Shown here piece after piece: positions 1 to 64,000 of a DNA stretch of 64,000 nt; position 1 is the first letter of the stretch; each line of letters starts with the position of its first letter. The position numbers were made by a program, and so were the translations under genes. Location: the NCBI GenBank assembly GCA_949775045.1, contig OX459098.1:19800944-19864943 (forward strand), written 5' to 3'. The stretch comes from Metridium senile. Its lineage: Eukaryota; Cnidaria; Anthozoa; Actiniaria; Metridiidae. The notes under the pieces were generated by a model. The model had not been told where the DNA came from. It ran no database searches and saw only the letters and a program-made list of their open reading frames with translations.

Positions 1-489
1 CGCTAATTTAAATCATTGCGTGGTAAAGAGAGTAGTTGCAAGAAATATACGTTTGGACATGTAGGGAATTGATGGAAATATGATGAAAAAAATGAACCAT
101 GTGAGATTCATTATACCCACAACCCGCAGTGCATGGTGGGTTGGTCCGGAAACAAGATGCTGTAACTGAGAGAGGAATTGACAAAAGTTCAAGAGAATTC
201 ACGTGAAAAATTAGATGCGCTTGACTCGATTAAAAAACGGAAAGTTTATTTGAAGAACTCAAAAATATCTGAATAATATAGTCTATTCAGGAAGTTAATT
301 TTCCACTCTTCGTCCTCTAATTTCCCTAATTGAAAATACACACAGGGACAGTGAATATAGTGGACTGCATGTAAAACAAACATCTAACAATATATCGATA
401 AAACACAAGAATAAAGAACAGCAGAAATATTCAATAAGAAAGGTAGTCCCTTCAGCTAGTAGTAAGCCGGTCTCCCAGGAAGCCGACAG
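1..489. other. No gene seen (left edge)
   Basis: AT-rich sequence with only short chance reading frames. Gene A begins mid-gene in this window, so this is probably its first intron or upstream DNA; that is inference from phase and not directly visible. Confidence 0.4.
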
Positions 490-1005
490 TAATCACAAAA
501 CACTTAAAGCAACAACAACAACACTTAAAGCAACAACAACAACAACACTTAAATCAACAACAACAAAAATTGTAGCATCGGCAACAACAACAACAACTAT
601 ATCAACTGCATCAACAACACTTCAATCAGCAACACAATTGTAGCAGCAACAACAACACTTAAATCAACAACAACAACAACAACAACAATTGTAGCATCAA
701 CAACAGCAACAACTATATCAACTGCATCAACAACACTCAGCAACAATCAGCAACAAAATTGTAGCAACAACAACAACACTTAAATCAACAACAACAACAA
801 CAACAAAAATGTAACAACAACAACAACAACAACACAACAACAACAACAATTGTAACAACAACAATTATAGCAACATCAACAACATTTAAAGCAGCAACAA
901 CAACAGCAACAACAACCATAACACTGACAATGGCAACACTGATCAGGTAGCCACAACATTGACAATTACACCAACATCAATGAGGATAGCAACAATTGTT
1001 GGAGT
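490..1005. repeat. Degenerate (CAA)n-rich low-complexity block
   Basis: Long runs of CAA/ACA trinucleotides are broken by a recurring theme of CACTTAAATCAACAAC followed by a TTGTAGCA-type spacer. It looks like a decayed microsatellite with a longer superimposed period. Confidence 0.8.
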
Positions 1006-1013
1006 ATATATTT

Positions 1014-1204
1014 AAGCAATAGAAGCCAGTTCCTATGACTCTACCGGTGAAATAGAGCACGCGGGATGTTGGGAGAAACACGAGAAAAGTTATAAAATCA
1101 CGAGCTGAAAGCGAGTGATTTTATAACTTTTTCGAGTGTTTCTAACAACATCCCAAGTGCTCTATTTCACTGGTAGAGTCATAGGAACTGGCTTCTATTG
1201 CTTT
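1014..1204. mobile_element. Palindromic MITE, CTCTACCGGTGAAATAGAGC family
   Basis: Two arms of about 90 bases are near-perfect inverted repeats (AAGCAATAGAAGCC at the left, GGCTTCTATTGCTT at the right) around a short loop near 1108. A fragment with the same CTCTACCGGTGAAATAGAGC motif lies near 2305. No coding capacity. Confidence 0.75.
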
Positions 1205-2830
1205 TATAATATAGCAATGCTGGTTTTCCGTAAAAACGTAGTTTTATTTGCTGATTAAAATTGTGATTCTCAAAACTAACACCAGTGCCCAATGAACCAA
1301 TCATAATCAGTGTACTATTGAGCAATCTTGACCAAAAAGGACCAAGGTGCTGTTCACTTTCTTCCCGGGTCTTTTTGCTAGCTAAAAAGAAGGAATTTCA
1401 TTTATAAAACTGTTAAAACATAGCTTTGGTTGATTTCTGTGGCTAAAAACAAAAACCTTTAGCTGAACTCTTGCATGAGACTGACATGTATAGAGCAATT
1501 CAAGCGAATTTGAGTGGTGAAAGCCGTGCCGACTGACAGCAATTTATCACACTGAGAAAAAAAACAGTTTGAACAAGACAAGCTTGCTGTGTACAACGTT
1601 TTGAAGTTAAAAAGAACAAAGACCACATCTACAAGATTACTTAGGCTGCTGAAAGTATGTATTTATTTACTTTTAATCAAACGTTTGCAGGTTTAAGGTC
1701 TATCAGTTTCTGTTTTCATTTTGACGAGACAATTGAAAGATAATTGTAAATCTGCCTTTTTGTTCACATTGCTTGTTTTCAAACATGGTTTATTTATAAG
1801 AATAAAAAACTTGAAAGCACATTTATAATTCTGTAATTGATTGTGTGTTTGTTTGTTTTTATAAAACAACATATAATATTTTGCCGTCGATAAATTCAAC
1901 GAACATGCAAGTTATTTGTTCAAGATTAATCGAGTTCAATTGCAAAAAATTCTTACTTATTCACTATGAAATTATCTTCATATGTCAAGGATAAAATGAA
2001 GTAAAAATTATTGCCACTTTGAAACGCTGTTTTCCTTTTGTTTTTGTTTGTTTTGATCAAATTCAACTTTTGACTTCCAACTTTACAGTTTGTCTAAAGG
2101 CGGCGTATTTTCAAAGCCATGTCTCTGATTTTTGTCGCCTTTGAATTGCATTTCATTGCACCGTAGGCTTCAGGGTTTAGGTTACCAGAAAGTTCACAAG
2201 ATGGAAAGTCTTTTTACATTTTAATAGCCGTTTTTAGTAGATGTAGTAGCTTATAACAGAACAACTCTTATTAAAATTGTGAGCTGTCAATCAAAAACCA
2301 TGTCTCTACCGGTGAAATAGAGCATAGCTTTTTTGAGTAAATCAACCAATCAGAGCTTACGTACTATCTAAGCTATATTATAATATATAATATAATAAAG
2401 TGTTATTAAATGTACCGGAGTTTTATTGAGAACAAAACGAACGGTGCATTTGCATAAGTACGTTAAGTATAATATATGCTACTACCAAATCTACTTTACG
2501 ATGGCGATGATTATAAAAGCAACCTTTGTGTTAAGTCAGCCGGATGATCAACAACCAGCAGAACTGTTCAACATGTTAATTAATTGTATTTTAAACATCT
2601 GAGGGCATGTTTAACATGTCAGTAATCCAGGTCGTGCTGGGAATTACAGCTCAAGAGGATATTAGAAATATCTCGAGTCAAAACACAGACCTCACCGCTG
2701 AGTCATATGACCTGACGCACAGCCAAACATAGACTAAAACTATGTGGAACAGTTTGAGAAATAAAACTGTGTTGGATTGTGTTAAATGTATTCTTGTTTT
2801 ACTGGAAACAAATATCATTTGATATGTATA
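1205..2830. other. AT-rich non-coding DNA
   Basis: No supported gene. It contains a partial copy of the CTCTACCGGTG MITE near 2305-2325 and (AT)-rich runs near 2385. Nothing else was recognised. Confidence 0.4.
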
Positions 2831-2932
2831 GTTTAATAAACGAGCAGGAGTGTTTTATCAGGTTTAAAATCCCGAGGGCGAAGCCTAAGGGATTTTAAAC
2901 CTGATAAAACACGTTCTGCGAGTTTATTGAAC
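2831..2932. mobile_element. Hairpin MITE, GTTTAATAAACGAGCAGG family (copy 1)
   Basis: A palindrome of about 100 bases: GTTTAATAAACGAGCAGGAG and a GTTTTATCAGG segment are mirrored by CCTGATAAAAC and GTTTATTGAAC. The same hairpin occurs at 25205-25306 (intron of gene B) and 54081-54180 (intron of gene C). Confidence 0.75.
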
Positions 2933-3104
2933 GGCTTAAAAAACTCATTAGTAATTCATGACCATTTTGTCCAATATCGATGAAACAAAAGAAAACGGAA
3001 GGTTGTTTGCATTTGGGAATTGATCTACACTAATAATAGAGGAATGCTAACCAACTTGAATGCTAATGAGCTTGATGACATTTTGTTGCAAACTTTTCAT
3101 CGAT

Positions 3105-3201
3105 TGCCTCAGTGGCATAATGGCTTAAAGCTCGGATACATCCAAGCAGAAAATCTCGGTTCGAATCCTGGCATTGGCACTCATGATCAAAGTCTTTTTT
3201 T
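3105..3201 (+). ncRNA. tRNA-like Pol III unit (SINE or tRNA relic)
   Basis: TGGCATAATGG at 3113-3123 fits the A-box consensus, and GGTTCGAATCC at 3158-3168 fits the B-box exactly. A run of seven T follows at 3195-3201 as a possible Pol III terminator. The acceptor stem pairs poorly, so this is more likely a tRNA-derived SINE head or tRNA pseudogene than a working tRNA. Confidence 0.5.
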
Positions 3202-3204
3202 CGC

Positions 3205-4147
3205 CAAAAATCTAAAAGTAAATTATTTCTAAGTCTGATGTTCACTCGTCAGTAGAGATGGGGAGATGGGGGGAAGGGTAATATCTGAATTATGGACATG
3301 AAGCATTATATAATGACACATGTGCCATTATATAATCCTTCATGTTCATTTGCATTCCATTGTCCTTCTATTCTACACCATAATCCCTCCGCGTTTCAAA
3401 CGTAGATTATGCGGTATACAATGCTTTCCTCGTGACCAGAGAGGAGCAACGGATTGGACAAAATGGTCATGAATTATTAATGAGTTTTTTAAAAAAGATA
3501 TATCAATTTGATATTTGCTGTTTGCAAATTGTTGTATTTAGTGGAGCGTATTCAGGGTGGAATTTGCACATTACAATGCATAGTGATTAGGTACAGGGTA
3601 TAGAAGTTAACTAGTAATTAAGTTCGAAGGTATCTCTTTACTAGCCTTTTTACACATTTTCTTTTAAATGAAATATTATATAATTCTCTCACGTTATCCA
3701 TGTACACTAGGCTTGATATACATGGCTAAATAAATGAGATGCTCCCTCCTGGATATGGTTGTGCAGTTGTATATTAATAAGTTTATAAATAATTTGAATG
3801 CGGTTCACTGCAGAGTGATTAGAATATAAAACATTTTGGCTTTGGCGCATTTTTTAAAAGTTCAGTTTACAACAGTAATATGATAATGAAAATTTAAGGA
3901 TACCTTAAAGAAATTCAATTAAGAGAGAAAAAGTTTACGCAAAAAATAAAACAATTTAATGCCCTTAAATTAATTTTTCTGGCAAAAAAAGGCGAAAATT
4001 AATGCCCGCGAAATATGCCTGTTCCGATTTCGCGAAATTAAGTGTCCGCGAAAATTAGTACGAATAAGGTACTATGCAAAGTTTCATTAATAGGTCACTT
4101 TTAACTTATTCAACGAAAGTAAATGTTAATTTGTTTTAAAGTTTCAG
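3205..4147. other. Non-coding DNA upstream of first visible gene A exon
   Basis: No gene supported. A short inverted repeat around 3300-3350 (GCATTATATAATG type) and a fragment rich in TTTCGCGAAATTA near 4010-4070 are visible. Probably intron 1 of gene A. Confidence 0.4.
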
Positions 4148-4230
4148 CCGTCCCTACGCCAGTGATTACAAAACCTGCAATCGTTCAAGCTTTACAAGGA
4201 GAGAATGGGAAAGAGACACAAGATTTACTG
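4148..4230 (+). CDS. Gene A exon 2-equivalent (83 nt)
   Basis: A TTTCAG acceptor precedes it and a GTATAT donor follows. Read in phase 1 it gives A-VPTPVITKPAIVQALQGEN followed by GKETQDLL. Length (83 nt) and phases (1 in, 0 out) are identical to exon 2 of genes B and C, although the protein sequence is unrelated and contains Pro, so a canonical coiled coil is unlikely. Confidence 0.65.
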
Positions 4231-6234
4231 GTATATAATATAATGGACGGCTTATTTTATGTATAAATGACTTGAATACTTGGCCCACTTAATAAACAGA
4301 CAAACGACGGAGAATGAAAGAATGGAGGAAAGAAGAAAGTAAAGGAGGACGGATCGATGGAATGTTTGAAGAAATTAATGAGTAAATGAATGAACATATG
4401 GTAGATGGATGGATGAAGAGTGAATGGATGAATGGATGGATGGATAAATAGATGGATGGATGAATAAATGGATGAATGGAGGAAAGAAGAAAGTAAGGAA
4501 GGATGGATCGATGGATTGTTTGAAGAAATTAATTAGTAAATGAATGAATATATGGTAGATGGATGGATGAATGAATAAATGGATGAATGGATGGATGAAT
4601 AGATGGATGGATGAATAAATGGATGAATGGAGGAAAGAAGAAAGTAAGGAAGGATGGATCGATGGATTGTTTGAAGAAATTAATTAGTAAATGAATGAAT
4701 ATATGGTAGATGGATGGATGAAGAGTGAATGGATGAATGGATGGATGGATAAATAGATGGATGGATGAATAAATGGATGAATGGAGGAAAGAAGAAAGTA
4801 AGGAAGGATGGATCGATGGATTGTTTGAAGAAATTAATTAGTAAATGAATGAATATATGGTAGATGGATGGATGAATGAATAAATGGATGAAAGAATGGA
4901 TGATTAATTAATGAATTATTTAATTAAAGAAGAAGTGAGTGGGTGAATAAATAAATGAATAAATATATGGTTGTATGGATCGATGGATTTTTTTCGATGG
5001 ATAAATAAATAAATGAATATGTATGAATGAAATCAGGCTACCATATCATTTCGCCCTATAGAGTCAATTCTCCTTGTATTACAAAAACATATCTTCCAAT
5101 TACGCGCTCATCTGGTTACTTATTAATTTCCAGATATCCCTAATCAAGAACATCACCTTCGCCGCACTCCATCCAGGGCCAAGAGGACCTCCAGGGCCAA
5201 GAGGACCTCCAGGGCCGAAAGGAATCAAGGGAGATCATGGTAGTTCTGGACCAGCTGGAGTTCCCGGTAGTAAAGGAGAGAGAGGGCCGTCCGGTCCAGC
5301 AGGTCCCCGCGGGCTTAATGGTATTCAAGGTGACCAAGGCATTCAAGGTCCTCAAGGTGTAAGGGGGGTGCCAGGCGTCAATGGTAGTCAAGGAGAACGA
5401 GGTCTCCAAGGTTTAAGAGGGGTTCCTGGATTCAATGGTACTAATGGAGAACGAGGTCTCCAAGGTTTAAGAGGGGTTCCTGGATTCAATGGTAGTCAAG
5501 GAGTACCAGGAATTCCTGGACCATCTGGTGCTGGTAACTTGAGTGCTTGTATTTATAAAAGCATCACCAAGAAAACGTCAGTAGGCAATAATTCAAAAAC
5601 CGATTCCAAGATAACAGAAACGATAGTAAGTACTAACTATATATTTATATCACTCACAGTTAAATTATCTATTATACAACTATTTCAAAAATCGTTGTCT
5701 TGGCCGAAGCTACGGTCCACACTCTAAAGCCTGCAAAGGATGTCGGTTATATATATGGACTTGATCATTTGTGATTTATTGCACGTTCTTTTAAAAAAAT
5801 ATTTATATTTATATCTACAACAACAACACCTTGTTATGGTCATATAACACAAACACGTATGCTATGAATAAAATCAAAATATGCTATGAATATATAGATA
5901 ACAAGAGAAGAAATACCGACATCCTTTGCAGGCTTCAGAGTGTGGACTGTGGCTTTGTTTGCGACAACGATTTTTGAATAGGTGTATACTATTTTAAATA
6001 TTCTATACGACTATTGATTGGTTGATTGTTTTACAGGACAGAAAGTACATTGGTGTAACATGCTCAACTAATGTCGCAGCAGTCCATGAACTGTCCAGCG
6101 GAACCGATAACCTGAACCAGAGATGGTATAATTGTTATTGTGCTGGGTCGGTCAAAAACCTTATTCCAACATGGCCATATCTATCTAAAATGCATTGTCA
6201 TATTCACTACTGGGACTGTCCTAAAATATCTTAA
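4148..6234 (+). CDS. Gene A: membrane-anchored collagen-like protein, 5'-incomplete
   Basis: Three exons are visible: 4148-4230, 5134-5625 and 6037-6234 (stop TAA). About 256 residues are seen. The first visible exon opens in phase 1, the phase in which the anchor-encoding exon 1 ends in genes B to D, so exon 1 probably lies left of the window. The chain is a linker of about 28 residues, an N-glycosylation sequon (NIT), about 40 uninterrupted Gly-X-Y triplets, then a Cys-containing tail. The last exon is a 65-residue domain with five Cys ending YWDCP. Genes B and C have two further coil exons that are not seen here; the space holds GATG repeats instead. The likely role is a cell-surface or pericellular trimeric collagen, inferred from architecture. 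The C-terminal domain matches no family I recognise. Confidence 0.82.
4290..4990. repeat. (GATG)n array with ~155-bp higher-order repeat, in gene A intron
   Basis: GGATGGATGAATGAAT-type units are organised into longer units carrying the landmark GGAGGAAAGAAGAAAGTA. The landmark recurs near 4321, 4471, 4627 and 4782, giving a period of about 155 bases. The array fills the intron where genes B and C carry two extra coil exons. Confidence 0.85.
5134..5625 (+). CDS. Gene A collagen exon
   Basis: A TTTCCAG acceptor and a GTAAGT donor bound 164 codons, phase 0 at both ends. The exon starts ISLIKNIT (NIT sequon aligned with VSNIT of gene B) and continues with about 40 perfect Gly-X-Y triplets. Three GER triplets occur in settings such as GSKGER and GSQGER. 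An 18-residue unit beginning GERGLQGLRG is tandemly duplicated. It ends with GAGNLSACIYK, aligning with [11 protein letters not shown] of genes B and C. Confidence 0.9.
5673..5988. mobile_element. MITE with ATACACCTATTTCA-type ends, in gene A last intron
   Basis: The left end (TACAACTATTTCAAAAATCG, then ACGGTCCACACTCTAAAGCC) is the inverted complement of the right end (GGCTTCAGAGTGTGGACTGT, then TTTTTGAATAGGTGTATA). A related, longer copy lies at 48068-48990, with a different element nested inside it. Confidence 0.8.
6037..6234 (+). CDS. Gene A C-terminal Cys-rich domain exon
   Basis: The acceptor is TTTTACAG and the exon ends in TAA. The 65 residues begin DRKYIGVTCSTN and end MHCHIHYWDCPKIS. 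Positions shared with genes B and C are I-G-x-x-C-S-x-N, an N/R-x-x-Y-x-C-x-C core, x-C-x, and the terminal Y-W-[DE]-C-P. A sixth conserved Cys lies at the end of the collagen exon. Confidence 0.9.
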   Translation, partial: DRKYIGVTCSTNVAAVHELSSGTDNLNQRWYNCYCAGSVKNLIPTWPYLSKMHCHIHYWDCPKIS

Positions 6235-6246
6235 AAACTCTTTAAT

Positions 6247-6580
6247 TCAATACACCTATTTCAAGAACCATTGTCGAAGAAAAAGGCATTGCAAGGCCGA
6301 AAGGAATTATGGGTATACGTCCAAAACGAATGATCTATAAAATACGAGTTAATTGACTACAAGCAACACTTGTTGTCTCATAATAACCTATGTGTCCTTG
6401 ACTAAGAGTAAAGTTTGTAAACACCTCGATTATCCATGTTGAGAACATACCCATTATTCCATCTGCCTTGGAATAATCCATCGCATTTGACAACCTTTTT
6501 GAATTAGGTGTACAATAGTTGGCCTGCGTCACATCCGGAATTTGTATTCATAAAAGAAATTCCGCATGCGACGCAGGCTA
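6247..6580. mobile_element. Fold-back MITE plus small TAGCCTGCG-like palindrome
   Basis: 6247-6513 is an imperfect fold-back (ATACACCTATTTCAAGAACC at the left, TTTTTGAATTAGGTGTACAA at the right). It is followed directly by a 60-base palindrome (GCCTGCGTCACATCCGGAA against CCGCATGCGACGCAGGCTA). The outer ends of the latter match the element at 63372-63659. Confidence 0.6.
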
Positions 6581-7247
6581 GCAATAGAGGACTGAAGTCT
6601 TATTATTGACGGCCTCAAAAATAGAAGTTCTCTGAGAATATTGAAAATACTCTCTTAGTTCTGGTAGCTGCAAGGACGAAACGGCGTCTGAGCTAACCGG
6701 CGCTGTTCAGAATATTATAGCGAACAGATAAAATCTGGACGGGTCTCCTAGAAGGAGAGCATGAAGTTGTAGTTTAAAAGTTTTACATACCTATCCAATA
6801 CTGGATGGATTTTATATTTGGATGAAATTTCAAGTGGTGGGCTTCCTGTCTCGGAAGTATCGAAGACCACGAGTACCAAGACAATTTCACATTTTAAAAC
6901 AATGTTTAATGAAAAGCTTTTAAACTACAGCCCACAATTTCATCACATTAGTGATATAAACAGGAAAATATTATCAACAAGAACCAAAATGGTTTTATAT
7001 GTAGCTTGTGCATAGCGCTTTTTGTAGATAGAGTTAACATAATTATTTAGTTTATATTATTACTAGTTGTTATTATTATTATTAATTATCATTAGTGTAG
7101 TATTGGTTTGGACTCAATGCTTGTACGAGCGACTGAACAATTGATGTATATATATACTTATTTTACTGAGTGTTTTTTGTTTTTATATTTTTACAAAATA
7201 AGTAAATATTTCTGCAATTCTTTTAAGGATGCGATGACTTTGAATTT
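6581..7247. other. Intergenic DNA, no gene supported
   Basis: Short reading frames only, including a 65-codon frame near 6818 with no family signature. No repeats recognised apart from AT-rich runs. Confidence 0.35.
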
Positions 7248-7520
7248 ATAAAGATGGATGGATGGATGAATGAATGAACAAATGAATGATTGAATGACTG
7301 AATTAAAAAATGGATGGATGAATGGATGGATGGATGAATGGATGGATGGATGGATAGATGAATAAATGAACAAATGAATGATTGAATGACTGAATTAAAG
7401 AATGGATGAATGGATGGATGAATGGATGGATGGATGGATTAATGGATTAATGGATGGATGAATGGATGGACTAAATAATGAATGAATGAATGAATAAATG
7501 ATGGATGGATGAATATATTG
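7248..7520. repeat. (GGAT/GAAT)n microsatellite
   Basis: GGATGGATGAATGAAT-type tetranucleotide repeat. Minus-strand Ser-Ile-His-Pro frames here are products of the repeat. Confidence 0.9.
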
Positions 7521-7916
7521 GTTGGTTTTGATAAATAAGCAAGCGAATAAATGCTATTTTTTTACATTTTTGCTACAAGGAATATTTGATTATATAAAAG
7601 ACTACTAAATACGTATAATAATAAGCTAATAAACTACATGAATTTAGCAACTCGTCTTCAATGGTTTTACTTCCTCTTAAACTACTAGCTTGCAATATAA
7701 TAAACGGGGAAGCCAGTGCTGAGCACTCTAGAAGATACCAAATTAAAAATACCACAAATGCCTGTTACAACATGCACGTAAAGTATTATGTCCTGTCATT
7801 AAGGTTTTAAATGAAAATATAATTTGGCAAATTGACTTCTTCTCTGCAGGCACCACTAGCACTGTCATGTGTTTCCTGTTCAAAAACGTTTTCCCTGCGG
7901 CTACGAAGAGCTTACC

Positions 7917-8158
7917 ATATGTACTCGAATAAGCGTCGTCCTCGAATAAGCGCCGCATTTTAACGCTATAATGTTTAATACTCTAGAACAGCATTGGAAA
8001 TACATTATTATATAAAGCTATATTCTCCAGTTCAAAGTAATTATATGTCATCGCTCGCCCATTAAGTTATCTCCCAAATATCCATAGTTCTGATCAAGAA
8101 GGGGACAGTGTAGTCTCCCCCGCATAATAATAAGCGCCGCGGCGCTAATTCGAGTAAA
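7917..8158. mobile_element. Possible MITE with TACTCGAATAAGCG ends
   Basis: TACTCGAATAAGCGTCG at the left is roughly mirrored by CGGCGCTAATTCGAGTA at the right. AATAAGCGCCGC recurs inside. No target duplication was resolved. Confidence 0.45.
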
Positions 8159-8939
8159 CACGGTCGTCTCCTACGTAGCGTTGCGTGAAGACACTAAAAA
8201 AGGCTGCGAAGGAGACAGTCACTATGAAGAGCTACAATTTGTTTAAACTGGTCGACATCTAAAAATATCATTTAGTGGCAGGCACCAGCAGGTTTAAAAA
8301 AAACATTTCTCAATGTCATAATAATAAAAAGATCAGACATTTTTGGGGCGTTAGATATTTTAAACATGCGCTTAGTTTTGCCTAAATTGGGAAAAAGGTG
8401 ACACGTTGAACTTATAGCAAATGAACCTAAACTAAAAGGGGGAGTTTTAACTGTTTTTGGCTCTATTAAATTGACGTCATTCGCGCTAATTTTGATCGAT
8501 GTATCCTCCGGTGTCCCAGAGAGGAACTTTTGAATTCCGATAAATCATCTTTGAGAACCTATTAGATGGATAGATCGTTTATTTAAATAACTACCCCTAG
8601 CAGCCAAAGGCTGAATTACGTATTAAGTAGAACTGAGACATTACATTTAAAGTAATTAAGTAGCTTCGTGAGGTGCTCAGACATGAAATTGCGTGCTAAT
8701 TCCAAACGATTGACATATTGATGACATAAAAGTATGTTATACCTTGGCAATGGCGCAGCATGGTCAGTCTCTCCCACGACGTCTCCGCAACAGGTCCTAG
8801 CCCATCAAACTACTATCCTGACCCATCATAACCTTAGTCAATGCTTGGTGTATCATTTCGTGTCCGGCCGCATGCGTGCCGGAACCTGTGGAGATGAAGG
8901 GGAAAGTTGAATAAAGGCGCAGTGACATACTGACCATTG
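8159..8939. other. Intergenic DNA, nothing recognised
   Basis: No coding frame with splice or family support, and no clear repeats. Confidence 0.35.
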
Positions 8940-9017
8940 TAGCCTGAGAAAACAGACGTTCTTTTGCTCCTCTTTCCGCCACAAAACTAAAGAAAGAACG
9001 TCTGTTTTCTCAGGCTA
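8940..9017. mobile_element. Palindromic MITE, TAGCCTGAGAAAACAGACG family
   Basis: A 78-base palindrome: TAGCCTGAGAAAACAGACGT at the left, ACGTCTGTTTTCTCAGGCTA at the right. A longer relative at 18311-18418 has a 10-base target duplication. Confidence 0.75.
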
Positions 9018-9859
9018 CAGCAACACTGCGTAATGTTTTGCATCAAGTTGTCTCGCAATGCCGTTGCGACATAAGTTGCTGAAGAAGTACACAGTGTAAA
9101 GGAGGCTGTCTCGCAATTCTTTTTGCTGTTGCAGACAGCATCGCACAAAGTAGAGTTCAGTTCTACTTTTCGCAACGGAACTCAGCAACTTGCAATGCCA
9201 CATTTTCAAGCATTGTGACATAAAGTTGCTGAGAAAATTGCACAGTGGAACAATGCCTAAAGAAACGCAAACTTATAGAGATGTAGGACCGTGAGGGACA
9301 GGGACTGGAAGACTGAAGTATAGATAAATTAAATCACGCGCCACCAATTTGCAAATTTTAGTCATTTCAAGAATCTTGCTTCATTGGTTTGGCCCAGGCC
9401 GTTTCACGAAGTGCGCATTAATGTTTGCCATTTCTCGAATAACGCGCCAGCTTTGAGCATTTCACGAATCGCGAACCAATATTCGCGAAATTCACACTGA
9501 TACAGGTAGATTTAAAACACAAGTTTGATGGAAGAAAAATGAATTAACCAACGACGATAAATTGTGTTTTTTATTTCAGATATATCGGTCAATTAAGAAA
9601 TTAATTTCAAAAAGATTAAATCCTAGAAGTAAAACTGTTGTTTTCTGTCACTTGTTTGTAACAATAAAAAATAGGCTAACATCGTTGTAATCATTTTCCA
9701 GGCTACGGACATATGAGCATTCATAATCTAAAATGCAATGCAGGTATTTGTTTTTTTGCAGGCATTGCCTTGTTCTTTTTTCTAATCTTTCTATTAACAC
9801 TTCGATAAATGATGATTGAATTAGACTATCATTCATTAATATTGTACATAATGATAGTT
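9018..9859. other. Intergenic DNA with TTTCGCG-type fragments
   Basis: Contains a GTTGCTGAGAA/GTTGCTGAAGA-type degenerate direct repeat near 9060-9240 and TTTCACGAA motifs near 9400-9490. No gene supported. Confidence 0.35.
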
Positions 9860-10190
9860 CATGCTTATAAAGCGCACTATACTATGTCTCAGTGCGCTAA
9901 AACAGTAAGATATAAAATCAGATTAACAAAATTAAATTATATAAACAAATAAGTCTTAAGTAAAGACTTGAATTGTTTAATGTTTTGGGCATCTCTGATG
10001 TTTTGTGGCAACGGCGGAGTTCCAGAGGGTTGATGCAGCTACAGAAAAAGCTCTTTGACCATACGTAGATGTTCTTATCCCTGTGGCTGGTTGAAGGAGG
10101 TTCTTTTTTTCAGATCTTTTTTCAGAATCATTAAACGCACATCGGACTTTACTCTCAAACCACAATGCATTGCAGTCAGGCATAGCATTT
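9860..10190 (-). pseudogene. CR1/L2-like LINE reverse transcriptase 3' remnant
   Basis: On the minus strand the frame from 10183 reads YGQRAFSVAASTLWNS. After a one-base shift it continues PPLPQNIRDAQNIKQFKSL and then LKTYLFI-stop. This is the usual C-terminal pattern of CR1/L2/Rex-type non-LTR reverse transcriptases (Y-G-x-R-A-F-S, LWN-LP, F-K-x-x-L-K). The frameshift and 5' truncation mark it as dead. The remaining 3' tail carries GCGC-bearing sequence. Confidence 0.7.
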
Positions 10191-10545
10191 TTCAGCTTTT
10201 TCTCTAATATTCATCTAGCCTCTTCGATAAAGATGATTGAATTAGACTATTATTCAGTAAATATTAGACATTCATTAAACGCGCTTCGGACTTTGCTCTC
10301 AGACCACAATGCATTGCAGGCAAATAGCGATGTTTTTGCTTAATCTTACGCTCATGCCAATCACAATCAAACTTTGTCAAAAAGGTGTAGTCGTTCAACT
10401 GTGACAAATCAGAATTTGACCCCAGACCACAATGCACTGCAGGAAAATAGCGATGTTCGCCTATTCACTTCAATCAACCTTTTTCAAAAGATATTCTCGT
10501 TCAGACCACAATGCACTGCAGTCATAGTAATTACTTTGTTTTGCT
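10130..10545. repeat. Irregular direct repeat around CCACAATGCAYTGCAG
   Basis: ACCACAATGCATTGCAG or its CACTGCAG variant occurs near 10160, 10300, 10427 and 10505. Each copy has similar flanks (GACTTTGCTCTCAGACC before, AAATAGCGATGTT after). The first copy overlaps the LINE remnant. Confidence 0.6.
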
Positions 10546-10870
10546 AATTCCAATTCCACTCAACCTTTTTGCAAAGGCTGTACGAGGTCAATGTCAACTA
10601 AAAAGCTGATGAAATCAAGGAAAGGCGTCATGATGAAAATCCTAGTTTTAACTCTTCTAATAAAGTACAGATATCCGTTAACATCGGTGGTACTTAGACA
10701 TCCTGCTCTAGCATCCTTTAGCCGGGAGGTTTATTACGAACTATGCGAGATTCGCTTTCAAGGTTGCTTATACCACACTTTCTGTAATGTTTCTACATGA
10801 AGTGAATAGTTGAATAGTGAAATGTTTCTTGATTTGAGTGATGCGTCTTTAAGTTATAAGGGTTTATACT
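10546..10870. other. Intergenic DNA, nothing recognised
   Basis: A 69-codon chance frame is present near 10591 without family or splice support. Confidence 0.3.
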
Positions 10871-10876
10871 TTCAAT

Positions 10877-11260
10877 ATGTTAATGACTGTACTGAGAGCA
10901 CGGCCTGTTAACCGGGAGGCCGGGGGTTCAAACCCTAGCCGGACCATCACTCAGGGTCTTAAACTAATTGAGGAGAATGTTATAACTTTGTATTTATTTC
11001 GGTTTATAATTGTTAGGCTTCGAGTCCTCTCGGATAAGGACGTTAAATCGGAGGTCCCGTCTCGCCACTCACACACTAACCATTAATCTGGGGACGTAAA
11101 AGAACGACTGAGGACGCAGGTCACGACCATCCTCAGTGAAAGGCCTACACTTACACTAATATATACTAATTACTAACAGCTAACTATAATGTGTAAAGCG
11201 CATTTGAATAAATACACATAGAAAGTGCGCTATATAAATGCATTATCATATCATATATCA
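10877..11260 (+). mobile_element. SINE-like element with Pol III B-box
   Basis: GGTTCAAACCC at 10925-10935 fits a Pol III B box, and the upstream AGCACGGCCTGTTAACCGGG resembles a tRNA-derived head. The 3' part carries GTGTAAAGCGCATTTG and a GTGCGCTATATAAATGCATT tail typical of animal SINE/LINE 3' ends. Confidence 0.5.
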
Positions 11261-11614
11261 TATATACTGTAAACTTTAAAACTGGCCACACCCTAAACGT
11301 TAAATCTATTCTTAACCAACGACTTTTTTCGCAAGAAAAATATAAATTTGTTAACTGAAAAATCACCTAAATACAATAGTTATTCCAAGGCAGTTCAATG
11401 TTTTCCTTTGCCGTAAGCCAGAAAGTCCTTATATGTTTTAAGTATGTTTACCACGAAGAAAAATAAACTTAAGTGTTTTGGAGTGCAAAGTCCACGGAAA
11501 AAACGTTTTTGCATGCCAAAAATAATATACATTAAAAAAAAGCACATATAAATGAATTTGGGGTTCATATTTTCGCTAAATCCTTTGTATTATTTATTTA
11601 GTTATTCTAAGTCT
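11261..11614. other. Intergenic AT-rich DNA
   Basis: Nothing recognised. Confidence 0.3.
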
Positions 11615-11752
11615 TAGAGTACAAACACTAAAAGTGTGCAATACTATTTACCACTAAATATTGTTGATTAAACAATAGAGAACAAAAGAATTTGCATAAT
11701 TTAGCAGTATTTAGTGGTATTTATGTTGCACACTTTTAGTGTTTGTACTCTA
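11615..11752. mobile_element. Fold-back MITE, TAGAGTACAAACACTAAAAG ends
   Basis: TAGAGTACAAACACTAAAAG followed by TGTGCAA at the left is mirrored by TTGCACA and CTTTTAGTGTTTGTACTCTA at the right. An inner TTTACCACTAAATA segment is also mirrored. Confidence 0.75.
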
Positions 11753-13344
11753 TTCACAACATTAAATTAATGATATGTTAAATTGTTTTTTTGTTGTTGT
11801 TGCAATGTTTTTTCTATAAATGTTCAATGATGATCTGTGTTCATCTCAGCAGGAGTTATAAACCGTTCAAAGTCCATTTACACTAAAGTGAAAGCTTGAT
11901 TCGTTTTTAATACCGCCTTATCTGACAGATCCATTATAAACAAGCCCATTTCTAGAGTTAAATATTTAGTCTTTCTCTTTAATATATGAGCTCCAAGATC
12001 ACTGAATATGTTGTGGACATTTATATATAATTAAGTTAGCAAAATACAACAAATTAATTTTAATATCCGCTTAAGCACTAAAATTAACAACCTAAATCCA
12101 TATCATAAATCTACCAAATATAGTCAGCTGAACTTCAGGAACAATACAACGAATCAAAAAAGGAGAATAATTGAAATGAAAATTATTCTTGTTGACAATA
12201 CCCAAGGAATACCCGAGGAGGTGTTTTCACTCGATCTTCTAGAAGTTTTGTAGTATTTCACATGTACATAAGATTGAAGTCGGTTATAAATGATATTCAA
12301 ACTGGTCATTTCGATTCTGGATAGCTAAAAAAGTAATTGATGTTTGAAATTGAATATGAACTAGCCATCTGGCGATATTGTGAACCGTTTTCGTCCTCAG
12401 ATACAACAGTTTTCATAAACTATCTTGTAAAATCGTACATATGCAATAATTATATCTCTTTCTTACCTTTAAAAGGTCGTTCTTCGCGAAGCTCGTCAAC
12501 ATATCGTGTCTTGATGTAAAGTGCAATGTCATGACAATTCACACGTGTTATACAAGAACATACTAGTGGACTTTGGACCTCTCCCCATGCCACCTCCACA
12601 TATGGATGTAACTAGCGCCACATACTAACAGTACCAGAATGCTTTGCAGAATTTCTTTTTTCGATAGTTATCCTAGTTTTTCTTCAAAGTAATCCAATCC
12701 TAATATAAAGAAATAGTAAAATAAATATACTCACAGGTTATTGTAGGCAGCTTGTACCTAAATTTCTGTTAAATGTAATGTATTTTTGTAATTGTAAAAT
12801 CAACTATGGTACTAAATAAACATATTGATTGATAACTATCAGAAGTAAAATCTGGCATTCGTGAGCTGATTACTTCATTGTGGGAAATATACATTTTTAG
12901 GGTCGACTGACATTGATAATATTTGCTGTTGTATATGTATTTTTAATATCAATTTTTATTGTGATAATTAATGAATAAAATATTACTTTTAAGGATAAAA
13001 GATGCAATCCTGGCCATTTTCTTTAGTATCGCTTAGTTAATTTATGTTGTTTATTTTGCCGATATGTCGAGATATGATTGACAAGTGAACTTTGAACACA
13101 CAACAGCGCTCAGTCGATGGCTGTGGATCAAAGTTCACCAAGCTAATAAGGGACAGGGTTATCAACCTGAGCATATTATTAAACTAATAAAACCATTATA
13201 TAGGAATTCACTAATTTATTATTAATTTTAAACATTCACATGCTATTTTCAAAAACCCTATAGCTACTGCAAAACAATTCCCTATATAGTTACTAACGCG
13301 AAAACTCCGAGGAAAACTATTGAAGCTCGCGTGAGAAAAGTTTT
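11753..13344. other. Intergenic DNA with a possible LINE/SINE tail
   Basis: The stretch ending near 12835 (ACTAAATAAACATATTGATTGATAA) resembles the 3' tail of animal non-LTR elements. The rest is AT-rich with no supported gene. Confidence 0.3.
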
Positions 13345-13760
13345 GAGGGTCCACAATAGGTTTGGCGGGATGCGGGATAAACCTTTTTTTAAGGGCGGGA
13401 TACGGGATTTTAACAAAAATCAGAGCGGGATGCGGGATTCTGTATTTCGAGCGGAATCGGGATTTCACTTTTTTTAGGTGTCGGGATTCGGGAAATTAAT
13501 AGCATTGGCAGCCGGATTTTGGATTACAGAGTTCGTTTTGAATCCAGAACTTGTCTAACGTATAGATCTAGAAACACGCGTTTGACTTTTATTTGCCCGT
13601 TGATTGATTTCTAATATAAACCGGCATCGTTATGAGTAAGGAATAGTCCTAGCAAGGATTTATCGGGATCGGGATTGTGCCATAAAAAATGCCGGGATGG
13701 CGGGATTTCACGCAAAAATGAGCGGGATTGCGGGATACGAGAACCCTATTGTGGACCCTC
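13345..13760. mobile_element. 416-bp TIR element rich in GCGGGATNCGGGA
   Basis: Terminal inverted repeats GAGGGTCCACAATAGG / CCTATTGTGGACCCTC are flanked by a 6-base direct repeat AGTTTT (13339-13344 and 13761-13766). The interior contains reiterated GGCGGGATGCGGGAT-like words at both ends. A degenerate related stretch occurs near 18060-18085. Non-autonomous, with no coding capacity. Confidence 0.7.
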
Positions 13761-13766
13761 AGTTTT

Positions 13767-15026
13767 GGTCCAGAAAGAGAAGCCGTGTATATTGCGCTAT
13801 TGATTTCTGGGGTAAAACGGTTTCTGCAAGTATCTGGCCAGTTTAAGCCAATCTCTAGATCTGACTAGTCTAAGACATCACCCAATCTCTGGACATTCTA
13901 AAAAAATAGCAACTCAACAAATATCCCAAATATCCTTTAATGATCTAAAGATGTCTATAAGGTAACTAAAAGGTCAACATTGATTCACAGCGATATACTG
14001 CGATGGCCGTAGGTAAACTGTCTTCCTCCTTTCTCCTCCCCTCCCCCCTAGAGAGCCGCTACGCAGGCTAACTGACCAAAGATCCCAAATTGTCCACTTT
14101 TTACAACCAAACAAATTATTGACAACCACTTTGCATGTAGAACGTTGTTCAGCCAGCCAATCAGGGTTTACCTTTCCGGAAAAATGGCTTTATTTACTAT
14201 GTAAAATATCTTCATAAATTAGGACCCAGCCCCCACCCTTCTTTTCGAGCTCCTCCAAACCGTGTATCAATTTTAATCAGTCTATTCCGTCCATTATACC
14301 AGCTACAAGCTAACAGAACATACAAAATAATTTGATGGTATTTTTACTAAGCAAATATTTAAGCTATTCTGGTATTGATCGTTATTGCGTGTGGGATACA
14401 CAGTTGTCGAGCTGTCAATTATAAAAAAATATCGGAATTTTAGCCATGCATATAAAACGTTTTTATAGGGCATGGATATAGAAATGGCTTGATTGAACTG
14501 CTGTCTTATACCATGTTATACTGATGAAAACAATTTACGCGTGATAATATGTTTTATTTAAAATATATTATTGTATTAAATGAGAAATGCGTTAGACTAA
14601 ATTTAGAATTGATACCATTGGGTTCAAAATACGACAGATGTATGACATTCAAAATGTTGCTTTAATGAATGCTTGTTCCTACTTTCTGAAGTCGGTTTTG
14701 TTTTCTTATCAATGTCGGTTAAACTGAAAGAGTTATGTTAGTTTTACGTAACAATTAGGCAAACATCAACAGCAGAATTTCCGAGGTTTCTCACCACAAA
14801 TATTCAAGACATCTTATCTGCATTCTCAGTTTGTGAAGTTGGTCTGCCTCAACATATACAACAAAAATGTGTTACATTTGATAGCAGTAGTGATCGTGTT
14901 TGGAGAATTTAACAATTTGTACATTGTGGTACATTACCGTTTATGGGATTATGTGTTCACACACGTATGCTTCGCCTGGTTTATGAAAACCACTCAAATA
15001 TTTAGCCGTATATACAAAAGAATAAA
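13767..15026. other. Intergenic DNA, no gene supported
   Basis: Includes a pyrimidine-rich run near 14025-14050. A 99-codon frame near 14833 lacks family signature and overlaps the next element. Confidence 0.35.
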
Positions 15027-15180
15027 ATTAAACTGTTATAATGAAAATCAAAGGAATTATAAAGTCGCGACGTTTCGGTCTCATCATGAAACCATCATCA
15101 GGTACAACCGAAACGGTCGTGACTTTATATAATTCCGTTTAATTTTCATTATCTCAATCATTATTTATTAAACTGTTATA
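15027..15180 (-). mobile_element. Small retro-type insertion with hammerhead-like core
   Basis: A 126-base insert (15041-15166) is flanked by a perfect 14-base direct repeat ATTAAACTGTTATA (15027-15040, 15167-15180), a length typical of retrotransposition. The insert is itself an inverted repeat. On the minus strand it reads CTGATGA, a six-pair stem (GGTTTC/GAGACC), then GAAAC, which is the conserved-core arrangement of a hammerhead ribozyme. Stem I and the cleavage triplet are not convincing. Confidence 0.5.
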
Positions 15181-16388
15181 GTACTAAATACTAGACATGG
15201 CGCTATCAAAGTGGTTTAATTCATTCGATTGCCTTCTTTGGTTGCGATGTCTACCACATTGTCGTTTCCGGCCCACGCAGCACGCCGCTTTGTAAACTGA
15301 TTCTTAACATTTTAACTACGGCCTAAATCACTGCACACCGAGAACTGAACTGCGTTGACTGAACCTATTAGCACTATATATAATATTTCGTCTTTTAATA
15401 TACGATTCCAAATGAATTGAATCATTGTAGTATATATCGGCAGGGGTACCGGTGATGGGCGAGCAATATTATAGAAAGGATGTCTGCTGTACAAACAAGG
15501 GCTAAAGCGGCAAAGGAAACCTTTGTTTATCGGCCGTGATAGGAAGGAAAAATTAGGGACGGACCATTAAATATTTGAGGGGGGAAGGGGGGGGGGGGGG
15601 CGGTTGGGCAAATACCAAAAAAAAAAAACTTCGAGCACAGCCTTAAAAGGAGAGAAAATCGTGCACAGCAACAATGACAACAAAAAAAAAAAAAAAAAAA
15701 AAACGGTCCACCATAAGAAGAAAGACGCACTGGAATTGCCTTATCTTCAAGCCTTAGAATTTTAAAACTTGTCGACGTCAGTATAAAAAGAGCTTCGTTA
15801 GTTTTCCTAGTCGGACCGAGCAGTGTACAACGTCTCATTTCCTTACATGCGATTCGCGTAATTCTGTTGCTCTTCGACTAAATATATAGTGTAATACTTG
15901 CAATGAATTCAGAGTGTGTTGGTCTTACCGAGATCGAAATAACCGCCACGTAAAATTCAATGTCAGCTGTATGGGAACCCGTTTACTGGAGATCTTCTCT
16001 GTGGGTTTTTATCCCTGCCTAACGTAGTGTAGTACGTAGCGTAGCGTAGTAATTATTCTTTGTTTCATTTTACCAAATTCTGACCTGACTCTAAAAGAAA
16101 CTCATATCGTGTACAACTATATCCTCAAAGAAATATCGTGAAAAGTTGAACAAATATCTTACACAGCCTCGAGGGCAAACGTGAAATATCCTGCACCAAA
16201 AATATCAAATATTTTATGGTTCGTACCCGACCTCGTGTGAGAGTGACAAAAGATGCCGAGGATGTGGTACCCTGGATGCCTGGAGGTTTGAGGATTGTCA
16301 AGAGAATAGTATCAAGGAGTATTTTGTGTGTATTTTAATTTGTTTGGTAGAATTTAGATAACGTCGCAGTTGAAACATCAGTAGTACA
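15181..16388. other. Intergenic DNA with MITE fragment and homopolymers
   Basis: 15553-15715 resembles the element at 63405-63624 (AGGGACGGACCATT, a G-rich run, then TCGAGCACAGCC). It carries a G run at 15587-15600 and two long A runs. A GTAGC-rich microsatellite lies near 16025-16050. Confidence 0.45.
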
Positions 16389-16511
16389 CTAGCCTCCGTT
16401 GCCGGCTGTCTGCGTGATTAGGGAGAAGAAAAAGGGAGAGGTAAAAAAAAGGAAAATATATTTCCTTCTCTCTTCCTCGCAACCCCGCAGACCGCCGGTA
16501 TCGCAGGCTAG
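16389..16511. mobile_element. Palindromic MITE, CTAGCCT...AGGCTAG ends
   Basis: CTAGCCTCCGTTGCCGGC at the left is mirrored imperfectly by GCCGGTATCGCAGGCTAG at the right, with purine-rich and pyrimidine-rich inner arms. Confidence 0.6.
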
Positions 16512-16734
16512 TATTCTGAAATCTCAAGTAGTTATATCCGGTGTTTGTAAACAAACCTGCGTGAATACTGCAGTCATTCACGTTTACCGCCATTTCTTGA
16601 CCTCTCCGCGTTAGTTTACTCTCCTCAGGGGTCAAAACCTGCATACTCAAGGGAGCTCACTAGTTTTATACAGATATCGACGGTGGTCACTACAAGTCCA
16701 AACATATGAGTAAATTAATTACAAGTCCAGACAT

Positions 16735-17176
16735 ATGAGTAAATTAATTAAACCTAGGATGAATCGAATCAGTCCTACAGAAAGCTTAAATCGACAACAA
16801 GCCAACATGGCTAGCACAGAAGATTTATTTACAAGTAGCTCGAACCTTTACGAGATGACACAGCCCTTACCAAGGACGTCGTTAGAATGTATTAAAGAAG
16901 ACGACGGACAATCGCATGATGTCCCAGAACTATTTATCATTTCAAACCAGGAGAAGAAACGTGGTCCTTCCCCAGTGAGTAGCGATTGTAGATGGAATCT
17001 ACCTGACGACGACAGCGAGCTCTGCCACGACGATAAGCATTTGTACAGAAGGCTATGCTGCTTGATTAGTATCGTGTGTCTAGTGTCAATTTGTGCCTTT
17101 ATTCTTACTGTACTGATGCTGTTGGGATTTGTGAATGGATCGAATACAAGAAGATGTTCGTGTCCAGCAAATCAAG
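16735..17176 (+). CDS. Gene B exon 1: cytoplasmic tail, anchor, stalk
   Basis: 147 codons plus one base. The ATG lies in ACATATGAG. The acidic and Ser-rich tail is followed by [16 protein letters not shown] and further hydrophobic residues to [17 protein letters not shown]. Basic residues on the cytoplasmic side (YRR) favour N-in topology. NGS is a potential glycosylation site outside. The donor is AAG/GTATAC, phase 1. A 31-base direct repeat (ACAAGTCCA to TTAATT) just upstream creates a short ATG frame at 16705 whose stop overlaps this start. A second in-frame ATG (MASTEDLF) lies 24 codons in. Confidence 0.75.
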
Positions 17177-20100
17177 GTATACAAGTAATAAATGATATAT
17201 GATATACCCATTCAATAATATAATATATACATCTTATTTATTCCTTTGAAAACAGTACACATTCTCCCTGCGTATCGTACAATACAAATGATAACTGATA
17301 TAAGATATCCATTCAATATATAATATATACATCGTATTTATTCCTTCGAATACATTACACATTCTTGCTGCGTATCGTACAATACAAGTGTTAACTGATA
17401 TAAGATATCCATTCAATATATAATATATACATCGTATTTATTCCTTCGAATACATTACACATTCTTGCTGCGCATCGTACAATATAAGTTATAATTGATA
17501 TAAGATACCTATTCAATATATAATATATACATCTTATTTATTCCTACGAATACAGTAGTCATTACCAAGTAATAACTGATATAAGATATCCATTCAATAA
17601 TAATATATAATAATCATTCCTTCGAACTAAATACAGTACACATTCTATCTGCGCATCGTACAATACTAATAACTGATATAAGATATCCATTCAACAATAT
17701 AATATTATATATAATTAATTAAATATATATATAATTATTCCTTCGAAAACAGTACTCCTTCTACGTGCGTATCTTCCAATCCGTCACTGACGACTCAATA
17801 TTACGAACAACAAGTGTCTCAGACATTCAGAATTTTACAGAAAATGTACAATAAAGATATCTTGAGAGTAAAATCCTTTCTGTATAAAAAGTGACTGTAT
17901 TTGAGCGCGCGTTTTTTTACACTAAGGGTAGAATTATCAAAGAAAGGCGATTATACTATTATGTAGTTTGCATTTTGTACTATGAATGGTATGTATTGAT
18001 AGGAACACCCACTCGATTTACTGATACCGATGGGCGGGAAACGACTGTACGACCAAAAGGAATGCCGGGATGACGCAAAAATGAGCTTACCACATCGGTC
18101 AATTCACTAAACGCAAATACTAAAAAGGCTTTAAGAAAGTAGTATATAGTTCAGGTTAAAATAATATGTTCGTTCGTACATTTCGTGACGATGAGGCTTC
18201 CGTGAGTGAGGGAAAGATCTAGTTTGATAATAAACCACAGATGTTGGAACTTCTCTGGTTAACAAATGTCTGAAGAGCTAGATTCCAACTACAAAGATTA
18301 TACTTCAACCTATCCTGAGAAAACAGACGTCCTTTCGCTCCTCTTAATTTCCCCCGCGAAACTAATTTCTCGGCTAGGGGAAGAGGAGCGAAAGAACGTC
18401 TGTTTTCTCAGGCCTGCTTACTTTAACCATGACCTAAATACTATGTGTTAGAGTTTTATTTTTTCAGTTCAGGACACTTTTATTACAGTGGTCCCAGGCT
18501 GTAAGCAATTACAAATTAATAATAGTTACACGAAATGTGATTCTGATTTTGCGCATTCTATACTAGCTATATATTGGCGGGACTGGAAAGAGGCTGAACA
18601 GATCGCAGCGGACAGGCCAAAGTGGAGGGAGTTGTTTCTCGCCTCATGCTCCGCAAGGAGCTAGGAGAAAAAGAAGATACTGGCAATACTTTTCGATATT
18701 TTCATACAAATGGCCAAATTTGAAACAGTGGGTCAAAGTCACTAGATGTCTCGTAGTTCCATTTACACTTGACTATTCAACTGAAAAGAGTTACTAATGT
18801 GGGTTATCTTCAGCAAAGAAGAACGCTATGAAAAGCAGGTTCAGCAATCCAATGACCGAGATGCATATAACGCTACATTATCTGACAAACGTGAAACTAT
18901 TGAATGTAATCCAAATCTGGGTCAATAAGCTAGTTCTTGACCATGATATGGTCCGGAAAGACAACCTTTAATACTTTAAATAGTACATGTCTCAATTACT
19001 CCCAAAATGAACTCAGCTTTTCTTACTTTACAAGTGACAATAGCAAGTTCTAAAAAGGATAAACGCCGGCCCGAATCGTCAGTAAGGTTTACTTACTTTT
19101 TGTAATAGAAATAGAGATAATATTAATGTTTTATACTTCTATTGCGCAATTATCAATGTGGATATAATCAAATACGCACATAATACGACCAACGTCCGAA
19201 TCGTCAGTAAGCTTTTAACTCAGTTCTTATATGATTTCAAAGACTAACCTCCCAAATGTAAGTAAATTTGTAATTTTTAAGTTTTTTTTAAAGGATTAAC
19301 GTACGTGCGTCAATACGTTTTTGCTTTTACACGGTGCATAGCTTTCCTTTGTTAATAGCCCTTTGGTTTAGTTTTATGGTAACTAAAAAATGTTATCGAC
19401 AGACAACCATTTCAAAGTCTGTTGTTTTATGTTTGTATAGTTTGGTACACTTGCTGCAAACAGGAAACCACAATAGTAAACCAGAGGGAAAACTTTCCTT
19501 GAGGTTCTTTAAACATCCTGTTGAGTTTTATAAAAACATTGACATTATTCAACAGCTTGACGGAGAGCAGAATATTTGAACATTAAAAAAATTGTAAGAC
19601 GGAGGAAGCGGGAAGAAGACACTTTATTTTTTTAAGTTTTGTACTTTACACAGTTTGAATTTTTATCTCAAACTGGCCGGACGTCCCCTATACTTTCTTT
19701 CATTGGTTTGTTTGCAGGCACCATGTAGCTGCTATATTCTATACTGTTGTCGCCATCTAATTCCCAATAATAAATCATATTGTGACTAGTGGGTGACAAG
19801 TGTAAAACGTCCCGTAGTAACATAATGGGGGTTCTATTTGAAAGAGTATGTGCAGCCCCGAGGAAGAGCTAGCCGTACGCCAGGTCATGCAATAAATGAA
19901 TGAATGGATGGATGAATGGATGAATGAATGAATTGATGAATGAATGGATGGATGGATGGATTGATGGATGAATGGATGGATGGATTGATGGATGAATGAA
20001 TAGATTAATGTATGAATGGATGGATGGATGGATGGATTGATGGATGAATGAATGAATTGATTAATGGATGGATGGATGGATGGATGAACGGATGAATGAG

Positions 20101-23100
20101 TTAATGCATGAGTGGATGAATGAATGGATGGATGAACGAACAAACGAAACTAAATAAGCGAACGAATAAACGAATGAATGAATGAACGAACGAATTAATG
20201 AATCAGGAACAAATATGATGATTGAACTTTTTTGCAAAACTCTAGCTACATGTAAGTAGAAGATAAAGAAATGAATCGGCTTCAAGTGTATATCAACTAG
20301 CTGTCGACTTATAGGTTCTCAGTTTAAAAGTATGTATCAAGCAGCTTGATATGGTAGCCTTCTTACAGCACCGTCTTAGAGGTGATTTAGCTAAGTGGGG
20401 TCATAAGAGCCATCTAACACCTCTACATGTACTGTAAGTGAACGGAAAGGTTGGGCTTTTTCGTATGACACACTCCTATAAACTAGTACAAGAACCAAGG
20501 ATTCGATATTCACAGCAACAGTTTTATCCCACAGCAGCGATTTTTAAATGATTTAGTTTTTTTAAATTATTTATCATTCTTGATTTTTTAAATTTGTTTT
20601 TGATTTTCAACCAATTCAATGTTTTGGATATTTTAAATTTAGGGCTCTTAAAAAATTAAGGGCTCTTAAATTGTTAGGGGATGTCCGGTCCCTAAATGTC
20701 TTAAATAAAATAGGGTTTTTTGCCTCGCTAGGGGGGTGTCAGTTGCCTGAAAGGACACCCCCCTATATCCGCCCCTAATAATTTAATTTAATATAAATAA
20801 CACTATTAAATGTCCGAGATGAACATACCACTAATTCCTTTGTCCATCATCAGTAATATCTATCTTAATGGGCTTTCACAAGTACTATCGTCATTCCTTT
20901 AAAATATTGTTTAATAGTTTCTGTTTATTCAATTAAACATGGATTACTATTTGGGTCCAGACATGAGATTGTCTTACATAACATACCAAGGTCAGGGTTA
21001 ATAGAAACTCGTCAATACGGAGCAAGTGTTCAACGTTATTTTAAATGAGATGAAGGGCCAACCAACGGCATTCGTTTATAATTATCAAATGTCTTATTTT
21101 GCTAATGAATTCTTGTAATTATGTGAATTTTTTTTTTCGGATTTCTTTATTAAAACAAACCACAATAGATAAGAAAACTATAAAAAAATCAAAGTAAACT
21201 ATAGAGTTCCATAACATCCCCACCCCCTCCCCTGACGGTATTTGAAGGAAACAAGGTTAACCAGTTAACAACTGAGCCGGAATTCATCTGTTAAAGCTAT
21301 CAACGGTCGGCTACCAGCAGAGTATAAATCCGGAAAAACCCCCGTAGACAGATAGCAACTAATTGGTTAAGATCTACAGTACGGATGTATTTAAACTATC
21401 TCAGGTGTTTAGGCGTGACGTCATACCAGTATAAGACCACGTCACGTGATCTCGTATGACAATGTCAGGTGGGAACGTTAGCTTGCACTGCGCATGACCT
21501 GATGACATGGGTGGTCGTTTGGTTGTTATTGTTGGTATGTAATCTCTGACAACGCACCCACGCAGGGATGGCCGCCCTTTCAGGCAGACTTTCTTGAAAC
21601 CGCGACGGCAATTTTTAGATGTGTTAAGAAACCACAGCCATTCCAGACACAATGTTGACCCATATAATGTGAATTTTGTATTTCGCATATGTTCGGCCGT
21701 GTTTAAAAACAAATAGTTCAGTTATAGATAAAATATAAAAATAATTGTTAATCGCACGTAATGAGGAAGATTGTAAAGCATGATTAATTCCACTCATTTA
21801 TCCATTCATCCATCGATCCATCAACCTCGTTCTCAGGGCCCTCTCCTTTCGCTCCAGGGCCTGGGAACGAGGTTGTCAATCGATCCCATCCTTCTATATA
21901 TTCAACCATTTGTCAATATATCAATCCGAGCCATTCCTTGTTTTCCGTGCATGCACGCATGCACGCATTCTTTTTTTTACCCTGCGACCAGAGGTTACCA
22001 TTCGAAGAGAAAAGCTCTAAGGCAAAGAGAAAAAAAAAAACCTCTGCTCTCAGGGTAATCAATTATAAGTAAGAAAGGAAATAAAGAAAACAAATATTGC
22101 ATAAGTCAATAGTGCATGAAACATATTGCATACATATTGTATTATTATATACATAATAATTAACTGTAAACTGCTGTTGTTCAGTAAGTAAATCATGAAT
22201 GAATGAAGACTTTTATTATGATTATTAATGTTATTGTCATTATAATATTCTGTATCTTTGCTTGTAGTCAAAGCTCAATCTGAACTACAAAGACGCGTCC
22301 AGGAAATAGACAACATGGACAAGAATGTTTCACACTTGACGAAGATGATGGTAAGAAAGACCACCTTACACTACCCTGGGTGGGTTTTCTTTGTGTCCTT
22401 CGTACATCTTCAGATTAAGTGAACATATATATTTTAATTCCTTCCTTACTTAGTTATCAAAAAAGTACGTTTTGGATGTTGTGAGTAGTTATTTATGAAG
22501 TGCATATCATTATAATAAGATATGTGTATATATGTATATCTCTAAAACTGCAATATATATATATATATATATATATATAAGGAAAATATGAAACAAAAAA
22601 AGAGAAATAAAACATTTATTTTTTATTTTAGAAAATTCAAAACACTGACGTACAAAGGATCTGGATCCTGCTTAATATGACGATGGAAAAACTCCAGAAA
22701 AATAACGAACAAAGACCGACTACTACAAGCGAAGTAGTTACTCCTACTAACACACCCTTGGTAAGAATTATAATATAGCGTTTTTATTATGTTTGGGCTA
22801 CCTGTGGAAAGTTAACTCGGGATTCGCTATATTGATTAACCATCGATGTATTATTGATTGCCCGTCGATTTATTATTGATTGGCCGTCGATTTATTATTA
22901 ATTAACCATCTATTTATTATTCATTGGCCGTCGATTTAGTATTGATTGGCCGTCGATCTATTATTGATTAACCATCTATTTATTATTGATGGGCCGTCGA
23001 TATATTATTACTTTGCCTTTGATGTATTATTGTTCTACCGATGATTTATAAGGAACTTTTCTATAAAGTTCAAACGAAAGCAGTTTTACGGGTTTTTAAG

Positions 23101-24118
23101 TTGCGCTTTATTCTATCCAAATTAGCCAAATAAGTAAAATAAGGACATATAAATCTTCTTGCCGCTAATAAACGTTCATTTATCTGTGCTATTACTCGCT
23201 TCTATATAAAATTATTGATACGTTTTACTGAACCTTCTTGGACTAACCTTGAAGCCAGCCTAGTAACTTCCTGCGTTGGTAGTCCTTCCACTGAATTTGA
23301 ACTGATTCTTTTACGAATCCGAATCAAGTCACTCACATATTATGAATGAAATATTTCAGCACGTGCAATAACAAGTATGAATGCCCGCTAATTACAACAT
23401 TGACGAAATTACATCGACCTCTGATTGGTTCCTACTCCCTAGTGGATTTGGGACCAGGCTATGAGTATTTTTTACAATAAAACTTCGCCAAATAGTTAAG
23501 ATACACCTAATTCAAAATAGGTTGACGGGGCGAACGGCGATTGGCGATTGGTGATTGGTGATTGCACGACCGATAGAAACTATGGGTAATACGAATTCCC
23601 TCTTATTCGTTTCTAAATTACCCAAACAATGCTTTACCGTTCAGCGAAACCTTCGAGACACCCATCTAAGGTCATCGCTGAACGGTGTTTGGGTAATTTA
23701 GAATGGAATAAGAAGAAATGCGTATTACCCACTTTCGGTCATGCAATCACCAATCACCGTTCGCCCCGTCAACCTTTTTCGAATTAGGTGTATACAAGAA
23801 TCTAGAATCACAGTTGTCTAAAGATGGTAACTAAAGGTATGGCTAAGGGGCCGGCTACCATCTCTTTTTTTTTTGTCCAGCTATGACTCTGTTTTATGTA
23901 GATAGCGCGGATGGGGCCGAAATCTTCATCCTTTACGTAAACCGATTCGGTGCTTCAGCTTCATAGAATGTCTCTGCAGAGGAATCGTCCTACTTTTTTT
24001 TCTTTTCATTTTCTTGATTTATTTCTTTTTCTTGTCTTGTGATATCCGGGTGGTGCTACCGCGGTAGGGCGATTCATTGATCGAATATTGTATAGAAAAT
24101 GCGCAATATAAGTAATAA

Positions 24119-24160
<42 letters not shown>

Positions 24161-24231
24161 GACTCTTTATTGAAGCTACTTGTTTTTCTATTTACAACTT
24201 TGCGTGAATAAATTATTCCTGGGCTAAGCTG

Positions 24232-24326
<95 letters not shown>

Positions 24327-27300
24327 CGATCAGTCAGTGGTTCGAGTCTTGTATTGTAGATTGTTAACGTTGTTTAATGTTGTTGTTGTTGTTGTATTAT
24401 TTTTTTTTGTAAGTGGGTGTTTTTTTTTTTTTTTTTTGTAAGTGGGTGTTGTTTTGTGTTTTTACTTTTTATTGTTATTAAATAAATAAGCATTATTTAT
24501 GAATTATTGTTTATTATGGACTACAATAATTATCTCCATCTACAGGTAAATCCCAAGGACTCAGAATTATTCCGTCTACGGGCGTTATACAACGAGACTC
24601 TCAATGAGTTGAACCAATTAAAACTTAAGGCAAGTTTACATTTGATGTACAATGATAATTATGTAGTGGCGTCCTTGTGGTTTCGAAATAGTGCCTAAGG
24701 GGCTGTTTATATGATGGCGAGTTGTCCCTGCTAGCCGGGATAACTCTTTTGTTTTGTGTTCCCCGGGGAATTCAAGACAATAGAGTTATCCCGGCTAGCA
24801 GGGACAACTCGCTTCCATATAAACAGCCCCTAACTGAATCGTTTGTTTTGTGAAAAAAAGTTAGAGCATTTTTCTTTCGCTCTGACTGGCCGATATAGTT
24901 CGCTATGACTCATTATAAAATATTTGATATAAACCGCGCTCTCTGATTGGCTGAGAAGCCTTCTCTATAACTCAAACAATTTGTTTGATTTGAACTACTG
25001 AATATTTTATAAAAGAATTCAAAAACTCATTAATAATTCATGAGAAATTGACAAAAGAAATCGTAACCGTGACGAGTGTTTTAACTGAAGATATAGATTC
25101 ACCCTAATTTACATAAACTTTAACCTGAATTTTCTCTAATAATCTTTCATAAATCCTTGATTTTTCTTTACAAAAACACAAAATAAGGTTGGAGATTTTG
25201 AAGCTGTTTAATAAACTCGCAGATCGTGTTTTATCAGGTCTAAAACCACTTGGCTTCGCCGTGTGGTTTTGAATCCTGATAAAACACTCCTGCTCGTTTA
25301 TTAAACATTACATACAAAACTCGGCAGTAGTGCTCTATGGAGTTAAAGAGCACTTGGAAATAACATAGAGCACGCTGCCTCGTTTTCTATTTCTTCATCA
25401 GAGCACGGAACACAAAAGGACTGTCTGAAGACATTTAGATTGAAAATATGAACTGCTGACTTAATTTAGTTTTATCATTAAATTGAATTGCACTTGGCAG
25501 TTTGTATTTTAGCAAAAAGGTTGCGTTTTGAGCAGTTTCTATGGGGCAATATCGTGTATGTTTTTGTTAAATATGTTCAGGCTTCACTGTTTTTCAGCCT
25601 CGGTACAATGTTGATTGAATTGGTTAATAAATACAACTACTTTAGATTTCTTGCTTTACTCTAAATTATCTAGCTATTTCTGACGGCACTTCATGTGATC
25701 TAAGCCTGTTCTTTCTTACTTTTCCAGGTCAGCAACATTACACTCACTCCTGGTCCAACTGGACCACAAGGCCAGGAAGGCCTCATTGGACCACGTGGTT
25801 ATAACGGTACCATAGGTCCACCTGGAAACCCAGGAAAAACCGGTCCATCTGGTCCTACTGGTCCAAGAGGATTGAATGGTACTCGAGGTCTTCCAGGACC
25901 ACAGGGACAACAAGGCCTGACTGGACCTCAAGGCCTGACTGGACTACAAGGACCACCAGGAGCTCACGGAAACAATGGTTCTTCTGGTCCAACTGGACCG
26001 CGTGGAAATGCTGGAACTACAGGACCGCAAGGACTACAAGGAGTTAAAGGCCCTCCAGGACTTCAAGGACCACCGGGACTCCCTGGATCGCGAGGTGCAG
26101 GCAATTTTAGTTTGTGTGTGTACAAAAGGAAGGATAGCACCAGTGTGGGTTCAGGATCAAGTGCCGCTACTCAAGTGTTTCTCAACGAGCCAACAGTAAG
26201 TCTTTTATAGTGGATTCTCATTTTATAAAGGTCTTTTCTAAGGGACTACAATCTTGGCAAAAACTAGTGCGACACTTTTATAGTTTTCTCTATTTTGACC
26301 TTTACCTATACATTTACGCTATAATCCTCCCCTCCCCCCTCACGCAATGTTGGTTTTCAGTTAACATGGTTCCCTGATGACTGCCAGGCCAACATTGTGT
26401 AGTGGGGGAAGGGGGAGTGGCTTTAACAACAAATTCAAGATTTTCAAAGCAGTTCGTATCAAAGATATGCCTATTGTTCTGTTGCAATCTCAACCTGTTA
26501 AAAAAGAGAAAAAAATCTCTCTCAAAGTATTTTGTTGTTTCTCACCAAAAATACCATATATGGTAATGGCATTGTTTTCAAGATTGCATGCAGTATCTTT
26601 GATACGTGTCTCACTTAGTTTTTACCGAGATTGTAGCTTACAACACAACACATATATCAATATTCTGATAAAGACGTGCGTTCTTTATTTACCCCAAATG
26701 TGATCTTTGTAAGGTATTGGCCATGGAGAATCATTCCTCTATTCTGGAAAGAGAGCACAAGCTACAATATTTTTGTTCACATATTTGCAAATTTCTTTGT
26801 ATTTTAATAACAAATATGGAGGCCGTGAGACTTTTCGAGCACTAACAAGGGTCTGTTTACGCAGGCTAATATGGATGGTTCAGCTATATACGGAAGAGGG
26901 CACGAAAAAATAAAACATTGTATATATGCGTGTTGATTTAATGCTTTTAATCGCAATACTCCAGTTTAATGTTAACTAGCACCACTGTACTACTTAAGCC
27001 TGGTTTCCATATGATCGCTACGATCGCTGCGATCGCCGAAAATCAAGTTTGCCCATCAGAATATAGCTCAGAGTTCTTTATGATTAAACAAAATCGACTC
27101 TGATTTTTTATGTTAAGGTTTATTTTGTCAAATTTAAGCTTCAACCTTTAGTCAGCAGTGATATTTTTATTATTTCACAAAACCAGAGCGCCATAACAGC
27201 GATCCTGGGGACCGTAGCAATTATATGGGAACCAGGCTTTAAGAATGAGAAAATGAACCTTTTGTACAATAGTACTGCGCTGTTGTTCAGTGATATTATT

Positions 27301-28016
27301 GTAATTTCTATTAATGTAAACATGTATCCCATGATGCATTGCGTTAGTTAGTGCTGCTCGTGTAGTGAACCAAGATGGCGGATTATATCCTACTTCAGTA
27401 TTGTTTATAGTGTATTATTGTGTTTATCGAGCCCAATCAACATCTGCTGGATAGAAGCAAGGATGGTACCAGTTTGTTAGAGTGCGTGGCGTTCTGTGCG
27501 AGAGGTCCACGAGTTCAATTCCCAGTGACCTCACATCCTTGTTTCGACTTCTCTCCTTTCCGTAGTTTTAGATACCCGTAAAACGGAGCACTGATGGAGA
27601 GAGGGGAGTAAAATGAGCACAGTCGGCCTCAAGTTTATCAGTCTATGACTGTCACGAGCTACCGACGTTAAATAAACTTACTTTACTTTACTTTTACTTT
27701 AGATAACATTGTTCTACATGGAATAACAGTTCTAGTTAGCTTTACAAATGATTTTTACATGGGTATAGTGTTATTAACTAAGGTTATTAACTGTTATTAA
27801 TTAAGGTGTTTTCCTTTTTACCAGAATCGTCGTATCATCGGAGCCGTTTGCTCAAGTAACAATGCTGAGGCGTTTATTCTTACAACTGAAATACGTGCTG
27901 ATAATGGTAGACGAGTATATAAATGTGATTGTCAGGGACAGTCAAAATTCTTCGGATTATCAGACCTTCGTATGGTCTGTTATCTGAACTACTGGGAATG
28001 CCCGCTGTCCAGATAG
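16735..28016 (+). CDS. Gene B: type II membrane-anchored collagen-like protein
   Basis: Proposed exons are 16735-17176, 22268-22350, 22632-22760, 24546-24629, 25728-26195 and 27825-28016 (stop TAG). They join in frame to about 465 residues. Order: cytoplasmic region (1-106), transmembrane anchor (about 107-133), Cys stalk, three short coil exons with NVS and NMT sequons, about 39 Gly-X-Y triplets, and a 63-residue Cys-rich C-terminal domain ending YWECPLSR. The absence of a signal peptide and the internal anchor imply N-in/C-out topology, as in vertebrate gliomedin, ectodysplasin and MACIT collagens; trimerisation through the coil is inferred. Exons 2-6 are strongly supported by near-identical exons in gene C. 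Exon 1 is joined on position and phase (1 to 1) across a 5.1-kb intron and differs strongly from exon 1 of C and D, so it could belong to another copy. Exon 4 uses a GC donor. Confidence 0.75.
17197..17770. repeat. ~100-bp minisatellite in gene B intron 1
   Basis: About six degenerate units, each with GATATAAGATATCCATTCAA, a TATATAC-rich stretch, TTTATTCCTTCGAA and CATCGTACAAT. Unit starts are near 17197, 17296, 17397, 17497, 17578 and 17669. Confidence 0.85.
17771..18310. other. Gene B intron 1, unassigned sequence
   Basis: Contains a degenerate stretch near 18025-18090 related to the G-rich element at 13345-13760 (GCCGGGATGACGCAAAAATG). No exon supported. Confidence 0.35.
18311..18418. mobile_element. 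MITE with 10-bp target duplication, TATCCTGAGAAAAC family
   Basis: CCTGAGAAAACAGACGTCC at the left is mirrored by GAACGTCTGTTTTCTCAGG at the right, with an inner GCTCCTCTT/AAGAGGAGC arm. It is flanked by TACTTCAACC (18301-18310) and TACTTTAACC (18419-18428). A 9-10-base duplication is typical of Mutator-like elements. Same family as 8940-9017. Confidence 0.7.
18568..18664 (+). pseudogene. Possible LINE C-terminal remnant
   Basis: The open stretch [20 protein letters not shown] followed by [14 protein letters not shown] resembles the A-x-D-R-x-x-W-R tail found at the C-terminus of several non-LTR retrotransposon polyproteins. Short and without other domains, so tentative. Confidence 0.35.
18665..19889. 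other. Gene B intron 1, no supported exon
   Basis: A weak exon-like stretch at 18819-18905 (see findings) and short chance frames. GTCCGAATCGTCAGTAAG-type sequence occurs twice (near 19071 and 19195) as a short direct repeat. Confidence 0.35.
19890..20195. repeat. (GGAT/GAAT)n microsatellite
   Basis: Runs of GGATGGATGAATGAAT, same class as 4290-4990 and 7248-7520. The His/Pro/Ser/Ile frames opposite are repeat products. Confidence 0.9.
20196..21821. other. Gene B intron 1, unassigned
   Basis: No exon supported. A GGGCTCTTAAA direct repeat lies near 20641-20668, and GGGGGGTGTC/GACACCCCCC forms an imperfect inverted repeat near 20733-20763. Confidence 0.35.
21822..21875. mobile_element. Mini-palindrome CAACCTCGTTCTC...GGGAACGAGGTTG
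   Basis: A 54-base near-palindrome with a CTCCTTTCGCTCC loop. A related CCTGGGAACGAGGTTGG end occurs near 62300. Confidence 0.6.
21979..22057. mobile_element. Small MITE TACCCTGCGACCAGAGGTT...CAGGGTA
   Basis: TACCCTGCGACCAGAGGTT is mirrored by AACCTCTGCTCTCAGGGTA around an A-rich centre. The outer ends match the element at 62251-62406. Confidence 0.6.
22268..22350 (+). CDS. Gene B exon 2 (coiled-coil, 83 nt)
   Basis: Acceptor GCTTGTAG, donor GTAAGA. In phase 1 it reads [20 protein letters not shown] followed by VSHLTKMM: a coil-like pattern with an NVS glycosylation sequon. The exon is nearly identical to 49362-49444 of gene C (one residue, D to Y). Confidence 0.88.
22545..22580. repeat. 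(AT)n microsatellite in intron 2
   Basis: Dinucleotide AT run; absent from the corresponding intron of gene C. Confidence 0.85.
22632..22760 (+). CDS. Gene B exon 3 (coil plus Thr-rich linker, 129 nt)
   Basis: Acceptor TATTTTAG, donor GTAAGA, phase 0 at both ends. It reads [20 protein letters not shown] then [19 protein letters not shown] and NTPL. Heptad-spaced hydrophobics with an NMT sequon are followed by a Thr/Pro-rich segment likely to be flexible or O-glycosylated. The gene C copy differs by a single base. Confidence 0.88.
22830..23045. repeat. 22-bp minisatellite TTATTATTGATTGGCCGTCGAT
   Basis: About nine units of roughly 22 bases (TATTGATTGGCCGTCGATTT and a TAACCATCGAT variant) in intron 3. 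The equivalent array in gene C is split by a LINE insertion (50125-52270). Confidence 0.85.
23046..23500. other. Gene B intron 3, duplicated in gene C
   Basis: Unassigned sequence that aligns with about 52640-53200 of the C block. No exon supported. Confidence 0.5.
23501..23793. mobile_element. Fold-back MITE, ATACACCTAATTC ends, B-specific
   Basis: ATACACCTAATTCAAAATAG and GTTGACGGGGCGAACGG at the left are mirrored by CCGTTCGCCCCGTCAAC and GAATTAGGTGTAT at the right. The inner arms TTTCTAAATTACCCAAACA and CGTTCAGCGA are also mirrored. The C block lacks it near 53200, so it inserted after the duplication or was lost in C. Confidence 0.8.
23794..24545. repeat. Intron 3 with two (ATT)n microsatellites
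   Basis: ATT runs lie at about 24119-24160 and 24233-24326. The first follows AATGCGCAATATAAGTAAT, a SINE/LINE-type tail. Poly-T runs and a duplicated GTAAGTGGGTGTT segment lie near 24411-24450. The corresponding C intron is shorter and lacks the ATT runs. Confidence 0.8.
24546..24629 (+). CDS. Gene B exon 4 (coiled-coil, 84 nt, GC donor)
   Basis: Acceptor CTACAG. It reads [20 protein letters not shown] then ELNQLKLK: a strong heptad pattern with an NET sequon. The following donor is GCAAGT, whereas the otherwise near-identical exon in gene C has GTAAGT. Confidence 0.88.
24699..24830. mobile_element. Palindromic MITE with TAA duplication, B-specific
   Basis: The inverted repeats GGGGCTGTTTATATG and GTTGTCCCTGCTAGCCGGG are mirrored at the right, ending CAGCCCC. 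TAA flanks both sides (24696-24698, 24831-24833). The gene C intron shows the uninterrupted site (GTCTAACTGAAG). A 3-base TWA duplication suggests PIF/Harbinger ancestry. A related end, TAAGGGGCCGTTTACATGG, lies near 45788. Confidence 0.8.
24831..25727. other. Gene B intron 4 with hairpin MITE at 25205-25306
   Basis: Contains copy 2 of the GTTTAATAAAC...GTTTTATCAGG hairpin family (25205-25306), shared with gene C at 54081-54180. A GTGCTCTATGGAGTTAAAGA segment near 25328 resembles the element at 1014. No exon supported. Confidence 0.6.
25728..26195 (+). CDS. Gene B collagen exon (156 codons)
   Basis: Acceptor TTTCCAG, donor GTAAGT, phase 0. It starts VSNITLTPG and continues with about 39 uninterrupted Gly-X-Y triplets, including several NGT, NGS and NNG sites and Gly-Pro-Pro triplets suited to prolyl hydroxylation. 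It ends [20 protein letters not shown]. Relative to gene C it has two extra triplets (GYNGTI) and lacks a 66-residue duplicated segment. Confidence 0.92.
26196..26996. other. Gene B intron 5, first part
   Basis: Aligned over most of its length with gene C (55990-56700). A short inverted repeat built on CACGCAATGTTGG/CCAACATTGTGTA lies near 26340-26400. Frames of about 100 codons here are shared with C only because of the duplication. Confidence 0.5.
26997..27238. mobile_element. MITE AGCCTGGTTTCC...GGAACCAGGCT with TTA duplication
   Basis: Terminal inverted repeats AGCCTGGTTTCCATATGATC / GGAACCAGGCT are flanked by TTA (26994-26996, 27239-27241). The gene C intron has the empty site. Harbinger-like by target duplication. 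Confidence 0.75.
27456..27703 (+). mobile_element. tRNA-derived SINE in gene B intron 5
   Basis: A CAGTTTGTTAGAGTGCG A-box-like start and a GAGTTCAATTCCC B-box-like segment are followed by a body and a (CTTTA)n tail. The same insertion lies at 56937-57196 in gene C, so it predates the duplication. Confidence 0.65.
27825..28016 (+). CDS. Gene B C-terminal Cys-rich domain exon
   Basis: Acceptor TTTTTACCAG, stop TAG. 63 residues begin [17 protein letters not shown], then [14 protein letters not shown] and end [12 protein letters not shown]. Five Cys here plus the Cys in LCVY of the previous exon give six Cys conserved with genes A and C. Confidence 0.92.
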   Translation, partial: NRRIIGAVCSSNNAEAFILTTEIRADNGRRVYKCDCQGQSKFFGLSDLRMVCYLNYWECPLSR

Positions 28017-28189
28017 TAGTGTAGTCTAGATACATCAGTTTCTAAAAGGTTGTCAATAACGATAGTTCATAAGCACAAATTCTAGAGGTTATTAATAGTT
28101 CAAGTTCTGCGACAGGAAGAATCAGTTTTAATTGCCTTTAATGTAAATATATATAATTGATTAACTATAACTATAACTGAACGTCTGTT

Positions 28190-28385
28190 CTGTTATGTGA
28201 ACTACTGGGAATGCCCGCTGTCCAGTTAGTAGTGTAGTCTAGATTACATCAGTTTCTAAAAGGTTGTCAATAACATAAGCACATATTCTAGAATATTTAT
28301 AGTTTCTGCGATAGGAAGAATCAGTATTAATTGCATTTAATGTAAATATATATAATTGATTAACTAAAACTAAAACTTAACGTAG
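28190..28385 (+). pseudogene. Duplicated tail of the terminal exon and 3'UTR
   Basis: A tandem copy of about 190 bases covering the last codons (GTTATGTGAACTACTGGG to CCAGTTAG) and downstream sequence. Its bases match gene C (TTATGTG, CCAGTTAG) better than the adjacent B original (TTATCTG, CCAGATAG). Confidence 0.8.
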
Positions 28386-29937
28386 ATTTGATTTTGTTTA
28401 CGTAATGATATTACCTTATTGCAAGAGTGTTGTCACTTGGAAAAAGAACATCAGTAATTTAGCCTAGTTCAAACCTCGAATCTCACATGTACCGAATCTA
28501 ATGTAATTAAGCAAAACCCTTTAAAACACATATGAAATGCGACGTTTGAACTAGGCATTAGTGAGAAAGTTCAGGTTTAGTGATGTTTTTTCTTCTTCTT
28601 AAAATTACAAAAGTAATGACAACGTTCTTGCATTTTGTTGTATACCCATAACCCCTTTCGATTTTTATAGGAATGATCTCGGTATGATGTTTTGTAGGGC
28701 AACTTCATTGAAATAGAAGTATATGTACATATGTAATTATAGAGGATTTAAAATAGCTAGAGAATAATACGAAATTGTTAGTGTTAGTTGTCGATCATAA
28801 TTCATCATTTTCCCAATTTTTCTAATTGTATAATATAATTCTATGTAAATAATAATAACGGATACCATTATTAAAAATATACTGACAGCAAATCTATTAT
28901 TGTAATAAGGAATATAATTAGTAACAGTGATCTTCCCTAAAACAATAAATATAAGAATTGATTTTAGAATGCAGAGTATGGACGAGAATAATCAAGGATA
29001 TACAGCCATTTGAAAACACGTCGCGACTACGCGATTAGACCTAAAAGGGGTATGGTTTGAAATCACTGAAGTGGTTAGCTGCATATTTTATCAATATCTT
29101 CAGCTCTCAGTGCCTTGTTTCCATTTTCATTATATTAGCCAAGCATAGAGCGAAGATCTACGCTGGCGAAATATTTGGATGACCGGCATAAGTTTTCTGT
29201 TTGAAAACCGAAGTGGCTATTTATTTGTCGATATTTCCTCGCTCTATACAACGGGTTATCTCAAAATTCATTGCCCTCTTATTTTCTTTGCATTCATTCG
29301 TGTACTCTCCATATTTCAGCATATTTTTACCCATACTCCCTTTCGGGCTAGTCGCAAAGACGGTCAGCGACAACGTTTTTTCAAATGGCTGTATACTCCC
29401 AAGATCATCAAGATATGACATCAATCTTGCCCAATAGACATGCAGTTTCATGTTATCTAGCACCGCTGTACTATTTGACAAAAGGCGCATTTGCAAAGGG
29501 ATAGCCTCGATTCAGAGTAAATTCAAATGTGTTTTCTATTGAGCGTTAACATTTGTTCGTGCTTTGCTTGGAATGTGTGAGTATTTTGACAACAAATCGA
29601 GGCTATCCCTGTGCAAATGCACCTTTGTCAAATAGTACAGCGGTGATAGATAACGTGACAATGCAGTATTTAATGATTAATTCAGTTCTTAAATCTTAGC
29701 CAATTTTTAAAAAAATTTGTAGACGCCTCGTCCAATCAGAATCTATCTAATATCTTTGTAAATCTTTGTATTATAGGATACATTCACTCTACGTAATACA
29801 ATTAGTCTGAGCTGAATGATTAAATAAATAATAGGAAATTAAAATAGTCTGCGTTACTTGAATGTCCGCGGTTGTTCAAGATACTTATAATATACTGTAA
29901 AAAATTACAATTAAATCGTTAACTGTACTCTGCAGAC
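28386..29937. other. Downstream of gene B, duplicated with C; fold-back elements
   Basis: Three fold-back elements are shared with the C block. 28459-28560 has GCCTAGTTCAAAC ends. About 29000-29400 has a CATTTGAAAACACGT arm mirrored by ACGTTTTTTCAAATG. 29452-29660 has arms of about 70 bases (AGCACCGCTGTACTATTTGA / TCAAATAGTACAGCGGTG). Equivalents in C are 57725-57856, about 58320-58720 and 58776-58985. Frames of 70-90 codons here are by-products. Confidence 0.6.
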
Positions 29938-32387
29938 CACAGGCAGCCCAACTATTCTCTTTGAGGATTTTTTTCAATGACAATAAAGTTATTTTCAACC
30001 GCGCGCCGAGCGAAATACATATTGAGCGCGCGGGTGGGGTTCCTGTGGTGTATTTGTTTGAAAGCTCGCGGATGGGATTCCTGTGGCTTTTTTTGCAAGC
30101 AATTTTTTGTCAAAGTCGCGCGGTGTTGAAGAGGGAGGTATTTTGACAAGGTATGAAACTCGGTCACGTGACAAATTTAGTTTCGCGCGTAGTAAATCAG
30201 CCCTGGGAGAAAATTTTAATTTTTCTTCGAATATATAAAACTTACGTTGATCTGCAACTACAGTAAAAAGTATGATCATCTCCGACCTCAGCAAAAGGGT
30301 TAAAATTAATTTATAAAAAGGGCAGCATGGAACCGAGGTTCGCCGCAGGTTGTGGTGACGGATTTCGGAAATTTTACAATCGTGGAGCAATCGTGGAGCA
30401 ATCGTGAAAATATCGATCGAGACTAAATTCACTCTCATTCACCGATACAGCCAATCTCGAGCCCAGCGTCACGTCTGGCTTTTTGTCAGCGGTCTTATGG
30501 CGCCCGACATTAGACTCTGGGGGAACGGAATTTTCAGCTCCGATTTTGGAGTTCCGGTTTCTATTGCGCATGCTTAGTTAATATTATAATGATCTGTGGG
30601 TTTGGGCATCCTGTGTTACTTAGTACGTTAATGACATTCAAAATATTATTGACCTAGTAGCATTTTAAATATTTTCTAAGCCAAAATATAAACATTTTCC
30701 TCACTAATGAAACATTTAAAGTTTAGGAAGGTTTTTTAACGGCCATCAGGGTTTATATAATGATATAAAAACGCGTCTAAATCTCCTTCAATTCAGATCA
30801 CTTTAGCCGTCGATTTATTTATAGTTTTCCAACGGTTATTAGTTTGCTTTCGTGGTACGATTGACCTTTAGTAAATAACTGGATGTCAGAGGAGTATTTT
30901 GTGTGTATTGGTGTATTCAATTTGCTTCGCGACTCAATAATCATCGCTTAACTTAGGATAACTTAGCGGCGATACAATATCTCTTCGCTTCGCGACTCGT
31001 ATATTTCATAAACGACGATATTTAATATTCTATCTAGTATTAAAGAACCGTTGACGTCGTATTACATGTAATCGCAAAATTTACATTTTGAATGTACATT
31101 TGTTTACATGATGGACCAATCAGAGATTTTACTTCGTCTGTTTCCGGTCTGACCATTGTATTTTCAAGGGCCAATCAGCATAAGCAGAGAATTCCGGTCC
31201 CCCAGAGTCTTACGTTACTCGGCTGGCCAAGAGGAACGAAGGCTCGGGGTTCGAGATTGCGATACAGCCGAAAAAGGTGTTGATTACAGTCTTGCATTAA
31301 CTTTTGCATTGTTAAAATGACTTAAAACTCAAAGAAAGAAAACAAGAGAATGTATTTTATTGTGAAAAATCATGGGATGGTGAATCAAGAGTAAACAAGA
31401 TTGTGATTTGCACTGCAGTGTCTGGCTACGGTGATTTGAGTTTTCATTCAAAACACCTGTGAGATTCAAGTGTCACTGAGCACTTGCTTTTGAAGTCAAC
31501 GATGATCTTCACCATAAAAAAAAACGAGGGAAAGCTTTTCTAGTAGCCTGGTGTGTACAGGTAATTATTGGAGTTGAAGTTTTTATGTCAAAACGAATAA
31601 TATTATCTTGTTCAAACCAACTAAAACCCGAACTAAACAGTGAATTTGTGATGGCCGCTTTGCGAAGTTTTCCACTTGATTGGATCAAATTAAAAAAGTT
31701 ATTTCGTGAAAACTTTAGTTAGTTTAGCGGTTCAAACAAAAATACATTTGCTATGAAAGTGTGAAGCGTTGATAGTTGTATTTTATAAACTATTTTCGAA
31801 AAACTGTAAAAGCTAAAACATTATCTTTACAGATTTTAATTATTAAAAACACTTTGAACACAATTTTTTCACATTGTAAAATATATTAACTATATGTTTA
31901 GCATTTCAATAAACTTGGAAAGAAATTTCACATACTGGCTGTTTGTTTTTGTTAGAGGTTTACTTAGTGAAAATCCGTATAAGAAAATAAAACTTGTTTC
32001 AAAAGAAAAGTTTGAATATGATAAGTTTTTCTACCGGGGTTTTTCTTTGGCGAGTCAGTCGATTGCTTCTCGCGTCCTTCTCGGCGCTCGTCGCTGAGTC
32101 TTCGCCGTCACCACAAGCTGCGGCGCACATCTATCCATCCACGCCATCGAGTTTCACACCTTGTATCAAGATACTACTTTCTTCGATCTTTTTGTCGTAC
32201 GTGCGATTCTGCGCGACCGAAAAATTGCTTGCAAAAAAGCCACAGGAATCCCATCCGCGAGCTTTCAAACAAATACACCACAGGAACCCCACCCGCGCGC
32301 TCAATATGTATTTCGCTCGGCGCGCGGTTGAAAATAGCTTTATTGTCATTTAAAAAATCCTCAAACAGAATAGTTGGGCTGCCTGTG
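29938..32387. mobile_element. 2.45-kb TIR transposon, CACAGGCAGCCC ends, 7-bp duplication
   Basis: Near-perfect terminal inverted repeats of about 170 bases start CACAGGCAGCCCAACTATTC. The flanking duplication is TGCAGAC (29931-29937 and 32388-32394). The C block shows the empty site (CTCTGCAGAGTACC near 59265). No transposase frame was found inside; the largest frames lie in the TIRs, so it is probably non-autonomous. The tips and 7-base duplication match the small element at 37029-37278. Confidence 0.85.
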
Positions 32388-33229
32388 TGCAGACTACCAA
32401 TTATTAGTTTTTCAGTATATTATAAATTAAACATCGCACGATCGTTTCGTACAATTTGTAATTCATAGATACTTGTGATCAATTTGAAAGCTATCAAATC
32501 CACCTTTTCTTACTAAAAAGAAGGCTAATTTGCATACAGATCACGTGGTATAAATGTCGCTTTGTGATTGGTTCAAACGAAAGTTAGGACAACTCTACAT
32601 GGTTTGGAAGTCGCTCATATAGAGAAATTTGTAAATCTTGGATTGTCTCGTTATTAAAATGGTTAAATATTACTCTGTTAGGAAGCACATATATACAAAT
32701 CTAAACATTAGATAGAGACTAAAGCTATCAATGAAGAAGTAAGGACTTTCCACGTGAAATTCGGCAATGGATCGACGTCAATGCCTTCAGCTACAATGCA
32801 ACGACGAAGGAAAAAAACAAACTGAAGATGTTGTTTTATGAAAGTTAAACCGGCAAAAAATCCTCTCAAAAGCCGACTATTGGCTGCAAATCATGGTTAG
32901 GTATATTTGTTTCTTTTAAAGGGCTACTGAAGTACCTAAATGACCCATTTTGAAGAGAAAATGCATTAAATTTAAAACTCAAAAATCGACTTTTCAGTGC
33001 AATATTATGTTTTTAGATTCCCGAATTTTCCATTTGAAATACCCGCGTTGACCTCTATGTAAGCCGCCATCTTGCGAGCCAGCAATTTCTCAGCGGACTC
33101 TCCCTTGACGTCATAACGTCAAGCTAGCTCGGCTAGCTCGTGTTGGAGCTCGTTGAGCTTGTTTTGATGTACGAATGAGTGATTGTTTTCTTGTTTTTCC
33201 CAACAATCTTTTATGTTGGTTTTCCGAAA

Positions 33230-36200
33230 ATGGTGCACTGTTGTGTGCCGAAATGTACAAACTATTCTGCGAAAACGAAGTCTGTGAGTTACCACATAAT
33301 TCCAAGGGATTCTAAACTACAGAAAGCTTGGATTGCTCGGCTGAGACGTGACAACCTTCCCCCGCTAGAAAACTGCTATGTGTGCAGTGATCACTTTGAA
33401 AAAGATTGTTTTGATTTAGACTTGAGAGAGAAAGTAACTGGAGAAAGAGGGAAAAGACGTTTGAAGCCCGATTCTATCCCAAGTATCTTCAATTTTACAA
33501 CTTCGAAAAGACCACCGAAGAGAAGGTCCAGTACAGAGAATCGTTCATTTCAAAAACAAAGAAAACAGGTAAGAGCAGATTATTTTAAATGCATGTTATT
33601 TAGTCTATTTTGGCATATGTTTTTTAGTCAAAAGGAAGTTTTAATCAGTCAAAATGACATATTTGTAGAAATGAATACGAAACCATGATAAATACTCAAG
33701 TATTGTGAGTCAACACTGCAAAAAGTTATCATCCACTAGAATCCCAATTACTTAAACTTAGGTCTACCCGGTAAGTAGTAAACTCCAACTTAAATTCAGT
33801 AGCGGTTGTACTTGATCCAAGTGTATTCTCACTAATTTTCAGTGATTTGTTTCTTGAAAGAGTTGAACCTGGACTTGTAATAAGTGATTTTTTTTAGCAA
33901 ATATTGACACTTGCAAGTGAACTCTTTTTGCACATATCTCGAAACACAATATATTCGTGATTGAATATATTCGTGATTTAAATTTCACATATTTTGATTA
34001 TAACCTCTAAAATGTACACTTAATAATATTGCAATAAAAAGTCAGAAGAATGCACTTCAAAAAATTGAATAAGATTAGACATTTATTATAAATATAAAAT
34101 TTCATAGATTTACTCACAATTTAATCTAAATCCAAATTATAGAAAAAGATATGTATTTTTATGGTCGTGTATTTGTTTTGGATATTAATCTTTGAATTGT
34201 AAAAAAAGTTGGCAATTACAATAAGTTAATATATTTTATCTTTGTATTTTAATTTGATGTTTTTGTATTAGTTAGGTGTATTCAAATGATTGCAATTGTG
34301 ATAGTGTCCTCACATGAAAAAGAACATTAGTTATTAAATAAGAAATGAATACCAAACGAAAGAGCTTAGTTTGAGTGATCTTTTTTAATTAATCCCTTTT
34401 CCAACAAATTGCAAAAGTAAGGACAACTTTTTTTGCTATTTAGTGTGCACACAAGCAATAAATATACTAGTCATCCAATTGGTATTGAATTATTTCTTAG
34501 CAACATTTACTTTCATAATGCACATACTTTTCTCATATACCTTATTTCTTTGTTGTGATAGGTTTTAGAAGAACTACTCATTCCCAGCACTAAATCAAGT
34601 ACATGTACTGATGGTATTACCAACAATAATGTTCAAGTGAATACTGATGATTTACTTGCACTGGATGATGTACCAACAGCAAACTTAACAAGGGATGTTG
34701 GCACTCAATGTTGCCTGGATCAACAAATACAATACATTATTAGAGCTAATGCCTCAACTCAGACAGACAATAAATCAGATGAAGTAGATGAACCTAACAA
34801 CTGCATGCCCATAGAAAACCCTGTGTATGTTGCTTCATGGCTGGTAAAACAAGACCATAGTTATGCTAAAAATTATACATGCAATGATATTGAATCACAA
34901 CCACAATCAGTTCAGCCTAATGAACTCTCACAAGAGCTGCTGGATAAGGAAGAAGAGACAAATATTGATGTGGACTTAGATGATGACAACAATGACCAGG
35001 ATTTCACTTTGCCTCAAGACTACAACACATCCACTGATACTGACACTGATCCTGGAATAATGGAAAACAATTTTGCTGAGGAAGCCAAGTATTTAGTTTT
35101 TAACTCCTCCTTGAGACAGTTGTTTAAGTACTGCATGAACTGTGGTGAAATTGTGGTTGATGTCAATTATTCTTTCACTGGAAGCCTGGTCTCTGTCACA
35201 ACGACATGCATGAAAGGACATGAAGCTACATGGAACTCACAGCCAATTCTCAACAACCATTCTCCTGTTGGTAACCTTTTGATTTCATCTTCAATTCTTT
35301 TCACAGGGAACACTTTCGGTAGCATCAAGAACTTTGCTTCTTGCTTAAATCTGAAATTTTTAAGTGAAAGAACATTTTACCACATTCAAGATTGTTACTT
35401 GTTCCCAGTTATAAATGACATGTGGAGTAAAAAACATGAAGAGGTTGTTCAAGATCTGAAGCAAAAAGATGTTGTGAAGTTAAATGGAGATGGACGCTGT
35501 GACAGTCCTGGGCATAATGCAAAGTATGGGACTTATACCTTCATGGACAGTGACACCAGTAAAATAGTTGAATTTAAAGTAATACAAGTAACTGAAGTTG
35601 CTAACTCTAATGCTATGGAGAAAAAAGGCTTTGAATGTTGCCTTGAATCACTAATTGATGAACAAGGAGTGTCCATACACACTATCACAACAGACCGCCA
35701 CCTTGGTATCAATAAGGCCATGAATAAAGAACACCCAGACATAAAACACCAGTATGATGTTTGGCACTTTTCCAAATCCATTGTCAAGAAACTTAACAAG
35801 AAAGCCAAGCTGAAAAGCAATACAGAACTTACCCAATGGATCCAGTCTGTATCTAACCACCTCTGGTGGAGTGCAGCTACATGTGGAGGAAATGCTAAGC
35901 TTTTGGAAGAAAAGTGGCTATCTATACTGAATCATATCTGTAACAAACACTCATGGAGAAGAAGGCGTGGGCAGTTATACCACAGGTGTAGCCATGCACC
36001 TCTTTCACAGGCACAGAAGAGGACAACTGCATGGTTAAAACCAGAAAGTTCAGCATTTGTTGCTCTGGAGGGAATTGTCACTGATTCAAAGATTCTGTCA
36101 GGTTTAGCAAAACTTACAGATTTTTGCCACACAGGGAATCTTGAAGTATACCATTCAATGATGCTCAAGTACCTTCCAAAAAGGGAGCACTTTTCTTACA

Positions 36201-36535
36201 AAGGCATGGTTGCAAGGACTCAACTTGCAGCCATAGACAACAATGAGAATGCTGGGAGAGGCCAGGCTGTTATACGGAAAGGTAACAACATTGGTGAGGC
36301 TAGATACAGGAAGTGCTTTCCTAAAGCCCACAAAAGCTGGGTGGTAAAGCCTATCATGCAAACCAAGACCTATGCCTTTTTACCAGAAATGCAACAATCT
36401 GTTTTAAATAATTGCCAAGATGGTACTGTTGTTGGACATGCAGCAGAAATTAACCTACCACATAACATTGCCAGTGAACCAGCCCCTGAAAAGCAGGAAT
36501 TGATACGTCGGCATCGATCAAGATTTAATAAGTAA
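33230..36535 (+). CDS. Kolobok THAP-domain transposase
   Basis: Two exons, 33230-33568 (donor GTAAGA) and 34562-36535 (acceptor GTGATAG), phase 0, about 770 residues. Residues 1-94 form a THAP C2CH zinc finger: C4-x4-C9, W34, C52-x2-H55, and DSIPSIF in place of the AVPTIF box; this domain binds DNA at the element ends. A Lys/Arg-rich tract follows. A second Zn-binding motif CMNC...CMKGH sits near 304-333. Candidate catalytic residues are D in LNGDGRCDSPG (about 423), D in TTDRHLGI (about 491) and E in HTGNLEVYHS (about 641), followed by the LKYLPKR motif, the pattern I know from Kolobok-like transposases. Both exons are open with good splice sites, so the copy looks intact or recently active. 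Cut-and-paste function is inferred from family. Confidence 0.85.
33569..34561 (+). other. Transposase intron
   Basis: About 990 bases, AT-rich, bounded by GTAAGA and GTGATAG. Nothing recognised inside. Confidence 0.7.
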
Positions 36536-37028
36536 TTTATCCCGCACAATAGAAAAAAAACACAGCCAAACAGGAAACAGTATTCAGCCAAAAGCAATAT
36601 TCAACTAATCATTCCCATGGAACATTGCAGCTATAAGCTCTGTTTCTATAGTGTGGGAGAAAATACTTATTATTTAGTACTATGTACATTAATAATTGTG
36701 CATGAGATTGCATTGATAGAGACAGTCATTGGTACACACGTAGGACCACTATTTTATGTAACTTAAGCTGCAAGTATTGTAGTTTTTAATCCAATGTTGA
36801 AAACATTATTTTATGTTGGTGACAAACTTTCCCTCAATTTGCTGAGTGGTATGTGACAAGATGATGTAAGTCTGTTCTCTTATTGATCACAGTGAATTTA
36901 CCAACCAAAGCACAAGAATTCACACAAGTGTTTTGAATGTCTTACATTTGATGTTTATTGTACAGTAAACACGTGTAAGTACTAACAATTTAGGCAAAAT
37001 AGGTCCTAATTAATCAGGACTATTTGTG

Positions 37029-37278
37029 CACAGGCAGCCCAAGCAATGCACTTTTACAGTAGAGATATGGGAGAAAAAAATCCATATTTTTTATTGAAAT
37101 AAATTTGAACATGTTTCAATCCTGTGTTGTTGTTAAATTTATTTGTTATCATTCTGAACAACAAATACATTTAACAACAACACAGAATTGAAATATATTC
37201 AAATTTATTTCAATAAAAAATATGGATTTTTTCCTCCCATATCTCTACTGTAAAAGTGCATTGCTTGGGCTGCCTGTG
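37029..37278. mobile_element. Near-perfect palindromic MITE, CACAGGCAGCCC ends
   Basis: 250 bases, almost completely self-complementary. The ends CACAGGCAGCCCAAGCAATG / CATTGCTTGGGCTGCCTGTG are flanked by ATTTGTG on both sides (37022-37028 and 37279-37285). It lies in the spacer between the two Kolobok genes. Confidence 0.9.
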
Positions 37279-37867
37279 ATTTGTGTAACAACACTGACCT
37301 TAAATCTATTTGGATGTATTCAAACACAACATAATCCCCCATTTTGGCCACAGCACTGTTTCATGACTGAACAAACAGGTTCTTATATTTTGGGGTATTA
37401 AAATCCAAACTTCCTGCTTAACTGTTCTTAAATCACTCATCTGTGGGTGTTTACTGTATGGTTAAACTTAAATACAGTAAAAACCCACATATAAGAACCA
37501 CTATTTTTCGAGGTTAGGTTAAAGTGGTTCTTATCTAATTGGTATTTAGTGAGAAATTAGGCTAAGGTGGTTCTTAACTGGTTCTTATTTACAAAGCAAA
37601 AACAATTTCCCTTATATAGTTTTTTATGTAATATAAATTGTTATGTAGAAGCATCTGAATGATGAATGTATTCTCATTGAGAACTAACTGATAATACATT
37701 TGTAAAACATTTTTCTTGCATTGATTTTAAATTTGGTCATATTCGAACTCAAATTATACATTTTTCAAATGACCAAATAAATCTTGAAACCTTTCATATA
37801 AGAACCAGTCTAGATTTTTAGCTTAAAGTGGTGCTTAAAAAGCAAAGTTTAGTGGGTTTTTACTGTA
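37279..37867. other. Kolobok spacer between convergent genes
   Basis: TACAGTAAAAACCCACATAT near 37476 is mirrored near 37850 (GTGGGTTTTTACTGTA), with repeated AAAGTGGTTCTTAT and TTAAGTGGTGCTTAA-like words between. This is a probable further small fold-back element within the transposon. Confidence 0.5.
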
Positions 37868-39440
37868 TTATTCATGAGAAAAATGAAAGCCTTCAAATAT
37901 AAAATCGTCTTCTAGTCCGGGCGGAGGGAAGTGGGCTCTTATACACATTACTGCACAAGATGGCATGACAACACGTATATCTTTCCCTAGAAAGCCCCAG
38001 CACCATCTAACTAATTGACGATATGCAATATGTCTCAACTGTTTGTGTTCAGGTCCTTCATAGGCATCTGCATATTGTTGTTTGTACTGGAACCATGCTG
38101 TCTTCAATACCCATTTGTTTAAACACACTGATTTAAATCCAGGGTGCTGTGTGATACAGGTTGGGATTGCTTTGTTTACAAACATGGGCCCATCATTTGG
38201 GAGGCTCTTACATGTAGTAATAATGGCATTGATTTCTTGACAGCATATGCACTCTTCTTCTCTATCCATAACTGTGCAGTTATCACATTGACACCTAACA
38301 CAACAATAGTTAATAATAAACATTAGTTAAACAACTCAATAGATTCTGTTGCGGTTTTCAATTTTTTCATATGTTAGTTATTATATACAGTTTTTCTTTG
38401 AACACAATGCAAATTGTTTAATTATAAACAAAACACATAGCAGTACTGTATATAAATGAATAAAAAATATTCCCCTTGTCTGTTGACTATATTTCTTAAT
38501 TTTTGCTTTTGTTGTATTTTGTTAAAAGATTTGTACGCTGTTTATTGTCGCTATTTTTTTGATTGATTTAAATTACTTTGATGAATGTGTCACCACTGAT
38601 TAAATAGATGAGGAAAATGCAAGACTGAATAACAATCTAGAGGAATTAAAGGTAAATGTTTTATTTATTTATTAAATTCTTATTTATATCTTGTTGGAAT
38701 ATACTAATAAGCAAATGTGTGAGATTTTCACTATCAAAAGCATATGAAATCTACATGTCGAATTTACATGTCGGATTTCAATTCGATTTCAATTAGCTTT
38801 ATATGAATAAAAATAGCTAGATAAAGTTTCAAAATGACTAACTAAGGGAACTAAATGTAGTTTATATGTATTTTAAACAATTTTAATTGTTTTAGTATTA
38901 AAATATAATTTCCTCGATTTCGAGATGCCCTATTTTGTATTTTGACAATTTCATTAAATTCCTTTGCTTCGTGACTCGTATTAAATCCTCGAACTATGTA
39001 CATTGAGTGACCAACATCAATTTTATTTCCAATCGATTTTCTAAAAGGATGATTAACAAGGTAGTTTATAAAACTGACAAAAGACTCAACGACTTGTTGT
39101 CGATAAAAAGTAAAAAAGACAGCCAACCGTGATACTACAGTACATATAGATGGTGCCATTCAAAGTCATACGCTAGCATAAAAAATACTTTATTAAAGGC
39201 TGATACGTACCATTCTGAACTTGTAAGTCGACTATCTTCAGTTTCATCATTACTTTGTGAGATAATTGCTTCTTGCTCGCTGTTTTCGTCGTTTGAAAGT
39301 TCCAGTTGCGGCTCGTATTGGTATGGTTTAATACCAAACTCATTACTATCCTCCACAAACTCCTCGAAATTGTTATCGCTGCACGATGAAGAGCTAGTAG
39401 ATTCTATAGATTCAGAGTCTGTACTACGATCTGAATCCAT
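37868..39440 (-). CDS. Transposon-borne P2X7-type ballast-domain protein
   Basis: Minus-strand exons are 39440-39211 and 38294-37868 (stop). The junction completes a Trp codon in phase 2, with donor GTACGT and acceptor GTGTTAG. The 218 residues have an acidic Ser/Asp/Glu-rich N-terminus containing IKPYQYEP. A Cys-rich region follows: W77-C-x-C-x2-C, then C92-x-C-C-Q-E-I. Next come TCITQHPGFKSVCLNKWVL and TAWFQYKQQY, and then RQLVRWCWGFLGKDIRVVMP. These match the pattern I know for the C-terminal Zn/GDP-binding ballast of vertebrate P2X7 receptors, a domain also known as a stand-alone protein. No receptor transmembrane part is present. Its place between the Kolobok TIRs argues that it is an accessory gene of the element. 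Its role in transposition or host interaction is unknown. Confidence 0.8.
38295..39210 (-). other. Ballast-gene intron with plus-strand exon-like stretch
   Basis: AT-rich intron. On the plus strand 38608-38651 looks like a small coiled-coil exon (see findings). Confidence 0.4.
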
Positions 39441-40689
39441 TTGTAGCAAATTATATTTCAATCTTTCCCCTCTAATCGCGATTTTTCAAAGTAAGTTATA
39501 TCCTTAAATACAAAACTATTCACTTTGCAAGCACCACTGCAGTCTGTGACGTTATGACGTCACGCCCCTGTTTTTCTGAGCCCGCGATAAAAGTGCAAGA
39601 TGGCGGCTTACATAGAGGTCAACGCGGGTATTTCAAATGGAAAATTCGGGAATCTAAAAACATAATATTGCACTGAAAAGTCGATTTTTGAGTTTTAAAT
39701 TTAATGCATTTTCTCTTCAAAATGGGTCATTTAGGTACTTCAGTAGCCCTTTAAACGGTGTCAGTTAAAACTAAATTTTGAAGAAACGGCTAAAAAATTA
39801 CAAATCTATTTGTCAAGTTTTCGCTTATAATTTCAATCAAAAACTCCAAAGATGAGTAAAAATTTCAAACTTTGAACTTCTACTTTCTAAAGGAAGAAGA
39901 AATACACTGAAACTAAGACTGCAATGAACATGTTCAAAGCTGCGAGTTTTTCAGTGAATCACAAACGATTAGCTATTAGTTTTTCTATTTTAGAGCTTTA
40001 GGTTGAAGTTTGCAAACTACCCGTGAAATTGAAAATATAGCTCATTAATACCTATTTTGAAATTGTCTGGCTGTTAGGTTTATGTTCCACGACTCTAGAA
40101 CAGTAATTTGATGATTAAAAATGTTATCTTTGATTGCCGTTCAAGCCGTGAAAACAGCGACTATGATAAAACTAAGCAAGCGAAGCGAAAGAAAATGATC
40201 GCTTTTCCCGCCGAGTCGCAGGATAAAAATTGCTCTTTTTTAAAGCAAAACTCGTGTATTAGCAAGTTAATCTTTTAAACTCTTTGAAGTTAAAATTACT
40301 TGCTTTGGTCGATTTATCTTTTAATGCTCGGAAAATAATGAGAAAACCTACCTTTTTTCAAAAATTATCAATTGCAAGTGGGTGTTATTCAGCATTCTGT
40401 AGCTGAATCCATTGTCGATCCATTGCCGAATTTCACGTGGAAAGTCCTTACTTTTTCATTGATAGCTTTAGTCTCTATCTAATGTTTAGATTTGTATATA
40501 TGTGCTTCCTAACAGAGCAATATTTAACCATTTTAATAACGAGACAATCCGAACTTTTCCAAACCAATGTAGAGTTGTCCTAACTTTCGTTTGAACCAAT
40601 CACAAAGCGACATTTATACCACGTGATCGTATGCAAATTAGCCGTCTTTTTAGTAAGAAAAGGTGGATTGGATTTCCCTAAAATCACTC

Positions 40690-41220
40690 TTTTTTTACGA
40701 ATTGTACTCAAGATCGTGCGATTTCCTATACAAAAACGTGAATACATTAAATGCAAAAACTATAAGTGGAAGATTTCCATTCGAAAAACCCGGTTTTAAA
40801 CTCGTTCAAGTGTGAAAAAATTCACCAAAACTCAGGATGTGAAATACCGTTTTTAGCTATAATAGTGGTGTTTTATCTCCAAAAGATGTAAAACTATTAT
40901 ATGAAAGATTTCCATTAAAAAAACTGGTTTTTCTTTCTTTCAAGTGTAAAAGATTTCTCCAAAACTCAAGATGTCGTAGTTAACTTGGCAAAAATGTATG
41001 CGCAAGTACCGTTTTTTAAGCGATGTTTTGAACAAAATGTTCCATGCCACAGATCCCTTTTTAAAGATTATTTGGAATCTTTGAGTCAAACCCACAACCC
41101 ACCCCCGCCCCCTACCCCCTCGGATAAATACGTAGGGATTTTAAAATTGTTTTTAATTGACCGTGCTATTGTGGAATCTTGTTTTTTTACCGTGACCCAT
41201 CATGCTCTAGCTAATTAGTC
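40690..41220. other. End of the B duplication block
   Basis: Aligns with about 59405-59970 of the C block (ATACAAAAACGTGAATACAT, GTGGAAGATTTCCATTCG and following). Internal near-repeats of GGAAGATTTCCATT and AAATTCACCAAAACTCA are visible. No exon supported. Homology stops near 41220. Confidence 0.6.
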
Positions 41221-41279
41221 GGGCTAGAGGACCCGACTCTAGGTTTACCTTTAGCCAATCTATGTATCTATCTATCTGT

Positions 41280-41465
41280 CATGATGCGTATAGGCCCCCA
41301 TGATGCTTTGGGAACGAACACAGGAAGCCCAAAGTCACGTGTTACATCAAACTACCATAATAATAGTATTACCCATAATAATAATAATGCTTTGTCATAA
41401 ATGTCACGTGGTCCGATAACACAGGAAGCCCAAAAGTCACGTGTTAAACCCATAATGCTTTATGA
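41280..41465. repeat. Two-copy direct repeat with GTCACGTGTTA
   Basis: ACACAGGAAGCCCAAAGTCA and CGTGTTA occur twice (near 41319 and 41420), with a TAATGCTTT word also repeated and a short ATA run between. Confidence 0.7.
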
Positions 41466-41551
41466 TAGCTGTCACATGGTTCGAATCGATAGCTAACTAC
41501 AAAGAAGGAATGTTTGCTCTCCTTGGTGCCTTTACGAAGTCTCTGTTGAAA

Positions 41552-41749
41552 ATGTCGAAGAAATTACCAGCCGTGACGCTCAAACTACATACAAATGCAC
41601 ACATAGTTCTTCGCGATAGACCCACACTAAAAGATGGCGATGAGCGTACATTTCGATCCAGGTCGTTTCGCGATGCTTCTAGCAAAGTCAAACCAGTTCT
41701 TACTAGATTCTCACTTGATCATGTTGATCGCAAAAAAAATCACAAATGA
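41552..41749 (+). CDS. Hypothetical small ORF / possible first exon
   Basis: ATG-started frame MSKKLPAVTLKLHTN... of 65 residues, rich in Lys/Arg, ending NHK-stop, in a stretch less AT-rich than its flanks. An overlapping frame from ATG 41634 continues to 41843 and passes a possible AAG/GTACCC donor. No family recognised. It could be a relic of an anchor-exon N-terminus, but no transmembrane segment is seen. Confidence 0.2.
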   Translation: MSKKLPAVTLKLHTNAHIVLRDRPTLKDGDERTFRSRSFRDASSKVKPVLTRFSLDHVDRKKNHK

Positions 41750-41857
41750 CAAAACAAATGACAGTGACATAACGAACAATGCAACTGAAATGAACTCCTC
41801 AGAAGATCAACAATCTGTTTATGTCGACAACAAGGTACCCTAAGAGCAAAAAGCCCA

Positions 41858-42165
41858 GGGGGGGGGGGGGGGGGGGGTACTCCCTTATATTTACTGTATG
41901 GGGGCGTTCCGCCAAATAGGGTATGGTTTTTTGCCTTGGCGTCTTGAATAGGGTATACAATTTAGCCTAATTTGTCTTAAATTGCCTTACCTAGAGTATA
42001 CAATTTCCCCCTTGAGTCTTGGATAGGGTCTACTTTTTACCAATTTGTCTTGAAATAGGGTACATATTTTTAGGATTCTGCTGTCTTAAATAGGGTCAGG
42101 GTTTAGAGGTGCCAGTGGAACGTCCCCGTCAGAAACTGGGTCAAGTACCCCCCCCCCCCCCCCCC
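41858..42165. mobile_element. MITE with poly-G / poly-C termini
   Basis: Begins with about 20 G (41858-41877) followed by TACTCCCTTATATTTACTG, and ends GGGTCAAGTA followed by about 18 C (42148-42165). The interior repeats words like AATAGGGTATAC and GTCTTGAATAGGGT. The homopolymer ends are complementary, so the whole can fold back. Confidence 0.75.
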
Positions 42166-42504
42166 TCGTTAAATCCCTTTCGTTTCCACTGTAAATGGGG
42201 ATTGAAACAGTAATAAACTTTTAAGCAAAGGATTCATTAACATTTTATTGATCTTTTCAAATGACGAGCTTAGGACGACTTCGGATTTTGGTATCCCACA
42301 GGTTAGGGCTGAAAATATGCCCTAACCTGTGGGGTGCCAAGCTCTTAAAAACAATAGATCGTGTAACATAACTCTCGTTCTCCATTCGCATAATGACCAC
42401 AACTTCGAGGTGGGGCGTCATAAGTATCATCATATCATTCAGCAAGAAAACTAAAATCAATTACGTAGCGCATGAGCTTGGTCAGAATATTCTCATTCTA
42501 AAAC

Positions 42505-42852
42505 AACAAGGAACAATGGTCTATCTATCAAATTACCTAAAGTGAGGCTTGAATTTGGCAAGAAAAGTTTTTATTACCAAGGAGCTAAAATTTTTAATGA
42601 CTTGCCAATAGATCTTAGATCTACCAATTCTAGAATTATTTTTAAAAGCAAATTAAGCGAACTTTATAATATATAGTTAATATAAATTACATTTTTTGTT
42701 AACAGTGTTTTGTATATATATATCTTTTTAATGTATTCTTAATATTTTAATGTTTTTTATAGTTACTTGTTTAAGTTGTTTTTATTTTACAGGACCCCTT
42801 TGACAACAGTGTTTCTTTACACTGATGGGTTTATCCTGTATAAATATTCGAA

Positions 42853-42902
<50 letters not shown>
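42505..42902 (+). pseudogene. CR1/L2-like LINE 3' end with (ATT)n tail
   Basis: The frame GLSIKLPKVRLEFGKKSFYY then QGAKIFNDLPIDLRS and IIFKSKLSELYNI-stop is the C-terminal end of a non-LTR reverse transcriptase (F-x-Y-x-G-A-x-I-x-N-x-L-P pattern). It is followed by a 3'UTR and an ATT microsatellite at about 42856-42900 that probably grew from the element tail. The 5' part is missing. Confidence 0.7.
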
Positions 42903-42903
<1 letters not shown>

Positions 42904-43267
42904 ACAACCATTTGATACAACGTTAAATGGTGAATAAATCTCGGAAAAATAGTAACATAGGATGTGAAAAATATGATTCTGTTTTAGAACTGCCTATTCA
43001 AAAGTATGTAGAAGGGCCCTGTGATTATAAACTTTGTAAACTAGACAATATATTACGGTAATTCTAATCCCGCTATAATAAACAAATGAACTTCGTCTTT
43101 ATAGTTGTGATTCAGTATTATTTGAAAATCATGCAGTTCAGTTATTTTGCTTTATTTAATATTGTAACTGTTTTAATACTCACTGCTCCTTTGACTTTCG
43201 CATGCTCAGTGTTCTTACAAATATTGTAAAAATAAAATAAATTGACCGACAAAAATCATTTTGTAAA
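42903..43267. other. Intergenic AT-rich DNA
   Basis: Nothing recognised. Confidence 0.3.
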
Positions 43268-43860
43268 ACTTAACTAGACAGACAGATAACTATTATATGA
43301 AATTATTATATATCAATAGAATGAGCCTGCCCCAGCTATATACCAGTGCTTACGGGTAAATAAATACCCAAGCAAGCAACTGAATAAGACATGCAGATAA
43401 CTATTACATTAAATTATTATATATCAATACAGGGGCGGACGGAGGGGGGGTGAACTGGGTGACTATTCACCCCCCTTTTTGGAGTAAAGTCCCGTTTTAG
43501 CAAAGAAAAGCAGGCACATTACGATCTTTGCGCTCTTGTGTCTGCCGTTATCCGCCAAAAAGATATCATAGTTCACCCCCCTTGTCAAATTTCTGGATCC
43601 GCCCCTGCAATATAATAAGTGTGCCCAAGCCTAATACCAGTGCTTACAGGTAAATAAATACCCAAACAAACAACTGAATAAGACAGGCAGATAACTATTA
43701 TATGAAATTATAGTATATCGAAGATATTTTAGTTATTCTAAGCCTGCCCAAGCCTAATACCAGTGCTTACAGGTAAATAAATACCCAAGCAAACAGCTGA
43801 ATAAGACAGACAGATGACTAACTGATAATTATTATATTTATGAATCTACATCATTTTGAT
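43268..43860. repeat. ~120-bp tandem repeat interrupted by a MITE
   Basis: Units start near 43268, 43388, 43681 and 43805, marked by AATAAGACAGGCAGATAACT and ATACCAGTGCTTACAGGTAA. The second unit is lengthened by about 170 bases through a MITE at about 43434-43607 (CAGGGGCGGACGGAGGG against GGATCCGCCCCTG, CAATA on both sides). Confidence 0.8.
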
Positions 43861-44594
43861 TTAGAACCAATATCTATTTGAAAAGATTAAATAGGGCAGA
43901 CTCCAATTGTTTGACATTATAATTGCACATAAGTCATTATAATAAACCAAATGGAATGAACATTGCCTGTGATTTTTGTGCTGAAAAGTTGGCGGCACTA
44001 ACTAACCATCTTCCCGCCATAACCCTTGTCTATTTACTCTTGAGATCTCACTACTAAAATGGCCAAAGAATCATGATTTTATGAATCGACTAAGTTTATA
44101 ACTACATATATATTATTAGAAAGTGGATACCATCATTTTTCGAGTTCCAGTTTGGATCAAATAACCTTAAGAAGACAGCCAAACACGTCTCTAGTCGACA
44201 ATCATCTTGCCTCTACGATCGATGAATACGTAGATGGTTTTTGCGGGAATTTTGTCATTTATAACTGAGATAATATTTCAGTAGATTTTTTAACTTTAAT
44301 GACAACCTCCTGTCAACAAACACACTTCAAATGTAAATATCTAAACAAGATTAAAGTGATATCACATAGTATAGTCCCTGCTGAGAAATCCGAAGTCGTC
44401 CTAAGCTCGTCATTGAGTACAGTAAATAATGAGTATGCAATAATCTTCAACAATAAATTAGTTTGAAAAATTGTACAAGATTAGTGAAATATAGTGGCCT
44501 TTATCAGTTGTTACATGAAAGAAAACTCCGCGCGCTGTTTTCTTCAAAAATCTTGTACAAGATTACTTGCGTACAGTAAGTTGCCCAGAACGAC
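43861..44594. other. Intergenic DNA, no gene supported
   Basis: Contains TTGTACAAGATTA twice (44472 and about 44552) around CGCGCGC-bearing DNA, an imperfect small repeat. Otherwise unassigned. Confidence 0.3.
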
Positions 44595-45056
44595 GAAATT
44601 CGTGAATATCTTGGTCTATAAACGAACGATTTTCTTAGCCGTTATCGAGGTCGGAAGAAATTACTATTAATTTTTTTTGTTTGTTATATACAAAGAGAAA
44701 GTTTAGCCGTTACCCCATGACTTAACGGCTACAAAAATGGTTTGAATATAATGAAAACGGGAATGAAAGTTTAGCCGTTATCCCATGACTTAACGGCTAC
44801 AAAAATGGTTTGTATATAAAATATAGCCGAGAATGAAAGTTTAGCCGCTATCCCATGACTTAACGGCTACAAAAATGTTTTGAATATAATGAAAACGGGA
44901 ATGAAAGTTTAGCCGTTATCCCATGACTTAATGGCTACAAAAATGGTCTAAATAAAAATAAAAAATCATATAATATTTTTATATAATTAAATTTCTTCCG
45001 ACCTCGATAACGGCTAAGAAAATCGATCGTTTATAGACCAAGATAATCACGAAATT
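44595..45056. mobile_element. Fold-back element with four ~63-bp internal repeats
   Basis: Outer arms of about 60 bases (TCTTGGTCTATAAACGAACG and TAGCCGTTATCGAGGTCGGA) are mirrored at the right. The centre holds four copies of AGTTTAGCCGTTATCCCATG followed by ACTTAACGGCTACAAAAATG. Each copy contains its own small hairpin (TAGCCGTTA / TAACGGCTA). Confidence 0.85.
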
Positions 45057-45150
45057 GGTCGTTATTTGAAACATTTCAAGTAGTTTCATATTCCAAAATT
45101 CTCAAAAAATTAAATAAGGAACAATCCAAATACTAGCGCATAATATAGTT

Positions 45151-45324
45151 TACAGCGCAACGCGTAAAAGTATGGCCACTGATAATGTATTCGCATACTT
45201 CTGTCTCGCAATCGATCCAATCAGCGACAAGATAACACAATCCTACAACGCTGATTGGATCGATGGCGAGACAGAAGTATGCGAATACATTATCAGTGAC
45301 CATACTTTTACGCGTTGCGCTGTA
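45151..45324. mobile_element. Long palindromic MITE, TACAGCGCAACGCG ends
   Basis: Arms of about 75 bases: TACAGCGCAACGCGTAAAAG, then CACTGATAATGTATTCGCAT and a following GATTGGATCGAT-type segment, near-perfectly mirrored to end CGCGTTGCGCTGTA. The loop is about 22 bases. Confidence 0.9.
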
Positions 45325-46010
45325 AGGTAAGAAAATATGTTTTTGACTTGTGTTATCGAATATTGTTGTGAATTACTTTGAAAACAATGCATTTTTGTGT
45401 CACGAAACTGGGCCAGCTGTCACGAAACTGGACAACCAAGTTGTCGTCGAAATATGCCTTTTATTTTATCAAATTAAAACATTCGAAGAAAATATCTACA
45501 TCATTATTTTACCTGATAAATTTGCCTTTGTATGACAAAATTTCAAAGAGTTATTTTTCTCCGTAGAGAAGTTATTGTATTTACAAACTGAAGTGTCACG
45601 AAACTGGGCAACATACTGTATATATGATTCAAAAAAATAGCTCTTGTACTTATTCTGCGTTTTTAGCTATTTGGATGTTGCATATGGCGATAAAATAGGA
45701 AAATCAACTATAATCAAACAAAATCAAAATCATTTTAAAGTTAGCGAATATATACGAGTATAAGCCTTTTGTATGTGAAGGCTGACTAAGGGGCCGTTTA
45801 CATGGAGATACAAATAATTTATATGCTTGTTTTATAATTATACTAATTATTAAATGAAACATATTTTTGGAAAAAATGTAAAAAATTTGGGGTATTTCAG
45901 CTATTTCAGCTTTTTCAGCTGTTTCAGCTGTTTCAGCTTTCAGCCGTTTCAGTTTCAGCTTTTTGTCGCTACCCAGCGATTATGCATGCCATTATGTATG
46001 CATTCCACAT
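45325..46010. other. Intergenic DNA with TGTCACGAAACTGG and TTTCAGCT repeats
   Basis: GTCACGAAACTGG occurs near 45399, 45420 and 45596. An end of the GGGGC(T/C)GTTTA MITE family lies near 45788. A TTTCAGCT-type microsatellite occupies about 45896-45965. Chance frames only. Confidence 0.5.
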
Positions 46011-47134
46011 AATAGAACGATTTCACATAAGCGTTTTTAACATAAGCGTTTTTAAAGGCCCAGTATCGACCGGGATGCTTTGCGGCCGTTTGTTTTTGTT
46101 TTGAAATAGCGTTATTGTTAAATGGCTCTCTCTAATTGGCCAAAACCCGCTTGAGTTCAAAGTCCATGGCCGTACGGAGATACGAAAAATATCACATATC
46201 AACATACATGAAAGTAGCGAACTCTTTCGACGAACCTTTGAGCTTTTGAGTGTTTCTGAATATCCTTAAATGCATCCCTGAGAAGAAAACTATCGTGTAA
46301 TAGTATGCGGTGAATATAATAAAGGATTGGGCATGGTATGTTATGTGTATTTCTGTTGTATTATCAAAGTAACGATATTGATCAACTCGATTTGTCCGCT
46401 TTGTTATTATTAAGCAATCGTTGTAGTAAAAATATGTTTAAGAAAGTTGAGCTCCAAATATAAATAATGTTAATAAGTATTTTTAATGTGCATAGTATAT
46501 TATCGTCTCGTCTGAGCAGCTCTATGGCATATTTTAACTGCTAGTCCGTGGATCGGAATGAGATGCCTGTGAAGCGGCCGAGTTGGTTATAATCTATTTA
46601 AACATCAAAGCTTGTTATTTACATCTATGTACGGAAAATATACAAAATATTGCGGCACAGATGTTGTAAAATACATAGAGAACTTAAATACAGTGAAATG
46701 TTTTGAGATATTAGCAGGATTACTTAGGATTATTTGGATTGAGAAGGCATTATGAACTTTGATAATTTCGTGATACACGAAATTAGGTCGAGGCACGCAA
46801 AGCATCCCGGTCGATACTGGGCCTTTAACATGCAAATATGTTTTGTCGAGTATTTAATATGCAAATGAGCTGTCACCTCGACAACTCAACTCACAACGAC
46901 GAAATTGCGTTGCCGCTAAAAAGAAATGTAATACTTCTCGCACGTATTTATATCGCATGGAACGGGTATATGCATTACAATGGTAATTTTTTTTACGGTG
47001 CTGCAAATTTCATTATATTACTTATCGTAAATAGTTATAAAAGGTTAGCAATTAAGGTGACAACTCACTTGCATGTTAAATACTCTACAAAACATGTTTG
47101 CATGTTAAAAACGCTTATGTGAAATCGTTCTATT
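46011..47134. mobile_element. TIR element that abuts and damages gene C exon 1
   Basis: The ends AATAGAACGATTTCACATAA and GCGTTTTTAACAT are exactly mirrored by GAAATCGTTCTATT and preceding sequence at 47100-47134. Another element (46056-46824) is inserted near the left end. The right edge directly joins CTACTAGAACAAAACG, the coding sequence that in gene D follows ATGG; the start codon of C is lost. Confidence 0.8.
46056..46824. mobile_element. Nested 769-bp element with TTAA duplications
   Basis: The inverted repeats AGGCCCAGTATCGACCGGGA then TGCTTTGCG are mirrored at the right (CGCAAAGCATCCCGGTCG then ATACTGGGCCT). TTAA lies at 46052-46055 and 46825-46828. The TTAA target suggests a non-autonomous Kolobok or piggyBac-like element. 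No coding capacity. Confidence 0.8.
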
Positions 47135-57492
<10,358 letters not shown>

Positions 57493-59980
57493 TAGTGTAG
57501 TCTAGATACATCAGTTTCTAAACGGTTGTCAATTACATAAGCACATGCACATTCTAGAAATTATTAATAGTTTCTGCGATAGGAAGAATCAGTTTTAATT
57601 GCCTTTAATGTAAATATATAATTGATTAACTAAAACTTTAACTTAACGTAGATTTGATTTTGTTAACGTAATGATATTACCTTATTTCAAGAATGTTGTC
57701 ACTTGGAAAAATAACATCAGTAATTTAGCATAGTTCAAACCTCGAATCTCACATGTACCGAATCTAATGCAAATGAAGCAAAACCCTTTATTTGAATTAG
57801 TTGGCATTATATTCGGAAAACACATATGAAATGCGACGTTTGAACTAGGCATTAGTGAGAAAGGAATGACAACTGAGAAAGTTCAGTTTTAGTGATGTTT
57901 TTTTTTTTTTTGTCTTTTACTAATTCCTTTTTCGTAAAATGACTACGTTCTTTCAGTTTGTTGTCTACCCATAACCCCTTTCGATTTTTATAGGAATGAT
58001 CTCGGTATGATGTTTTGTAAGGCAACTTCATTGAAATAGAAGTATATGTACATATGTAATTATAGAGGATTTAAAATAGCTAGAGAATAATACGAAATGG
58101 TTAGTGTTAGTTGTCGATCATAATTCATCATTTTCCCAATTTTTCTAATTGTATAATATAATTATATGTAAATAATAATAACGGATACCATTATTAGAAA
58201 TATACTGACAGCAAATCTATTATTGCAATAAGGAATATAATTAGTAACAGTGATCTTCGCTAAAACAATAAATATTAGAATCACTTGATTTTAGAACGTC
58301 GAGATTGAACGAGAATATCAAGGATATACGGTCATTTGAAAACACGTTGTCGCTGACCAGCTTCGCGACTTCGAGACTAGACCTAAAAGGAGTATGGGTA
58401 GAAATCACTGAAGCGGTTAGCTGCATATTTTATCAACATCTTGAGCTCTCAGCTCAGTGACTTGTTTCCATTTTGAATTGCTCGAGCATACAGCGAAGAT
58501 CTACGCTGGCGAGTGATTTGGATGACAACCGAAGAAGTGGCTATTTACTTGTCGATATTTCCTCGCTGTATACAACGGTTTATCTCAAACTCCATTGCCC
58601 TCTTATTTTCTTTGCATTCATTCGTGTACTCTCCATATTTCAGCATATTTTTACCCATACTCCCTTTCGGGCTAGTCGCGAATACGGTCAGCGACAACGT
58701 TTTTTCAAATGGCTGTATACTCCCAAGATCATCAAGATATGACATCAATCTTGCCCAATAGACATGCAGTTTCATGTTATCTAGCACCGCTGTACTATTT
58801 GACAGAAGGCGCATTTGCACAGGGATAGCCTCGATTCAGAGTAAATTCAAATGTGTTTTCTATTGAGCGCTAACATATGTTCGTGCTTTGCTTGGGATGT
58901 GTGAGTATTTTGACAACAAATCGAGGCTATCCCTGTGCAAATGCACCTTTGTCAAATAGTACAGTGGTGATAGATAACGTGAAACTGGAATATTTAATGA
59001 TTAATTCAGTTCTTAAATCTTAGCAAACATTTGTAGCCAATCAGGCTGCGTAATTTGTAGACACCTCATCCAATCAGAATCTATCTAATATCTTTGTAAA
59101 TCTTTGTATTGTAGGATACATTCACTCTACGTAATACAATTAGTCTGAGCTGAATGATTAAATAAAAAATAGGAAATCTGCGTTACTTGAATGTCCGCGG
59201 TTGTTCAAGATACTTATAATATACTGTAAAAAATTACAATTAAATCGTTAATTGTACTCTGCAGAGTACCAATTAGTTTTTCAGTATATTATAAATAAAA
59301 AATTGCACGATCTTTTCTTTGTAATTAATAGATACTCGTGATGTTTTGAAAGTTATCCGAATTGGACTCGCCTAAAACTTTCAAAACATCAGAATAGAAT
59401 AGAATTATACGAATTATACTCAAAATCGTGCTATTCCCTATACAAAAACGTGAATACATTATATGCAAAAACTATAAGTGGAAGATTTCCATTCGAAAAA
59501 ACCCGGTTTTAAACTCGTTCAAGTGTGAAAAAATTCACCAAAACTCAGGATGTGCGTAATTATATTGGCATACAATATTTTTGCGGAAACACCGTTTTTA
59601 GCTATAATAGTAGTGTTTTGAACAACATTCAATCTCCAAAAGATATAGAACTGTTATATGGAAGATTTCCATTAAAAAAAAACAGTTTTATATTCTCTAA
59701 AGTGTAAAAAAAATCACCAAAACTCAAGAGATATCGTAGTTAACTTGGCAAAAATGTATGCGCAAATACCGTTTTTAGCGATAATAGCGAAGTTTTGAAC
59801 AAAATGTTCCATGTCACTCCCTTTTTAAAGATTATTCGGGATCTCTGAGTCAGCCCCACACCCTACCCCTTCGGATAAAAACCTAGGGATTTTAAAATTA
59901 TCTTTAAGTGACAGTGCTATTGTGGCATCTTGGCTTTTTGCCGTGACCCATCATGCTCTAGCTAATTTAACTACAAATAC
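57493..59980. other. Downstream of gene C, second copy of the duplicated block
   Basis: Matches 28017-29937 plus 32395-32496 and 40690-41220. Carries the fold-back elements at 57725-57856, about 58320-58720 and 58776-58985, and the empty sites of the 2.45-kb and the Kolobok-bearing insertions near 59265 and 59350-59385. No exon supported. Near 59341-59391, GATGTTTTGAAAGTTAT is mirrored by AACTTTCAAAACATC. Confidence 0.7.
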
Positions 59981-60499
59981 ATATGTCTATGTCATGCCAT
60001 ATAGATTCAATATTTGATGAAAGCAGAGGATATATAATAGCAATGTAAAGCAAACACGTCCATATCTAGTAAAATCTCCAATGTGTTTTCTTTTATAACT
60101 TTGACACTAAACTTTCAATAACTATAATAATAATAATAATAATAACTTTACTTTATAATTTAGTTGGGTTTTTAAGAAAGACAAACAAACAATAAATGAA
60201 ATCAATAATACAGTAATAGTCTCGATTGTTTTTAACGCGTTAGATTAAAGACAATCCAATGGAAGATACATAGGAATGACATTATGTGAATACTTTTGGT
60301 TGATGTCGTACTTCAAAGTAAACACCATCCTGAAAGTATGTCAAGAGCATTTCAAAAGTCCCATAACATAGGATCTTATTTCTTAATTGAAAACACAGAT
60401 AACAAGGAAGGAACTTTGGTAGAACTCTTAGCCTGAGTATAACCTGATCCTCAGGCTATAGAACTCTGTGACGCAAAACTTTAGTGGAATGCTGCTGGA
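59981..60499. other. Upstream region of gene D
   Basis: AT-rich with a short (ATA)n at 60123-60145 and a TAGCCTGAG/CTCAGGCTA mini-palindrome at 60430-60460. Any promoter must lie here, but no clear core element was recognised. Confidence 0.35.
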
Positions 60500-60905
60500 A
60501 TGGCTACTAGAACAAAAAGAGTCCAGGTCAGGCCCAAACCGAAGCCTGACATCACGAAACCTATGGTATTGAATCTATCTGAGGAGACGTCTGTTAGTTC
60601 TCTCCATTCGAGCGACTCGGTGCTGTCTTTAAGCAAGGTAAACACCACGAACGACAAAGGATGGCTTCTGCAAAACGGCTCAGGGCAGACAACCAATGGT
60701 CACCTGGTCATGGAATTAACACCTAAAGAAGAACGTCCAAGCTTCAAGAAAGAGAAAAACTTCAAGAAAGAGAAAAGTTGTTGTGTTCAGTTCAATGTGT
60801 TGTTGCTTTACGTGATGACCATGGTATCACTTTGTACACTAGTAATAGTAGTTCTGGCTGTTGTTGGAATGGTCAAAGTTGATGCTTGTAAATGCTGTTC
60901 TGAAG
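60500..60905 (+). CDS. Gene D exon 1: cytoplasmic tail, anchor, Cys stalk
   Basis: MATRTKRVQVRPKPKPDITK start, uninterrupted to the GTACGA donor (phase 1). Close paralogue of the gene C first exon, but without its frameshift. Confidence 0.9.
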
Positions 60906-63900
60906 GTACGATACGATCTCATTGTCTTTTTTTCTTTTTTTTTTATTATTAATAACTAACACACAAAAAAAATTACAATTAAAGAATGTCACAATAAATA
61001 TGACACACGAGAAGACTACTATAACTAATTTTGTTTTTGTATTTTTTAATAGAATAACTAAATATTAATTTATTGATAACTAACAAACGAGAGGAAAAAA
61101 ACCACGATTGCTACGAGTGGCTTTATTAACAGAGGGTACCGGCGTATTTACAAATTAAGGTACTCTTTCATGGCCCTTACAAAATTTAAATTACAAAACA
61201 GATGAATACGATAGAAAAAAAAACTAGAAAAAAATTCAAAAAACCTGACATATTCGTACATTTTAGAAACTATATAAAATTGTCATTGGTATAATATCAT
61301 ACTTAAGAGAAATGTCATACTTAAGAGAAGATAAGAAAGTGTTATTTTCCTTATTAATGCTCAGATCGGGATTTATGTTGAGTTCATTTAGAAGTTTAAT
61401 AGAAGTATAGAAAAAGGTAACTGCTAGATAGCAAACTATCATCGCCGTGTAGATATCTTTAAACCCCACCAAACTTACACAACGACTTCCTACACTGTCT
61501 ATATACAGTCCCTACTCTTGACATGCAAAGAATTCCAAAACAATACTTACTTGATCGATAAAACTAGAACTAAAGTCAACAAGTTTTATCACACTGAATG
61601 AGTGTCTGTCTCTTTGTTGAATTTTGTCGAAGAGTTGTTTGGAATTGTTCGAGACTGGCCGTATATTTTGGAAATCAGTTCATTTCGTTTGTACATGCAT
61701 GTGCATGAATTGAAATCACAAACCTGCATAAAACACAAAAAAAGTGTAAGTCAATCTTGCAGAGTTCAAGCACAAACAAAACATTTCAGTGAACTTTACG
61801 ATAGCTTCGACATTCCTAGCCTGCGTAAGCAGACCCTTATTAGCGCTCGAAACGTCTCCCGCCAGCAAGGTTGGCGGGAGACGTTTCGAGCGCTAATAAG
61901 GGTCTGCTTACGCAGGCTACGACATTCCAAAGTACTTGAATTTCTTGGTTTGAAGTAATATTACATCATATATTCCAGAACGGCAGACTTGTGAAGCTGA
62001 CACTTTCAACCTTGAAATAAACAGTGTGTCACTTTAATTGAGGACATGATTGTAATAGACTTAACCGGCTAACGCGTTGCTATGTACGTTTCCACCCAAT
62101 TCAAAACCTCTTTGAATAAAAACTTTTGTTCCAAACATTAATTTTCCACGTGATATCGAAATACATAAGACAAAGAATCTTATTCCCAAAAGATTTGAAT
62201 TTGGTGGAAACATACATAGCAACGCAACTAGCCGATTTGGTCTATCCATTTACCCTGCTAGAGGACGTTTGTCAACCCACCCAAAAGCGAAGGGAGAGGA
62301 CCCTGGGAACGAGGTTGGACGTTTGTCTCGCTGCTCTTCTATGAATAGAAGTAGTTTTGCTCTTTCGTAGAAGTCCGCGAGACAAACTTCCTCTTCTAGC
62401 AGGGTACAACTTATAATTATATTGCTTTAGTTTGAGCTGTTCCTTAATTTCTCAGGCTGAGCCTCGATTGTATGTAAACCAGTAAAAGAGTTGATATAAC
62501 CTTTGGTACTGTGTATTGTTGGTTGATTGTTCGCATTGTTTCCTCTACCAAGGACTGTACAGGTGCTACCGTAACAAAGATATGCCTATTGTTCTGTTGT
62601 CATCTCAACTTGTTAAAAAAAGAAAAAAATTTCGCGCGCTTATCTATGTATTTTGTTACTTCTAACCTACAATACCATATATGGTAATGGCATCGTTTTC
62701 AATACGGTATCTTTGATACGATACATAAAAATACATCACATGTACTATGAAGGCTTAGACTGAGCATCTTATTACTCTGAAACTAAGCTATTTTGTCGTG
62801 AGGGAAACATAAACGGTCCTTAATGGAATTTTTGTCGGTTTTTTATTCTTCTTACTGGGCTTGTTCCAGAAAGGTCAGCTTACTGTGTCCTGTAGTGTCT
62901 TGAAAGTACTTGAAAAGTTGATGTCTTTCTATAATTTCTTTTTAATATCAGCTGGCAGACAAGTTATTCAAAGTACGGCAGCGGTACGTATATCGTTACA
63001 ATCTTTGGCTAAAGTAGTTGGCACGATGCTAGCATTCATAGCCACTACTTTATTTTGAAACCCCCTTCCCCTACATCAATGTTGATAGGGAATGAAAGTG
63101 CATTGATATGTCAACCTTAAAGAATCAAAAATAGACTCCCCCTTCACATTTAAGGCCTATGGTCACTTACCGGCATGCTTTGCGTTGTTTATTTTGATTC
63201 AGTTGAGTGCAATAATTCATTTACAGTCCGTCGTATTACGAGGGGAAAAAAACGATAAACGATTTAGAAAGAAGGTAAATACCAACTCAAATCGTAAAAT
63301 ATATCAAAATGTCTGAATGTGCGTTTGATTTTCATGGAAATTCCACGAAATTCAATCAGTTTTTCGCGTGATAGCCTGCGTCACATCCGGTCTTTTCTCG
63401 GTTAGGGACGGACCATTTGATTTTTGATGGGGGGAGGGACCCAATTCCCCAAAAAATATCGAGCAAGGCCTTAACCCTTAAAAAAAATCGAGCACGACCA
63501 ATCAAGGCCAAAAAATATCGAGGATCTGTCAAAAAAAATATCTTACACACTGTATGTCCGGGAAAAAAAATCGACAAACCGAAAACTAGGACCCCTCCCC
63601 ATCAAAAATCAAATGGTCCGTCCCTTAGCCTTAGTAAAGTCCGGATGTGACGCAGGCTAGTAACGTATGTGACCATGGCTCTTTAATTTCTAATTATCGC
63701 ACAAGTACATGTTCTATTGTTTCATTGTTTTCAGGATAAAGAGATACAACATTTATGGTCTTCGTTGAACGAGACAAGAAGAGATTTGCAGATATTAAGG
63801 GGATCAAAGTACTTTGATCAGGCGATACAAAACATGACAATAAAGGTTTATGCAAGAACACTTTTAGAATCAGACTAGTACTGACTGACTGACTGACTGA

Positions 63901-64000
63901 CTGACTGACTGACTGACTGACTGACTGACTGACTGACTGACTGACTGACTGACTATTTGTTTCTTCATCCAACAGTTGGCAGTGATGCAATCAGCTATAA
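60500..64000 (+). CDS. Gene D: collagen-family paralogue, 3'-incomplete
   Basis: Exons 60500-60905, 62952-62983 (tentative), 63735-63845 and 63976 onward are joined by phase. Exon 1 has an intact ATG (GGAATGG) and 135 codons plus one base. The tail carries Lys/Arg near the N-terminus and the juxtamembrane repeat SFKKEKNFKKEKS, followed by an anchor at about residues 97-123 and KVDACKCCSEG outside. Downstream exons read GRQVIQSTAA, then DKEIQHLWSSLNETRRDLQI and LRGSKYFDQAIQNMTIK, then LAVMQSAI at the window edge: a coil-like segment with NET and NMT sequons. No exon like the [10 protein letters not shown] exon of B and C was found, so D has a different coil. Collagen and C-terminal exons would lie beyond the window. 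Confidence 0.75.
60906..61816. other. Gene D intron 1, part duplicated from C
   Basis: 60906-61620 aligns with gene C 47549-49140 minus the MITE at 48068-48990, giving a clean empty site near 61448. Past GTCTCTTTGTTGAATTTTG the two diverge. Confidence 0.7.
61817..61919. mobile_element. Perfect palindromic MITE with 9-bp target duplication
   Basis: TAGCCTGCGTAAGCAGACCC and TTATTAGCGCTCGAAACGTC are exactly mirrored to end CGCAGGCTA around a loop of about five bases. CGACATTCC flanks both sides (61808-61816, 61920-61928). A 9-base duplication suggests Mutator-like mobilisation; the near-perfect arms suggest recent insertion. Confidence 0.92.
62066..62234. mobile_element. Fold-back MITE, CGGCTAACGCGTTGCTATG ends
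   Basis: CGGCTAACGCGTTGCTATGT and ACGTTTCCACC at the left are mirrored by GGTGGAAACATACATAGC and AACGCAACTAGCCG at the right. Confidence 0.7.
62251..62406. mobile_element. MITE TACCCTGCTAGAGGA...TCTAGCAGGGTA
   Basis: TACCCTGCTAGAGGACGTTT is mirrored by AAACTTCCTCTTCTAGCAGG and GTA. The left half contains a CCTGGGAACGAGGTTGG end like that at 21822-21875, suggesting nested or chimeric insertion. Confidence 0.75.
62952..62983 (+). CDS. Gene D candidate micro-exon (32 nt)
   Basis: Acceptor TTTTTAATATCAG, donor GTACGT. Entered in phase 1 it gives A-GRQVIQSTAA and leaves in phase 0, exactly what is needed between exon 1 and 63735. Shortness makes it tentative. Confidence 0.45.
63372..63659. mobile_element. 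Nested MITEs: TAGCCTGCGTCACATCCGG outer, GGGACGGACCATTTG inner
   Basis: Outer TAGCCTGCGTCACATCCGG / CCGGATGTGACGCAGGCTA. Inner 63405-63624 has the inverted repeat GGGACGGACCATTTGATTTT flanked by TTA on both sides. The inner body repeats AAAAAATATCGAGCA-type words. A fragment of the inner family lies at about 15553-15640 and a copy of the outer ends at 6522-6580. Confidence 0.8.
63735..63845 (+). CDS. Gene D coil exon (111 nt)
   Basis: Acceptor TTTTCAG, donor GTTTAT (weak), phase 0. DKEIQHLWSSLNETRRDLQI then LRGSKYFDQAIQNMTIK: amphipathic with two N-glycosylation sequons, comparable with exons 3 and 4 of B and C ([12 protein letters not shown]). Confidence 0.7.
63879..63953. repeat. (TGAC)n microsatellite
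   Basis: About 18 ACTG units ending just before the next acceptor. The minus-strand Ser-Val-Ser-Gln frame is an artefact. Confidence 0.95.
63976..64000 (+). CDS. Gene D next exon, cut by window edge
   Basis: Acceptor CATCCAACAG. LAVMQSAI in phase 0 continues past the end. Confidence 0.6.

What the first reader, a model, noticed from the sequence alone, without database searches (positions are those of the whole stretch)
32920..39750. Kolobok transposon carrying a P2X7-type ballast-domain gene as second gene
Inside one pair of TTAA-flanked inverted repeats sit an intact-looking THAP transposase and a convergent two-exon gene for a protein with the P2X7 C-terminal Cys/Trp signature (W-C-x-C-x2-C, CCQEI, HPGF, RWCWG). 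P2X7 is thought to have gained this domain by fusion in early vertebrates. A mobile element carrying the domain offers a concrete route for such capture. Its function in the element is unknown.
Basis: partly seen in the sequence, partly recalled or inferred. Interest (0 to 1): 0.82.

Follow-up and report, generated by a model that had tools for sequence, protein, structure and literature searches.

The report
Kolobok transposon with P2X7-ballast-like gene
A recently active "jumping gene" in an animal genome carries, next to its transposase, a gene for the same zinc-binding domain that forms the inner tail of the vertebrate immune receptor P2X7; the finding is real, but the element type and the link to P2X7 were already published in 2022.

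Summary
Confirmed. Window 32920-39750 is a 6,831-bp Kolobok element: 156-bp identical terminal inverted repeats, TTAA on both sides, a two-exon THAP/DDE transposase (770 aa) and a convergent two-exon gene (218 aa) with all seven zinc cysteines of the P2X7 ballast domain; its predicted fold matches P2X7 residues 477-595 far above anything else listed. Six complete copies lie in this 389-Mb genome; the second gene is open in 6 of 6, the transposase in 5 of 6. Of 91 ballast-gene loci examined, 40 have a scored transposase within 8 kb, 40 of 40 tail-to-tail; the gene is under purifying selection. It is a core gene, not cargo. It is not new: Kojima and Bao 2022 (PMC9587614) describe this second protein (KolX, Kol0 lineage), its ballast homology and the origin of P2X7 by fusion with it. 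Additions here: a CRE-like motif upstream of both genes (12 of 13 starts, post hoc), an intron in the W codon that some KolX genes lack, three of five GDP contacts kept, and very recent mobility. KolX most likely acts as an accessory transposition factor; that is inferred.

The parts
32916..32919 (.). TTAA target-site duplication, left
32920..33075 (+). left terminal inverted repeat, 156 bp, 5'-AG
   Evidence: 100% complementary to 39595-39750
33106..33121 (.). CRE-like double motif TGACGTCATAACGTCA; starts 124 bp before the transposase ATG
   Evidence: (I19); promoter role is inference
33230..33568 (+). transposase exon 1 (THAP domain)
34562..36535 (+). transposase exon 2 (DDE/RNase H domain with DxxH signature)
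37029..37278 (.). near-perfect inverted repeat (119-nt arms, 96%) between the two 3' ends
   Evidence: I2; the inverted match recurs in the 5 other complete copies
37471..37869 (.). probable nested non-autonomous element (18-nt perfect inverted ends) reaching into the KolX stop codon
   Evidence: I12; interpretation is inference
37868..38294 (-). KolX exon 2: ballast (ZCD, P2RX7_C) domain
38295..39210 (-). KolX intron, GT..AG, splits the W codon of WCxCxxC
   Evidence: predicted from sequence
39211..39440 (-). KolX exon 1 (acidic and Ser-rich by composition; not modelled)
39547..39562 (.). CRE-like double motif; starts 122 bp before the KolX ATG
39595..39750 (-). right terminal inverted repeat, CT-3'
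39751..39754 (.). TTAA target-site duplication, right

Best explanation
This is a complete, recently mobile Kolobok DNA transposon of the two-gene (Kol0-type) kind. Each end carries a terminal repeat followed by a CRE-like motif and one gene; 310 bp lie between each end and the start codon of its gene. The left gene makes a THAP/DDE transposase that cuts and pastes the element at TTAA. The right gene, convergent, makes KolX, a small protein with an acidic N-terminal tail and a zinc-type ballast domain homologous to the end of vertebrate P2X7. Shown: anatomy, copies, repeated pairing and its orientation, selection, predicted fold. Inferred: KolX is a dedicated accessory factor of transposition (about 0.6), expressed together with the transposase from matching end promoters (about 0.6), and vertebrate P2X7 got its ballast from such a gene (published proposal, not tested here; about 0.8). 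KolX is not a receptor and has no P2X channel domain. The confidence below is for identity and anatomy.
Against: Function of KolX is untested. Two of 7 copies have one base of TTAA changed on one side (L009, L010). Some copies lack KolX: L014 (internal deletion), L015 (no match past position 4141 of the element), and a family-2 copy whose next 2.7 kb held no KolX match (L053). 51 of the 91 KolX loci had no scored transposase within 8 kb (among stronger matches 20 of 48); of these I read three, plus L016, an end fragment with only KolX exon 1 and no transposase match. 19 of 68 transposase rows had no KolX row within 12 kb; three such places were searched for KolX, two had one. Transposase and KolX distances do not correlate across seven families on short shared columns (Spearman 0.17; 952 of 5040 permutations reach it), so co-evolution is not shown. 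One of 13 starts (L048 KolX) lacks the CRE-like motif, and starts and variants were chosen after seeing the motif. Foldseek E-values for the ballast match are modest: best 4.7e-3, none under 0.001.
Confidence: 0.9

Rival explanations
1. The ballast gene is host cargo recently captured by one transposon family.
For: The gene has an intron, as a host gene may, and databases name relatives 'P2X purinoceptor 7-like'.
Against: It occurs tail-to-tail with diverged Kolobok transposases of several families (40 of 40 scored pairs; L048-L052), with selection between families; a recent capture would be in one family only.
Confidence: 0.03
2. KolX acts not in the transpososome but as a regulator: it represses or times transposase expression, or counters host silencing.
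For: Copies without KolX exist (L014, L015, L053), as expected if KolX works in trans; matching CRE-like motifs could make both genes answer to the same signal.
Against: No DNA-binding or chromatin domain is recognised in KolX: Pfam finds only PF20478 above cut-off in the exon 2 ORF and nothing in the exon 1 ORF. This is weak evidence.
Confidence: 0.28
3. The TIRs flank a host ballast locus by coincidence.
For: None found.
Against: Six complete copies with the same inside and different outsides, TTAA at the borders in most.
Confidence: 0.005

Closest known systems
Kolobok, Kol0 lineage with KolX (Kojima and Bao 2022, PMC9587614; Kolobok-1_XT as type)
   Same: TTAA duplications, RR..YY ends, DDD/E transposase with DxxH, second protein with the P2X7 ballast domain; the paper, citing earlier work, gives the lineage for vertebrates, annelids, cnidarians and sponges
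   Different: A separate family in this genome, not compared with Repbase. The parts I saw (abstract, sections 3, 12 and 20, passages of 10, 11 and 16) say nothing of KolX promoters, the split-W intron, GDP residues or copy ages
P2X7 C-terminal ballast / ZCD and NANOR (Rump et al. 2020, PMC7016195)
   Same: Seven zinc cysteines, predicted fold of residues 477-595, R546, H547 and R578 equivalents
   Different: No P2X channel part; R574 is V and K583 is P; lies in a transposon. Rump et al. state that H547 is not found in invertebrates, but it is present in 52 of 52 aligned KolX proteins
MuDR of maize (passages of PMC3440606)
   Same: Alike in layout: two convergent genes, transposase plus a second protein of unknown function, promoters at the inverted ends
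   Different: Plant Mutator element with another second protein (mudrB); compared by layout only, no sequence comparison made
P element transposase (passages of PMC7776569)
   Same: THAP domain, RNase H fold; 6p5a is rank 5 in Foldseek
   Different: It has a GTP-binding domain inserted in its own transposase; it is not among the 50 rows shown by the second aligner

Membership tests
Kolobok superfamily | TTAA target-site duplication | tested here: met
   window and 4 more of 7 copies perfect on both sides; 2 of 7 with one base changed on one side
Kolobok superfamily | termini 5'-RR and YY-3' | tested here: met
   AG...CT in all 7 copies with both ends; definition from PMC9587614 section 3
Kolobok superfamily | DDE transposase with C/DxxH between second D and E | tested here: met
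Kolobok superfamily | THAP domain and a zinc finger downstream of DxxH | tested here: inconclusive
   THAP met; invariant C441, C476, H478 fit the finger but it was not examined further
Kol0 lineage | second protein KolX | tested here: met
   ballast domain in the second gene; not compared with a named KolX sequence
Kol0 lineage | place of the transposase in the Kol0 clade of the Kolobok tree | not tested
   reference transposases of the named lineages were not at hand
P2X7 ballast (ZCD) domain | seven zinc-coordinating cysteines | tested here: met
   all seven present; C in 38-52 of 52 rows per column, the rest gaps except 4 substitutions; zinc itself not testable
P2X7 ballast (ZCD) domain | ballast fold | tested here: met
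P2X7 ballast (ZCD) domain | full GDP site R546, H547, R574, R578, K583 | tested here: not met
   3 of 5 kept; Rump et al. define ZCD by the cysteines, not by this site
P2X receptor | P2X channel domain | tested here: not met
   none in the two KolX exon ORFs

The most novel reading that the evidence does not exclude
KolX is a guanine-nucleotide-binding transposition cofactor that supplies in trans what the P element transposase has built in as its GTP-binding insertion, so that the GDP site of human P2X7 is a relic of a transposon's cofactor chemistry. KolX keeps three of the five P2X7 GDP contacts, including the R-H pair, and pairs with a THAP transposase for which the P element transposase is among the best Foldseek matches (rank 5).
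Probability: 0.1. Interest if true: 0.75.

Novelty: new member of a known kind. Interest (0 to 1): 0.33.

Why it matters
The element type and its link to P2X7 are in print, so this copy mainly confirms them in a clean, recently mobile example with six near-identical complete copies. That makes it a good bench object for the question of what the ballast domain does: the same domain in P2X7 holds zinc and GDP sites whose purpose is described as unknown (abstract start of PMC9859053, listed), and a transposition assay with and without KolX would test the transposon's version directly. The CRE-like motif at both ends, and KolX genes with and without the intron in the W codon, are small leads on how the element is run and how a single-exon ballast could have been captured.

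Tried and rejected
Host-locus and coincidence readings: rejected by the copies. Viral or phage relatives of KolX: one viral-contig hit (L059) looks like a chance word match in a GC-rich contig; best viral fold match E=1.2. Sequence look-alikes in the PDB: with the single exon-2 ORF the top hit was a hepatitis B core construct (E=7.7e-4), ahead of P2X7 (9.7e-3); with the 52-row profile P2X7 led (5.4e-5) and the construct fell to 0.018. It is a stretch of about 30 residues and was set aside. Mirror-distance test of co-evolution: not significant. KolX-only or piggyBac-borne elements: the 3 loci read carry Kolobok transposase pieces, L050 only weakly; the other loci without a scored transposase were not read, except the fragment L016. 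Structure families absent from the lists are not thereby excluded. No tRNA and no Rfam match at gathering score in the window. Profile searches for P2X channel genes and PF20478 in the host genome, and a probe with the family-2 end, did not complete.

Limits of the CRE count: the 13 starts are those I could identify; several were found by looking at the motif hits themselves, and the variants were set after looking, so the comparison with chance is post hoc. The KolX start of family 3 (L055-L057) lay outside the DNA read, and L046 has the motif where I could place no gene start; neither was counted.

Rows dropped: for the pairing I gave 104 of the 150 KolX rows; the dropped ones were mostly further exons or copies of the families at 41-44%. 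All 68 transposase rows were used. For alignments I used 51 of the 120 listed KolX proteins (A1, of 296 found) and 41 of the 120 listed transposase relatives (A2, of 471 found).

Full report
What was checked. The finding says that between TTAA-flanked inverted repeats at 32920-39750 lie a THAP transposase and a convergent two-exon gene with the P2X7 C-terminal signature. All of this is in the sequence. The inverted repeat is 156 bp plus TTAA, 100% identical at both ends. The transposase reads through exons 33230-33568 and 34562-36535 as 770 aa without an internal stop, with a THAP domain at E=6e-19 and Mutator-type transposase matches just under their cut-offs. The second gene reads through 39440-39211 and 38294-37868 on the minus strand as 218 aa with GT..AG at the intron ends and matches Pfam P2RX7_C at 54.9 bits against a cut-off of 23.5. 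The tryptophan of W-C-x-C-x2-C is formed by TG from exon 1 and G from exon 2.

Copies. The window is part of a 389-Mb genome of 169 contigs. With the left end as probe, six complete copies were found, counting the window's own, besides one internally deleted copy (L014), one truncated copy (L015) and two end fragments (L016, L017). Of the seven copies with both ends, five have TTAA on both sides; L009 and L010 have one base changed on one side. Five complete copies differ from each other by 1-5 substitutions in about 6.8 kb and from the window copy by 22-25, which I read as two very young subfamilies. KolX is open in 6 of 6 and the transposase in 5 of 6 complete copies; L009 has lost 79 bp of the THAP exon, and L013 has a 15-bp in-frame insertion.

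The pair is general. A protein search of the genome gave 68 transposase and 150 KolX matches (only the best candidates are scored, so both are lower bounds). With all 68 transposase rows and 104 of the 150 KolX rows, 91 KolX loci and 58 transposase loci result; 40 KolX loci have a transposase within 8 kb and in 40 of 40 the genes are tail-to-tail. Among the KolX loci with rows at 50% identity or more, 28 of 48 have one. Partners that seemed missing were looked for in a few places. Three KolX loci without a scored transposase have convergent transposase pieces: L048 and L049 clearly, L050 by one 57-aa piece at E=2e-4; the end fragment L016 has none. Two transposases without a scored KolX have a divergent KolX (L051, L052), while a family-2 copy (C1:25312706) showed none in the 2.7 kb read beside it (L053). 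The second family (L054) has its own terminal repeat of 133 nt including TTAA, 98% complementary, with transposase pieces at 50-56% and KolX at 70% identity, apart from short end pieces.

Selection. Across eight KolX genes from this genome, the proportion of changed synonymous sites exceeds that of nonsynonymous sites in 28 of 28 pairs; four pairs are not saturated and give dN/dS 0.09-0.19 at dS 1.4-3.0, so the figures are rough. KolX has been kept as a working protein between families; it is a core gene, not a passenger.

New details. First, 310 bp lie between each end and the start codon of its gene, and a CRE-like motif (TGACGTCA) stands 122-124 bp before both. In 13 gene starts from nine families of this genome, the exact motif lies within 200 bp upstream in 8 and a near variant in 12, against 0.04 and 0.48 expected from first-order Markov sequences of the same stretches; L048 KolX is the exception. 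By the window's own frequency of the exact motif (6 in 64 kb, two of them in this element) 0.24 would be expected. The count is post hoc: starts and variants were chosen after the motif had been seen. I read it as a shared promoter, by analogy with MuDR, where two convergent genes are driven from the ends (passages of PMC3440606); a transposase site is the alternative. One search, Kolobok with 'cAMP response element', found no paper in the open library. Second, the intron in the W codon seen in this family is missing in another family of the same genome (L008, L058: NNDWCQCSFC in one frame). P2X7 carries its ballast in one exon, so an intronless KolX is the easier donor. That step is inference, and introns here are read from frames, not from transcripts.

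What is already known. Kojima and Bao 2022 (PMC9587614; seen: abstract, sections 3, 12 and 20, and passages of sections 10, 11 and 16) name the second protein of Kol0 Kolobok elements KolX, report its similarity to P2X7 476-595, and conclude that P2X7 arose by fusion of a P2X4-like gene with KolX and that NANOR is likely a domesticated KolX. 'KolX' occurs in only that paper of the library searched. Rump et al. 2020 (PMC7016195; abstract, sections 9 and 11 and passages seen) had found the ballast domain across animals; the word stem 'transpos' does not occur in that text.

How it most likely works. Shown: a two-gene element, recently mobile, with a recurrent convergent layout. Inferred: both genes are switched on together from matching ends; the transposase pairs and cuts the ends and inserts at TTAA; KolX assists. 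Its form (an acidic tail plus a compact zinc-type domain with part of a nucleotide site) fits an adaptor in the transposition complex (about 0.6), less well a regulator (about 0.28). The boldest reading is a guanine-nucleotide cofactor in trans, by analogy with the GTP that the P element transposase needs (passages of PMC7776569); two lost contacts speak against it (about 0.1). A distance comparison of transposase and KolX over seven families gave no significant correlation; L048 in particular has a KolX close to this family but a distant transposase, which may mean gene swapping.

Host. All named KolX relatives listed are corals and anemones, at 48-57%, but a named transposase relative at 47% is from an acorn worm. 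The host is perhaps an anthozoan; this was not verified.

Noticed in passing
window 5062-5727, 25704-26210, 55204-56004: Repeated collagen-like (GPP-rich) ORFs on the + strand on both sides of the element, perhaps a tandem array of host genes; two ORFs with a hydrophobic stretch, perhaps membrane-anchored, at 16714-17202 and 60485-60952.
   Followed up: no
window 37471-37869: Short stretch with 18-nt perfect inverted ends reaching into the KolX stop codon: probably a nested non-autonomous element.
   Followed up: no
window 37029-37278: 119-nt near-perfect hairpin between the two convergent 3' ends; the inverted match recurs in the five other complete copies. Might stop read-through of the convergent genes.
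   Followed up: partly
L048 3300-8501: KolX close to the window family but transposase distant: possible exchange of KolX between Kolobok families.
   Followed up: partly
protein records P0009, P0010, P0013, P0016, P0017, P0025: Public records name coral and anemone KolX-like proteins 'P2X purinoceptor 7(-like)'; at 201-205 aa with the ballast domain only they are too short for a P2X channel, so the names probably mislead.
   Followed up: no
PMC7016195, section 11: The 'ancestral synteny' of ballast genes with two markers, and a THAP-ballast gene model in Ixodes, may reflect the transposon's own transposase rather than host synteny; the markers' identity was not checked.
   Followed up: no
L046 2066: Exact CRE-like motif inside a Kolobok copy with a short transposase match, where no gene start could be placed.
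   Followed up: no
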